Shown here: positions 1 to 64,000 of the stretch, one piece after another
Numbering within the stretch: position 1 is the stretch's first letter
Layout of the letters: every line of letters begins with the position of its first letter
From: Candidatus Hemicellulosilyticus sp. P3
GTDB lineage: Bacteria > Bacteroidota > Bacteroidia > Bacteroidales > P3
Direction: 5' to 3'
DNA length: 64,000 bases
Assembly (NCBI GenBank): GCA_001543385.1
Contig: LPNH01000002.1
Coordinates: 1 to 64,000 of the forward strand
The notes under the pieces: generated by a model
Databases searched by the model: none
Seen by the model: only the letters and a program-made list of their open reading frames with translations
What the model was told of the DNA's origin: nothing
Position numbers and translations under genes: made by a program

Positions 1-1455
1 GACCTTTACGTCCGCGACGGCGACACCGACGACGGCACCGTGCCGAGCAACGTACAGTATATGTGGAACAGCCCCGACATCTGGACCGAAGACGCCAACG
101 GCGTTGCCGGCAACCCACACGGCCACTCCCTGAACTACGTCTGCGTCCGCATCTGGAACAAAAGCGACATAAGCTCCTCCGGTCGTGACCGTCTCTTCCT
201 GAACTGGGCCAAGGCGGGCTGCGACCTGCGCTGGGACAGGAACTGGACCGGCTTCGAGCGTTTCCCCTGCGGCATCAACCCCGTCAAAGGTGGCGTCGTC
301 GGCTCCCCTGACGGCATGCTGATACCCCGCATACCGCCCCGGGGCTCCGTCGTGGTCAAAATACCCTGGTGGACACCCATGGCCGAAGACTACGCCGGCT
401 GCACCCAGTTCGACGCCGACAGATGGCACTTCTGCCTCGTCGCGCGGGTCCACGACGGCGACCTCATCGTCAATGAAAACGCCACCGACGCCGACATGGG
501 GCACTTCACCACCCTCAACGACAACGTGGCCTGGAAAAACATCTCCATCCTCGCGGCGGAACAGCACACCGCCGTCGTCTCGTTCTCCAACCCCTTCAAA
601 GAACCGCACACCTTCCAGCTCCAGTTCACAGCCCATCCCAACAAAGCCGGTGAAACCATCGTACAACACGCCGACGTCCTCATCACCTTAGACAACGAGC
701 TGGCAGAAATCTGGCACCAGGGCGGCGCCCGGATCAAAGGCGGCAAGATGCTGGAGCACAACCGCCTCCTGGTCACCGAGAGAGACCTCACCCTCAGCGA
801 CCTCCGCCTGCCCGTCGGACATCACTACACCGTCGAGACCAGCGTGCACTTCCGCACCCGGCCGTCCTCCGGGTGCAACGAGTTCGAATTTGACATCTAC
901 GAAAAAGACGTGAGAGGAGTCATCGGCGGCGAGCACTTCCTCGCCATAAAAGACCCCGAAAGGAACTTCAGAGCCGAGGCGCATGAAAGCCAGACCGTCC
1001 TCGCCGGCGACACCGTCACCCTCACCGCCGTGCCTGTCGAGGAAAACGTGCGGTACAGCTGGCTCACTCTCGGCGGCGACACCCTCTGCGTCGGCGGGCG
1101 ATACACCACCGTCCCCGCCGCCACCTGCCGCTACGTGCTGGAGGTGCGGTCCCTCGACGACAACTACAAAGACAGCGACACCGTCACCGTCACCGTCCGC
1201 CAAGCCCTCATCACCGCCCTGACGCCCAACCCTGCCGACAAGCGCACCACCGTCGCCTACCGCGTGGCTGAAAGCGTCGCCGGTGCCAACCTCGTCGTCG
1301 CCAACGCCGCCGGGCGCGTGCTCTACAAAGCCCCGCTCTCTGCCGGCACCGACAGCCACACCGTCGACCTGCAGCCGATGCCCGCCGGCCACTACACCGT
1401 GCGCATCGAATCCCGTGGCGCCGTCCTCGACACCAAGGCGCTGGTCGTCCACTAA
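1..1455 (+). CDS. T9SS type A sorting-domain protein, 5' truncated by window edge
   Basis: Frame 1 is open from base 1 (DLYVRDGDTDDGTVPSN...), so the track's start at 40 is not the true start. The C-terminus 'ITALTPNPADKRTTVAYRV...AGHYTVRIESRGAVLDTKALVVH' is a T9SS type A sorting domain. Confidence 0.8.
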   Translation, partial: DLYVRDGDTDDGTVPSNVQYMWNSPDIWTEDANGVAGNPHGHSLNYVCVRIWNKSDISSSGRDRLFLNWAKAGCDLRWDRNWTGFERFPCGINPVKGGVVGSPDGMLIPRIPPRGSVVVKIPWWTPMAEDYAGCTQFDADRWHFCLVARVHDGDLIVNENATDADMGHFTTLNDNVAWKNISILAAEQHTAVVSFSNPFKEPHTFQLQFTAHPNKAGETIVQHADVLITLDNELAEIWHQGGARIKGGKMLEHNRLLVTERDLTLSDLRLPVGHHYTVETSVHFRTRPSSGCNEFEFDIYEKDVRGVIGGEHFLAIKDPERNFRAEAHESQTVLAGDTVTLTAVPVEENVRYSWLTLGGDTLCVGGRYTTVPAATCRYVLEVRSLDDNYKDSDTVTVTVRQALITALTPNPADKRTTVAYRVAESVAGANLVVANAAGRVLYKAPLSAGTDSHTVDLQPMPAGHYTVRIESRGAVLDTKALVVH

Positions 1456-1636
1456 CGCATCGAGCGTCGCCACACACACCCCGGCGGCCCCGCGCCGACA
1501 TCGGCGCTCTGCCGCTGCACACCGGCGGCGGAGCGCCTTTATAAGAAAATCACCGCGCCCGACACAAGGCCGCCGCCGTCATCCCGGCCTATAACCCCAA
1601 TCAGTCATTCGGATTCATGCCAGAGCGGCATTTGTT

Positions 1637-1667
1637 TCAAGACAAAAAAAATGAAGAGTGGTGTGCA
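1637..1667 (+). repeat. Short dispersed repeat (inverted partner at 20187-20218)
   Basis: TCAAGACAAAA(-)AAAATGAAGAGTGGTGTGCA versus TCAAGACAAAAGAAAATGAAGTGTGGTGTGCA. Confidence 0.75.
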
Positions 1668-1810
1668 GGCGAAAAAAACAAAGCGGAAAACCGCCAAAAC
1701 CCCTAAGAAACAGTGATCAGAAATCGATCTGAAAAAAAATTATTCCTCCGATGTCAGTTTTGCGAATTTTTTGCAACTAATTTAATAGAGGTGTCTCTTT
1801 TTTTTTATCG

Positions 1811-1887
1811 TTTTCGATAAGCCAAATGACCAGAGTCAAGCTTGCTTGAACTTTGGCATGGCGAGAAAACGACTAATGAAATTGAAC
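1811..1887 (-). repeat. Dispersed ~80-bp repeat, copy 1
   Basis: Reverse complement reads TTCAATTTCATTAGTCGTTTTCTCGCCATGCCAAAGTTCAAGCAAGCTTGACTCTGGTCATTTGGCTTATCGAAAA. Confidence 0.9.
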
Positions 1888-1913
1888 ATTTACAAACATA
1901 AAATCATAAAATT

Positions 1914-4900
1914 ATGAAACAGTTATTATGCTTTCGTATTCGACGGGTGGCTGTATCGCTGCTGTTGGCCTTGCCATTGTCCGCAGCCTTCGCCCAACAG
2001 ATCCCCTGCGACATCGTCATCACAGGCAGTTTTGAACCGGCATGTATACTTCCTACCGAAAAACAGGATTACTACGACGAGGACCCCGACAATCTCATCG
2101 CCTGCCAGGGCATGACCGTCACCTACACCGCCAACGTCGGGATGGGCGATCATTCCCCGACCCGTTGGAGTTGGGCGGTGTCCGGCGACGTTTCATCCAA
2201 CAGTAACAACGGAAGCATTACAGTCACATGGGGCCACGGCTCCTCCGGCCATCTGGCTGTGACGGTCTATGGCCCCAACGGCGTCTCCTGCACCAAGAGC
2301 GTCAACGTCCGGCTGGTCGAAAAACCCGTCATCTCAGTTTCGACCGTCCCGGCCTATGTCGAAATGCCCGACGGCACAAAAGTCATCTATGTCTGCCCGG
2401 GCGGGAGCGTCGAGTTCACCGATCACTCCTCCGCCACCAACTCCGACATCGTGGGCTTCTATTGGGAAAGAAAATGGGGAATGTCGTCATCCACACCCAA
2501 TTACAAAATAGAAGACGTGTGGGCCGACGAACAGATCTTCCACTGGGTCTACAACAACTGTGGCTGCTACGACGAGGAAAGCTTCTTCATCCGTATGCTG
2601 GAGGGCGAAAATCTCGAACTGAGCTGCCACGGTACGGTCTGCGAGGGTGACGTCGTCACCTATACAGCCCTCAGTCCCCATTGCAAGCAATTCTCCTGGC
2701 ATGTGTCCGGAGGAACCATATTGAACGGCCAAAACACACCGCAGGTCACCGTGCAGTGGGACAGCCCGCAGGACGGCTACGGCGTCATCGGCATCGACGG
2801 CCAGCTCTGCGGCAGCAACAGTTGCCCCGCCATGCTGAGCAAAAAGATTCCCGTCATCGGCGACAACCTCCCCATCCAAGGGCAGACCATAGTCTGTGTC
2901 GACGAGGCCGTCATCTACAGCGTCCCCCTCTTCGGATCCACCGAGTACCATTGGAGCATCACATCCGCCGCCGATGTCAGCGCCGTGGATGTCAACGGCG
3001 CCAACAAACAGATGTACATCTTCCATCAGCCCGGCACCTACCGTATCACGGTTTCCTACAGGTGCGAATTCCTCGATTGTGGCGAGTTCACCTCCGCACC
3101 GCTGACAGTGGTGGTCAAACCCAAATTGGCCATCACCGGCCAAGATCGCATCTGCATCTCCAATCCCTGCCATCTGGAAACCGCCCCGTATGTCTCCGCC
3201 TCGTGGATAGTCTACGACATAGACAACTCCAACCAAATAGTCTACAACACTTGGGGAAGACAAGAAATATCCACCCGTCTCCCCCGTCCCGGCAGATACC
3301 GTGTCGTTGCCAGCAACCCCAACTTCTGCAACGAAGCCGAATTTCTCCTCACCGTACAGGACAGACCCCCGGCGCCGACCCTTGCCGACCTCGACCCGGG
3401 CAATCCGCATACTGCCTGCACTCACAGCGGAATCAACTTGCAGGCGCACCCGCAAAACCCTGACTACACCATCGTCTGGGAACCCACATGTCCCGATGCC
3501 ACGCCCGGCCGGATTTCGGGCAATGATGTAACAATCAGCTTTGGAGCCAACGTATGCGACATCCATGCCTACACCTTCGACCGGACGTTGAACTGCCTGT
3601 CCGCCCAACCCTACGTGCAACAGATTGTTGAACTGCAGCCAGCCCCAATCACCCTCCCGCGGCATTACGACGTCTGTCCGGGAACCATTATTTCATGGGA
3701 CGACAACGATATCCCTCCGCAGGACGGAGTGCTGTACGAATGGTATATTGGGGGGGCACAGAGTTACGCTTCCGTTCAGGGCAGCCACCTGAAGAACAGC
3801 GTTGTTTTGACGGTCCATGAGCACACCTCCGGAAACTACCCGGTGGACTTCTATGTCTTGCTCAAACGCACCGTGTGCCATGTGTTTTATTACGACACCT
3901 TCCATATCCATGTCAGGAGCCACACCCCCGCCGCAGTCAGCCTCACCGCCAACCCGGAATCAGCTTGCCCTGACGAACCGTTCACCTTTACCGGGTCGGG
4001 CGGCGACCCCGCAAACTACCGGTGGCGTGTCGACAGTATCTTGGCGCCATTTGTCGGCAACCCTTACACCTGCACCTTCACCACGCCCGGAACCCACCGT
4101 GTCACCCTGCTCCACAACGAGATGGACGAGTGTACAAACCTCCATTACTACGACAGTGCAACCGTCCTGGTGACAGTCTCACCCGCCCCGGTGATCAATG
4201 GCTTAATCTACGATGCCGCCGCCCAGACCGTCAGCGTGGACATGGCCGCGGGCCGCTATACATATCAATGGTACTACAACGACATCCTTCAAGTCGGTCA
4301 GACAAATCCCTCCATGCGCCTTGTCGGCTACGGCACCTACCGTTGCGAAGTGGAAAATCTTTGGGGGTGCACCGCTTCCGAGTCTAAATATATCGGGCCG
4401 AACACACCATGTTACGAATGCAATATGATTGAAGACATGACCGGCACCTACGACGGCTGCGCCGCAGTGCTGACCCTGACGTCGCCCATAGCGGCACACA
4501 ATGTTTATTGGAAATGTTCGGGGAACAGCGACCAGAGGACAATAATCGTCAATCCCAGCGACAGACACCACGCGACAGTCCAATTCAAAGATGTCGGCAT
4601 CTATCACATCCAGTCCTACACCACCGGCTCCCATTGCGAGGTGAGCAACTTCACAAAAGCGGTGACCTTCATACCCGATTTCACCTTCGAGAAGCAGTGC
4701 GACAAGATTGTCATCCACAACCGTTCCAAGAGCCTGTCTGGCATGGAGCGCATCTATTTCACTGTTGCGGGCCATGCCCCGTGCATGTTCGACTATTCGG
4801 TCAGGACCTACGAATACCCCGTTACCTCCAACGGCACCTACACATTTTGTCTACAGGTCTTGGCCGACGGCACGCTCTACGAATGCACCTACCCTCCGGT

Positions 4901-7241
4901 CGTCTTCACCACCGTCAACCCGGCCACGCTCTCCATCACATCCGCCAATACACTCAACCCCCATTGGACTTGCGAAAACACGCCCATAGAACTGACGGCG
5001 TCCTTGAACCCCTATGCCCCGATTTCTTCCACCACATGGACGTTCAGTGACGGAACATTTTTTACAATGCAGGGAAATAAAATACATCATACATTTACAT
5101 CAAGTCTTTATTTTCATTCCGTCACCGCATCTGTCACAGATGCCAACGGTTGCCCCGTCACCTCACAAGTCCCGTTTACTATAAGTTCTCACCCAAATGA
5201 ATTGAAAGAATATCTACTTCATGCGTTGGGTTCAGAGGTGTGCCCGAATACAGCCCGGTACATTCAATTCCAATATAATGGGAATGTGCTGACATCATGT
5301 AATTTCTATTGGAACGGCGCTGCAACACCGTCGACCAACCCCACCTATGCGACCTACACCACCGGCCTATACCCGGCTGTTGCCGTGAACAACCGCTACT
5401 GTCACGTGCAAGACAACATCAACGTGAGATTCAAAAACAAACCCACCGCCATCATTGTCACCGACAAACAGCGATACTGCATGGGTGATCGGATAATGCT
5501 GTATGGCGCCACCGGTCCGGACTCCAATCAATACACCTACCAGTGGACCGTCACCAATGCCAACAACTTCACCCGGCATTTCTACACCGCATCAGCCTCA
5601 TTCTATCCCCCCATGGCCGATGACTACCATATCCAGCTCTGCATCACCGACAACGCTTCCGGATGCTCCGATTGTGCAAGCGGGGTGACCGTCACGGTCC
5701 ATCCCACACCTGCCGCCCCCTCCATCGCTTATGGCCAGCGCCTGTGCCTCGACGACCCGCCTGTTGAGTTGGTCGGCAGCAGTCCCGCGACCAATAGGTT
5801 GCATTGGAGCAATGGCCATTCAGGCCCTACGGCTTACTACTTCACCCCGGGCGTGGCCACCGCATGGTACTACGACCCCGCCAGCGGCTGCAAGTCCGAT
5901 GCGGCAAGCATCACCATCGACGCACAACCTGATTTCGACGCCCTGCTGACCGGCTGTTACGAAAAGTGCCCTGATTTTTTCCTTAGGCCTCGCAGACTGC
6001 CCGTTCGGGGACTGACAACCTGGAACCAAAAGATCGATTGTGTGTGGAATTATAATGGCCGTGATATTTACGCAGATGGCGGCATCTACACACACCGTCC
6101 GTTACTATTGCCCTTACCGGGGTTCGGCGACTACCGCCTTGACGTGGATTACAACCACGGCCATTGTCATGTCGCCTCCCCGTTGCTCACCATCACAGAA
6201 ATACAGGAATTTTGCGACTGCGAAGACATTGAAATTACAATAGAGAAAATCCACGATGTTGGTGATTGCTATAACTTCTACAGTATCAACGTGACGGTGT
6301 GCAGCCATTCTGATTTCACATATTATTTCCATGAGTTGCAATGTCTCGCCGATCCGGAGTATGTACAAATTGTTAATACAGACTTTCAGCCCACCCCTGT
6401 AGATCCTGACAATTGTTTCTCCTTCAAGTTAGAAGTGAAGCTGTATCAACCCCTGCCGTCACAATCCATCACATTCCGTCTCTATGGCGACTGCAACGCC
6501 GATTTCAGCATCGACCTTTTGCCCGAATACATAGAATGCAAAACCGAAATAGCCCCTTTTTTATACGACCTTCGGGCCGATATGTCAACCAGTGCGGCCG
6601 TCTATTTCAAATTCCAATTGGAGGTATTTCCCTCGCAGAACATCATCGCCTGCTGGTCCGATCCACCCATGGTCGTCAACTCCTGGTATGGCGGTTCCGA
6701 ACACTTGGACGGGCTTGCCATGATAGAATACGCCAAGATTACACAGCTTGTGGCAGAGGACGGCTTCATCTGCTTTTACGCCCTCGCCTGCATGGACAAA
6801 GAGTTCTGCTGGCTAAAATCCTGTATCCCCGCTGAAAAGTTCTATCAGCGACTGCAGGACCTCGGCATTACGCCCAAACAGGCCGCAAAAACCTTTGGCG
6901 ACAGCGGTAAGGAAAGCGACACCGGATTGCCCCTCGGCCCCGACCCCGGCAGAGACCTTCACCTCGTACCCAATCCCGCCACCGGTGATGTCACCATTGT
7001 CTGCGGCGCCCGTATCCCGGATGCCACAACCGAAGCGCTTGCCCCCCGGGCAAAAGGCAGCGCCGACAAGGTGGTCGAGGTGTTGGTGATGGACATGAGC
7101 GGCCGCCCGATGGCAACATTCATCAACACCGACCGCTTCAACGTCTCCGACCTCCCCGCCGGATTCTACATCGTCCGTGTCAGAACCCGATCTGTCGACG
7201 CCGCGGAAAAAGTGACATACATGAAACTCATGAAAAAATAA
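1914..7241 (+). CDS. Giant (1775 aa) secreted surface protein with PKD/Ig-like repeats and T9SS type A sorting domain
   Basis: Signal peptide MKQLLCFRIRRVAVSLLLALPLSAAFAQ, repeated Ig/PKD-like modules, C-terminal 'LHLVPNPATGDVTIVCG...LPAGFYIVRVRTRS...YMKLMKK'. Confidence 0.85.
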   Translation: MKQLLCFRIRRVAVSLLLALPLSAAFAQQIPCDIVITGSFEPACILPTEKQDYYDEDPDNLIACQGMTVTYTANVGMGDHSPTRWSWAVSGDVSSNSNNGSITVTWGHGSSGHLAVTVYGPNGVSCTKSVNVRLVEKPVISVSTVPAYVEMPDGTKVIYVCPGGSVEFTDHSSATNSDIVGFYWERKWGMSSSTPNYKIEDVWADEQIFHWVYNNCGCYDEESFFIRMLEGENLELSCHGTVCEGDVVTYTALSPHCKQFSWHVSGGTILNGQNTPQVTVQWDSPQDGYGVIGIDGQLCGSNSCPAMLSKKIPVIGDNLPIQGQTIVCVDEAVIYSVPLFGSTEYHWSITSAADVSAVDVNGANKQMYIFHQPGTYRITVSYRCEFLDCGEFTSAPLTVVVKPKLAITGQDRICISNPCHLETAPYVSASWIVYDIDNSNQIVYNTWGRQEISTRLPRPGRYRVVASNPNFCNEAEFLLTVQDRPPAPTLADLDPGNPHTACTHSGINLQAHPQNPDYTIVWEPTCPDATPGRISGNDVTISFGANVCDIHAYTFDRTLNCLSAQPYVQQIVELQPAPITLPRHYDVCPGTIISWDDNDIPPQDGVLYEWYIGGAQSYASVQGSHLKNSVVLTVHEHTSGNYPVDFYVLLKRTVCHVFYYDTFHIHVRSHTPAAVSLTANPESACPDEPFTFTGSGGDPANYRWRVDSILAPFVGNPYTCTFTTPGTHRVTLLHNEMDECTNLHYYDSATVLVTVSPAPVINGLIYDAAAQTVSVDMAAGRYTYQWYYNDILQVGQTNPSMRLVGYGTYRCEVENLWGCTASESKYIGPNTPCYECNMIEDMTGTYDGCAAVLTLTSPIAAHNVYWKCSGNSDQRTIIVNPSDRHHATVQFKDVGIYHIQSYTTGSHCEVSNFTKAVTFIPDFTFEKQCDKIVIHNRSKSLSGMERIYFTVAGHAPCMFDYSVRTYEYPVTSNGTYTFCLQVLADGTLYECTYPPVVFTTVNPATLSITSANTLNPHWTCENTPIELTASLNPYAPISSTTWTFSDGTFFTMQGNKIHHTFTSSLYFHSVTASVTDANGCPVTSQVPFTISSHPNELKEYLLHALGSEVCPNTARYIQFQYNGNVLTSCNFYWNGAATPSTNPTYATYTTGLYPAVAVNNRYCHVQDNINVRFKNKPTAIIVTDKQRYCMGDRIMLYGATGPDSNQYTYQWTVTNANNFTRHFYTASASFYPPMADDYHIQLCITDNASGCSDCASGVTVTVHPTPAAPSIAYGQRLCLDDPPVELVGSSPATNRLHWSNGHSGPTAYYFTPGVATAWYYDPASGCKSDAASITIDAQPDFDALLTGCYEKCPDFFLRPRRLPVRGLTTWNQKIDCVWNYNGRDIYADGGIYTHRPLLLPLPGFGDYRLDVDYNHGHCHVASPLLTITEIQEFCDCEDIEITIEKIHDVGDCYNFYSINVTVCSHSDFTYYFHELQCLADPEYVQIVNTDFQPTPVDPDNCFSFKLEVKLYQPLPSQSITFRLYGDCNADFSIDLLPEYIECKTEIAPFLYDLRADMSTSAAVYFKFQLEVFPSQNIIACWSDPPMVVNSWYGGSEHLDGLAMIEYAKITQLVAEDGFICFYALACMDKEFCWLKSCIPAEKFYQRLQDLGITPKQAAKTFGDSGKESDTGLPLGPDPGRDLHLVPNPATGDVTIVCGARIPDATTEALAPRAKGSADKVVEVLVMDMSGRPMATFINTDRFNVSDLPAGFYIVRVRTRSVDAAEKVTYMKLMKK

Positions 7242-7290
7242 CCATGGGAGCCGCATTGATAATAAAAATACCGTTTAAAACCGCCAAGAC

Positions 7291-9630
7291 ATGAACAAAT
7301 CATTCAATTTCATCAGTCGTTTCCTCGCCACGCCAAAGTTTGAGCAAGCTCTGCTTGGGTCGTCTGGCTTAACGAAAACGTTCAATTTCATTAGTCGTTT
7401 TCTCGCCATGCCAAAGTTCAAGCAAGCTTGGCTCTGGTCATTTGGCTTATCGAAAACGTTCGCTTCTTCGAAACAGTCGTTTTCTCGCCTCGGGATAAGA
7501 GCAAGCGCTTCTCCTCTCGGCTTAACGAAAACAATCTCAGTTGCACACTGCAGTGTTCTCTGCAAGCACATACTGATCTCGGCCTTGGTCCTTGTGACCC
7601 TCTCCGTCCGCGCCCAGCGTTTCGACTGGGTGAAAACCTATACAGGCTTCGACCGGTGTGATCGTTTTGACAACTGGATCTCCAGCTCGGTGACCGATTC
7701 CGAAGGCAACCTCTACATCCTCGGGCAGTGCGCACCCGACGCGCTGCTCGACGGCGAACCGCTTCTGCCGTACCGCATTCCGAACAGAAGGGGCATCCTG
7801 ATCGCAAAGTTCGCCCCGGACGGCAGCGTGGTGTGGCGCAAGCCCATTACGACACCGGGCTCCAACGTGGGACACACCATCAAACTGATCGGAGACACCT
7901 CCATCGTCTGCATGGCCGGGGTCATGTTGGAAGAAACGTTCTATTGGCTGGATTCCGTTTATTCCGACGCAGGGAGCCTCATGGCGACCGATTCGATAAG
8001 CGGAAATTTCGTATCGGCATTCATAACGCTGAATCTGGACGGAGAACTGCAGGAACAGCATTTCTTGCAAGTGGTGTATTTTGACAGTGACGGCAACCGG
8101 ATCACCCTGGACAGACAGACAGGACGCGTCCACGACTCTTCATGGGTGACGCCCGCCGCTCTCACGGCTTGCACTTTTGACATCGACGGCAACGGCAACA
8201 TTTTCGTTGTTCGACAAACGGTGGACAAAGAACTCGTTAAAGTGCCTGACGACACCGGTGGTCTTGAGGATACAATATTATCCATCGAGGACGGCACGTT
8301 GTCCGGGATTCAGATATGGGTGGACGGCCATGCAAGATTCAACATATTTCCCCCAAACCGCCCGAAAAGGTGGAATGTGATGATGCTGAAATTCTCACCG
8401 CATTTCCACGATCTGCTTGCGCATCGGTATCTTTTCCAGGACGAAACAGGCGATAATGACTTGGAATCGATCTACTCCATGGTTATGGACCCGAACCATA
8501 ACATGCATCTGATCGCGACCGAAGTGAGGCCAGGGTCGATGTCGGATAGTGCAACGGCAACCATCCCCAACCTGCCGGTTGCCTATTGTCGGCGGAACGT
8601 AATCAACAGTTTGGTCGTGAAATGCGACAGCCTGCTCAACCCGCTCTTCGTCAAGCAAGTGGCGATGGAAAGTTGTTACGACGATTTCAACACCGGAAAG
8701 TTTGAATTTTATTCTATGGCACGGGGGGACGACGGACAGGACCTGTTCATATCAGGGCATGTGACCATCCCTGTGGAAGTCTGCAACAATCCCGCCGCTT
8801 TTGTCGACAACGACACCGTCGACATCGTCGACAAATTGTTTTTCATCCGGATCGACGCGGAGACCGGGCGGCTGAAATCATACGGAACAGCGAGGTCCAA
8901 CGGACTCGCAACAGGAATTTGTCTTCCACATATATACTGGCAACACCAAATGTGCGTAAAGCACAACCGTGTCTTTGTCCCGTGCAATTACGCGGGGGAT
9001 TTCCTCTTCGGGGCCGATTCGGCATGTCATGCCATTGACCGTGTCTGGAACAACGCCATCTGCATCTGGGACACCTCGGGCAACGCGATCGGCCTCATCG
9101 ACATGCCGACAAATGTCTCAATTCATAAAAGTAACCAATCCTGCTACCTCATCGCGCTGCACGACAGCATCCTGTATATCTCGGGCCAGCTGCAAGCCTC
9201 GTCGGTCCAGCTGGGCGACACCACCATATACTCCGAGGCAAATCACAGGACAAAAGCCTACGTGGCAAAATATGTCGACACCGCCTTCATGACCCCGTAT
9301 GTCAGCACGGCAGGAGCGCCGGGCGACGTGCACGTCACACTGACGGACCAGGCGGGGGCGTTCGTGGCCTACCCCAACCCCTTCCGGCAACGTATCAACA
9401 TCCGGGTGGAGCACACATCGCTCAAAACCGAGGACGGCGTCGCCACCGCCATCCTCACCGACCTCACCGGCCGCCGCGAGACAGTGCGTCTCGACCCTGC
9501 AGGCCCCGGCCGCCACAGCCTCGACCTGACCGGCCGGCCCCAGTCCGTTTACCTCCTCACCCTCACCACCTCCGACGGGCGCCAACACACCGTCCGCCTG
9601 CTGAAACAATCCGACATATACGGGAAATGA
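7291..9630 (+). CDS. T9SS type A sorting-domain surface protein; N-terminal ~88 codons are repeat-derived, true start uncertain
   Basis: Signal-peptide-like segment 'CKHILISALVLVTLSVRAQ' starts only at about residue 91. C-terminus 'FVAYPNPFRQRINIRVEH...SVYLLTLTTSDGRQHTVRLLKQ' is T9SS type A. Confidence 0.75.
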   Translation: MNKSFNFISRFLATPKFEQALLGSSGLTKTFNFISRFLAMPKFKQAWLWSFGLSKTFASSKQSFSRLGIRASASPLGLTKTISVAHCSVLCKHILISALVLVTLSVRAQRFDWVKTYTGFDRCDRFDNWISSSVTDSEGNLYILGQCAPDALLDGEPLLPYRIPNRRGILIAKFAPDGSVVWRKPITTPGSNVGHTIKLIGDTSIVCMAGVMLEETFYWLDSVYSDAGSLMATDSISGNFVSAFITLNLDGELQEQHFLQVVYFDSDGNRITLDRQTGRVHDSSWVTPAALTACTFDIDGNGNIFVVRQTVDKELVKVPDDTGGLEDTILSIEDGTLSGIQIWVDGHARFNIFPPNRPKRWNVMMLKFSPHFHDLLAHRYLFQDETGDNDLESIYSMVMDPNHNMHLIATEVRPGSMSDSATATIPNLPVAYCRRNVINSLVVKCDSLLNPLFVKQVAMESCYDDFNTGKFEFYSMARGDDGQDLFISGHVTIPVEVCNNPAAFVDNDTVDIVDKLFFIRIDAETGRLKSYGTARSNGLATGICLPHIYWQHQMCVKHNRVFVPCNYAGDFLFGADSACHAIDRVWNNAICIWDTSGNAIGLIDMPTNVSIHKSNQSCYLIALHDSILYISGQLQASSVQLGDTTIYSEANHRTKAYVAKYVDTAFMTPYVSTAGAPGDVHVTLTDQAGAFVAYPNPFRQRINIRVEHTSLKTEDGVATAILTDLTGRRETVRLDPAGPGRHSLDLTGRPQSVYLLTLTTSDGRQHTVRLLKQSDIYGK
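7297..7532 (+). repeat. Dispersed repeat, three tandem copies (third degenerate)
   Basis: Landmark AGTCG at 7315, 7393, 7475 (78- and 82-bp spacing); TTCAATTTCAT(C/T)AGTCGTTT(T/C)CTCGCC...GGCTTA(A/T)CGAAAACG. Confidence 0.9.
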
Positions 9631-9640
9631 AAATGACACC

Positions 9641-9866
9641 CACCCCCAAAGAACCCATCCGTGTCCATCCAAGTAATCCGTGGATCAAAAGAACCCATCC
9701 ATAAAGAATCATCCGCATCCATCCAAGTAATCCGTGGATCAAAGAACCCACCCCCAAAGAACCCATCCATGTCCATCCGTGTAATCCGTGGATCAAAAGA
9801 ACCCATCCCCAAAGAATCATCCGTGTCCATCCGTGTAATCCGTGGATCAAAGAACCCATCCATAAA
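9641..9866. repeat. 54-bp tandem repeat, ~4 copies
   Basis: AATCCGTGGATCAAA recurs at 9675, 9729, 9783, 9837, exactly 54 bp apart; unit contains CATCCGTGTCCATCCGTGTAATCCGTGGATCAAA. Confidence 0.95.
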
Positions 9867-10040
9867 AATAACAAAATCCCCCCAAGCCCCTGCCCACCTC
9901 AGTTTCAGCAATTCCTTCATCATAATTAACAATTAATTCCACTTTTTTTTATATATTTGTCGCGTAAAAATCTGTCGTGTAACCACTTTTGATTGCATTT
10001 AACAATCTAACAATCAACCTATTGCACACTTCTACGACTC

Positions 10041-10289
10041 ATGCAAAACGGTGCCGAAACGCTGTCTCCGTACACACCTCCAGCCATCGAGGTGCAGACA
10101 TTCCATGTCGAGGAAGGCTTCGCCGACAGCATCACCGAATCGTGGGAAAACTCATTCTCTGTCGAGGAGAGTGGAACCACCGGCCAGGTCGACCTCTTTC
10201 TATGGACCGACCAGACCAAAACCACACCCACCAACGAAAACGAAGCCTTCGACCTGCAGTGGGGTAACAACGACTTTTGGGGAAACTAA
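10041..10289 (+). CDS. Small Bacteroidales protein (82 aa), W/N/F-rich C-terminus
   Basis: MQNGAETLSPYTPPAIEVQTFHVEEGFADSITESWENSFSVEESG...; shares the Y-x-x-P-x-[IL] N-terminal and W-x-N-x-F motifs with 10510 and 19004. Confidence 0.55.
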   Translation: MQNGAETLSPYTPPAIEVQTFHVEEGFADSITESWENSFSVEESGTTGQVDLFLWTDQTKTTPTNENEAFDLQWGNNDFWGN

Positions 10290-10509
10290 AAATCGATGTC
10301 AAATCGTCATTGACATTATATAATATATTTTAAACTCAAACAAAAAACAAACCAAACAACCCAATCCTGCCTAAACTCTGATATATCAAGAGAACAACCC
10401 CCGTTCAAACAGCCGCAAGTTTAACATAAACCCCCTACTGGTGGGGCGTCCGGGGCGGCGGTGCGGTGGCGGCGGCGGAAAGAGACAACAAACTACAAAA
10501 CAACACGAT

Positions 10510-10722
10510 ATGAAACACCGCGGCGGCTACGAGTCCCCGCAGCTGCGCACCGTCCCCGTCAGCTGCGGGGGCATGCTGTGCCTCTCGGCGGGCGAGAGTT
10601 ACATGCAAGAAGAAACAGAGGTGCTGGACTTTTACCATGAAGGCACCGACACCGAAGACCCCGGCAACCGCAACGACCAGTTCAGCGACTGGTCCAACGG
10701 AGGCGAGAACAGTTTCTTCTAA
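10510..10722 (+). CDS. Small protein (70 aa) of the same group, immediately upstream of a GLUG lipoprotein
   Basis: ATG at 10510 inside track ORF 10441..10722: MKHRGGYESPQLRTVPVSCGGMLCLSAGESY...DWSNGGENSFF. Confidence 0.6.
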   Translation: MKHRGGYESPQLRTVPVSCGGMLCLSAGESYMQEETEVLDFYHEGTDTEDPGNRNDQFSDWSNGGENSFF

Positions 10723-10795
10723 ACAAACCGGCGGGAAGCCCGGGCAGCCCCGGACATTCTCGACACACAATCCCAAACACACAATCCCAAACATC

Positions 10796-13414
10796 ATGAA
10801 CCAGAAACTACACAGCCATAGCATGCGCACCCTGACGGTGCTGTGCGCCGCCGCGCTGGCGGCCCTCGCCGTCGCGTGCCAGAAAGACGACAACACCGTC
10901 GACCTCGCCGCCTACGTCGCCGACGAATACGGCGGCAACGCCAAAGTCTCCATCGACGAAAACCGCTACGCCTGCTGGGAGACGGGCGACGCAGTCAACG
11001 TCAACGGCACCAACTACACCGCCGCGGTAGAGGGCGATTTAAAACATGCCACCATCGCCGGCGTTACCGCCAGCGACGCCGGCTACACCGCCGTCTACCC
11101 TGCCTCCTGCGCCGCCAGCGTGGTGGCCGGCAGCAGCACGGTGACCCTCACGCTGCCCGACGTGCAGACATGGGACGCCGACCATATCTTCAGTCCCATG
11201 GTGGCCACCTACAGCAACAACCAGCTCAACTTCCACAACCCCTGCAACCTGCTGGCGGTAACCGTGACCAACAACACCGGATCCGCCTTGCAGATTCATC
11301 AGATTGTCATGACGGCGACCACCAGCATCCTCTGCGGCACCGCCACGGTGGCGGACTGCAACACCGAGACCCCCTACGTCTCCGCCATCGCTGACGGAAG
11401 CAAAGACCTGACGTTAGACTGCGGCAACACCGAGATTGCCGCCGGCGGGAACTACACCTTCTATGTGTCGGTGCCCGGCGTCTCCAACGAACACTTCCGT
11501 TTCCGCGTCCTGGCCGAAAACGGAGACACCAAATACACCTTCGATGTCAACAGCAACGCCAGCGGCATCACACTGACCCAGAACCAGCTGGTCCCGGTCC
11601 CCGTCGAACTCGACGGCACGACCTCAAATTCCACAAAAACCTTCTGGGGGCAAGGCACTGAGGACGACCCGTTTCTGATCACCTGTTACGACGACCTGGA
11701 GGCTTTCAGGACATTGGTCAAAGCAGGAACAAACACGACCTATGTTAAGAACAATAACGTTTACTATCGCCAGACCTGCGATATCGATGCCTCTTCCACA
11801 ACTTGGAACTGCTCCGGGGGAAGATTTTTCGGCCATTATGATGGTGGCAACCATTATATCAAATTGAGTTTGTCGCTGTCTAATGGCGGTTTATTCGGTT
11901 ACTTATATGGTGCAACCATTGAAAACCTTACTCTCAATGGTGCTTCTGTCTCGGGCAGTTCGGCCACCACGTTTGGTACATTCTGTAACAGTGCGCTTTA
12001 TGATGCGTCAGCAAATGAATATACAACATTGCGGAATTGTACAAATAACATCTCCGTCACATCAACTTCTAGTAGTACTACTTCTTCATATCTCGGCGGG
12101 ATAGTCGGTCTTGTGAATGCCTCAACCAAAGTACAAATGATTAATTGCACCAATAATGGAACAATAACAGGAAATAAAAATTCCACAGCTACTACATATT
12201 ATATCGGTGGATTGGCGGGCTGGTATAAAGGACGCATTAGCGACTGCACCAACAATTCCAATGTAAGCGGAGCCAATAATGTCGGCGGATTCGTCGGACG
12301 CTATAATGGCTGGGTCTCCTTCAACGGAACATGCACAAATCATGGAGATATATCCGGTAAACAATATGTTGGCGGATTTATCGGTTGTGCCACACCTGAG
12401 TTCACTATTACAGGCACTATGGTCAACAAGGGCGATATTACAGGTACAATGTATGTCGGAGGGGTTGTTGGTCAAGTGGCAAGTGGTGCCTCGAATCCCA
12501 TCAATATTTCAGGAGATATAGTCAATGAAGGTTCTGTGACCGGTACAGGTGGTTATGTCGGAGGTATTGTTGGACAGACAAACAGCGCATCAGCGTGTAA
12601 TATTTCCGGTGCAACCAATAAGGGCGCCATCCAAGGAACCTATGATGTGGGGGGGATTGTTGGCTATACTTTAGGTGTTGGAACCGTGAGCAATTGTTAC
12701 AATTCTGGTACGGTAAGAGCAACTGGTACAGGTACGGATATGGGATTGGGTGGTATTGTTGGAATCGTTTATTCAGGCACCAGAACCGTTGAGAATTGCC
12801 GCAATACAGGTAATGTAACGGCGGATGCAGGCAATAACACATTATATGCCGGTGGTATAATTGGTTTGGTAAGAACAGGTACCACAACGGTTAATAACTG
12901 CGCTGTTAATGGCGTTACAATCACAGTGAACAAGTGTTTCGGTGCAGCCGGAATCGTAGGTGCAAATAAGGGTGGAGTAAATATTTATAACTCCTATTTT
13001 AATGGCACAATCACAACCATCGGCGCAAGCACATACGCGGTTGGAGGTATTACAACCAGTAACAATACTGGCACAATTAATATCACCAATTGCTATGTAA
13101 ATATAGATTTGGGTACCGACAATGCCGGCCTCAACTATGCCACTGGATTTGGTTCCATGGCTTTCCGCTATACTGGTAAAGGTACTGTCACTGTGACAAA
13201 TAGCTATGCAAACATTTCCACAACAAAGGGCAGTTATGCTCATTCTGCCACCACCACGTTCAACATATCTACCGGAGAACTGGCAGCGGCGCAGACGGTA
13301 AATGGCGAGAGTTGCACCACCCTCTACAGTGCTTTGCACAACTGGTATCTGGCCCATTCAACCTACAGTGACTGGAAGAACGAAACGATCCCGACCCTCA
13401 GCTGGGAAGATTGA
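10796..13414 (+). CDS. GLUG-repeat-like surface lipoprotein
   Basis: Lipobox signal MRTLTVLCAAALAALAVAC|QKDDN from ATG 10796; many repeats of the type 'GGIVGLVN...NCTNNGTITG'; C-terminus IPTLSWED. Confidence 0.8.
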   Translation: MNQKLHSHSMRTLTVLCAAALAALAVACQKDDNTVDLAAYVADEYGGNAKVSIDENRYACWETGDAVNVNGTNYTAAVEGDLKHATIAGVTASDAGYTAVYPASCAASVVAGSSTVTLTLPDVQTWDADHIFSPMVATYSNNQLNFHNPCNLLAVTVTNNTGSALQIHQIVMTATTSILCGTATVADCNTETPYVSAIADGSKDLTLDCGNTEIAAGGNYTFYVSVPGVSNEHFRFRVLAENGDTKYTFDVNSNASGITLTQNQLVPVPVELDGTTSNSTKTFWGQGTEDDPFLITCYDDLEAFRTLVKAGTNTTYVKNNNVYYRQTCDIDASSTTWNCSGGRFFGHYDGGNHYIKLSLSLSNGGLFGYLYGATIENLTLNGASVSGSSATTFGTFCNSALYDASANEYTTLRNCTNNISVTSTSSSTTSSYLGGIVGLVNASTKVQMINCTNNGTITGNKNSTATTYYIGGLAGWYKGRISDCTNNSNVSGANNVGGFVGRYNGWVSFNGTCTNHGDISGKQYVGGFIGCATPEFTITGTMVNKGDITGTMYVGGVVGQVASGASNPINISGDIVNEGSVTGTGGYVGGIVGQTNSASACNISGATNKGAIQGTYDVGGIVGYTLGVGTVSNCYNSGTVRATGTGTDMGLGGIVGIVYSGTRTVENCRNTGNVTADAGNNTLYAGGIIGLVRTGTTTVNNCAVNGVTITVNKCFGAAGIVGANKGGVNIYNSYFNGTITTIGASTYAVGGITTSNNTGTINITNCYVNIDLGTDNAGLNYATGFGSMAFRYTGKGTVTVTNSYANISTTKGSYAHSATTTFNISTGELAAAQTVNGESCTTLYSALHNWYLAHSTYSDWKNETIPTLSWED

Positions 13415-13456
13415 TAATAACATCCACCTGTCGGACCTATGCCCGGCAGTACACCT

Positions 13457-13489
13457 GCAGAAGCCCGGAGCGTTGCTCCGGGCTTCTGC
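13457..13489 (+). terminator. Strong hairpin downstream of GLUG lipoprotein
   Basis: GCAGAAGCCCGGAGC-GTT-GCTCCGGGCTTCTGC: perfect 15-bp stem, 3-nt loop. Confidence 0.75.
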
Positions 13490-13582
13490 TTTATAAACAA
13501 AACCGCCGCCGCTTTTCAGTTTTTTCTTCACAGCCTTGATTTTTTCTTTTGCTTCGTTTTCTTTTGTATCAAGACAAAAGAA

Positions 13583-13636
13583 GTCGGGCTTGCTTGAACT
13601 TTGGCATGGCGAGAAAACGACTGATGAAATTAAACG
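13583..13636 (-). repeat. Dispersed repeat, copy 3 (partial)
   Basis: GGCTTGCTTGAACTTTGGCATGGCGAGAAAACGACTGATGAAATTAAACG. Confidence 0.85.
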
Positions 13637-13726
13637 TCATCACGGCGCAGGGGACAGATGTTCCCTGCGCCGTGATGTTTGTGTCGGAGGAGAAAGCGGG
13701 GCGGCCCTCCCCTCCCCCGCCGCCGA

Positions 13727-14380
13727 TCAGACGGCTACGACGGAGCCTGCCATGACGGAGTTGGAGATGCGGCTTTTGTCTTCGCTGCGCACGGCGACGT
13801 AGAGGTAGAGGGTGTCGCCGGCCCAAGCCGAGGGGTAGCTGAGCACCGCAGCTTCGTCGGCACGGACGGCGGAGACAAGGTCGTAGGTGGAGGACTGACG
13901 GGCCGGATTGTAGAGGCAGAAGAGCATGCGGTCGTTGTCGACGACGCCGGTGTCGGAGCCGGCGTTGTTGGTCCAGCTGATGTTGACGCTGTGGCCTGAG
14001 GCGGCGGCAGCGACAGCGGGCGAATCGACGCCGGGCAGGTTGCCCGAGGAGAGGATTACACGGCTGTAGTCGAGGCTGACGCCGGTGCCCGAGCCGGTGA
14101 CGGCTTGCGCCAGGTTGAGGCGTGTGGCTACGTTGGCGGCGGTGATGGCTTCGCTGTCGGCCAGGGCACGGAGGCCTTCGTTGACGAAGGTCTGCACGCC
14201 GCTCACGAAACGGCTGACGAGGGAGAGTCGCGCCCGGGCGGCCTGCTGTGCGGCGGTGCGGGGGTTGTGGACGTGTTGGGCGATGGCACGGATGACGGAA
14301 CGTCCTTTCCAGCTGCTGCCGATGACGGTGCCTACTTTGCCGTTGAATCCGCCGAGGATTCCTTGTTTGATGATTGCCAT
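13727..14380 (-). CDS. DUF6266 family protein
   Basis: MAIIKQGILGGFNGKVGTVIGSSWKGRSVIRAIAQHVHNPRTAAQQAARARLSLVS...; N-terminus typical of DUF6266. Confidence 0.75.
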   Translation of the reverse strand: MAIIKQGILGGFNGKVGTVIGSSWKGRSVIRAIAQHVHNPRTAAQQAARARLSLVSRFVSGVQTFVNEGLRALADSEAITAANVATRLNLAQAVTGSGTGVSLDYSRVILSSGNLPGVDSPAVAAAASGHSVNISWTNNAGSDTGVVDNDRMLFCLYNPARQSSTYDLVSAVRADEAAVLSYPSAWAGDTLYLYVAVRSEDKSRISNSVMAGSVVAV

Positions 14381-14716
14381 AGTGTTTGTGTTTGATGGTT
14401 GATAGATGTGGTATATTTGTCTGCATCGGGCTGCCGCGACTGCGCATGCTGTTTCGGCGTCGACGCTGCCGGCTTGCTGTCGAGCGGAGAGGCGGGGCTA
14501 CCGTCCGGCGACCGATGCGGATGCAAAGATGCAGCTGCCGGGAGCCGTCGGACGCCCGCCAATGGCCGCTGTCTGACGGCTGCCGAGCGGCGGGCGCGGC
14601 AGCCACGCGGCGGTAGCGCGGCGGCACGGCGGGCGCACGATGCGCCGGCGGATTGTCGGCGGATTGCGGCGAAATGTTGCCGGAGGGCTTGAAAACGACG
14701 GTTATTTTACTTATTT

Positions 14717-15553
14717 TTGCATTTTGGTTGGCATCGGCGCCAACGGAAGGGAGTTTTTTTGTCTACGCAGGGTGACGACATTTCCGGCACGACGCTTCGC
14801 GACTACCGCCGCGAAGGGCGTCGCATCGTCGCCGACGGCGAGGTGTTCCCGCTCAGCCTTGAGGGGCTGCGGCGCGAGATGGTGCGCCGGCACTACGACG
14901 TGCGGAGCCAGCTGCTCTACCTGCACCGCGCCGAGCTGGCGCTGTCGGTGGCCGACACGGAGCTGATGGCCGAGGTGGGCGGCTGGATTGAGGAGCTGCA
15001 GCAGCGCTTTGAGCAGCTGACGCTGCGCCGACAGCGCACCCTTGAGTTGTTGGGGCGCGACGGCGCTGCCGGATTGCCGACGGGTGCCGACGGCGGGACG
15101 GCGGAGGCGGACGGATTGTCTGCGACGCCGCAGGGCGGGCCGCTGCGATCGTTTTTCTGGAAAGCGGGCGAGGGATGTGTGGAGGGGGTGCGCGACTTGC
15201 AGCGCAACTTATGGGGCGCCAAGCTGCTGGCGCATGGCGACGACACGGGGCGCGACACGGCGCTGCTTGTCGCCCTCGGGGTGGGGCGCTACGCCGGCCT
15301 GCCGCCAAAGCGTATGACGTGGCTGGGCAAGACCAACCAGCTGCACTGTTTTGTCAATATGATGGTCGACGGCGGCTATGTCGACTGCCGCGGCGGCTCG
15401 AAGTGGATGACCGCCGCCGACCTCTTTGCCCCGGCCGACCCGTCGCGACGCTACACGGCCAAGCGGATCTCTGACGCCCGCGCCATCAATGCCGACGACG
15501 AGCGGCAGGTGCGCCGCTGCCTCCCCGCCACAATGGGAGGTGCCGTTGTGTGA
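14717..15553 (+). CDS. Hypothetical protein, start codon uncertain (track uses TTG)
   Basis: Open 278-codon frame; no recognised domain; no good ATG near the 5' end. Confidence 0.4.
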   Translation: MHFGWHRRQRKGVFLSTQGDDISGTTLRDYRREGRRIVADGEVFPLSLEGLRREMVRRHYDVRSQLLYLHRAELALSVADTELMAEVGGWIEELQQRFEQLTLRRQRTLELLGRDGAAGLPTGADGGTAEADGLSATPQGGPLRSFFWKAGEGCVEGVRDLQRNLWGAKLLAHGDDTGRDTALLVALGVGRYAGLPPKRMTWLGKTNQLHCFVNMMVDGGYVDCRGGSKWMTAADLFAPADPSRRYTAKRISDARAINADDERQVRRCLPATMGGAVV

Positions 15554-15605
15554 GGCTGTCGGGCTGCGGCGACGTCCCGGACGGCTGTCTGGAGTTATAT
15601 AAATG

Positions 15606-15633
15606 ACGGCACCCGCCAGATGGCGGGTGCCGT
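15606..15633. terminator. Hairpin between convergent genes
   Basis: ACGGCACCCGCC-AGAT-GGCGGGTGCCGT, perfect 12-bp stem. Confidence 0.65.
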
Positions 15634-15682
15634 GGTCTTGTCGCCGGTCCGGCCGGCGTCGATGACGGGGGTGGGGGAAAAA

Positions 15683-18600
15683 CTATTCGTCCTCCCAGCT
15701 GAGGCGCGGAAGCTCTGTGTGGCAGGAGGAGCTCCAGGTGCTGTAGGCCGTGTTGCTGTTCTGCCAGTTGTTGAGGGCGTCCCGCAGGCGTGTCCTGGAG
15801 GAGGTCACGTATTCATTGTCGGTGTTGCGGGTGATGGTGTGGTTGGCGGCGGCGTAGTTGGTGCCTTTGGCCGTCTGGTCGATGCTGTAGCAGTCGGTGC
15901 AGTGGGCTGTGTAGTTTGAATGGTTGTAGCTGCCCGACATGTTGCCGTAGTTGGTGAGTTTGCCTACAATGGAGACGGTGCCCGAGAAGTAGCAGTTTTT
16001 CAGTGTGGGCCGGCTGTTCACGGCGCTTGTGATGCCGCCTCCGGTGGAGGTGCTGGAGTTGTAGGTGAGGTTGCCCTGGTTGTAGCTGTTGGTGATGGTC
16101 GACGTGTTGGCGTGGCACATGGCGGCAAGGCCTGCCGCGGCCACGCCGCTGCCCCTGAGGTGGCCGGTGTTGCCACAGTCGCTCATCGTGACGGCGGCGT
16201 TGGTGTAGCCCGAGATGCCGCCGACGTACAACGACGAACCGCCGCCGCTGACAGCGGTGACGTCGCCGCTGTTGAGGCAGCGGACAAAGGAGAGGGCACC
16301 GCCGGCGCTGGCCAGTATGCCGGCGACACCGGACTGATTGATTGCGTCGGTCGACATGGAGCTGCCGCCCCCAGCCATGACGGCGCCGCTGTTGCGGCAG
16401 TAGGTGAAGGTGGAGGCCGCCTCGGCCCGCCCGACGAGGCCGCCGACATGGTGGTCGCCCCGTATGTTTCCTCTGTTGGTGCAACGGTTCAACCCGGATG
16501 TGTGGTGTATGTGGCCGGCGATGCCGCCCACATAGACCGATCCTGTCACACGGCCTGTGTTCACATGGTGACCCGAACCGTCGGATATCGTCATCTTTTG
16601 CGCCCAGCCGACAAATCCGCCTGTGTAGTGGGTTCCGTCGACGGCGGCCTCGTTGGTGATAACAGCCCTGTTGCCGACGGTGAAATGGCAGTCGGATTTT
16701 CTGGCGTCGCCGACGACACCGACGATGCCGCCGACGCAACGGTAGGCGGTGCCGCTGTGGGTGACGGCACCTCTGACCGCGACGGCGCCGTTGACGGCAA
16801 GGTAGTTGCAATAGCCGGCCAGCCCCCCTGTGACGCTGGCTAATGACTGGACGGATGTGTAATGTGTCGTACAGGTGGTGCTGCCGGAGTATTTCACGGT
16901 GGCGTCCACCTCCACGGTGGCGTCTTCATCCACGGTCAGGGTGGAGGCGATATGACCTACGACACCCCCGACATAGCACATTCCCGTGACGTCGCCCTGC
17001 TGTCTGACGGCACCTTGCAGCGTCAGCGTGCCGGTGGCCGAACCGACCATGCCGCCGATATTGTGGCGGCCGCGGCCAAAGGTGCGGGCGGCGACCGCAG
17101 CGGTGTTGGCACATCCGGCTATGACCGTTGCATTCTCTGTCCGGCCGATCAGTCCGCCAATATTCTGGAATCCGCTCACCGTGCCATTGTTTGTGCAATT
17201 CTGCACCGTCGCGGTTCCGTCTGCAGAGTGTATGTGTCCCACAATGCCGCCGCAGCCCTTACCTTGATGAGTGTGATGGTATGATGTCTGCCCGACGGCC
17301 GCATGGTTGGCACAGCCGTCGACCGTCAGGGTGCCGGCTGAGTGGTGTCCGACGATGCCGCCGGCCCGCATTCCGGCGGTGCTGACGGTGCCGTGGTTGG
17401 AACAGTTGCTGAGGGTGACGGTGCCACCGTCGGCCTGCACTTGGCCGCAGACACCCCCGACCCCTTTGTCCGACATCTCCGCGCCGCTGTTGCGGATGGC
17501 AGCCTTGTTGTCGCAGCGGTCGATGGTGGCGTTGCCGGCAACGAGTCCCACCACGCCGCCTGTGGACACATGATTTGTTGTCGAGACACTTCCCGTCGAT
17601 GTGAGGCAGCTGATGGACGCCCCCTCCCCGACCACACCGAAGATTCCGATCGGATGGTGCGGCTTGGACGAGGTCACACCCAGTTTCACCGAATGACCGT
17701 CGCCGTTGTAGTGCGCCCTGAAGGGACGGGCAGTGGAGCCGACGGCATGGGTTGGAGCCTGCCCCCAGGCCCGCTGCCTGGAGATGTCGAGGTCCGCCGT
17801 CTGGCGGTAATATACGGTGTTGGCGTTGTAGACGGCGTCGTCGTAGCTGTCGAGGTGGGTGTGGGTGACCAGGTTGCGCAGGGTGTAGAGGTCGGCCTCG
17901 TTTTCGATGAGGAAGGGGCTTTTCTCGGTGCCTTGGCCCCAGAAATGGGCGTTGACGGCGGTCTTGCCCGCTTCGTCGAGGCGGGCGGGGACGGAGCCCA
18001 TCTGGTTTCGGGCTATCCAGACGCCCCCGTCGGCGCTGCCGCTGACGAAGGTGTATCTGCCGCCGGCACCGGTGGCCTTGACGAGGACGGTGAGGTTGGA
18101 TTTGGCGCTTTCGGCGATGGGCAGCACGGGGAGGTAGAGGGTGACACTGCCGCCCGAGGAGGCGAGGGTCACGTCGGCGTCGCTGAGCGAGAGGGTGACG
18201 GTGCGGCTGGTGCCGCTGACAGCGACAATGTCGGTGCCGGCGGCGCTGACGCTGACGGCAGCGGTGCCGGCCAAGGGGGCGTTGTCGCTCTCGACTTCGA
18301 CGGAGTGGAGGGTGACGGCCTCGGCGTATGTGTTGGCGACGACGACTTTGAGCAGGGCGCCGACGTTGTAGAATTTGAGTATGTCGCCAGTGCTGTAGGC
18401 AGCCATGGGGCTGGCGATGCGCTGGGCCGCGCCGTCGGCGTCGCTATAGATGGCGACACGCTCGTAGGCCTGCACAGCGGGAAAGTCGATGGCGAGCGTG
18501 CCCGGCCCGGTGACGGTGGCGGCGGAAGCAGGATAACCGGCGGTGTAGCTGTCGCCTTGGGCGACGCCCCGGATGGTGGCGCTGACTCCGTCGGCGGAGG

Positions 18601-18844
18601 TGACGGCGAGGCTGTAGTCGGCGGCGGCGCCACCACTGTAGATTTTCACCGCGTCGCCCTGCTGCCAGCAGGCGCGGAGGCCGTCGATGTAGACTTTGGC
18701 GCCGCTGTCGGGACGGTCGGCCATGACGGCGGTGAGCTCGACGGTGTTGTTGTCTTTTTGGCACGCAACGGCGAAGGCTGCCAGCGCGGCGCCGCACAGC
18801 ACCGTCAGCGTGCGGCGCACGGGGATGTTGAAATTCTGTTTCAT
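15683..18844 (-). CDS. GLUG-repeat-like surface lipoprotein (1053 aa), paralogue of 10796..13414
   Basis: MKQNFNIPVRRTLTVLCGAALAAFAVAC|QKDNNTVEL..., near-identical signal/lipobox to the 10796 product; GG(I/V)VG...C.N.G repeats; C-terminus LPRLSWEDE. Confidence 0.8.
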   Translation of the reverse strand: MKQNFNIPVRRTLTVLCGAALAAFAVACQKDNNTVELTAVMADRPDSGAKVYIDGLRACWQQGDAVKIYSGGAAADYSLAVTSADGVSATIRGVAQGDSYTAGYPASAATVTGPGTLAIDFPAVQAYERVAIYSDADGAAQRIASPMAAYSTGDILKFYNVGALLKVVVANTYAEAVTLHSVEVESDNAPLAGTAAVSVSAAGTDIVAVSGTSRTVTLSLSDADVTLASSGGSVTLYLPVLPIAESAKSNLTVLVKATGAGGRYTFVSGSADGGVWIARNQMGSVPARLDEAGKTAVNAHFWGQGTEKSPFLIENEADLYTLRNLVTHTHLDSYDDAVYNANTVYYRQTADLDISRQRAWGQAPTHAVGSTARPFRAHYNGDGHSVKLGVTSSKPHHPIGIFGVVGEGASISCLTSTGSVSTTNHVSTGGVVGLVAGNATIDRCDNKAAIRNSGAEMSDKGVGGVCGQVQADGGTVTLSNCSNHGTVSTAGMRAGGIVGHHSAGTLTVDGCANHAAVGQTSYHHTHQGKGCGGIVGHIHSADGTATVQNCTNNGTVSGFQNIGGLIGRTENATVIAGCANTAAVAARTFGRGRHNIGGMVGSATGTLTLQGAVRQQGDVTGMCYVGGVVGHIASTLTVDEDATVEVDATVKYSGSTTCTTHYTSVQSLASVTGGLAGYCNYLAVNGAVAVRGAVTHSGTAYRCVGGIVGVVGDARKSDCHFTVGNRAVITNEAAVDGTHYTGGFVGWAQKMTISDGSGHHVNTGRVTGSVYVGGIAGHIHHTSGLNRCTNRGNIRGDHHVGGLVGRAEAASTFTYCRNSGAVMAGGGSSMSTDAINQSGVAGILASAGGALSFVRCLNSGDVTAVSGGGSSLYVGGISGYTNAAVTMSDCGNTGHLRGSGVAAAGLAAMCHANTSTITNSYNQGNLTYNSSTSTGGGITSAVNSRPTLKNCYFSGTVSIVGKLTNYGNMSGSYNHSNYTAHCTDCYSIDQTAKGTNYAAANHTITRNTDNEYVTSSRTRLRDALNNWQNSNTAYSTWSSSCHTELPRLSWEDE

Positions 18845-18845
18845 G

Positions 18846-18927
18846 GTTTAATTTCATTGAGGCGTTTTCTCGCCATGCCCAAGGCCAAGCAAGCTTGGCT
18901 CCGGTCGTCTGGCTTATGGAAAAACGT
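18846..18927 (+). repeat. Dispersed repeat, copy 4
   Basis: TTTAATTTCATTGAGGCGTTTTCTCGCCATGCCCAAGGCCAAGCAAGCTTGGCTCCGGTCGTCTGGCTTATGGAAAAACG. Confidence 0.88.
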
Positions 18928-19003
18928 CGGTTTTTGTCTTTTTTATTTGTTTTTGATGATGGCTGTGGTTGTGCCGGGGCGGCAACGCACCCGGCGCGGA
19001 ACG

Positions 19004-19252
19004 TCAGATGAAGCTGTTGTCCCATCCCTGTGACTCGGGGGCTTCGGTGTATTCGGCGACGGTGTTGCCGGGTTCGCCCCGCTGGCTTTCATAATGGAAT
19101 ATACGCCGGCTTTCGTCACCCTCCATGCCCAGCATGGAGCCCACAAGCATGGCGGCGCCACAGCGCACAGGGATGACTTTCAGGTGCGGCGCCGCATAAG
19201 ACTCGCAGGTCGCAGGCCGACCTTGTGTTGATGTTTCGGTTTGTTGTTTCAT
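19004..19252 (-). CDS. Small protein (82 aa), same group as 10510, immediately upstream of a GLUG lipoprotein
   Basis: MKQQTETSTQGRPATCESYAAPHLKVIPVRCGAAMLVG...ESQGWDNSFI; aligns with 10510 product at Y-x-x-P-x-L-x-x-x-P-V and W-x-N..SF. Confidence 0.6.
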   Translation of the reverse strand: MKQQTETSTQGRPATCESYAAPHLKVIPVRCGAAMLVGSMLGMEGDESRRIFHYESQRGEPGNTVAEYTEAPESQGWDNSFI

Positions 19253-19297
19253 GTTGTTGAATTATTGGTTTGTAGGTTTATATGATTGGAATACTTC

Positions 19298-19346
19298 TTT
19301 CAATTTCATTAGACGTTTTCTTGCCATGCCAACGTTCAAGCAAGTT
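19298..19346 (+). repeat. Dispersed repeat, copy 5 (partial)
   Basis: TTTCAATTTCATTAGACGTTTTCTTGCCATGCCAACGTTCAAGCAAGTT. Confidence 0.88.
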
Positions 19347-19359
19347 TGCCGCCGGACGC

Positions 19360-19902
19360 TCATCCCCCACTGTCGCGTAGCTGCCTCAACTTCATTTTCA
19401 GCCGGTTGATCCTGCGGTTGACGGCCACTTCGCTTATCTCGAAGATGTCGGCGATGTTGCTCTGCGGGACGCGGTCGATGTAGAGGGTCAGCAGTGTTTT
19501 CTCGTCTTTGTCGAGCCGGTCGATCAGCCCGTAGAGGACTTCAACCATCTCGTCGCCGCCGTTGTCGGCCAGGTCGCAGCTCAAGGCGTCGTTGAGCGCG
19601 GTGAGCCGCGGCATGCGCCGCCGGGAACGGTATTGCATATACACCGTATTCAGGGCGATGCGGTAGACCCAGGTGTTCGGACAACAAAGCCCGCGATACT
19701 GCGGATAGCTGCACCACAGGTTGCAGACAATCTCCTGATAGAGGTCGCTGACGCTGTCGGGATGGCGGTCGGTGTGCATCAGGCATAGTTTCAGTATCGT
19801 GCCCCGACACTGGTCGAGCATGTCCAAAAATCCGTGGTGCAGCTGCTTTGTCATACCGTTACAATGCGGCCTCGACGGATGAAGTCGCATAGTTCTATCC
19901 AT
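19360..19902 (-). CDS. RNA polymerase sigma-70 family (ECF-type) sigma factor
   Basis: 'DLYQEIVCNLWCSYPQYRGLCCPNTWVYRIALNTVYMQYRSRRR' (region 2-like) and 'LDKDEKTLLTLYIDRVPQSNIADIFEISEVAVNRRINRLKMKLRQL' (region 4). Confidence 0.85.
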   Translation of the reverse strand: MDRTMRLHPSRPHCNGMTKQLHHGFLDMLDQCRGTILKLCLMHTDRHPDSVSDLYQEIVCNLWCSYPQYRGLCCPNTWVYRIALNTVYMQYRSRRRMPRLTALNDALSCDLADNGGDEMVEVLYGLIDRLDKDEKTLLTLYIDRVPQSNIADIFEISEVAVNRRINRLKMKLRQLRDSGG

Positions 19903-20186
19903 TCAGTTGCCTGTAAGGTCTGAAGTCGACAGTTAGCGGTGGCAGAAAAAAGGCCGGGAGCTCTTGGGCAAAGCAGTGTGCGGGGAAGGCCGAAGCTGTC
20001 AGTCTGTGGCAGCGGAGGTCAAAAGCATCCCTGTAGGGGGTGTTGCAGCCGTTGCTGCAAAAATTTATATTAAAACGAAAAAAAATGTATTTTATTATAC
20101 GGCTGTCTGAAAATTGATACAAGTTTTTTTTGGTGGGTTGTATTTGTTTCCTTGCATTGGTTTTTCGGACATTCACTTCTTCACTT

Positions 20187-20218
20187 TGCACACCACACTT
20201 CATTTTCTTTTGTCTTGA
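20187..20218 (-). repeat. Short dispersed repeat, inverted relative to 1637-1667
   Basis: Same alignment, 30 of 32 columns identical by eye; a 16-nt partial match also sits at about 13567. Confidence 0.75.
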
Positions 20219-20440
20219 TATAAGGGATTCCTGACCTCGGCTGAAACTGGTTGTCGCTTGGGGAGGGGAGGTTTTTCGCGGATTGAATGGAGGGGAGGCT
20301 TTTGGATGCCGGGGCGGTGGAGGGGTGGATGCAGATTTTGTGAAGTTTTTGTATCTTTGCGTTGGTTGCACTGTGGTGCAACGGTGATTTTATTCTTTAC
20401 ACCCTATTGATTTATAGGTAATTCTAATTTATCAGACACT

Positions 20441-22486
20441 ATGGAAGAGCTGAACACGATGCAGCCGGATCCGAATGAGGAGCCGCTGATGAACCCCGAT
20501 GACAAGAAGAATCCGGCAACGGATATGATGCAGGAGAAAACAACAGAGATTTCGGAGAATGAGCATGTTGATGTTCCAAAGGAACAGGATGGGAGGATGT
20601 CTGGAGCGGAGTCGGGTTCAAGCAAGGAGGATGTTTGTGACACGCCAGCGGAGACGGAAACTGCGCCAGAGGCTCCTGTGGAGACGGAAACAGCGGATGC
20701 CGGCGAGGGGGACATGGAGGGCGAGCTGGAAGGCGAGGCGACGGAGGATGACGCGGAACGGTTTGCGACGATGGGTCGCGAGGAGCTGGTGGCCGCGCTG
20801 GAGGCGCTGTTGCAGCAGGAGGTGCAGCAGGTGAAGCATCAGGTGACGCTGCTGCGTTCGCGTTTCGGCGAGTTGACGCAGGAGGCGGAACGGGCCAATT
20901 ATGAGGCTTTTCTGGCCGGCGGCGGATTGAAGGAAGATTTTCAGAGTGTGGAGGACGCGGTGTCGGCACAGTTCAGGAAGCTGTATGGCGTCTACCGCGA
21001 GCGCAGGCAGCGGTACCAGGAGGCTATGGAGGCGCAGAAGCGGCAGAATCTGGCTCAGAAGCAGCAGATTCTGGAGGAGCTGCGCCAGCTGATCGAACGC
21101 GACGAGGAGTCGCTGAAGGCGACGTATGACCGTTTTAATGAGATTCAGGATAAGTGGAAGGAGATTGGCGAGGTGCCGCGCGAGAGTCTGAATGATTTGT
21201 GGCAGACGTATCATTTCCTTATTGAGCAGTTTTTCAGCAAGGTGAAGATTAGCAAGGAGCTGCGTATGCTGGATCTGAAGCGCAACCTGGAGCAGAAGAT
21301 GGCGTTGTGTGAGAAGGCTGAGGAGTTGATGATGGAGGAGTCGGTGACGAAGGCGTTTAAGGAGTTGCAGGTGTTGCGCGACCGCTGGCGGGAGATAGGT
21401 CCTGTGCCGACGGAGCATAATGAGGAGATTTGGCAGCGGTTCTGCAATGCCGCCAACCAGGTGGACGAACGCCGCAAGGCTTATTATGAGGAGCGAAGCA
21501 AGGAGATGGAGCAGAACCTGCTGGCCAAGCAGGCGTTGGTGGCACAGGTGCAGGCCCACACGGCGGAACGTCCGCAGGGGGTGAAAGGATGGAACGAGGT
21601 GACGGCGACGCTGGACGAGCTGCTGAAGATGTGGAAGACGATAGGTCCGGTGCCGCGCGAGGCGAATGAGAAGGTGTGGAATGAGTTCAAGGGCGGCATT
21701 GACGCATTTTACCGCGACAAGAAGGCTTTTTTCAGCCAGATGCGCGACGAGCAGACGGAGAATTACAACCGTAAGATTGACTTATGCCTGAAGGCGGAGG
21801 CGATTGCGAAGCGCGAGGATTGGAAGAAGGCGACGGAGGAGCTGCTGGCGCTGCAGGAGGAGTGGAAGCAGGTGGGCAATGTGAGCCGCAAGGTGAGCGA
21901 GAAGGTGTGGAAACGTTTCCGCACGGCATGCGATGAGTTTTTTGCGAAGAAGAATGAGTTTTTTAAGGATATCCGTCAAAGCGAGAAGGAGAATTTGGCG
22001 AAGAAGGAGGCGATTATTGAGCAATTGAAGGCGTTTGAGTTTGGCGAGGACAAGGAGGAGAATCTGCGTGTGATCAAGGATTTCCAGCGGCAGTGGATGG
22101 AGGCCGGGCATGTGCCTATGAGGGAGAAGGAACGGCTGCAGAAGGAGTTCCGCGCTGTGATTGACGGACATTTCGAACGGCTGAAGATTAGTTTGCGCGA
22201 GGCGCAGGAGACGGCGTTCCGCGAACGTGTGGACCGCATCCGCACGAGCGGCGGACGGATGAGCGGCGAACGGATGGCGCTGACGGAGCAGATTGAGAAG
22301 CTGCGGAATAATTTGAAGGTGTGGGAGAATAACTTAGGGTTTCTCGCAAGTAGCAAGCAGGCCGACTTGCTGCGACAGGAGTTTGAGCGGAAGCTGCAGG
22401 ACGCCAGGCAGCAGCTGGCGCTGCTGCAGGCGAAGCTGAAGATTCTGGACGAGGCAGAGAAAGAACAACAGGAGAAGCAGGCATGA
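20441..22486 (+). CDS. DUF349 domain-containing protein
   Basis: Repeated 'W(K/R)(E/T)IG.VPRE...(L/V)W..F' modules characteristic of DUF349. Confidence 0.85.
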   Translation: MEELNTMQPDPNEEPLMNPDDKKNPATDMMQEKTTEISENEHVDVPKEQDGRMSGAESGSSKEDVCDTPAETETAPEAPVETETADAGEGDMEGELEGEATEDDAERFATMGREELVAALEALLQQEVQQVKHQVTLLRSRFGELTQEAERANYEAFLAGGGLKEDFQSVEDAVSAQFRKLYGVYRERRQRYQEAMEAQKRQNLAQKQQILEELRQLIERDEESLKATYDRFNEIQDKWKEIGEVPRESLNDLWQTYHFLIEQFFSKVKISKELRMLDLKRNLEQKMALCEKAEELMMEESVTKAFKELQVLRDRWREIGPVPTEHNEEIWQRFCNAANQVDERRKAYYEERSKEMEQNLLAKQALVAQVQAHTAERPQGVKGWNEVTATLDELLKMWKTIGPVPREANEKVWNEFKGGIDAFYRDKKAFFSQMRDEQTENYNRKIDLCLKAEAIAKREDWKKATEELLALQEEWKQVGNVSRKVSEKVWKRFRTACDEFFAKKNEFFKDIRQSEKENLAKKEAIIEQLKAFEFGEDKEENLRVIKDFQRQWMEAGHVPMREKERLQKEFRAVIDGHFERLKISLREAQETAFRERVDRIRTSGGRMSGERMALTEQIEKLRNNLKVWENNLGFLASSKQADLLRQEFERKLQDARQQLALLQAKLKILDEAEKEQQEKQA

Positions 22487-23493
22487 GCGGTCCCGGCGGA
22501 AGAGGCGCCGCATGGCGCATGGCGGCGGCACTGGTGTGCGCCGTGACGGCGGCGGCGTGCGGCGGCAACGGCACCGACGGTGGCGGCAGACGCGACGGCG
22601 ACATGGAGATTATGCGGCTGGAGCGCGTCATTATGGACTGCGACGAGGCATCGCTGCCGGAGGCGCTGCAACGGTTCGACGAGGAACTGGCTTCGCCGTT
22701 GCTGACGCTGCGACCGCAGGAGCAGGAGTTTATGGAGATGGTGCGGCAGTACCGGACGGACAGCGTGATGCGCGATATTGACGCCACGGTGCAACGGCGC
22801 TACGGCGACCTGGGGTGGCTGGAACGCGCACTGACGGAGGCGGTGCAACGTGCCTCGAAACTGGACAAGGGTATCGGGCTGCGCAAGGCGGCGACGTTTA
22901 TCGGCAGCAGCGGCTATGCCGACCGGGTGCGTGCCGACCGCGAGAGCGCCACGTTGGTGATTGCGATTGACCAGTATGCCGTGGGCGGGATGGAACGCTA
23001 TGGCTTTTTCGGCGACCCGATGTATGTGGTGCGGCTGAGCGACAGCGCGTATCTGACGGCGGACTGTATGGCGGCGCTGGCACATGAGTATATTGCCATG
23101 CCTCCGGAACCGTGGTCGCTGCTGGATTATATGGTGGCGGAGGGGAAGGAGTTGTTTTTTCTGGACCAGACGCTGCCACGGACGGCGGACAGTATCAAGA
23201 TCCGTTATACGAGGCAACAGATGGAGTGGGCGGAACGTCACGAGGCGAAGGTGTGGGCGTATTTGTTGCACAACAAGTTGCTGTTCAACACGGATGTGAC
23301 GGCGTTTCACAATTTAATTGACGAGGCGCCGAAGACGAATGCGTTTGGCAATGAGTCGGCACCCCGGGCGGTGGAGTATGTGGGCTGGCAGATGGTGCGG
23401 CAGTATATGAAGCGCAGCGGCGCTTCGCTGCACGAACTGATGGAGGAGACGGATGCAAGGAAGATTTTGGAAGGTTCGGGTTATAGGCCCTGA
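22483..23493 (+). CDS. gldB: GldB-like gliding motility lipoprotein
   Basis: Lipobox VTAAAC|GG; 'LLDYMVAEGKELFFLDQTLPRTADSIKIRYTRQQMEWAERHEAKVWAYLLHNKLLFNTD' resembles GldB. Overlaps the preceding stop codon by 4 bp. Confidence 0.8.
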   Translation: MSGPGGRGAAWRMAAALVCAVTAAACGGNGTDGGGRRDGDMEIMRLERVIMDCDEASLPEALQRFDEELASPLLTLRPQEQEFMEMVRQYRTDSVMRDIDATVQRRYGDLGWLERALTEAVQRASKLDKGIGLRKAATFIGSSGYADRVRADRESATLVIAIDQYAVGGMERYGFFGDPMYVVRLSDSAYLTADCMAALAHEYIAMPPEPWSLLDYMVAEGKELFFLDQTLPRTADSIKIRYTRQQMEWAERHEAKVWAYLLHNKLLFNTDVTAFHNLIDEAPKTNAFGNESAPRAVEYVGWQMVRQYMKRSGASLHELMEETDARKILEGSGYRP

Positions 23494-23510
23494 ACTGGGA
23501 ATGGGAGGAT

Positions 23511-24164
23511 ATGACTATGAAGAAGCGGATTGGTTTTTGGATGGGGGTGGCGCTGCTGGCCGCGGTGGCGCTGTCGCTGGACGGATGCAGGGCGGTGCGG
23601 GAGTTTCTGGCCAAGGATTTGGAGAGCCCGAGTGACGAGGACTGGATTATCGGCAAGCTGTATGAGGATGAGTATGTGCAGGAGTCGCCGTATCAGCCGG
23701 CAACGCCAGGCAGCGGCACGGTGACGGCACCGGCCGGCGCGTCGGCGGCGGCACAATCGCTGGCGGCGATACGGACGGCAGCGGACGACGGCGCACTGTA
23801 CGACGCGCTGATGCCGTGGATGGGGGTGCCGTATAAGTATGGCGGCACGACGAAGAAGGGGGTGGACTGCTCGGCGTTTGTGGGCGCGGTGTATAAGACG
23901 CGCTATGGTGTTGAGTTGCACCGCACGGCGAATGATATGCAGCAGGATGTGACGTTTATCAAGCGTAATGAGTTGCAGGCCGGCGATATTTTGTTTTTTA
24001 CGAACAGCAACGGCAAGGTGGCTCATGTGGGCATCTATCTGAAGGACGTGACGTTTGTTCACGCCTCGACGTCGAGCGGCGTGATTTTGAGCCGCTTTGA
24101 CACGGGCTATTGGTCGAAGCGGCTGTACCGCTGCGGACGGGTGAAGCTTCGCCCCGCGCGGTAG
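23511..24164 (+). CDS. C40 family peptidase (NlpC/P60)
   Basis: 'GVPYKYGGTTKKGVDCSAFVGAVYKTRYGVELHRTANDM...LQAGDILFFTNSNGKVAHVGIYL'. Confidence 0.9.
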   Translation: MTMKKRIGFWMGVALLAAVALSLDGCRAVREFLAKDLESPSDEDWIIGKLYEDEYVQESPYQPATPGSGTVTAPAGASAAAQSLAAIRTAADDGALYDALMPWMGVPYKYGGTTKKGVDCSAFVGAVYKTRYGVELHRTANDMQQDVTFIKRNELQAGDILFFTNSNGKVAHVGIYLKDVTFVHASTSSGVILSRFDTGYWSKRLYRCGRVKLRPAR

Positions 24165-24280
24165 CGGAAACGGGACTTTCCTGTTTCGGACTGACGGCGG
24201 ATTCCCGGTACGGACGACGGAGGCATTTGACCCGTCTGGGACGGGGATGATGCAAGGCCGGCGTGACGACCGATCGGGAA

Positions 24281-25198
24281 TTAGTGTTTTCTGATGATGA
24301 GCGGACGCGAGGTGTCGCGGGCCAGGACGCGGAGCGACTGGTGGTGGTTGACGAATCGGAGCTCACGGCCTACGTTTTCGCCTTCGCCGTCGATGTTGAC
24401 CCATTTGTCGACGTTGCCGGTGACAACGATTTCGCGGGCACGGAACATTTCAACGTGCTGGCTGAGCTCGAAGAGGTTGGCGTAGACGAGGGGTCCGGTG
24501 ATGGGGACGTGTTCGACGGGGATTTTGTCGACGATGCTGATGTCGATGAGGCCGTCGTCAAGCTTGGCGCGAGGGGCGACGGCGACGTTGTAGCCGAACT
24601 GGTTGCTGTTGGCAAAGGTGATGAACCAAGCTCGGCGCTCGACGGGGGCTTCTTTGCCGTCGAGGTAGAGGGTATAGTCTTTGCTTTGGTAGGAAGGGTA
24701 TTCGCGAAGGATGAGGTTGAGGTAGGCAGGGAAGCCGCGCATCTTGGCGGCTTTCATGAGCCGCGCCACGTAGGCGTCGAATCCGACACCGGCGATGCTG
24801 GCGATGAGGTAGCGGTCGTTGAGAACGATGGTGTCGATGGAGGTGACTTTGCTGTGGTTGAGAATGCGGATGGCAAGGGCGGGGATGAGCGGTATTTTCA
24901 TGCAGCGGGCCAGGCCGTTGCCGCTGCCGCAGGGCACGATGCCCAGTATGACAGGCGAGTCTTTCAGTCCCTGGATGACGTCGTTGACGGATCCGTCGCC
25001 ACCGACGGCTGTGACGATGTCAAAGCCCTGGTCGACGGCCTGCCGTGCGATGAGGGTGCCGTGGTGGATGTATTCGGTGTAACGCACTTCGTAGTCGTAG
25101 AGGTCGTGGTTGAGGTTGGCACGCAGAAGGGTTTCGATGCGTTTCTGACGACCGACTCCGGAGAAGGGGTTGACGACGACGAGCATTTTTTTCTTCAT
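24281..25198 (-). CDS. Diacylglycerol/lipid kinase family protein (YegS/BmrU-like)
   Basis: 'VVNPFSGVGRQKR...AVGGDGSVNDVIQGL...LGIVPCGSGNGLARCM'. Confidence 0.9.
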   Translation of the reverse strand: MKKKMLVVVNPFSGVGRQKRIETLLRANLNHDLYDYEVRYTEYIHHGTLIARQAVDQGFDIVTAVGGDGSVNDVIQGLKDSPVILGIVPCGSGNGLARCMKIPLIPALAIRILNHSKVTSIDTIVLNDRYLIASIAGVGFDAYVARLMKAAKMRGFPAYLNLILREYPSYQSKDYTLYLDGKEAPVERRAWFITFANSNQFGYNVAVAPRAKLDDGLIDISIVDKIPVEHVPITGPLVYANLFELSQHVEMFRAREIVVTGNVDKWVNIDGEGENVGRELRFVNHHQSLRVLARDTSRPLIIRKH

Positions 25199-25250
25199 GG
25201 CGGTATGACTGGGCGCTGGGTTTCTGGCGGGGTTGTTTTGAAAGGATGGG

Positions 25251-25541
25251 TTAGTCGTTGAAGATGTAGACGTCTTCGTCGGGGCGTTTCATCAGGTATT
25301 CTTCACGGGCGAAGCGCTCGATGGTGTCGAGGTTGGTGACGAGGTTGACGGCATGGATGCTGTCGGCGACGATGGCGCGTCGCGCCGACTTTTCTTCGGT
25401 GCGGAGGTGACGCACCTCGCGCCGCAGGCGCGAGATGACGAAGAGGTTGTTCTGGTCGAGAAAGATTATGAGCACCGCGAAGATGAGCGAGGCGGCGACG
25501 TATTTGTTTTTGACGATGTGCCAGAGTTTGTTCCAGTCCAT
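25251..25541 (-). CDS. FtsB/DivIC-like septum formation initiator family protein
   Basis: ATG at 25541: MDWNKLWHIVKNKYVAASLIFAVLIIFLDQNNLFVISRLRREVRHL...RFAREEYLMKRPDEDVYIF. Confidence 0.8.
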   Translation of the reverse strand: MDWNKLWHIVKNKYVAASLIFAVLIIFLDQNNLFVISRLRREVRHLRTEEKSARRAIVADSIHAVNLVTNLDTIERFAREEYLMKRPDEDVYIFND

Positions 25542-25554
25542 AGGGCAGGGCGGG

Positions 25555-26835
25555 TTAGAGTTTGAGCCGCTGGCCGACCCGTATTTTGTCGGAACGCAGA
25601 TGGTTTTTTTTGCGCAGGGCGGCAACGGTAGTGCCGTGTTTGCGGGCGATGGATGAGAGGGTCTCGCCTTTGCGGACGAGGTGGGTGGCACCGCCGCGGG
25701 AGCGGTGTGAGGTGCTGCGCGGCTGGTAGGACTCGATTTCGACAGGGGCAACGGTGAGGGAATCGGCGGTACGGGCGTAGACGCTGTCTTCGTAGCGAAT
25801 CATGAGGCCGATTTTGTCGGTGGGCAGGCAGAGGGTGTAGCTGCCGGAGGAGGCGGGGATGAGGTCGGCGCGGTATTGGGGGTTGAGGGTGCGAAGCTCG
25901 TCGAGGGTGACGCCGGTGTAGCGCGAGACGAAGCAGAAGAGGGCGTCGCTGCGCAGACGCAGCGTGTCGGAATGGATGGGCAGGGTGAAACGATGGGCCC
26001 GGAGCCCATGCTCGGGGTAGTAGTTCATGACGTAGGTGGCGGCGATGAAGGCGGGGATGTAGCCGCGGGTTTCGCGGGGCAGATAGGGGTAGATTAGCCA
26101 GAAGTTGCGGTGGCCGCCGCTGCGCACGATGGCTTTGTTGATGTTGCCGGGGCCGCAGTTGTAGGCGGCGATGGCAAGGGTCCAGTCATCGAAGATGTCG
26201 CGCAGGTCGCGCAGGTAGCGTGCAGCGGCAACGGTGGAACGGTGGGGGTCGCGACGGTCGTCGACGACGGAGTTGACCTCCATGTCGTAGAGTTTGCCGG
26301 TGTGGTACATGAATTGCCACAGGCCGGCGGCACCGACACGGGAGGTGGCCAGGGGGTTCATGGCGGACTCGACGATGGCGAGGTATTTGAGCTCTTCAGG
26401 GACTCCGTAGCGCGAAAGCACCTCTTCGAACATGGGATGGTAGTAGTCGGAGAGGGAGAGCATGACGTCAAGACGGGTGGACATCATGTTGAGGTACATG
26501 CGGATGTAGGCCCGCACGCTGCTGTTGTAGGTCATGGGGATAACGGTGTGGAGGGCGGCGAGGCGGCGGGCGATGACGGAATCGGGGATCTGGTCGAAGT
26601 CGTCAACGCTGACAGCATGATTGTGGCGCGAGAGTTGCTCGCGGTGGCTGCGCAGGTAGTAGCTGTTGAGGAGGCTGTCGTAGTTGGCAACGTAGGAGGC
26701 GCTGATGCGGACGGCATCGGTATGGTCTTCGGCGGAGGGTTGCGCCAAGGACGGAACGGAGAGCAGAGCCGACAGCGGGATGAAAAGGGCTATGAAGCGA
26801 AGGGCTCGAGTTGGTGTCTTGGGGAGAAAAAACAT
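25555..26835 (-). CDS. mltD: Membrane-bound lytic murein transglycosylase D-like, SLT + LysM
   Basis: 'LKYLAIVESAMNPLATSRVGAAGLWQFMYHTGKLYDM...AAYNCGPGNINKAI' and C-terminal LysM 'HLVRKGETLSSIARKHGTTVAALRKKN'. Confidence 0.88.
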   Translation of the reverse strand: MFFLPKTPTRALRFIALFIPLSALLSVPSLAQPSAEDHTDAVRISASYVANYDSLLNSYYLRSHREQLSRHNHAVSVDDFDQIPDSVIARRLAALHTVIPMTYNSSVRAYIRMYLNMMSTRLDVMLSLSDYYHPMFEEVLSRYGVPEELKYLAIVESAMNPLATSRVGAAGLWQFMYHTGKLYDMEVNSVVDDRRDPHRSTVAAARYLRDLRDIFDDWTLAIAAYNCGPGNINKAIVRSGGHRNFWLIYPYLPRETRGYIPAFIAATYVMNYYPEHGLRAHRFTLPIHSDTLRLRSDALFCFVSRYTGVTLDELRTLNPQYRADLIPASSGSYTLCLPTDKIGLMIRYEDSVYARTADSLTVAPVEIESYQPRSTSHRSRGGATHLVRKGETLSSIARKHGTTVAALRKKNHLRSDKIRVGQRLKL

Positions 26836-27077
26836 ATTTAAAGAACGGGAAAAGCGCTCTTTTGGTATGTTAAACGCCTCTTTTTTGTCCCTCAAAATAA
26901 TTATTATCCACAAACGTTTATTGTTCAACATATTAACATGTATGTTGTGAAAATTAAAAAGGGGGTGCAGGGCGCTGTCGGAAGAGTTTGGCTATATTTG
27001 CATTGAAAATAAGGATTGCAGACATTCGCATTTTCCGGGACAGTTTTTTTAAAACATAATAATTATTATCAACGATT

Positions 27078-27392
27078 ATGACTATCACTGTTACTGAAGA
27101 CCAATTCCAGTCGATGTTGAACACCGACAAGCCGGTGATGATTGACTGCAGCGCCACCTGGTGCGGCCCGTGCAAGGCTCTGGCCCCTGTCATTGATGAG
27201 ATTGCAGCCGAATATGAGGGCCGCGCAGTGGTGGGTAAGATGGATGTGGAGGAGTGCCCCGGCATCTCGATGCAGTATCGCATCCGCAATGTACCTACGG
27301 TGCTGTTTTTCAAGAACGGCAAGGTGAAGGACAAGAGTGTGGGCCTGGTGCAGAAGAGCACGCTCACCGAGAAGTTGGACGCACTGATGTAG
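27078..27392 (+). CDS. trxA: Thioredoxin
   Basis: 'DCSATWCGPCKALAPVIDEIAAEYEGRAVVGKMDVEE...VPTVLFFKNGKV'. Confidence 0.93.
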   Translation: MTITVTEDQFQSMLNTDKPVMIDCSATWCGPCKALAPVIDEIAAEYEGRAVVGKMDVEECPGISMQYRIRNVPTVLFFKNGKVKDKSVGLVQKSTLTEKLDALM

Positions 27393-27407
27393 ACTGGCTG
27401 ACGGGCG

Positions 27408-28325
27408 ATGTTTGAAGAGACGGAGCGTTATAAGACGCTGAGTTTCTATGCCCGACAGATTGTGGAGGGCTATATCACCGGGCTGCACCGGAGTCCGTCG
27501 CACGGTTTTTCGGTGGAGTTTGCCGAACACAGGCAGTATAATAACGGAGAGTCGACACGCAATATCGACTGGCGGCTGTATGGTCGCACGGACAGGCTGT
27601 TTGTGAAGCAGTTTGCCGAGGAGACGAATCTGCGCTGCCGCCTGGTGGTGGATCACAGCGGTTCGATGCGGTTCCCGACGGAGGGACAAGGCAACACGGC
27701 TCGGCCGAACAAGCTGACGTTTGCGTTGTATGCCTGCGCGATTCTGCTGGAGCTGCTGGTGCGTCAGCGCGACGCTTTCGGGCTGACGCTGCTGAGCGAC
27801 GGCATGGATGTGCACAGCGAGATGCGCAGCAGCAAGGTGCATCAGCGTTATCTGCTGGAATTGCTGGAACGCGAGTTGCGCGAGCCGGCGACGGAAGGTC
27901 GCCGCACGGCGGTTGCGGCCAGCCTGCACCGTCTGGCGGAGGAGATGCACCGCCGCTCGATGGTGGTGCTGTTTACGGATGCGCTGACGGACGACAATGA
28001 ACGTGAGACGCTGTTTGACGCGCTGCGTCACCTCCGCCATAACAAGCACGAGGTGTTGTTGTTCCACACGCTGGACTACGGACGGGAAGCCCGCTTTGAA
28101 TTTGACGACCGCCCTACCCTGTTTATCGACCTGGAGAGCGGGCGCCGCCTGAAGGCGCAGCCGGCGGAGGTGGAGAGCCGCTATCGCGAGACGATGCGAC
28201 AGCAACTGGAGGAGATTCGCCGACACGCTATGCAGTACCGCATAGACTATCAGCCGGTGGCGGTGGAGGAGGGCGTGGAGCGCGTGATGCTGCCTTTTCT
28301 GCTTAAACGGGCCCGCATGCGATGA
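27408..28325 (+). CDS. DUF58 domain-containing protein
   Basis: 'GLHRSPSHGFSVEFAEHRQYNNGESTRNIDWRLYGRTDRLFVKQFAEETNLRCRLVVDHSGSM'. Confidence 0.9.
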   Translation: MFEETERYKTLSFYARQIVEGYITGLHRSPSHGFSVEFAEHRQYNNGESTRNIDWRLYGRTDRLFVKQFAEETNLRCRLVVDHSGSMRFPTEGQGNTARPNKLTFALYACAILLELLVRQRDAFGLTLLSDGMDVHSEMRSSKVHQRYLLELLERELREPATEGRRTAVAASLHRLAEEMHRRSMVVLFTDALTDDNERETLFDALRHLRHNKHEVLLFHTLDYGREARFEFDDRPTLFIDLESGRRLKAQPAEVESRYRETMRQQLEEIRRHAMQYRIDYQPVAVEEGVERVMLPFLLKRARMR

Positions 28326-28331
28326 ACGGAA

Positions 28332-28363
28332 TTTGCAGGAGTCGATATTTTTCAATAACTTTG
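28332..28363 (+). promoter_or_regulatory. Bacteroidetes-type promoter for buk
   Basis: TTTG (28332-28335)-N20-TAACTTTG (28356-28363), matching the TTTG/TAnnTTTG consensus. Confidence 0.7.
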
Positions 28364-28408
28364 CAACTTATTCTGATTTTCTAAACAATTTATAATTCTA
28401 AAGAGACA

Positions 28409-29497
28409 ATGAGAAAATATACTTTGGTGATCAACCCGGGTGCGACCTCGACGAAGTTCTCCATTTATGACGGTGAGAACGAATTGTTCACAGAGAACAT
28501 CAAGCACCCGATCGAGGAGATTCAGCAGTTCCACGAGGTGGCGGACCAATTTGATTACCGCAAGGACGCTATCATGCAGAAGGTGCATGAGCAGGGCTAC
28601 AAGGATGACGAGATTGCTATCGTGATGGGCCGCGGCGGCTTGACACGCCCCTGCGAGAGCGGCACTTACCGTGTGAACGAGCTGATGCGCAAGGAGTGTA
28701 TCGAAGGCATCCAAGGCAAGCATGCCTGCAACCTGGGTGCATTGATAAGCGACTCGATCGCCAAGGAGATCGGGCTGGACTGCGCTTATATCGCCGACCC
28801 CGGCATTGTTGACGAACGCCCCGACTACGCCAAGATTACGGGCCATAAGGAGTTTGACCTCGACCCGGCACACGAGGGCGTGATCTGGCACTGCCTGAAC
28901 CAGAAGATGACGGGTAAACTGTATGCCCGTGAACTGGGCAAGCAGTATGAGGATTTGAATCTGATTATTTGCCACATGGGCGGCGGCGTGTCGTGCGGCA
29001 TCCATGCTCACGGAAAGTGTGTGGAGGTGAACCGCGCACTGTGCGGCCTGGGACCGTTCTCGCCGACCCGCTCGGGCTCTATCAACGCCAGCAAGCTGAT
29101 TGAGGTCTGCTTCAGCGGCAAGTATGATATGGGCAAGGTGAAGAAGATGGTGACGGCCGAGGGCGGATTTGTGTCGTATCTGGGCACGAATGACGCCTAT
29201 GAGGTGGAGAAACGCGCTTTGGCCGGCGACGCGAAGTGCCAGCTGCTGGTGGATGCGTTCTGCTATCAGGTGTCGCTGGAGATCAGCCGTCTGGCCGCTG
29301 TGGTGAAGGGCAAGGTGGATGCCATTATCCTGACTGGAGGCATCGCCTACAGCAAGCCTTGGATGGAGCAGATCACGAATCAGATTGACTGGATTGCCCC
29401 TGTGAAGGTTTATAAGGGCGAGAACGAGATGCTGGCCCTGGCCATCTGCGGCAAAGAGCTGCTGGATGGAAAACCGGCCAAGGAATACGGTGAATAG
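28409..29497 (+). CDS. buk: Butyrate kinase
   Basis: 'LVINPGATSTKFSIYDGENELF...AIVMGRGGLTRPCESGTYRVNELM...IICHMGGGVSCGIHAHGKCVEVN...ILTGGIAYSKPW'. Confidence 0.93.
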   Translation: MRKYTLVINPGATSTKFSIYDGENELFTENIKHPIEEIQQFHEVADQFDYRKDAIMQKVHEQGYKDDEIAIVMGRGGLTRPCESGTYRVNELMRKECIEGIQGKHACNLGALISDSIAKEIGLDCAYIADPGIVDERPDYAKITGHKEFDLDPAHEGVIWHCLNQKMTGKLYARELGKQYEDLNLIICHMGGGVSCGIHAHGKCVEVNRALCGLGPFSPTRSGSINASKLIEVCFSGKYDMGKVKKMVTAEGGFVSYLGTNDAYEVEKRALAGDAKCQLLVDAFCYQVSLEISRLAAVVKGKVDAIILTGGIAYSKPWMEQITNQIDWIAPVKVYKGENEMLALAICGKELLDGKPAKEYGE

Positions 29498-29533
29498 GGA
29501 AAGTGTGTTAAACCCATCAAACCCATTATAGAT

Positions 29534-30244
29534 ATGAGACGCTTGGTTGTTTTTTGTTTGCTTTCGACAGCGGCACTGGCGGCGCAGGCTCAAAGTGTAG
29601 CGCTGAAGTCTTTCGAGGATTCTGCATCTTATGCCATCGGCCGCGATATTTATTATAATATGACGCAGCAGTGGCAACGGCAGAATCTGCCTATCAACAC
29701 GGAAGTGGCGGTACACGCGATGCTGGACTGTGTGCAGGGCGTCGACAAGTGGGACAACGGGATGGCGCAGCAACTGCTGGTGCGTTTTCAACAGGAGATT
29801 GACGCACGCCAGCATGCGGCGGTGCAGGCCAATATCGAAGCCGGCAGGAAGTTTATGCAGGCCAACGGCAACAACAAGTCGGTCTATACGACGGAGTCGG
29901 GGCTTCAGTACCGGCGCCTGCGCGAAGGCAACGGGAAGCGGCCCAGCATGCACACCGGAGAGAGCGGCATGAAACCCGACAAGGTGAAGGTGCATTACAC
30001 GGGTACGCTGATCGACGGAAAGGTGTTTGACAGCAGCGTGCAACGCGGACAACCGATCACGTTTGCATTGGACCGCGTGATACCGGGCTGGACCGAAGGC
30101 ATCCAACTGATGGACGAGGGTTCGAAGTATATGCTTTATATCCCCTATAATCTGGCGTATGGCGAGCAGCCGGCAGGCGAGATACCGGGCGGTTCGACAT
30201 TGATTTTCGAGGTCGAGCTGATAGAGATCAACCCCGAGAAGTAA
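29534..30244 (+). CDS. FKBP-type peptidyl-prolyl cis-trans isomerase
   Basis: 'DKVKVHYTGTLIDGKVFDSSVQRGQPITFALDRVIPGWTEGIQLMDEGSKYMLYIPYNLAYGEQPAGEIPGGSTLIFEVELIEI'. Confidence 0.93.
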   Translation: MRRLVVFCLLSTAALAAQAQSVALKSFEDSASYAIGRDIYYNMTQQWQRQNLPINTEVAVHAMLDCVQGVDKWDNGMAQQLLVRFQQEIDARQHAAVQANIEAGRKFMQANGNNKSVYTTESGLQYRRLREGNGKRPSMHTGESGMKPDKVKVHYTGTLIDGKVFDSSVQRGQPITFALDRVIPGWTEGIQLMDEGSKYMLYIPYNLAYGEQPAGEIPGGSTLIFEVELIEINPEK

Positions 30245-30258
30245 GGGAGTTTTTGAGA

Positions 30259-30283
30259 AAAAGGAGCCCGCGAGGCTCCTTTT
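30259..30283 (+). terminator. Rho-independent terminator after FKBP PPIase
   Basis: AAAAGGAGCC-CGCGA-GGCTCCTTTT followed by TT. Confidence 0.75.
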
Positions 30284-30312
30284 TTGTGTTAGACTCTTAT
30301 GGCGACGAAATG

Positions 30313-31296
30313 ATGAACTGTTTGGGACGATATCTGCGACTGACAACGTTCGGCGAGTCGCATGGCACGGCTGTCGGCGGTGTGATGGACGGGTGTCCGG
30401 CCGGTCTGAGGATTGACACGGGGCAGGTGGCGGCAGCACTGAAACGGCGACGGAGCGGCGATGTGAAGCAGGAGTCGGTGACGAAACGGCAGGAACCGGA
30501 CGAGGTGGAGTGGCTTTCGGGATTGATGGAGGGGGTGACGACGGGACAGCCTATCGGCTTCGTGCTGCGCAACAGGGATGTGCGTAGCGAGGATTATGAG
30601 GCGTTGCGCGATGTGTGCAGGCCGGGACACGCTGATTTTACGTATCTGCATCGCTACGGGATGCGAGACTGGCGCGGCGGCGGACGCGCCTCGGGCCGCG
30701 AGACGGCGGCACGGGTGGTGGCCGGCGCAGTGGCACGCCAGTTGTGTGAGAAGATGTGGCAGGGTTTTAAGGTCAGCACCTGTGCGGATGAAGAGCATTG
30801 TGTGGTCTGCACGGTGGAAGGTGTGCCCGCCGGGGTGGGGTCGCCGCTGTTTGACAAGGTGAACGCACGGCTGGCGCATGCGATGATGAGCATTCCGTCG
30901 GCCATAGGGTTTGAGATGGGTGCCGGATTTGCCGGCGCAACATGGGATGCCGCGACGTGGCGCGACGAATGGAATGAGGACGGGACGACAAGGAGCAATC
31001 ACTGCGGCGGCGTGCAGGGCGGCATCAGCAACGGGATGCCGATTGTGTTTCGCACGGCGTTCCACGCACCGGTGACGACTCTGGAGCACATGGTGTGCTT
31101 GAACACCCGGGAGGGCCGGCTGCAGCCGGTCTGCACGGGTGGCCGGCACGATAGCGACCATATCGGACGACTGCCGTCCGTGGTGGAAGCCATGGCCTGC
31201 TGGACCCTGGCGGACCTGGGAATGGAAAAGTTTAATGGGGGGGGGATGGGTCCAATGGGGCGAATGGGTCCAATGGGTCCAATAAGTCCAATATGA
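30313..31296 (+). CDS. aroC: Chorismate synthase with repeat-derived C-terminus
   Basis: ATG 30313: MNCLGRYLRLTTFGESHGTAVGGVMDGCPAGL...GGRASGRETAARVVAGAVA...GGRHDSDHIGRLPSVVEAMACW. The last residues (GPMGRMGPMGPISPI) and stop codon lie in the 9-bp repeat array. Confidence 0.9.
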   Translation: MNCLGRYLRLTTFGESHGTAVGGVMDGCPAGLRIDTGQVAAALKRRRSGDVKQESVTKRQEPDEVEWLSGLMEGVTTGQPIGFVLRNRDVRSEDYEALRDVCRPGHADFTYLHRYGMRDWRGGGRASGRETAARVVAGAVARQLCEKMWQGFKVSTCADEEHCVVCTVEGVPAGVGSPLFDKVNARLAHAMMSIPSAIGFEMGAGFAGATWDAATWRDEWNEDGTTRSNHCGGVQGGISNGMPIVFRTAFHAPVTTLEHMVCLNTREGRLQPVCTGGRHDSDHIGRLPSVVEAMACWTLADLGMEKFNGGGMGPMGRMGPMGPISPI

Positions 31297-31402
31297 CGCA
31301 TCTACCCCATAAAAGCTATTTGACCCATTAGACCCATTAGACCCATTAGACCCATTTGACCCATTAGACCCATTTGACCCATTTGACCCATTTGACCCAT
31401 TA
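31246..31402. repeat. Inverted 9-bp tandem repeat array A
   Basis: Left arm ATGGGTCCA-type units x5 (31246-31290), ~31-bp spacer, right arm GACCCATT(A/T) x9 exact units (31322-31402). The arms are reverse complements of each other. Confidence 0.95.
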
Positions 31403-31426
31403 AAAAACATTATAATTCTATATATT

Positions 31427-31990
31427 ATGACAGAATGCAGTTTTCGGTTTCTGAAGCAGAAGGGGAATTACAGGGATTTGATTGCTTATCGGAAGGCGGA
31501 GTGTATTTATGACATAACTTATTATTTTACAAACAAGTATTTGGAACGGAGCGACAGGACTGTGGACCAGATGTTGCAAGCGGCCCGGAGCGGGAAGCAG
31601 AATATTGCCGAGGGATCGGCGGCCGCCACCACGAGCAGCAAGTCGGAGCTGTATCTGATGAATGTGGCCCGTGCCAGCCTGCAGGAGCTGTTGGTGGATT
31701 ATGAGGATTATCTGCGGGTGCGCAATCTGGTGGTCTGGCCGGCCGAATGCGAAAAGTCGCAGCAGGCTCGCAAGGTGTGCGCACAGCACAATGACTCGGA
31801 GTTTTACCGCAGGCAGATTGCGCTGCGCAGCGACGAGACGGTGGCCAATATCGCCATCACGCTGATTCACCAGGAGGATGTGATACTGAGAAGACTGCTG
31901 GAACGGCTGCAGGAGGATTTTGTGAAGGAAGGCGGCATCCGGGAGAAGATGACACATGCACGACTGGAATATAGAAACAGTAGGAAATAA
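31427..31990 (+). CDS. Four-helix-bundle protein (S23/IVS-like, with suffix-type C-terminus)
   Basis: 'YRDLIAYRKAECIYDITYYFTNKYLERSDRTVDQMLQAARSGKQNIAEGSAAATTSSKSELYLMNVARASLQELLVDYEDYLR' matches the four helix bundle (S23/Avd-like) signature. Confidence 0.88.
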   Translation: MTECSFRFLKQKGNYRDLIAYRKAECIYDITYYFTNKYLERSDRTVDQMLQAARSGKQNIAEGSAAATTSSKSELYLMNVARASLQELLVDYEDYLRVRNLVVWPAECEKSQQARKVCAQHNDSEFYRRQIALRSDETVANIAITLIHQEDVILRRLLERLQEDFVKEGGIREKMTHARLEYRNSRK

Positions 31991-31995
31991 AGGAG

Positions 31996-32176
31996 AATAA
32001 GTCCAATGGGGCTAATAAGTCTAATAAGTCCAATGGGGCTAATAAGTCTAATAAGTCCAATGGGGCTAATAAGTCTAATAAGTCCAATGGGGCAAATAAG
32101 TCTAATTGGGCTTAAACCCATTGGACCCATTAGACCCATTAGACCCATTAGACCCATAAAAACCCATTAGACCCAT
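31996..32176. repeat. Inverted 9-bp tandem repeat array B with 27-bp higher-order unit
   Basis: AATAAGTCC-AATGGGGCT-AATAAGTCT triplets, 13 nine-mers (31996-32112), then (CCCATTAGA)n in the opposite sense to about 32176. Confidence 0.95.
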
Positions 32177-32201
32177 TTATTATTATTAAATCTTATTTTT
32201 T

Positions 32202-32978
32202 ATGAATCGACGGATTGGAGGTTTTGTTTTGCTGTCGGGAGTTTTGTTTGCGGGGGGATGCAGCCGTGGTGACAGCTTTACGCTGGAAGGAACGCTGGAG
32301 AACGGGGCGGGATGCAGCCTCTATGTTGAGGAGCTGACGCCGGACGGCGCGGTGTTTTTGGACAGTGTCAGGTTGGACGAGAAGGGGCGTTTTGTGTTCC
32401 GCCACGACCTGGAGTATGAGACGTTTTTTAATCTGCACAGCAACGAGCAGGATTATGTGGTGCTGCTGCCACGCGCCGGCGAACGGCTGACGCTGAACGG
32501 GGATTATCAGTCGCTGCAGTGGAGTTACCGGGTGAGCGGCTCGGAGGGATCGACGCTGTTGTGGCAGCTGCAGGATTATAGTAATCACGGGATTGAGGTG
32601 CTTACGGAACTGGTGCAACAGGATCAGGAGAACAGGCAACGATGGGGGGCGGAAAGCGCCGCCTATAAGGCTGCCAAGGAGAAGACGGACTCAGTGTACC
32701 GCGAGGCGGCGATGGAACAGGTGGAGTATGTGTCGCGTTTTATTCAGGAGCACCGGGGCTCGCTGGCGACGCTGATTGCGCTGTATAAGCAGTTTAACCG
32801 GCATGACATTATCGCCCCGGAGGTGAATTTCGACTATTATGAACTGGTGCTGGAAGGATTGGAGGAGGAGATGCCGGACAATCCGCACACGGTGCATTTC
32901 AAGAACAGAGTGGAGAACCTGCGCCATCGCTACGGAAAACCGCGCGAGGCGATAGATATGGTGTTTGATGGGGAATAA
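32202..32978 (+). CDS. Lipoprotein with DUF4369-like N-terminal domain
   Basis: Lipobox LFAGGC|SRG; 'FTLEGTLENGAGCSLYVEELTPDGAVFLDSVRLDEKGRFVF'. Confidence 0.65.
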   Translation: MNRRIGGFVLLSGVLFAGGCSRGDSFTLEGTLENGAGCSLYVEELTPDGAVFLDSVRLDEKGRFVFRHDLEYETFFNLHSNEQDYVVLLPRAGERLTLNGDYQSLQWSYRVSGSEGSTLLWQLQDYSNHGIEVLTELVQQDQENRQRWGAESAAYKAAKEKTDSVYREAAMEQVEYVSRFIQEHRGSLATLIALYKQFNRHDIIAPEVNFDYYELVLEGLEEEMPDNPHTVHFKNRVENLRHRYGKPREAIDMVFDGE

Positions 32979-33765
32979 GCTTTATTTTGTGACGGACGCC
33001 CATCTGGGCGCCGGCAGAGACAGCAGGGAGCGCGAACGCGAATTGTGCGCACTGTTGGACGCGATGAAGCAGGATGCCGCAATGGTGGTGCTGCTGGGTG
33101 ATATGTTTGATTTTTGGTTCAGCTACCGCCATGTGGTGCCACGCGGATATATACGCCTGCTGGGCAAGCTGGCGGAATTGGCGGACGCGGGCGTTGAACT
33201 GCATTATTTTGTCGGCAACCACGATATGTGGATGTTTGATTATCTGGAGCGGGAGATGTGTATTACGATGCATGAGGAGCCTGCTGTGCTGGAGTTTGGC
33301 GGACGGCGTTTTCTGATGGGGCACGGCGACGGACTGGGCCATCTGGACCGGCGTTATGATTTGCTGCGCCTGATGTTCCGCAACAAGATGAATCAATGGC
33401 TGTTTTCGTGCCTGCCGGAGTGGATGACGTTTGGCATCGCCCTGCGATGGATCGACAGCAGCAAGCAGAAGCACCGGCGAGAGGATTTATGCTACAAGGG
33501 GGAGGAAGGCGAGGGTATTGTGCGCTATTGCAAGGAACGCATGGCTCAGGAGGATATTGATTTTTGTGTGTTCGGCCACCGCCACACACCGCTGCAGGTG
33601 ACGCTGAGCACCCGATGTCACGGCCACGAGGTGCAGTATGTGAATGTGGGCGACTGGTTCACGCACCGCAGTTATGCCTGCTTCGACGGTTCGAGGCTGG
33701 AGCTTATTGACGCAACCAGCTACGCGGATTCTGGCTCTGCTGACCTTTCCAAATCTGAAAACTGA
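32965..33765 (+). CDS. lpxH: UDP-2,3-diacylglucosamine diphosphatase-like metallophosphoesterase
   Basis: 'YFVTDAHLGAG...VVLLGDMFDFWFSY...YFVGNHDMWMFDY...GHGDGLG...CVFGHRHTPL...YVNVGDW'. Confidence 0.85.
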   Translation: MMGNKLYFVTDAHLGAGRDSRERERELCALLDAMKQDAAMVVLLGDMFDFWFSYRHVVPRGYIRLLGKLAELADAGVELHYFVGNHDMWMFDYLEREMCITMHEEPAVLEFGGRRFLMGHGDGLGHLDRRYDLLRLMFRNKMNQWLFSCLPEWMTFGIALRWIDSSKQKHRREDLCYKGEEGEGIVRYCKERMAQEDIDFCVFGHRHTPLQVTLSTRCHGHEVQYVNVGDWFTHRSYACFDGSRLELIDATSYADSGSADLSKSEN

Positions 33766-34957
33766 ATTCGGAGGTGTTGTCGTCGGCGATGTAGACGGTG
33801 CCGAGTGACTGGCGCGTGCTGACGTCGATGCCTTCGCGGACGGCGATGCTGCCAAGGTTGGCGTAGACGGTCATGTATTCGCCGTGGCGAACGATGACGC
33901 CTTTGGTGCCGTTGGGACAGGTGAAGACGCGGGTGACCTTGCCTTTGAAGACGGCATGGACTGCGGACCCGGAAGCGGTGAGCAGGTCGATGCCGTTGTT
34001 CATGTTCTGGCCGCCGGAGGAGTGGGTGTAGCGCCCGTATTCGCGCGAGACGCGGGTGTAGACGACGGGCCACTGCAGCTTGCCTTTGTTGCCGGCGAAG
34101 TCGTTGGAAAGGGCGATCTCGGCGGTGGAGAGCGACGGGTTGGCGGCGGGGGTGGAGGTGACGGTGTTGGTCTTGCCGGAGCTACCTTTTTTGGCGGCGG
34201 CACGCGCCTTGGCAACTTCTTCGTTGATGATGCGCTGGATTTGCTGCTGCAGCTGTTTTTTCTGTTTCTCTTTTTTGGAGAGCTGCGCCGAAAGGGTTTT
34301 CTCCTGCTGTTTGGATGCAGCTTGGGTCTGACGTTTCTGACGCTGTTCGCGGTCAAGGGCCTCTTTGTGCTTTTTTTCTTGCAGGAGGAGGGTGTTTTTC
34401 TCGGAGCGCTGGCGCTCGAGGTCGAAGGAGACATCGCGCAACTCTTGTTCGCGCAGGCGTATGTTGCGGGCCTGGTAGTGGCGGTAACGCGAGTAGGCGT
34501 CGAAGTATTTGCGGCGCAGGTAGGCACGGTTGTAGCTTTCGTGGTCGAAGACGAGGGTCTGGCGCGACAAGCGGTCACGCTCGCGGTAGAGGACGCGGGT
34601 CATTCGGCCGTATTCGGCTTTGAGGCTGTCGACACGGGCTGCAAGGACGGCGATGCTGTCGTGGGTGCGGTCGATGCGGATGTCGAGCAGGTTGAGCTGG
34701 CCGTTGATGTTGTTGATGAGACGGGTGCGCTCTTTGATTTTTTTGTTGAGGGCGTCGAGCTGACGGGCGGTGAGCCGGGTGTTTTTTCGCGCGGTGGCCA
34801 ACTCGGCGTTCAGCCGCTTGATTTCTTTTTCAAGCTTTGTTTTTTCTTTTTCGAGCTGTGTTTTGGACTGTGCCGAAGCCGCTGTGCCGCAGAGCAGCAG
34901 CATCAGGAGCGGAAGGAGGCGGAACATGGGACGGAGTGGGCGGCTCATGGGATGCAA
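33704..34957 (-). CDS. Murein hydrolase activator EnvC-like, coiled coil + M23 peptidase domain
   Basis: Long coiled coil then 'KGKLQWPVVYTRVSREYGRYTHSSGGQNMNNGIDLLTASGSAVHAVFKGKVTRVFTCPNGTKGVIVRHGEYMTVYANL'. Confidence 0.88.
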   Translation of the reverse strand: MHPMSRPLRPMFRLLPLLMLLLCGTAASAQSKTQLEKEKTKLEKEIKRLNAELATARKNTRLTARQLDALNKKIKERTRLINNINGQLNLLDIRIDRTHDSIAVLAARVDSLKAEYGRMTRVLYRERDRLSRQTLVFDHESYNRAYLRRKYFDAYSRYRHYQARNIRLREQELRDVSFDLERQRSEKNTLLLQEKKHKEALDREQRQKRQTQAASKQQEKTLSAQLSKKEKQKKQLQQQIQRIINEEVAKARAAAKKGSSGKTNTVTSTPAANPSLSTAEIALSNDFAGNKGKLQWPVVYTRVSREYGRYTHSSGGQNMNNGIDLLTASGSAVHAVFKGKVTRVFTCPNGTKGVIVRHGEYMTVYANLGSIAVREGIDVSTRQSLGTVYIADDNTSEFSFQIWKGQQSQNPRSWLRQ

Positions 34958-34992
34958 TCGGAGGATGTTTTCTGTACAAAATTACAGAGAAA

Positions 34993-35021
34993 AAGCCGAT
35001 GGCGCAGAACGCCACCGGCTT
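34993..35021 (-). terminator. Terminator downstream of the phosphofructokinase gene
   Basis: Minus strand AAGCCGGTGGCG-TTCTG-CGCCATCGGCTT followed by TTT; one wobble pair. Confidence 0.65.
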
Positions 35022-35052
35022 AGTTATGCAACTGCCGTTGTTGATAACGGGG

Positions 35053-36285
35053 TCATGCCCAGTTGAGGATGCGCTTGAAGTCGTAGTCTTCGGGTGCGGA
35101 GAGGTAGCGTCGCGCCGCCTCGTAGTCGGCAGGGGTGATGTAGTCCATGATGTCGTTGACGTAGGACATGACTTTGTTGCTGTTGACGTTGACCTGACGC
35201 GGCGGTATCTTACCGGTGACAGGATCTTGCAGGTCTTTGAGGTAGAGGGGGGCGACGTTGCCTTGATGGTCGACGTAGACCATGCAGCCGGTGCACCCCT
35301 GTGTGAAGAGGGTGTGGACGCCCATGCCCATGAGCGAGCAGTAGGTGAGGTCGAAGGCGATGGGGGTGTGGCAGCGGATTTCGTAGCCCACCTCGACGGG
35401 ACGGCTCTTGACTTTGAGACCGAGCTCGCGGGTCCGGCGCTCGAGAAGGTCGTTGAAGATGTGGGCTTTGGAGACTTTGCCCAACTCGGGATGGCCGTGT
35501 TCGTCGTAGCTGAAGTGGATGTCCGAACGCTGTATCTCGTCGTTGCTGAGGCTGTGGAAGACGCCTTCGGAGATCATGGCGGCACCGTAGTTGATGCCCA
35601 TCAGCTTGCGCTTGACGATGCAGGAGATGACCATGTTGACGATTTTGTCGACGGTGATCTCGGTCTTGTTGAAAAATTCAGGGATGATGACCATGGGGTA
35701 GTGGCAGGCACCGGCTATGCCAAGGGCCAGATGGCCGGCGGAACGGCCCATGGCCGAGACGACGAACCAGTTCTCGCTGGTGCGGGCGTCTTCCATGACG
35801 GCGGTGCCGATGATGCAGCCTTGCGCCTTGGCGCTGTTGTAGCCGAAGGTGGGAGAGCTGTCCGGTAACGGAAGGTCATTGTCGATGGTTTTGGGCACAT
35901 GTATGTTGGCGATGGGATAATGGCGGTCGGCCAGGAATTTTGCGATGCGGTTGGCGGTGGAGGCGGTGTCGTCGCCGCCCACGGTGACGAGGAGTTTGAT
36001 GTCGTTGTCGCGGAACAGGCCCAGGTTGAAGCGCTGCTCAAAATCTTCGTCGGTGGGTTTGAAGCGGCTCATCTTGAGAAGCGAGCCGCCTTTGTTGAAG
36101 ATTTCGTCGGCAGTGAGGAAGTCGAGATCCTGCATGCGCGGCGCATCGGTGAAGAGGGCGCTGTAACCGCCGTGAAGACCGATGACCCGGTAGCCGTCGC
36201 GAAGGAAGGTTTTGGCCACGGAAGCCACTACGGTATTCATTCCGGGAGCGGGACCGCCGCCGGTGAGGATGGCTATACTTTTCAT
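35053..36285 (-). CDS. 6-phosphofructokinase family, probably PPi-dependent
   Basis: 'AILTGGGPAPGMNTVV...LVTVGGDDTASTANRI...HVPKTIDNDLPLPDSSPTFGYNSA'; GGDD and PKTIDND favour the PPi-type. Confidence 0.85.
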   Translation of the reverse strand: MKSIAILTGGGPAPGMNTVVASVAKTFLRDGYRVIGLHGGYSALFTDAPRMQDLDFLTADEIFNKGGSLLKMSRFKPTDEDFEQRFNLGLFRDNDIKLLVTVGGDDTASTANRIAKFLADRHYPIANIHVPKTIDNDLPLPDSSPTFGYNSAKAQGCIIGTAVMEDARTSENWFVVSAMGRSAGHLALGIAGACHYPMVIIPEFFNKTEITVDKIVNMVISCIVKRKLMGINYGAAMISEGVFHSLSNDEIQRSDIHFSYDEHGHPELGKVSKAHIFNDLLERRTRELGLKVKSRPVEVGYEIRCHTPIAFDLTYCSLMGMGVHTLFTQGCTGCMVYVDHQGNVAPLYLKDLQDPVTGKIPPRQVNVNSNKVMSYVNDIMDYITPADYEAARRYLSAPEDYDFKRILNWA

Positions 36286-36332
36286 GTTGAATTGTTGGGG
36301 GTTGAATTATTGGTTTGCTGATTTGTTGGATG

Positions 36333-36340
36333 CAAAGGTA
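36333..36340 (-). promoter_or_regulatory. -7 element TACCTTTG upstream of pfk
   Basis: CAAAGGTA on + strand, reading TACCTTTG on minus. Confidence 0.5.
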
Positions 36341-37070
36341 GCAATTAGTTTTGTAATAAAAAAGAGATTTACGGAATGATGTATATACATATATTTATTT
36401 CGGAAGCATTGAAAGAAAAAAACGAACCGGGTGCCGGGCGTCGCGACGACGGGACTGGGATGAAAAACACGCGTTTTTTGTAAACGAAGATTTCACCTGT
36501 CCGAAAAAATAATTTTCCACCGGCAAATGTGAACAGAATAAGTATCGGACGCATTCTGAACGGGTTGCCAAAAGCAGGATACAGTAAGTGCTTTCAAAAT
36601 CAATATTATAATGCAATAATCTTGAAATCAAGAAAATAAAACGGTATTGAACATATATTTCACAGACTTTCAACGTTGTGATTATTTTTTCACATGTAAG
36701 GTCAAAATGTCGGGGAAAATGAAATAAAAAAATTGCATGGAATAAAAAAAAGTGCTATATTTTTAGGCTGCCGAAATGTTAAAAACGACATTTTTGCAAG
36801 AGTATAACGAATATACGTTTCGAGGGCGGCTTGCCGGGCTTGATTGCTTTGCAGAAAAAAATTGAATTGAGCAAATTTATTTTTTAGAAGAAAGATTGAA
36901 ATAAATAATGACCTTTGCAGAGGAAAAACATGGGCGGAAGTGCAGGCACGATTGCAACCGGCAGGAATATCTGCATCCGCAGCAGCGGTAAGAGGCTTGT
37001 GCATCATGTTGATTCAAACGAAATTGCACATTTAAACATCACTAACTGTAAGCATACCGACAGCATTATT

Positions 37071-38525
37071 ATGGAGAAAGATTACAAAGCAGTATGGGCG
37101 AGTTGCCTGGAGATTATCAAGGATAATTTGGGAAAGGAGAATGAGCAGGTGTTCCGCACATGGTTTGAACCGATTGTGCCTATCCAGCTGGAGGATAACT
37201 ATATCTTGAAAATCCAGGTGCCCAGCCCGTTTTTCTATGAGTGGCTGGAGCAGCATTTTATCGATATACTGCGTCGCTCGATCCGGTCGGTGCTGGGGCC
37301 GCAGGGTATGCTGAAGTATATTGTGGTGATGGATCAGAGTATTTCAGGGCAACCGATTGTGACGACGCTGCCGTCGACAGGAGGCCGCAGCGTGACGAAC
37401 AACCGCCCGCAGGATATGCCGTTCAACTTGAATGGCGACAATGCCAAGGATCTGCCCAACCCGTTTATCATCCCCGGCATCAAGAAGGTGAAGGTGAATT
37501 CGCAGCTGAGCGATTCGTATTCGCTGACTAATTTTGTGGAGGGTGACTGCAACCGACTGGCACGCTCGGCAGGGTATGCTGTGGCGGAGAACCCGGGAAA
37601 GACTTCGTTCAACCCGCTTCTGCTGCATGGCGGCGTGGGCTTGGGCAAGACACACTTGGCCAACGCCATCGGATTGAAGACGAAGGAACTGCACCCGGAA
37701 AAGACGGTGCTGTATGTCACATCGGAACAGTTTATGCAGCAGTATGCCGATGCAGGCAAGAACGGCACGACGAATGATTTCATCCATTTTTATGAGATGA
37801 TCGACGTGCTTATTGTCGACGATATCCAGTTTTGGTCGAACAAGGCGACGAAGACGCAAGAGGCTTTTTTCCATATTTTCAATTATCTGTACCAGAAAAA
37901 GAACCAGGTGATTGTAACTTCGGACAAGGCGCCGAGCGAACTGGTCGGATTGGAGCCGCGGCTGCTGTCGCGACTGAAATGGGGTCTCTCGGCCGACCTG
38001 CAGCTGCCCGATGTGGAGACCCGCATCAAGATTCTGCAACAGAAGCTCGATAATGACGGCATTGAGATGCCTTATGAGGTGGTGGAGTATATCGCCTATA
38101 ATATCAACTCGAATATCCGCGAACTGGAGGGGGCACTGGTGTCGCTTATCGCCCAATCGTCGCTGAACCGCAAGCAGATTACGATTGACCTGGCCAAGCA
38201 GATGATTGACAAGTTTGTGAAGAATACGTCACGCGAGATTACGATTGACTATATCCAGAAGGTGGTGTGCGACTACTTCAACCTGCCGATTGACAGCATC
38301 CAGTCACGCACGCGCAAACGCGAGATTGTCCAGGCCCGCCAGCTGGCCATGTATTTCGCTAAAAAGATGACGAAGTCGTCGCTGGCTATCATCGGCCTGC
38401 AATGTGGCAACAAGGATCACGCCACGGTGCTGCACGCTTGCAAGACGGTGGTGAACCTGGCCGAAACAGACAAGCAGTTCCGCTATTGGGTGGAGGCTTT
38501 GGAGAAGAAGTTCAAGGAGGGCTGA
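37071..38525 (+). CDS. dnaA: Chromosomal replication initiator protein DnaA
   Basis: ATG 37071: MEKDYKAVWASCLEIIKDNL...; 'NPLLLHGGVGLGKTHLANAIG', 'DVLIVDDIQFW', C-terminal 'GNKDHATVLHACKTV'. Confidence 0.96.
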   Translation: MEKDYKAVWASCLEIIKDNLGKENEQVFRTWFEPIVPIQLEDNYILKIQVPSPFFYEWLEQHFIDILRRSIRSVLGPQGMLKYIVVMDQSISGQPIVTTLPSTGGRSVTNNRPQDMPFNLNGDNAKDLPNPFIIPGIKKVKVNSQLSDSYSLTNFVEGDCNRLARSAGYAVAENPGKTSFNPLLLHGGVGLGKTHLANAIGLKTKELHPEKTVLYVTSEQFMQQYADAGKNGTTNDFIHFYEMIDVLIVDDIQFWSNKATKTQEAFFHIFNYLYQKKNQVIVTSDKAPSELVGLEPRLLSRLKWGLSADLQLPDVETRIKILQQKLDNDGIEMPYEVVEYIAYNINSNIRELEGALVSLIAQSSLNRKQITIDLAKQMIDKFVKNTSREITIDYIQKVVCDYFNLPIDSIQSRTRKREIVQARQLAMYFAKKMTKSSLAIIGLQCGNKDHATVLHACKTVVNLAETDKQFRYWVEALEKKFKEG

Positions 38526-38535
38526 ACCCACTGCC

Positions 38536-39135
38536 ATGAGCAAGGTCGCCTTTAAACCGGGAACGATGATTTATCCGCTGCCCGCCGTGCTGGTGAGCTG
38601 CGGCGACAGCGCAGAAAATTATAATATCATGACGGCGGCGTGGACTGGCACGGTGTGCAGCGACCCGCCGATGTGCTATGTGTCTATCCGGAAGGAGCGC
38701 CATTCGCACGCCATTATACGCCGATGCGGCGAGTTTGTCATCAACCTCACGACGGAGGCTTTGGCGTATGCAACGGACTGGTGCGGTGTCAAAAGCGGTC
38801 GCGACTTTGACAAGTTCCGCGAGATGCATCTGACTCCTGAGACGGCTCAGATGGTGCGGGCTCCGCTGATTGCGGAGAGCCCGCTCAATATAGAGTGCCG
38901 CGTGACGGAGGTGAAGGAGCTGGGGTCGCATGATATGTTTATCGCCCGCGTGGTGGCTGTGAACGCCGACGAACGGCTGATTGACAAGGGCACACAGGCG
39001 TTCCAGTTGAACCATGCCGCTCCCCTCGCCTACTCGCACGGCAAGTATTATGCGCTGGGTGAAAGATTGGGCGGTTTCGGTTTTTCGGTGAAGAAGAAGA
39101 AAGCTAAATCATACCGACAAGACCGACTGGACTGA
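38536..39135 (+). CDS. Flavin reductase family protein
   Basis: 'YPLPAVLVSCGDSAENYNIMTAAWTGTVCSDPPMCYVSIRKERHSHAIIRRCGEFVINL'. Confidence 0.88.
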   Translation: MSKVAFKPGTMIYPLPAVLVSCGDSAENYNIMTAAWTGTVCSDPPMCYVSIRKERHSHAIIRRCGEFVINLTTEALAYATDWCGVKSGRDFDKFREMHLTPETAQMVRAPLIAESPLNIECRVTEVKELGSHDMFIARVVAVNADERLIDKGTQAFQLNHAAPLAYSHGKYYALGERLGGFGFSVKKKKAKSYRQDRLD

Positions 39136-39158
39136 TTGAGACTTAATAATAGGTATAT

Positions 39159-40088
39159 ATGAATATTGTCTGTGTTGAGCCGCTGGGGATGCCGGCGTCG
39201 TTTTTTGAAGAGAAACGGGCGTTTTTTGCCGCCCGGGGCGACTGTTTCACTTATTATATGGAACGCAGCGAGGATCCGGAGGTGCTGGCGGAACGCATGA
39301 GCGAGGCGGATGCGGTTGTGGTGTCGAACATTCCGCTCCGCGACGCCCTGTTGAAGAGATGCCCCCGGCTAAAAATGTTGTCGGTGGCGTTTACGGGGCT
39401 GGACCATATCGACCTGGACTATTGCAACGCTCACGGCATCAAGGTACGCAATGCAGCCGGATATTCGACGACGGCGGTAAGTGAACTGGCGGTGGGGATG
39501 ATGCTGGATATGTTACGCCGGATGACGGAACTGGACGGCCTCACCCGTCACGGAGGATGCCGCGGCACACTGACGGGAGGCGAACTGCGCGGCCGCACAG
39601 TGGGTGTGGTGGGCACCGGCGCTATCGGCACCGCCACGATACGACTGCTGCTGGCTTTCGGATGCAGGGTGGCGGCGTATAGCCGCACCGAACGCGCCGA
39701 GGTGCGGGAGCTGGGGGTGCGTTATATGCCGCTCGACGAGTTGATGGGGTGCTGCGATATTGTGTCGCTGCATGTGCCGCTGACCACGGAGACGCATCAT
39801 CTCATCGACGCACGGCGCATAGCGCTGATGCAGCCGACGGCGCTGTTGGTGAACACGGCACGCGGCGCCGTGGTCGACACCGAAGCGCTGGCTAAAGCGC
39901 TGCAAGAGGGCGCTGTCGGCGGAGCGGCGGTCGATGTGTATGACGCTGAGCCGCCGCTGGCGGCCGACCACCCGCTGCTGCAGGCACCGCGGTGTCTATG
40001 TCTGCCTCACGTGGGCTATGCAACAGACGAGGCGTTTGAGATCAGAGCCGGGATCGTGTTTGAGAATTTAGAAGAGATGAGGGGATGA
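39159..40088 (+). CDS. D-2-hydroxyacid dehydrogenase family protein
   Basis: 'LRGRTVGVVGTGAIGTATIRLLLAFGCRVAAYSRT...LLVNTARGAVVDTEALAKAL'. Confidence 0.88.
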   Translation: MNIVCVEPLGMPASFFEEKRAFFAARGDCFTYYMERSEDPEVLAERMSEADAVVVSNIPLRDALLKRCPRLKMLSVAFTGLDHIDLDYCNAHGIKVRNAAGYSTTAVSELAVGMMLDMLRRMTELDGLTRHGGCRGTLTGGELRGRTVGVVGTGAIGTATIRLLLAFGCRVAAYSRTERAEVRELGVRYMPLDELMGCCDIVSLHVPLTTETHHLIDARRIALMQPTALLVNTARGAVVDTEALAKALQEGAVGGAAVDVYDAEPPLAADHPLLQAPRCLCLPHVGYATDEAFEIRAGIVFENLEEMRG

Positions 40089-40122
40089 ACGCGGTAAACG
40101 GTGATTAACGAGTGTATATGTT

Positions 40123-40701
40123 ATGGATGAGTTGATTTTTGCAACGAACAATGTCCACAAGCTGGAGGAGGTACGCCGGATGCTGGCGGATGTGGTCCAT
40201 GTGGCGAGCCTGCACGAGGCTGGACTGGAGGGTGAGATTCCGGAGACGGCGGACACGCTGGCAGGCAACGCGCTGCAGAAGGCGCAATGGGTGTGGGAGC
40301 GCAGCGGCCGCAACTGTTTTGCGGACGACACAGGGTTGGAGGTCGACGCGCTGAACGGCGCCCCAGGGGTGTACAGCGCCCGATATGCAGGGGATCGATG
40401 TTCGTTTGACGACAATATTGACAAGTTGCTCGGAGCTTTGCAGGGCGTTGAGGATCGACGCGCTGATTTCCGCACGGTGATATGCCTGATGGAGCAAGGT
40501 GTGCCCCGTTATTTCGAGGGACGCGTCGACGGCCAAATTCTTTCCGCCCGCTGCGGCAGCGCGGGGTTTGGCTATGACCCGGTCTTTATGCCCGACCGCT
40601 TCGCGGTAAGTTTCGCCGAGATGCCGATGGAGGTGAAGAACCGCATCAGCCACCGGGGACGCGCCATCGCCGCACTCCGCCAATATTTGACCACAGTATG
40701 A
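40123..40701 (+). CDS. rdgB: RdgB/HAM1 non-canonical purine NTP pyrophosphatase
   Basis: 'LIFATNNVHKLEEVRRML...CFADDTGLEVDALNGAPGVYSARYAG...GFGYDPVFMPD...SHRGRAI'. Confidence 0.92.
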   Translation: MDELIFATNNVHKLEEVRRMLADVVHVASLHEAGLEGEIPETADTLAGNALQKAQWVWERSGRNCFADDTGLEVDALNGAPGVYSARYAGDRCSFDDNIDKLLGALQGVEDRRADFRTVICLMEQGVPRYFEGRVDGQILSARCGSAGFGYDPVFMPDRFAVSFAEMPMEVKNRISHRGRAIAALRQYLTTV

Positions 40702-41276
40702 GCCACGACAACAGGTATAAGACGGTCTATCCCTACGAGATAAGGCAGGGGTACAGCAGCGACGGACATTATGTGCTGATGCTGGCTGAACCGAAACAGG
40801 TGCGTGTGGTGCCGATGCTGATCGGACCAGCCGAGGCGCAGGCGCTGATGCTGGCCCAGGAACGGCAACCGACACGGCGCCCGATGACGCACCGTCTGAT
40901 GATGACGATGATGGAGGAGTATGGGTTGACGCTGAACCAGGTGGCTATCGAACGGTTTGACGAAGGTATTTTTTATGCCAATCTTTATGTCAGCGACGGT
41001 TTCAACGAACGGTGCATTGACTGCCGCGCCAGCGACGCTGTGACGCTGGCGTTGCTGGCGGAACGGCCTATCCTTGTCGCCGAAGGCGTACTGGAAGAGG
41101 CGGCGGTGCCTATGGAGGCGATAGACGGAGGAGCACGGGAACCGGCCGAGATGAAGACCGAGGAGCTGGAACGGCTGCTGGAACGGTATGAGGAAGAGGA
41201 GAATTATGAGAAAGCGGCCGAGGTGCTGAAGGAGATTGAACGGCGCAGGAATGAAAAGGGCAAAAAATCTATTTGA
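40698..41276 (+). CDS. Bifunctional nuclease family protein (BFN/DUF151)
   Basis: '[52 protein letters not shown]...[19 protein letters not shown]'. Confidence 0.85.
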
Positions 41277-41277
41277 T

Positions 41278-42129
41278 ATGATGCAAGAGAGAGCATTTGT
41301 GCAGATGATTGACGAGGCGGCGGAGTATGTACGCGGATGCTGCAAGGCGGCTCAATGCGAGCTGCCGACGACGGGCATTGTGCTGGGCAGCGGACTGGGC
41401 GGACTGGCGGAACGTATCGCGAAGCCGCTGACGATTCCTTATTCGACGATACCGCATTTCAAGCAGTCGACAGCGACCGGGCATAAGGGCAACCTGATTG
41501 TCGGCACGCTGGGAGGCGAGCCGATGGTGGCGATGCAAGGCCGTTTTCACTATTATGAAGGTTATTCGATGCAGGAGGTGACGATGCCGGTACGCGTCAT
41601 GGCGAAGCTGGGGGTTGCGACGCTTTATGTGAGCAATGCCGCCGGCGGCATGAACCCGGCATTCAAAGTGGGTGACTTGATGGTCATCACCGATCATATC
41701 AATTTTATGCCAAACCCGCTTATCGGCGCCAATCTGGATGACTTCGGCGTGCGCTTTCCCGACATGACGGAGGTGTACAGCCGACGGCTGCGGCAACGGG
41801 CACATCGCATTGCGGAGGCAAGGGGTGTTGTGTTGCACGAAGGGGTGTATGTGGCTGAGACGGGCCCCAGCTATGAGACGCTGGCCGAGTACCGGATGTA
41901 CAGCCTGATGGGCGGCGACGCGGTGGGTATGAGCACGACACCGGAGGTGATTGTGGCCCGCCACTGCGGTCTGGAGGTGTTCGGCATCAGCATTATCACC
42001 AACCAGGCCAACGATTTGCGCGACGGAGCCCGCAATGACGGCGACGATGTGGTGGCGGCGGCTCAAGCGGCTACGCAGACACTGTCGGGCTTGATTGAGG
42101 CGATGATTGCCGACCACACTAATATCTGA
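41278..42129 (+). CDS. Purine-nucleoside phosphorylase
   Basis: '[16 protein letters not shown]...[42 protein letters not shown]...[19 protein letters not shown]'. Confidence 0.92.
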
Positions 42130-42155
42130 CCGCCATTCAACGCTATAAGCCATAT

Positions 42156-43052
42156 GTGCTGCCTGCCGCCCTGCTGCTGGGGACGTTGCTTCACCGCTGG
42201 TGCGCGGCGCTGAGCGGAGCTGTGCCGTTTATTATTTTCTGTATTCTGTTGCTTACTTTTTGTGCCGCCGACCTGCGACGGCTACGCCTGTCGTGGCTGG
42301 ACGCATGGCTGGTCTTTTTCCAGACGGCGGTATGCTGCGGCGTCTATGCGCTGATGCGTGTGACGGGCGCCGGCGAAGTGCTGAGCCAGGGGGTGATGAT
42401 GGGCATGCTGTGCCCGGTGGCGTCGTCGGTGGCGGTGGTGAGCTGTATGCTGGGCGCGGACCGGCAGACGGTGACGACGTATACCATTGTGGGCAACCTG
42501 ACGGCGGCAATTGCCGCTCCGGTGGTGTTTTCTGCCATCGGAGTCCATCCGGAACTGTCGTTTGGACATTCACTGTGGCTGATTCTGCGAAGAATCGCAC
42601 CCACGCTGGCTTTGCCTTTTGTCATTGCATGGGTGTTGCAGCGTTTCCGGCCTCGCGTCAACGCGGCGCTGGCACGACACAGCGGAGCGGCTTTCTATCT
42701 TTGGGCGATAGCGCTGCTTTTCACGCTGGGACAAACGATTCATTATATTGTCGGGCATGGCGACGGGGTATGGAACCAGGTGGCGCAACTCGGAGCGGCG
42801 TCGCTGGCGGTGTGCATCCTGCAGTTTGCCGTCGGACGGCGCATCGGACGACACTATGGCGACACGGTGAGCGGAGGGCAACTGCTGGGCCAGAAGAACA
42901 CGGCGATGGGTATCTGGATGGCCAATACGTTCCTGAACCCTCTGTCGTCGGTTTTCATGGCGTTTTACAGTGTTTATCAGAATCTATTCAATAGCTGGCA
43001 GCTGTGGTGCCACGAGCACCGGGCCTCTCTTTTGCAAAAACAGCGGAAATGA
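42156..43052 (+). CDS. BASS (bile acid:sodium symporter)-like transporter
   Basis: Polytopic; 'GVMMGMLCPVASSVAVVSCMLGADRQTVTTYTIVGNLTAAIAAPVVFSAIGVHPELSFGHSLWLILRRIAPTLALP'; GTG start assumed. Confidence 0.65.
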   Translation: MLPAALLLGTLLHRWCAALSGAVPFIIFCILLLTFCAADLRRLRLSWLDAWLVFFQTAVCCGVYALMRVTGAGEVLSQGVMMGMLCPVASSVAVVSCMLGADRQTVTTYTIVGNLTAAIAAPVVFSAIGVHPELSFGHSLWLILRRIAPTLALPFVIAWVLQRFRPRVNAALARHSGAAFYLWAIALLFTLGQTIHYIVGHGDGVWNQVAQLGAASLAVCILQFAVGRRIGRHYGDTVSGGQLLGQKNTAMGIWMANTFLNPLSSVFMAFYSVYQNLFNSWQLWCHEHRASLLQKQRK

Positions 43053-43825
43053 TACGGGCAGCATTTTTTGATATTGACGGCACTTTGCTGAGTTTCCGCA
43101 CGCACCGCGTGTCGGAGGGCACGGTGCGTGCATTCGGTTTGTTGCGCCGACGCGGCGTGCGCACTTTCATCGCATCGGGACGCCCGGAGGTGCTTATACC
43201 GCCTATGCCGGTGGAATTTGACGGACTCTGCACGATGAACGGCGGCTATGTCGTGGCCGACGGAACGGTGCTGGTCAGCCACGCCATACCGCAGGATGAG
43301 ACGGACCGCTGGCTGCGCTATGCGGCGGACAAGAGTGTCTGCACGATGCTGTTCGACGCCCACGCCATGTTTGCCTGCCATATTGACGCGACGGGCCGGG
43401 CGATCCGCGATCAGCTGGGGTTTGACATGCCGCCGGAGGTATCCGCCGCCGAATTACTGGGACACGAGGCGTATCAGCTGATAGCTGTGGTGCCGCCTGA
43501 AGCGGACGAGGAACTGGCCCGGATGCTGCCTCACTGCCGTATGCCCCGCTGGCACAAGGCGTTCACCGATGTGATTCATCTCGACAACAGCAAGGCGGTG
43601 GGATTGGACAACCTGTGCCGCCATTTCGGCATCAGCCAGGCCGACACGGTGGCTTTCGGCGACGGCGCCAACGACATTGAGATGCTGCAGTGGGCAGGAA
43701 CGGGGGTGGCGATGGGCAATGCGGCGGACCAGGTGAAAGCCGCCGCAGACAGGGTGACAGCCGATGTGGACCATGAGGGTATTCTGCTGGCGGTGGAGCA
43801 ACTGATCAAGGAGGGCGCGATATGA
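43049..43825 (+). CDS. Cof-type HAD-IIB family hydrolase
   Basis: ATG 43049: MIRAAFFDIDGTLLSF...; 'AFGDGANDIEMLQWAGTGVAMGNAADQVKAAADRVT'. Confidence 0.9.
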   Translation: MIRAAFFDIDGTLLSFRTHRVSEGTVRAFGLLRRRGVRTFIASGRPEVLIPPMPVEFDGLCTMNGGYVVADGTVLVSHAIPQDETDRWLRYAADKSVCTMLFDAHAMFACHIDATGRAIRDQLGFDMPPEVSAAELLGHEAYQLIAVVPPEADEELARMLPHCRMPRWHKAFTDVIHLDNSKAVGLDNLCRHFGISQADTVAFGDGANDIEMLQWAGTGVAMGNAADQVKAAADRVTADVDHEGILLAVEQLIKEGAI

Positions 43826-44055
43826 GCAGGAAACCGGACCTGGCCGACGAGCTGACGCGGCTGCGCAAGTTGCTGGCCAACTATGAGGAGCTGGAGGCTG
43901 AAATGGCCGACGAGGCCTGTTATGTGGCACGCGGCAACGGTTTTTGCGACACCAAGTTCAGCGAGGCTTTTGTCGAAGGCCAGCAGGAACGGCTGCGCCG
44001 GCAGATTGCAGCCTTGGAACGGATGTCGGAGTCACAGGGTGGGCCCATCGAATGA
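43822..44055 (+). CDS. Small coiled-coil hypothetical protein
   Basis: 77 aa, overlaps upstream HAD stop by 4 bp. Confidence 0.5.
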   Translation: MSRKPDLADELTRLRKLLANYEELEAEMADEACYVARGNGFCDTKFSEAFVEGQQERLRRQIAALERMSESQGGPIE

Positions 44056-44169
44056 ACCTGCAGATTCTGAAAGCCTGTTATCTGAAAAAATTTCATTATC
44101 TTTGTAGGTGATATTCACTGCGAATATCACACTAAAACACTTAAAATAAACATATTAAAACAACAAACC

Positions 44170-45285
44170 ATGAAAACAGCTTATAACTTTAACGCAGGCC
44201 CCTGTGTCCTGCCGAAAGAGGCCATTGAGAGCACTATCAATGCCATCCGTGACTTCGACAACACCGGTATCGGTCTGCTCGAGATCAGCCACCGCACTCC
44301 GGGTTGGGAGCGCACCATGGAAGAGACCCGCCAGCTTTGGCGCGACCTGCTGAATATCCCCGCCGAGTACGAAATCCTTTTCCTCGGTGGCGGCGCCAGC
44401 ACCGGCTTTATGGATGTTCCGGCCAACCTCTTGAACAAGAAGGCTGCCTATCTGCAGACCGGCGTGTGGGCCAAGAAGGCCGCCAAGGAGGCCAAGAACT
44501 TCGGCGAGACCGTGATCGTGGCCAGCAGCGAAGACAAGACCTACAGCTACATCCCGAAGGGTTGGACCGTCCCCGCCGACGCCGACTATTTCCACATCAC
44601 CACCAACAACACCATCTATGGCACCGAGATCCGCAAGGATTTCGCCGCCAACGAGATCAACAACGTGATGCTGGTCGCCGACATGAGCTCGGACATCATG
44701 AGCCGACCCGTCGACGTGAAGAAGTACGGCCTCATCTACGGTGGCGCCCAAAAGAACGTCGGCCCTGCCGGTGTCACCTTCTACATTGTCCGCAAGGACA
44801 TCCTCGGCAAGATCACCGACCGCCAGTATATGAACCCGCTGCCCACCATGGTGGATTTCCGCACCCACGCTGCCGAAGAGGCTAAGAACATCTCCATGTT
44901 CAACACACCCCCGGTGAGCGCCATCTTCGTCATGCACGAGACCCTGAAGTGGGTTAAGAACACCATCGGCGGCGTCGCCGAGATGGAGAAGATCAACCTC
45001 AAGAAGAGCAACATGCTCTATGAGGAGATCGACCGCAACAGCATGTTCCGCGGCACCGCCGAGAAGGAAGACCGTTCTATCATGAACCACTGCTGGGTGA
45101 TGGCCGAGGGCCGCGAGAACCTGCAGGACGCTTTCATGGCCTTCGCCAAGGAGCGCGGTATGGTCGGCATCAAGGGACACCGCTCGGTGGGCGGATTCCG
45201 CGCCAGCCTCTACAATGCATGCCCCGTCGAGGCCGTCGAGGCTCTCGTCCAGTGCATGCAGGACTTCGAGAAAGCCAACAAGTAA
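44170..45285 (+). CDS. serC: 3-phosphoserine/phosphohydroxythreonine transaminase
   Basis: 'YNFNAGPCVLPKEAIE...GIGLLEISHRTPGWERTMEE...LIYGGAQKNVGPAGVTFYIVRKDIL'. Confidence 0.95.
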   Translation: MKTAYNFNAGPCVLPKEAIESTINAIRDFDNTGIGLLEISHRTPGWERTMEETRQLWRDLLNIPAEYEILFLGGGASTGFMDVPANLLNKKAAYLQTGVWAKKAAKEAKNFGETVIVASSEDKTYSYIPKGWTVPADADYFHITTNNTIYGTEIRKDFAANEINNVMLVADMSSDIMSRPVDVKKYGLIYGGAQKNVGPAGVTFYIVRKDILGKITDRQYMNPLPTMVDFRTHAAEEAKNISMFNTPPVSAIFVMHETLKWVKNTIGGVAEMEKINLKKSNMLYEEIDRNSMFRGTAEKEDRSIMNHCWVMAEGRENLQDAFMAFAKERGMVGIKGHRSVGGFRASLYNACPVEAVEALVQCMQDFEKANK

Positions 45286-45299
45286 AGTAGATTGATCAG

Positions 45300-45358
45300 G
45301 CTTATGGACATCGTTGACGCACTGATGACAGCAGATGACATCAGGGATGTCCATAAGC
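45300..45358 (+). promoter_or_regulatory. Nested hairpin in serC-serA spacer overlapping a 26-codon micro-ORF (45304..45384)
   Basis: GCTTATGGACATC (45300-45312) / GATGTCCATAAGC (45346-45358) perfect 13-bp stem; inner CTGATG/CATCAG. Confidence 0.7.
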
Positions 45359-45386
45359 TTTTAAACGCATTAAAAGAAGAATAAAT

Positions 45387-46307
45387 ATGAAGATTCTCGT
45401 AGCAACGGAAAAGCCCTTTGCAAAAGTGGCTGTTGACGGAATTAAGAAAGTGGTCGAGGAGAATGGCCACCAGTTCGCCCTCCTCGAGAAATATACCGAC
45501 GTGAACGACCTGTACAAGGCTGTTGCCGATGCCGACGCCCTCATCGTCCGCAGCGACAAGGTGACCAAGGAGGTTATCGAGCACGCCAAACAGCTGAAGA
45601 TCGTCGTGCGCGCCGGCGCCGGCTATGACAACCTCGACCTTGAGGCTTGCACGGCCCGCGGCATCGTCGCCATGAACACCCCCGGCCAGAACAGCAACGC
45701 TGTGGCCGAGCTCGTCATGGGTATGCTTGTCTATGCCGTCCGTAATTTCTACAACGGCAAGAGCGGCAGCGAGCTGATGGGCAAGAAACTGGGCATCCTC
45801 GCTTTCGGCAATGTGGGACGCAACGTGGCCCGCATCGCCAAGGGTTTCGGCATGGATGTCTATGCCTATGACGCTTTTATGACCGCAGAACAGATCAATG
45901 CCAGCGGCATGGCCAAGGCTGTAGCCAGCCAGGATGCACTGTTCGAGACCTGCGACGTGGTGTCCCTCCACATCCCCGCCACCGCAGAGACCAAGCAAAG
46001 CATCAACTATAGCCTCGTCGGCAAGATGCACAAGGGCGGCATCCTCGTCAACAGCGCCCGCAAGGAAGTTATCGACGAGGCCGGGCTGCTGAAGCTGATG
46101 GCCGAGCGCACCGACCTGAAGTATATCACCGATATCATGCCGGATGCCGATGCCGACTTCAAGGCATTCGAAGGCCGCTATTTCGCCACCCCCAAGAAGA
46201 TGGGTGCCCAGACTGAAGAGGCCAACATCAACGCCGGTATCGCCGCCGCGAACCAGATTGCCGACTTCTTCAAGACCGGCAACAAGAAGTTTCAAGTGAA
46301 CAAGTAG
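45387..46307 (+). CDS. serA: 3-phosphoglycerate dehydrogenase
   Basis: 'IVVRAGAGYDNLDLEACTARGIVAMNTPGQNSNAVAELVMGML...LGILAFGNVGRNVARIAKGFGMDVYAYD'. Confidence 0.93.
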   Translation: MKILVATEKPFAKVAVDGIKKVVEENGHQFALLEKYTDVNDLYKAVADADALIVRSDKVTKEVIEHAKQLKIVVRAGAGYDNLDLEACTARGIVAMNTPGQNSNAVAELVMGMLVYAVRNFYNGKSGSELMGKKLGILAFGNVGRNVARIAKGFGMDVYAYDAFMTAEQINASGMAKAVASQDALFETCDVVSLHIPATAETKQSINYSLVGKMHKGGILVNSARKEVIDEAGLLKLMAERTDLKYITDIMPDADADFKAFEGRYFATPKKMGAQTEEANINAGIAAANQIADFFKTGNKKFQVNK

Positions 46308-46335
46308 GCTGACGGCGCTATTGTTTATCGTATCA

Positions 46336-46363
46336 GGGGGAGCCATCAACCTCCCCCTTTTTT
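46336..46363 (+). terminator. Terminator after serA
   Basis: GGGGGAG-CCATCAAC-CTCCCCC followed by T-tract. Confidence 0.75.
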
Positions 46364-46373
46364 ACACCCTGAA

Positions 46374-47789
46374 GTGATGTCCCGACTTTATCTGTTCAAC
46401 CCGGAACATGACCTCTGTCTCGCCAACGGAGGCGCACATTATGTGGCGCCGGAGGGGGCGTTGCGGATAGCCGGACAACACGCCGACGTGATGCGCTATT
46501 TGTATGGAGACGATGTGTGCGCCGTGACCGCAGCGGAGGTGGCGGAGGTGTTGACCCGGAGACCTTTTTCGGACGACGCGCCGACGATTGTGCCGTGGGG
46601 CTGGGACGCCGCGCTGCGCCAACGGATAGCGGCGTGCGGCGTGGCGGAGACGACGCTGCCCGACATGGCATATCTGGCACAGTTGCGACGTTTGCAGCAT
46701 CGCGCCACATTACTGCCGCTGCAACCCGAGTCGCGGTTGGTGACAAAGGTGGAGGAGGTGGATATGATGCTGAGGTCCCGGCCTCAGATGGTGCTCAAAG
46801 CGCCATGGTCGGGGTCGGGTCGCGGCATACGGTGGGTGAAGGAGAGGATGTCACAGCAGGACCGGATGTGGATGCAGCGCGTGGTGAATCAGCAGCAGGG
46901 GGTGATCGCAGAGCCGCGCCGCGAGGTTCAGCTTGAACTGGCGTTGGAGTATGAGGTGCGGCGGCACGGCGACGGCGGAGCGCTGTTTTTCCGCGGACTG
47001 TCGCTTTTCGAAAGCCGTCAGGGTGTGTACCGCGGCAACTGGTTTATTGACGACGACGCCATTGTGCAGCGTGTGGCCGGCCTGACCGACGCGCTGCCTG
47101 CCACACGCACCGTGGTGGAAGGCTGGCTGCGCCGGACTGTGGCACCGCATTACCGCGGGCCGCTGGGGGTGGATCTTTATGTTGACGGCAAACGACGACT
47201 GCATGTGAGCGAGCTGAACTTACGTCATACGATGGGCATGGTGGCTCACACGCTGCTGCAGCGACACCCGGCATGGGCGGGATGTTTCGGTTCGCCTTTG
47301 GCGCTGCACCGCGCGGTGCTGTCGATAGGAAGCAATATGGGCAACCGGGCCGCGTTGCTGCGCGGTGCAGTGCATGCACTGTCGGAACGTGTCGGGCCGG
47401 TGGTGCGCCGCTCGCCGGTGGTGGAGACTGCACCCTGGGGGTTTTCGGCCGAACGCAATTTTCTGAATCAGGTGGTGGTGGTGGACACGGCGCTGTCGGC
47501 AGAGCAGGTATTGCAGTCCGCACTGGCTATCGAAGCGACGATGGGACGCCGCCGCGACTATGACCCGCTGCATCCGCCTGAATCACACGTGTATCAGTCG
47601 CGACCGATCGACATTGACATTATCTTTTTTGATGACACGACTATGGACACTCCACTGTTGCAGATTCCTCACCCCCGTATGCATCTGCGGCGTTTTGTGC
47701 TGGAACCGCTGTGTGCGTTGATGCCCGGATATGAACATCCTGCACTGCACCGCACGGTGCGGCAGATGCTGGACGATTTGAACGAATAG
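46374..47789 (+). CDS. folK: Fusion: N-terminal ATP-grasp-like domain + C-terminal FolK (HPPK)
   Basis: N-term 'LYLFNPEHDLCLANGG...MVLKAPWSGSGRGIRWV'; C-term 'AVLSIGSNMGNRAALLRGAVHAL...APWGFSAERNFLNQVVVVDTALSAEQVL...YQSRPIDIDIIFFDD...PHPRMHLRRFVLEPL'. Confidence 0.85.
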   Translation: MMSRLYLFNPEHDLCLANGGAHYVAPEGALRIAGQHADVMRYLYGDDVCAVTAAEVAEVLTRRPFSDDAPTIVPWGWDAALRQRIAACGVAETTLPDMAYLAQLRRLQHRATLLPLQPESRLVTKVEEVDMMLRSRPQMVLKAPWSGSGRGIRWVKERMSQQDRMWMQRVVNQQQGVIAEPRREVQLELALEYEVRRHGDGGALFFRGLSLFESRQGVYRGNWFIDDDAIVQRVAGLTDALPATRTVVEGWLRRTVAPHYRGPLGVDLYVDGKRRLHVSELNLRHTMGMVAHTLLQRHPAWAGCFGSPLALHRAVLSIGSNMGNRAALLRGAVHALSERVGPVVRRSPVVETAPWGFSAERNFLNQVVVVDTALSAEQVLQSALAIEATMGRRRDYDPLHPPESHVYQSRPIDIDIIFFDDTTMDTPLLQIPHPRMHLRRFVLEPLCALMPGYEHPALHRTVRQMLDDLNE

Positions 47790-47822
47790 ATTAACGCCGG
47801 CCCGATTCGCCGATTTGAAACT

Positions 47823-48383
47823 ATGCTCTCGATTTTCTTTGTAGCTTTGGCGCTCTGTGTCGACAGTTTTGTCGTGTCGGCGGCAGCGGCTTTAAGCAGC
47901 ACCATGACACTGCGGCGCGGTCTGCTCATGGCTTGTGTCTTCGCTTTTTTTCAAGGGCTGTTCCCGTTGCTCGGCGCTTTGCTCGGCATCGGATGCCGCG
48001 ACATGATGGCGGCGGTGGACCACTGGGTGGCGTTCGGACTGCTGGTGGCCGTGGGCGGCAAGATGGTGGCTGATGCAATACGGGGCGGAGAGACGCACAC
48101 GATGGATGTCAATCGTGTCGGCGTGATGGCGCTGCTGGGTGTTGCGACAAGTATCGACGCCTTTGTTGTCGGCATCGGGACGGGACTGGGGCATGACATG
48201 CGCTATGTGTCGCGGCTGGTGGCGACTGTGACGGTGGCGACTTTTCTCCTTTCGCTGCTCGGCTTTGCATTGGGACGACGCCATGTGGCGATACCGCAAC
48301 GGCTGGCGGGCATCCTGGCCGGCGCAACACTGGCTGCCCTGGGGACCTGGACGTTGTGCCGCCATCTGGCAGGGGCGGTTTAG
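47823..48383 (+). CDS. mntP: Manganese efflux pump MntP family
   Basis: 'LALCVDSFVVSAAAALSS...FQGLFPLLGALLG...GVATSIDAFVVGIGTGL'. Confidence 0.85.
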   Translation: MLSIFFVALALCVDSFVVSAAAALSSTMTLRRGLLMACVFAFFQGLFPLLGALLGIGCRDMMAAVDHWVAFGLLVAVGGKMVADAIRGGETHTMDVNRVGVMALLGVATSIDAFVVGIGTGLGHDMRYVSRLVATVTVATFLLSLLGFALGRRHVAIPQRLAGILAGATLAALGTWTLCRHLAGAV

Positions 48384-48439
48384 GAAAGGGCGGCAGGCTG
48401 GAAGGATTATAAAACGATGACCTGAATGTTGATCTGAAT

Positions 48440-48934
48440 ATGAACGGTGTACTGATTGTATTGGCTATTTTATTGGCGCTGACTGGTTTGCTGGGCGCCG
48501 TGGTGCCGGGACTGCCGGGACCGCCGATAGCATGGCTGGCGCTGCTGATGATACAACTGTCGTCTGCCGCTGACCATGCACCGTGGTTTATTGTTGTCAT
48601 GGCGCTGGCGGCGGCTTTGGTGACGGTGCTGGACTATGTTGTGCCGTCATGGGGGGCCAAGAGGTACGGCGGCAGCAAGGCCGGCGTGTGGGGCTGCAAT
48701 ATCGGGCTGGTGGTGTCGCTGCTGGGGCTGCCGCTGGGCCCTCAAGGACTGGTCGGGGTGTTTTTCTGGCCGTTTTTGGGCGCCTGGGTCGGCGAACTGG
48801 CGGCGGGAAAGTCCTCCCAAACGGCGTTACGCGCCGCATGGGGGACGTTTCTGGGCATGCTCTCCGGTATTTTTATCAAGCTGATCTACGCGCTGGTGGT
48901 GGCAGTGGTGCTGGTGAAGGATCTGATAAGCTGA
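48440..48934 (+). CDS. DUF456 domain-containing protein
   Basis: 'LGAVVPGLPGPPIAWLALLM...LDYVVPSWGAKRYGGSKAGVWGCNIGLVVSLLGLPLGPQGLVGVFFWPFLGAWVGEL'. Confidence 0.88.
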   Translation: MNGVLIVLAILLALTGLLGAVVPGLPGPPIAWLALLMIQLSSAADHAPWFIVVMALAAALVTVLDYVVPSWGAKRYGGSKAGVWGCNIGLVVSLLGLPLGPQGLVGVFFWPFLGAWVGELAAGKSSQTALRAAWGTFLGMLSGIFIKLIYALVVAVVLVKDLIS

Positions 48935-48972
48935 TCGGAATCGATCGGAGAGTCGTCCGGCCAAGCTGGATT

Positions 48973-50079
48973 TTACCAATATTTGTTGAAGTAGGCGGAA
49001 CTGCGGGGGGTGGAGAAGAGGCTAAGCGGCACGCGGCTGAGGTAGATGGCGGCGTTGTCGGACTCGTGACGTGAGTAGTAGGTGACCCAGAGTTCGTCGC
49101 CGACGACGATCATGCCGGGATAGCTGTTGTCGTCGCCACCGGAGGGCAGGATGCAGACCTCCTCGCACTGGCCGTCAAGGTAGCCTTTGAGCAGCATGGT
49201 TTTTTCGGAAGCGTAGAGCGAGCGTGTGCCGAGGATGTAGGAGCTGTCGTTGAGCAGCAGTACGTCGGGACCGCCGAGGGGCACGTTCATGTCGTGCCAT
49301 TGCCACTGGGTGTAGGGTGGTTCGCTGAGACCCAGGATGCCACGCTGGTTGCCACGTCCGCCTTCGCGACGGGCGATGAGGAGCATGCGGCCGTCGGAAA
49401 GGAAGCGTAATGTGGTCTCGCCCGGATTGTGCATGACATCGAGATGGGTCACCAGGCTGTAGTGGACGCCATCGGTGGTGCGCAGCAGCACATAGTTATG
49501 AAGTTTGCCGTAGGAGACGCCATAGCCGACACCGTCGTGCCATGTGACACGCCAGACCCATTCGTAGTCTTCGCATACCTGCGGGTCGATGACGAGGGGC
49601 TCGGGGGCACTGAAACGGACTCCGTCGGAGGAGAAGGAGACTTGGGGATGCATGTTGACAAGACGGCGGCCGTCGTAGACGGAGCCGCCCATGACGACCA
49701 TCAAGCGACCGTCGGGGGTGACGGAGAGTTTCGGGTCGCGCAGGTCAAGGCCGTCTTTGACAAGCAGAGCGGCGGATCGCCAGCTGACACCGTCGTCGGA
49801 GACGATGATGCGTGACACGCCCTGCGCAGCATGGCCGTCGGCATCGAAGAGGTGGCTTGAAGCCTCGCGAAAGGCACAGTAGTAACGGCCACGGTATTGG
49901 ATGAGCGATGTGAAGGCACAGTAAGCGCCGTCCCAGATGCGCGAAGTGGTGACGGTGAACTGCGTGACGGCAGGCGTAGCGGGCGAGGCTGACGTTGGCA
50001 GGGGGGCCGCGTTTTGACTACAAACGGAAGATGCCATGCCGAGCAGCATGGCACCCGTGAGGATGAGCGATGTCTTCAT
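48973..50079 (-). CDS. Sialidase-superfamily (BNR) secreted protein
   Basis: 'LIQYRGRYYCAFREASSH...RIIVSDDGVSWRSAALLVKDGLDLRDPKLSVTPDGRLMVVMGGS'. Confidence 0.7.
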   Translation of the reverse strand: MKTSLILTGAMLLGMASSVCSQNAAPLPTSASPATPAVTQFTVTTSRIWDGAYCAFTSLIQYRGRYYCAFREASSHLFDADGHAAQGVSRIIVSDDGVSWRSAALLVKDGLDLRDPKLSVTPDGRLMVVMGGSVYDGRRLVNMHPQVSFSSDGVRFSAPEPLVIDPQVCEDYEWVWRVTWHDGVGYGVSYGKLHNYVLLRTTDGVHYSLVTHLDVMHNPGETTLRFLSDGRMLLIARREGGRGNQRGILGLSEPPYTQWQWHDMNVPLGGPDVLLLNDSSYILGTRSLYASEKTMLLKGYLDGQCEEVCILPSGGDDNSYPGMIVVGDELWVTYYSRHESDNAAIYLSRVPLSLFSTPRSSAYFNKYW

Positions 50080-50115
50080 AAACCGGGGTGAGACAATGGT
50101 GGTTATTGTTGCAGA

Positions 50116-51432
50116 TTAGCGGACGGGATGGTCGGCATGGAACTTTTCGAGACGGACTTTGAGGTCGGGGAACTGGTCGCGCTGTACCAGGGCGACACAG
50201 GCACGGATGCCTTGTTTGCGGGAACCGGTGATGTCGAGGGAGATGGCGCTGATGCCATAGCGGATGAGCTCGTTGAGCAATTCGACACCGTCGAAACCAG
50301 GATAGCCGAAGGTGAAGTAGAAACCGTCACCGATGGGTTCGCCCATGTCTTTGTCGTAGACTATGTTGAAGCCGTTGTCGGTGAAGAGCTGTTTCATGAC
50401 AGCGGCTTTTTCGCCGTATTCTTTGATGTCGTTCACGAAGTTGAAAGTGCCGTCGTTGGCGCCACGGAGCATGGCGGCCATGGCGTATTGGACGCTATGG
50501 GCGGTGCCGGACGAGAGGCAGTAGAGGGTGCCGAAAATGAGGGCCCGGCCCAGCTGTGTCTGGCTGTAGTAGCGACCCAAATCGGGGCACTCTTTGTTGT
50601 AGAGCGCGGGACTGCAAATCATCATAGCAATGCGCTCTCCGGCATAACTGAAGCTCTTGGAGCCGCTGATCATGAGGACGTAGTTGTCGGTGTAGCGGGC
50701 TACGGTGGGCTGATAGGGCGGCTGGCCGGGCACGCTGTAGTCTTTGCGGAAGTCCATGAGGAAGTAGGCGTCGTCTTCGAGGACAACGGTGCCGTATTTG
50801 TTGGCCATCTCGCCGATAATCTGCAGCTCGTGCTCGGTGAAGCAGAACCATGCGGGATTGTTGGGGCTGCTGTAGATGAGGCACGCTACGTCACCGTCGC
50901 GGAGCTCCTCCTCAAGTTTGTCGCGCAGACGGTCGCCACGGTATTCGTAGACGTCGAAGGTTTTCATGGGGATGCCGAGCACGCGGCACTGTTGTTTCTG
51001 GACGGGGAAGCCGGGATCGATGAAGAGGACTTTTGTCTTGCGGGCGTCGTAGCGCGTGAGGGTGAGGAAACTGGCAAAACCGGCCTGCATGGAGCCGACG
51101 GTGGGGACGCAGCAGTCGGCCGGCACGTCGATGTTGAGGAAGTTTTTGACAAAACGGGAAGCCTCGCGCTTGAAGTCGGCGGTGCCGTATATTTCCGGAT
51201 AGATGGAGGCGACACCGTTGCGCAGCGCCTCGATCTGGGCCTCGACACCGACCTGCGGGGCAGGCAGGCCTGGAATGCCCATCTCCATCTTGACGAAACG
51301 GACACCGGTCTCTGCCTCGACGTCCTGTATCATCTTGCGCATCTCACGGATGGAGGCACGGCCGGGGTTCTGGATTTTGTTGCGCGAAGCAATATGGTCA
51401 ATTGTCTCTTTTGAAATGGGAATGGAGGACAT
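50116..51432 (-). CDS. PLP-dependent aminotransferase (class I/II)
   Basis: 'IYSSPNNPAWFCFTEHELQIIGEMANKYGTVVLEDDAYFLMDF...YVLMISGSKSFSYAGERIAMMI'. Confidence 0.88.
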   Translation of the reverse strand: MSSIPISKETIDHIASRNKIQNPGRASIREMRKMIQDVEAETGVRFVKMEMGIPGLPAPQVGVEAQIEALRNGVASIYPEIYGTADFKREASRFVKNFLNIDVPADCCVPTVGSMQAGFASFLTLTRYDARKTKVLFIDPGFPVQKQQCRVLGIPMKTFDVYEYRGDRLRDKLEEELRDGDVACLIYSSPNNPAWFCFTEHELQIIGEMANKYGTVVLEDDAYFLMDFRKDYSVPGQPPYQPTVARYTDNYVLMISGSKSFSYAGERIAMMICSPALYNKECPDLGRYYSQTQLGRALIFGTLYCLSSGTAHSVQYAMAAMLRGANDGTFNFVNDIKEYGEKAAVMKQLFTDNGFNIVYDKDMGEPIGDGFYFTFGYPGFDGVELLNELIRYGISAISLDITGSRKQGIRACVALVQRDQFPDLKVRLEKFHADHPVR

Positions 51433-51488
51433 AGATATTATTTTTTAATGTGTGTTCTAAAGGGAGACCGGCGTGGCGGCGGAGAACG

Positions 51489-52412
51489 CTATCTGGTGTT
51501 GAAGTCTTTGAATTTGCCGATATTGACCGGGCTGATTTCTTTGACGATACGGTATAGACGCGCCTGTTCCTCGGGCGGCGCCGGCTTGAAGATGGAGACG
51601 AGCTCGTCGATTTTTGTGCTGACAAACTGCTGTCCGGACAGCACGCCGGGATGGGCACGATGGAGCTGCAGCAAAAGGTCGGCGGCCTGAAGTATGCCGG
51701 CGCGTGCCTGCTGCTGATCACGGGTCATGAGGTCGAGCCCCTGGCGATGGTAGAGGTAGTAGACGGTGTGGAGGGAAGCGTAGGCGGAGTTGGTGTGGTT
51801 TTCCGAGAACCAGTAGCGTGCTTTCTGACCGTCGGTGCCACGCCAGCCCTTGAATCCGGCGGTCTGCGCCGTCTGGGCGATGACGGAGGCCATGTCGTAG
51901 AAACCGGCTCCGCCGTCGGGAGCGAAAGAGTCGAAGTAGATGCCTAACATGATGTAGAGGTAGTAGGCCACGGTTGACGACAGGTTGCCATAGAAACTGC
52001 CGGCGTCCCATTCGAGGGACTGGCTTTCATTGTAGGTGAATGCAAAGTCGGCCGACTCAAGGTAGTTGAAGAGGCCGGAGGTGTAGGATGAGTTGAACAC
52101 CGGGCGGCGCAGCTGCAACTGCAGCTGTCCCTTAAAGTCGGTGGGCGACGACTGTTCGGTGAGGATAAGGCTGATCGAGCAGTCGATTTTCTCTTGCTGC
52201 TCAAAGTCGAGGGCTGTCCACTTGCGGCTGTTGACAAAGTCATCGAGGGCCTGCTTGAGCGATTCGTAGACACGTGTGTCGCCGGTGCTGAACTGCTGGG
52301 TCGTGGTCATCAGCTTTTGGTAGTTGACTTGCACCATGCAACGGAACTCTTGCGCCGACACGGAGAGGACGGCGGCACAAAGCAGCGGCAGGATGAAACG
52401 ACGCAGGATCAT
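51489..52412 (-). CDS. porD: DUF4835/PorD family T9SS-associated protein
   Basis: ATG at 52412: MILRRFILPLLCAAVLSVSAQEFRCMVQVNYQKL...DFKGQLQLQLRRPVFNSSYTSGLFNYLESADFAFTYNE... Confidence 0.85.
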   Translation of the reverse strand: MILRRFILPLLCAAVLSVSAQEFRCMVQVNYQKLMTTTQQFSTGDTRVYESLKQALDDFVNSRKWTALDFEQQEKIDCSISLILTEQSSPTDFKGQLQLQLRRPVFNSSYTSGLFNYLESADFAFTYNESQSLEWDAGSFYGNLSSTVAYYLYIMLGIYFDSFAPDGGAGFYDMASVIAQTAQTAGFKGWRGTDGQKARYWFSENHTNSAYASLHTVYYLYHRQGLDLMTRDQQQARAGILQAADLLLQLHRAHPGVLSGQQFVSTKIDELVSIFKPAPPEEQARLYRIVKEISPVNIGKFKDFNTR

Positions 52413-52562
52413 AGTATCTGCAAAGGTACGTTTTTTTTCGATATCCGGGTGACGCGGCAAGGTGTATTGTGATGATGACGAAACTTCGGGAAAGGATAAT
52501 GGCGCTAAATATGAAAAAATTTATTAACTTCGCAGCGTGTTATCATTTATCAACCGGACGCT

Positions 52563-59819
<7,257 letters not shown>

Positions 59820-59861
59820 AGGCGACAGCGGACTATTCCCGAATGTTTAAAATGCAAAACT

Positions 59862-60611
59862 ATGGATAAACGCAATCTTTTGCTTATCAGCAACAGCACG
59901 ATGCGCGGCGAAGCCTATCTCGGATGGTGCAAGGATATGATTGCCGACTTCTGCCGCCGGCATCATGTCAGAAAGGTGCTCTTTGTGCCCTATGCCGGCG
60001 TGTCGCTGGCCGAAGGCGGCCTGGCCAAAAGTTATGCCGCCTACGAGGCCAAAGTGGCGAAAGTCTATGCCGAGTTCGGCGTCAAACTCACCAGCGTACA
60101 TCGCAAGGCGCTGCCCGTCAATGCAGTTTACGACACTGACTGTGTGGCCGTGGGCGGCGGCAACACGTTCCACCTTGTCCGCGAGCTGCAGCGCACGGGA
60201 CTGATGCAGGCCATCCGCCAGCGTGCCTTCGACGGCATGCCTTACATGGGCTGGAGCGCCGGCAGCAATGTGGCGGGACCGACCCTCTGCACCACCAACG
60301 ACATGCCTATCGTCATGCCGGCATCGTTCGACTGCATGGGGCTGGTGCCGTTCCAGATCAATCCGCACTATACCGACTTTTTCGACCCCAAGCACGGCGG
60401 CGAGACCCGCGACGACCGGCTGAAGGAGTATATCATGGTGAACCCCAAAGCCACCGTGGCCGCTATCCGCGAAGCCACAGCACTGCTGCTTGAGGACGGC
60501 AGACTCTCGCTGGTCGGGAAGCCGAATAAGATGAAGGTCTTCAAAACCAAGATGGAGAACACCAAGGAGTACGGCCTCAAAGACAACCTTGACTTTTTGC
60601 TGAAAGCATAG
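59862..60611 (+). CDS. pepE: Dipeptidase E (peptidase S51)
   Basis: 'LLLISNSTMRGEAYLGWCKDMIADFC...VAVGGGNTFHLVRELQ...YMGWSAGSNVAGPTLCTTNDMPI'. Confidence 0.92.
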   Translation: MDKRNLLLISNSTMRGEAYLGWCKDMIADFCRRHHVRKVLFVPYAGVSLAEGGLAKSYAAYEAKVAKVYAEFGVKLTSVHRKALPVNAVYDTDCVAVGGGNTFHLVRELQRTGLMQAIRQRAFDGMPYMGWSAGSNVAGPTLCTTNDMPIVMPASFDCMGLVPFQINPHYTDFFDPKHGGETRDDRLKEYIMVNPKATVAAIREATALLLEDGRLSLVGKPNKMKVFKTKMENTKEYGLKDNLDFLLKA

Positions 60612-60680
60612 GACCGCCACCCGCCACTCCCGCGAAAAGCAAAATCTGACTGATAGATTCGATAGCGCGGCGATAGCACA

Positions 60681-60720
60681 GAAAAACTGGTGCCATAATG
60701 ATGTGGTGCCAGTTTTTTTT
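60681..60720 (+). terminator. Terminator-like hairpin after pepE
   Basis: AAAACTGGTGCCATAATGATGTGGTGCCAGTTTTTTTT; stem includes G-U wobbles. Confidence 0.6.
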
Positions 60721-60896
60721 CACGCATTTGCATTTTGTCACATTGCCCCCCCGTTTCTTCACCGAATGGTGGGATCAAAGGCTATTCTGACATAAATTCT
60801 GACGACCGGAGGGGGTTTGACTGTTCCGGATTCACTTGTTGAATCCGCGGTCTACTTTTCGCATACGACAAATGTTGCCGATTGGATGAAAGTTCG

Positions 60897-60904
60897 TACC
60901 TTTG
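60897..60904 (+). promoter_or_regulatory. -7 element TACCTTTG (with GTTG 19 nt upstream) for nfo
   Basis: GTTG-N19-TACCTTTG. Confidence 0.6.
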
Positions 60905-60930
60905 CATAATACTATATAGAAAGGACGATT

Positions 60931-61770
60931 ATGGCAAAATATATCGGAGCGCATGTGAGTGCAGGCGGCGGGGTGTGTAACGCCATCCTCAACGCGGAGG
61001 CCATCGGAGCCAACGCCTTTGCTCTGTTCACCCGCAACCAACGCAGCTGGGTGAGCAAACCCCTCGCACAAGAGGAAATTCATGCCTTCCGAAGCCTGCT
61101 CGTCGAACGGGGTTTCGACCCTGGATATGTGCTGCCGCACGACAGCTACCTCATCAACCTGGGTTCGCCCGACGAGGAAACACTGGCCAAGAGCCGTGCT
61201 GCCTTCCTCGACGAGATGCAACGGGCGCAACAACTGGGACTGCAACTGATGAACTTTCACCCTGGCAGCCACCTCAACAAAATCAGCGAGGAGGCCTGCT
61301 TAGACCAGATTGCACGCGAGGTGAACAGGGCTTTGGCGCAGACGGAGGGGGTGACGGCTGTCATCGAGAACACCGCCGGACAAGGCACCAACCTCGGATG
61401 GAAGTTCGAACATATACGCCGCATCATCGACGGCATCGACGACAAGAGCCGCGTGGGGGTCTGTGTCGACACCTGCCACACGCTGGCAGCCGGCTATGAC
61501 CTCTCGACGGAGAGCGGCTATAATGAGTGCTTCGAGGCGTTTGAGAGCATCATCGGTCTCCAGTACCTGCGTGCCATACACCTTAACGACAGCAAGAAAG
61601 GCAACGGGAGCCATGTGGACCGTCACGAAGTGCTCGGGGAAGGGTTCCTAGGCAAGGACTTCTTTTCTCGATTCATGCACGACCCGCGTTTCGACGACAT
61701 GCCCATCATCCTCGAGACTCCCGACCCCACCCGCTGGGCCGAAGAGATACAATGGCTGCGGGGATTGTAG
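60931..61770 (+). CDS. nfo: Deoxyribonuclease IV (endonuclease IV)
   Basis: 'YIGAHVSAGGGVCNAILNAEAIGANAFALFTRNQRSW...NFHPGSHLN...VCVDTCHTLAAGYDLS...IHLNDSK...DRHEVLGEGFLG'. Confidence 0.94.
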   Translation: MAKYIGAHVSAGGGVCNAILNAEAIGANAFALFTRNQRSWVSKPLAQEEIHAFRSLLVERGFDPGYVLPHDSYLINLGSPDEETLAKSRAAFLDEMQRAQQLGLQLMNFHPGSHLNKISEEACLDQIAREVNRALAQTEGVTAVIENTAGQGTNLGWKFEHIRRIIDGIDDKSRVGVCVDTCHTLAAGYDLSTESGYNECFEAFESIIGLQYLRAIHLNDSKKGNGSHVDRHEVLGEGFLGKDFFSRFMHDPRFDDMPIILETPDPTRWAEEIQWLRGL

Positions 61771-61873
61771 GGGTGGTTGCGACACTGTCACAACACACGA
61801 AACACCAATCATACACACAACATCAATCATACACCCACAACACAAACAACGGACCGAACAGGACGGCAAAAAC

Positions 61874-63052
61874 ATGGACAGGAAATCCTTTGAACAGGGT
61901 AAGGCTTACGCCGGGGAGCGGCAGACGTCGACGAAACGGTGCTGCCCGAGCCACGACTACACGGATCGGCGTATGTACATGGTGACGCTTGTGACGGAAG
62001 GTCGCCGGAAGATGTTCGGGGAGGTGCAAGGTCGCAGCGACGCTGCCAAAGGCAGTGCCGAGACGCCACGGATGGTGCTGTCGGAGGTGGGTGAGGCAGT
62101 GCAACGCTGCTGGCAAGAGATTCCGCAGTATTACCCCGAGGTCAGCCTGCTGGCGCTGCAGATGATGCCGGACCATCTGCATGGCATCCTCTTCGTGAGA
62201 CAAAAAATGAAGAATCACCTGGGGGTTGTGCTTAAAGGGTTCAAGACTGGTTGCAATAAGGAGTACCGACGGATAACGGGGGATGTTGCAACAGTGTTGC
62301 AACATCCTCAACAGGAGTTCGAACAACAGAATAACATACAACAAGAACCGACGCAACAAAAAAATATACAACAAGAACGCGCGGAACAAAAAAAAACGCA
62401 ACAAAAGAAAGAGACGGAACTTGTACGACAGGAAAACGCTCAGCATTCACAACAACAGCAAGGGTGCCAAAGACATACGGGACATGAGAAGGGACTGTTT
62501 TTTGAACAGGGTTACAATGACTGCATTCTTTTGCAGAACGGACAGCTGCAGCGTTGGTTGGACTATATGGAAGACAACCCGCGCCGGTTGCTGGCCAAAC
62601 GGGAGCATCCCGACCTCTTCTGTGTGAACTTCGGCTTACAATACGGTGGACAGACTTACGCCGCCATCGGCAACCGTTTCCTGCTGCAACATCCTTATAA
62701 GTTACAGGTGCAGTGTTCCCGGAAGTTGACTGCCAATGAGATTCAAGAGACCGTGGAACGTTATGTCGGCGAGGCCCGTCAAGGTGCTGTCTTGGTGTCG
62801 CCGGCGCTGAGTCCTGGAGAGAAAGCGGTGATGCGTGCCGCCTTTGACGCACAGTTGTCCACTATCTACCTGTCGCCCACCGGTTTTTCGCCATTCACCA
62901 AGCCTGGCGGGGCATTCACCGAGGCCTGTGCCAGAGGACATTTTCTTATCCTCGCCCCTTGGAGCGAACGCACGGACACGCAGCCTATCAAACGCGGAGA
63001 ATGTCTGATGCTCAACGATATGGCAAGGGAGATCGCGGGGTTTGATTTTTAA
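61874..63052 (+). CDS. RAYT/Y1-transposase-like protein with Q-rich insertion and extra C-terminal domain
   Basis: 'YMVTLVTEGRRKMFGEV...VSLLALQMMPDHLHGILFV...LGVVLKGFKTGCNKEYRRI' (HUH motif H-L-H); low-complexity 'QQEFEQQNNIQQEPTQQKNIQQERAEQKKTQQ'; C-terminal 'VLVSPALSPGEKAVMRAAF...FLILAPWSERTD'. Confidence 0.75.
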   Translation: MDRKSFEQGKAYAGERQTSTKRCCPSHDYTDRRMYMVTLVTEGRRKMFGEVQGRSDAAKGSAETPRMVLSEVGEAVQRCWQEIPQYYPEVSLLALQMMPDHLHGILFVRQKMKNHLGVVLKGFKTGCNKEYRRITGDVATVLQHPQQEFEQQNNIQQEPTQQKNIQQERAEQKKTQQKKETELVRQENAQHSQQQQGCQRHTGHEKGLFFEQGYNDCILLQNGQLQRWLDYMEDNPRRLLAKREHPDLFCVNFGLQYGGQTYAAIGNRFLLQHPYKLQVQCSRKLTANEIQETVERYVGEARQGAVLVSPALSPGEKAVMRAAFDAQLSTIYLSPTGFSPFTKPGGAFTEACARGHFLILAPWSERTDTQPIKRGECLMLNDMAREIAGFDF

Positions 63053-63107
63053 TAATAAACTGATTATAGAATACTCAAACGTAAAATTAACACTTAGAAA
63101 CCTAAAA

Positions 63108-63517
63108 ACGGCAACCGGTCTATCGCCGGCCTTCGGGCGGGAGGAAAGTCCGGGCAACACGAGCCACCATACTTCCTAACAGGAAGGGGCAAAGGAGGAA
63201 AGAGCCTATGCTACAGCAAGTGCCACAGAAAACATACCGCCACGGCTTTCGGGCCGCGGTAAGGGTGAAAACGCGAGGTAAGAGCTCACGACGGTCTGCA
63301 GTGATGCAGGCCGGTGGTAAACCTTATGGGTTGAAAGACCAAATATACCGACAGTCAAGGGCCGGCTCGCCCGAAATTAAAGCAGGTCGTCAGCCTCAGC
63401 CGACACCTGCCTCTGTCGGAGGGTGGGTTGATAGAGGCCGTCGGTGACGGCGGCAGTAGATAAATGATAGAGCGGCCGTAATTACGGCTGAACAGAACCC
63501 GGCTTATAGGTTGCCGT
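63108..63517 (+). ncRNA. rnpB: RNase P RNA (bacterial type A)
   Basis: 5' ACGGCAACCGGTC...GGGAGGAAAGTCCGGGCAACACGAG; 3' GAACAGAACCCGGCTTATAGGTTGCCGT; P1 stem ACGGCAACC/GGTTGCCGT; followed by T-tract. Confidence 0.93.
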
Positions 63518-63547
63518 TTTTTTGAAGAATATTTATATCAACAGAAT

Positions 63548-64000
63548 ATGGCGCAAAAAAGAGATGTCGACGACAGGGTGTGCCCGCGGCGGAGAACCGC
63601 ATGGCTGATGCTGGCACTGGCGGCGGCGACAGCGGGGTGCAACAGCACTGCACTGATGCAACGCATGGTGACGCAAAAGGCGATGGAGTACGAGAAGCAC
63701 CCCACCGAATATAACCTCACCGACTTGGCCCACTGCTATGGGGAGCTACTGGAAGCGCAACGGGGCGACACGGTGCGGCCCGGCTGGTTTGCCGACTACG
63801 GTGTGGCCCTGGCGATGTTGGGCAAGCACAGCGAGGCAAACCGAATGCTGAACAACGAGGTGATGCTCTACCCCAATGCGCAACGCTATGTCCGCCAACT
63901 GAAGCTGCAACTGGTGCCGGAGTATCTGTCGGACACAGTGAGCGACACGTCGACGATCTATATCATTGACTTGCAAAAGACCGAAAGGGAATCGACACCT
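63548..64000 (+). CDS. Lipoprotein, DUF4810-like, 3' truncated by window edge
   Basis: ATG 63548: MAQKRDVDDRVCPRRRTAWLMLALAAATAGC|NSTALMQRMV...YGVALAMLGKHSEANRMLNNEVMLYPNAQRYVRQLK...; open to the window end. Confidence 0.6.
   Translation, partial: MAQKRDVDDRVCPRRRTAWLMLALAAATAGCNSTALMQRMVTQKAMEYEKHPTEYNLTDLAHCYGELLEAQRGDTVRPGWFADYGVALAMLGKHSEANRMLNNEVMLYPNAQRYVRQLKLQLVPEYLSDTVSDTSTIYIIDLQKTERESTP

Follow-up and report, generated by a model that had tools for sequence, protein, structure and literature searches.

Small proteins encoded beside fimbrillin-like lipoproteins in rumen Bacteroidales: probable precursor peptides of an LPP-like RiPP system

Linear polyphosphorylated peptides (LPPs; Popov et al. 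2026) have been described as restricted to Bacillota, with an unknown role (PMC13381572). Their precursors carry the motif YxxPxVLxHQxIxFETxxS, phosphorylation takes place on Ser3 of the core, apparently the last Ser of the motif, and cleavage occurs after the preceding Thr; the core set of proteins comprises an RRE, an HprK-like kinase, a Ser-His-Asp signal peptidase, an NTP transferase and an MsbA-like exporter (PMC13381572). In the same work, the leader Pro and Tyr are held by N33 and D70 of LppB, and lasso-type RREs are stated to read a YxxPxL leader motif (PMC13381572). Two other described groups come close to parts of the putative system considered here: the paeninodin-type phosphorylated lasso peptides, which resemble it in having an RRE, a [Y/W]xxPxL leader and an HprK-like kinase acting on Ser, and the fimbrillin-like or putative cell adhesion lipoproteins of Bacteroidales (BF1861, PDB 3sy6), which share the fold of the N-terminal domain of its lipoproteins.

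The features under study (Table 1) lie in the window, that is, the whole stretch of 64,000 nucleotides that was analysed, which belongs to a genome of a rumen Bacteroidales genus. Two paralogous pairs of small protein and lipoprotein had been described in an earlier note on this DNA, and they are confirmed at these positions: the focal small proteins are 29% identical (E 9e-9, in a single comparison), the lipoproteins are paralogs over their full length (30% identity, E 1e-78), and the near-identical signal peptides correspond to a DNA stretch of 133 nt (10826-10958 in one copy, 18682-18814 in the other) with 83% identity, a greater likeness than is seen in the remainder of the two genes. Glug is the sole Pfam match of both lipoproteins. 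The minus copy does lie downstream of an ECF sigma factor gene, which precedes focal small protein 2 on the same strand, and no anti-sigma gene was found adjacent to that sigma factor gene. A third small protein had been overlooked; its gene stands directly upstream of, and in tandem with, copy 1, its leader-like region reads YTPPAIEVQTFHVEEGFADS, and it fits the family more clearly than the two focal proteins do.

Table 1. Features of the window discussed in the text
Feature	Position	Strand	Description
Third small protein	10041-10289	+	82 aa; canonical member, tail ends FWGN
Focal small protein 1	10510-10722	+	70 aa; putative divergent family member
Lipoprotein, copy 1	10796-13414	+	872 aa; lipobox, fimbrillin-like N-terminal domain, GLUG repeats; Glug E 3e-10
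Lipoprotein, copy 2	15683-18844	-	1053 aa; same N-terminal domain and GLUG repeats; Glug E 2e-9
Focal small protein 2	19004-19252	-	82 aa; putative member, the most divergent
ECF sigma factor	19360-19902	-	180 aa; sigma70-ECF TIGR02937, E 6e-17

The family to which these small proteins can be related is present in 106 of the 119 genomes of the genus, with up to 23 copies per genome; a scan of genome contigs gave 13 loci, from rumen MAGs wherever a source is given, and the named relatives are Bacteroidales or Bacteroidetes MAGs, several of them from rumen or reticulum. Over 95 nonredundant family copies, from which the motif statistics are drawn, the pattern is Y-x-x-P-x-[LVI]-x-V-V-x-F-x-x-E-x-G-[FY]-x-x-S, followed by a variable acidic tail; YxxP occurs in all 95 copies, E14 in 93, G16 in 92, [FY]17 in 88 and S20 in 90. 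The strict motif occurs in 87 of these 95 copies, which a profile of that family had itself selected, and in none of 3714 short control ORFs. The tail (median 40 residues, counted from just after [FY] in the 95 copies) is rich in Ser, Gly, Asn, Asp and Glu, with 12% Ser, 0.8% Lys and 0.1% Cys, and 83 of the 95 copies carry a Trp within their final ten residues. Since the median dN/dS is 0.28 over 29 pairs of small genes, these ORFs evolve as proteins under purifying selection, in agreement with their treatment as such in the earlier note. Compared with an LPP precursor, taken here as a protein of 35-200 aa with a conserved YxxPx[V/L]...xxS N-terminus and a variable C-terminus, the family shows the same conserved N-terminus and variable C-terminus, with variant spacing and cleavage residues. 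When the small proteins were scanned against Pfam and NCBIfam, nothing rose above chance except sub-threshold matches to the NCBIfam model lasso_cyano (best E 0.037), 12 residues long and covering the YxxPxL stretch only; it was this match that supplied the RiPP lead.

That the small gene and the lipoprotein gene are conserved partners, as had been proposed, is well borne out: a lipoprotein gene directly adjoins at least 73 of the 95 sampled small genes, a lower bound because the lipobox pattern missed some neighbouring lipoproteins, against 19 of 301 control genes (6%). The same-strand lipoprotein gene stands directly downstream of 52 small genes and directly upstream of 26 (73 distinct), usually at a gap of 3-50 bp on either side. 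The nature of the partner is another matter; indeed, GLUG repeats, named in the earlier note as its mark, occur in only 4 of the 74 lipoproteins scanned (one of the 74 being the unpaired lipoprotein of contig C1, see below), and GLUG as the partner was therefore rejected. According to the alignments, the part common to the partner lipoproteins is a fimbrillin-like N-terminal domain behind the lipobox Cys; towards the C-terminus they are diverse (GLUG, LRR, beta-helix and other types). An AlphaFold2 model of this domain from the copy 1 lipoprotein (pLDDT 84) finds its best Foldseek match in the fimbrial protein BF1861 of B. fragilis (PDB 3sy6, E 2.6e-7). The conserved partner is thus a fimbrillin-like lipoprotein and not a GLUG protein; it differs from the described fimbrillin-like and cell adhesion lipoproteins in its varying C-terminal part and in the putative precursor gene alongside. 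The small proteins lie mostly away from GLUG lipoproteins, an outcome that the note had counted against its own idea, but mostly beside fimbrillin-like ones, so that the pairing itself stands.

It had also been suggested that the sigma factor controls the set. A regulatory unit of this kind, in which the sigma factor, a small regulator standing in for an anti-sigma factor and a GLUG lipoprotein would act together, suits the gene order of the minus copy and the fact that no anti-sigma gene is seen; yet in a scan of the loci of the 95 small genes a co-directional ECF gene adjoins the window copy only (1 of 95), one other locus having, within 400 bp, an ECF gene in the opposite orientation, and the small family does not track GLUG. 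We regard such a unit as very improbable and reject sigma-factor control of the set, the ECF sigma factor being judged a local neighbour and not a conserved part. Among the roles that the note had offered for the small protein, that of a signalling or maturation peptide pointed in the right direction, whereas that of a sigma-linked regulator is largely refuted.

Candidate enzymes are encoded elsewhere in the genomes. Matches to a PqqD-like RRE domain (E <= 1e-3) occur in 109 of the 119 genus genomes, usually in a short, discrete frame; those in G021 and G078 fall in longer frames. Of the PqqD loci, 20 were examined, and at 18 of them the RRE gene has as neighbours the genes for an HprK/ScmC-like kinase and for an S26 peptidase that often carries a VanZ fusion. 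The genome of the window has one such locus, away from the window pairs, where a single fused kinase-peptidase gene overlaps that of the RRE; across the genus, too, the precursors are mostly remote from the enzyme operon. The peptidase matches Peptidase_S26 at E 1e-8, with Ser, His and Asp retained in the aligned peptidases, the kinase model shows the PEPCK/HPrK fold and its P-loop is invariant. The RRE profile, searched against the PDB, matches the lasso RRE TfuB1 (6jx3, E 7e-8), and the known RiPP RREs that it matched are lasso ones only (6jx3, 5v1u, 9x90); its invariant N35 and D73 have about the spacing of N33 and D70 of LppB. Next to the genus operon, no exporter and no NTP transferase could be recognised.

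The lasso type of the RRE, together with the YxxPxL leader motif and the sub-threshold lasso_cyano matches (best E 0.037), could be taken to mean that the small proteins are lasso peptide precursors. We give this reading hardly any credence, and lasso identity was rejected: the B2 protease family of lasso systems (PF13471) was found in none of 31 genomes, and the lasso_cyano matches are confined to the YxxPxL stretch. Two features of the enzyme set separate it from the paeninodin-type systems, the peptidase here being of S26 type and the B2 transglutaminase-like protease being absent in 31 of 31 genomes.

The precursor is physically linked to the enzymes in three genomes. In G138, a genome of another family, the genes for the precursor, kinase, S26 peptidase, RRE, NTP_transf_5 protein (PF14907, E 4e-33) and ABC exporter (E 8e-32) form one operon on one strand, which amounts to the core set of the LPPs. 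In G231, also of another family, the genes for the precursor, a fimbrillin-like lipoprotein, an ABC exporter, the S26 peptidase, the RRE and the kinase share one strand, and the lipoprotein has the N-terminal domain of the partners (hhalign probability 94.5, E 8e-8); the precursor-lipoprotein pair thus sits within the enzyme cluster. In G007, of the same genus, a family member stands beside the RRE and the S26 peptidase, with a kinase-like frame on the opposite strand.

These linkages bear on a further alternative, according to which the small proteins act in the cytoplasm as partners of the adjacent lipoprotein (an assembly chaperone, an adaptor or a translational regulator) and not as RiPP precursors, the YxxPxL stretch is a chance resemblance and the RRE operon serves other substrates. 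The close pairing with the lipoprotein gene would be expected of such partners, and so would the covariation of the variable tail with the neighbouring lipoprotein, which is weak (rho 0.17, p 0.0005; for the whole protein rho 0.10, p 0.08); four genomes, moreover, have the enzymes and no detected small gene. The conserved E-x-G-[FY]-x-x-S region and the precursor genes within the RRE/kinase/peptidase clusters of the three genomes are left unexplained by it, and we consider it rather improbable. Co-divergence of small protein and lipoprotein was set aside as support, being weak and confounded by cassette duplication. In three further genomes, all incomplete (72-80%), small genes are present and the RRE is undetected. 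Small genes and RRE are co-absent in 7 of the 119 genus genomes (Fisher 3e-6); the genomes lacking them fall together as a single group at the base of a gyrB tree, and the co-absence was therefore downgraded as independent evidence.

Taken with the motif, the linkages lead us to the view that the small proteins are probably precursors in an LPP-like RiPP system, matured by enzymes encoded elsewhere in the genome. The first ~17 residues from the motif Tyr (YxxPxL...E-x-G-[FY]) would form a leader, to be bound by the discrete PqqD-type RRE encoded elsewhere and presented by it to the HprK-like kinase and to the Ser-His-Asp signal peptidase (archaeal or SipW-type); phosphorylation by the kinase would fall on the conserved Ser after the leader, and cleavage by the peptidase close to the junction of E-x-G-[FY] and x-x-S would release an acidic, Lys-poor core of ~25-65 residues with a Trp near its end. 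The precursor gene is normally so placed that it could be co-transcribed with that of the fimbrillin-like surface lipoprotein, which would be the likely site of display or sensing of the exported peptide.

The likeness of the putative system to that of the LPPs lies, on the precursor side, in the YxxP N-terminus, in the Ser shortly downstream and in the variable C-termini, and, on the enzyme side, in the discrete RRE, the HprK-like kinase and the Ser-His-Asp signal peptidase; in the related Bacteroidales genome G138, the NTP transferase and the ABC exporter both join them in the operon. There are also differences: the hosts are Bacteroidales here and Bacillota in the case of the LPPs; E-x-G-[FY]-x-x-S takes the place of F-E-T-x-x-S, with the Ser one residue later; the precursors of this genus are many (up to 23), mostly remote from the enzymes and beside fimbrillin-like lipoproteins; and the peptidase is fused to VanZ or, in the genome of the window, to the kinase. 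In searches of the open-access literature, no report of such a system in Bacteroidales was found. A more far-reaching proposal, which we advance only tentatively, is that of an LPP-like system crossing phyla, in which one operon matures many precursors in trans and each phosphopeptide is displayed or sensed by its own lipoprotein, so that modified peptides and surface proteins would together make up a scattered repertoire. If an LPP-like system is present in the rumen Bacteroidales, it would extend LPP-type peptides across phyla and would be laid out as one maturase for many substrates, the precursors numbering up to 23; the pairing with fimbria-like lipoproteins would offer a clue to function (surface display or sensing), and a class of small Bacteroidales proteins that is common but lacks annotation would receive a name.

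The two focal small proteins appear, from their sequences, to be divergent and weaker members of the precursor family. Protein 1 retains YxxPxL and the Ser at motif position 20, protein 2 retains YxxPxL with the Ser off by one residue, and both lack E-x-G-[FY]. In jackknife scoring, that is, against a profile from whose model their own sequences were excluded, they reach E values of 0.023 and 0.1, respectively, compared with 5e-9 for the third small protein, 1.4e-9 for the orphan on contig C36 of the same genome and 4.8 for the best background ORF. They are joined to the family by their genomic position and by their identity to the canonical C36 member, which serves as a bridge sequence (32% and E 9e-6 for protein 1; 35% and E 6e-8 for protein 2). 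Because E-x-G-[FY] is missing and the jackknife scores are weak, our confidence differs between levels: for the family as a whole the reading as precursor peptides is highly probable, and for the focal pair we incline towards active membership of the pathway. The opposite reading, that the pairs in the window are relics, decayed or repurposed, whose small proteins have left the pathway while the family remains in it, draws on these same two weaknesses and on the fused, divergent kinase-peptidase of their own genome; we hold it to be unlikely, though of some weight, since both frames are intact and retain YxxPxL, both genes occupy the usual place directly before the lipoprotein gene, and the canonical copy stands in tandem with copy 1. 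Contig C1 of the same genome carries a third full GLUG lipoprotein, which has no small gene, and also a small gene adjoining a lipoprotein gene (L085).

Both cassettes of small protein and lipoprotein are flanked by an interspersed repeat, TTTCAT(T/C)AGNCGTTTTCTCGCCATGCC, of which the window holds six copies with both strands represented; in the minus-strand cassette, the repeat also lies between the small gene, the lipoprotein gene and the sigma gene. Upstream of the third small gene (starting at 10041) lie two large proteins that end in T9SS type A sorting domains, and a 108-nt direct repeat (three copies, 54-nt spacing) immediately precedes it. The third full-length GLUG lipoprotein of the same genome directly follows radA, with no adjoining small gene.

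Coordinates of the features (window positions unless a locus is named)
Feature	Position	Remark
Large protein	1914-7241	T9SS type A C-terminal sorting domain
Large protein	7291-9630	T9SS type A C-terminal sorting domain
Direct-repeat array	9638-9853	
Interspersed repeat	1855-1881, 7308-7334, 7386-7412, 13603-13629, 18853-18879, 19304-19330	
Third GLUG lipoprotein	L019:8871-11756	own genome
Second RRE type	L269:2823-3098	genome G023; divergent

Near the divergent RRE of G023 lies a lipoprotein-like ORF; no kinase or peptidase was recognised with this RRE. Sets of RRE, kinase and S26 peptidase occur in other Bacteroidales families (loci L253, L247, L250, L254 and L258), where the accompanying small-protein variants carry the order-wide motif YxxPxxxVxxVxxExGFAxS.
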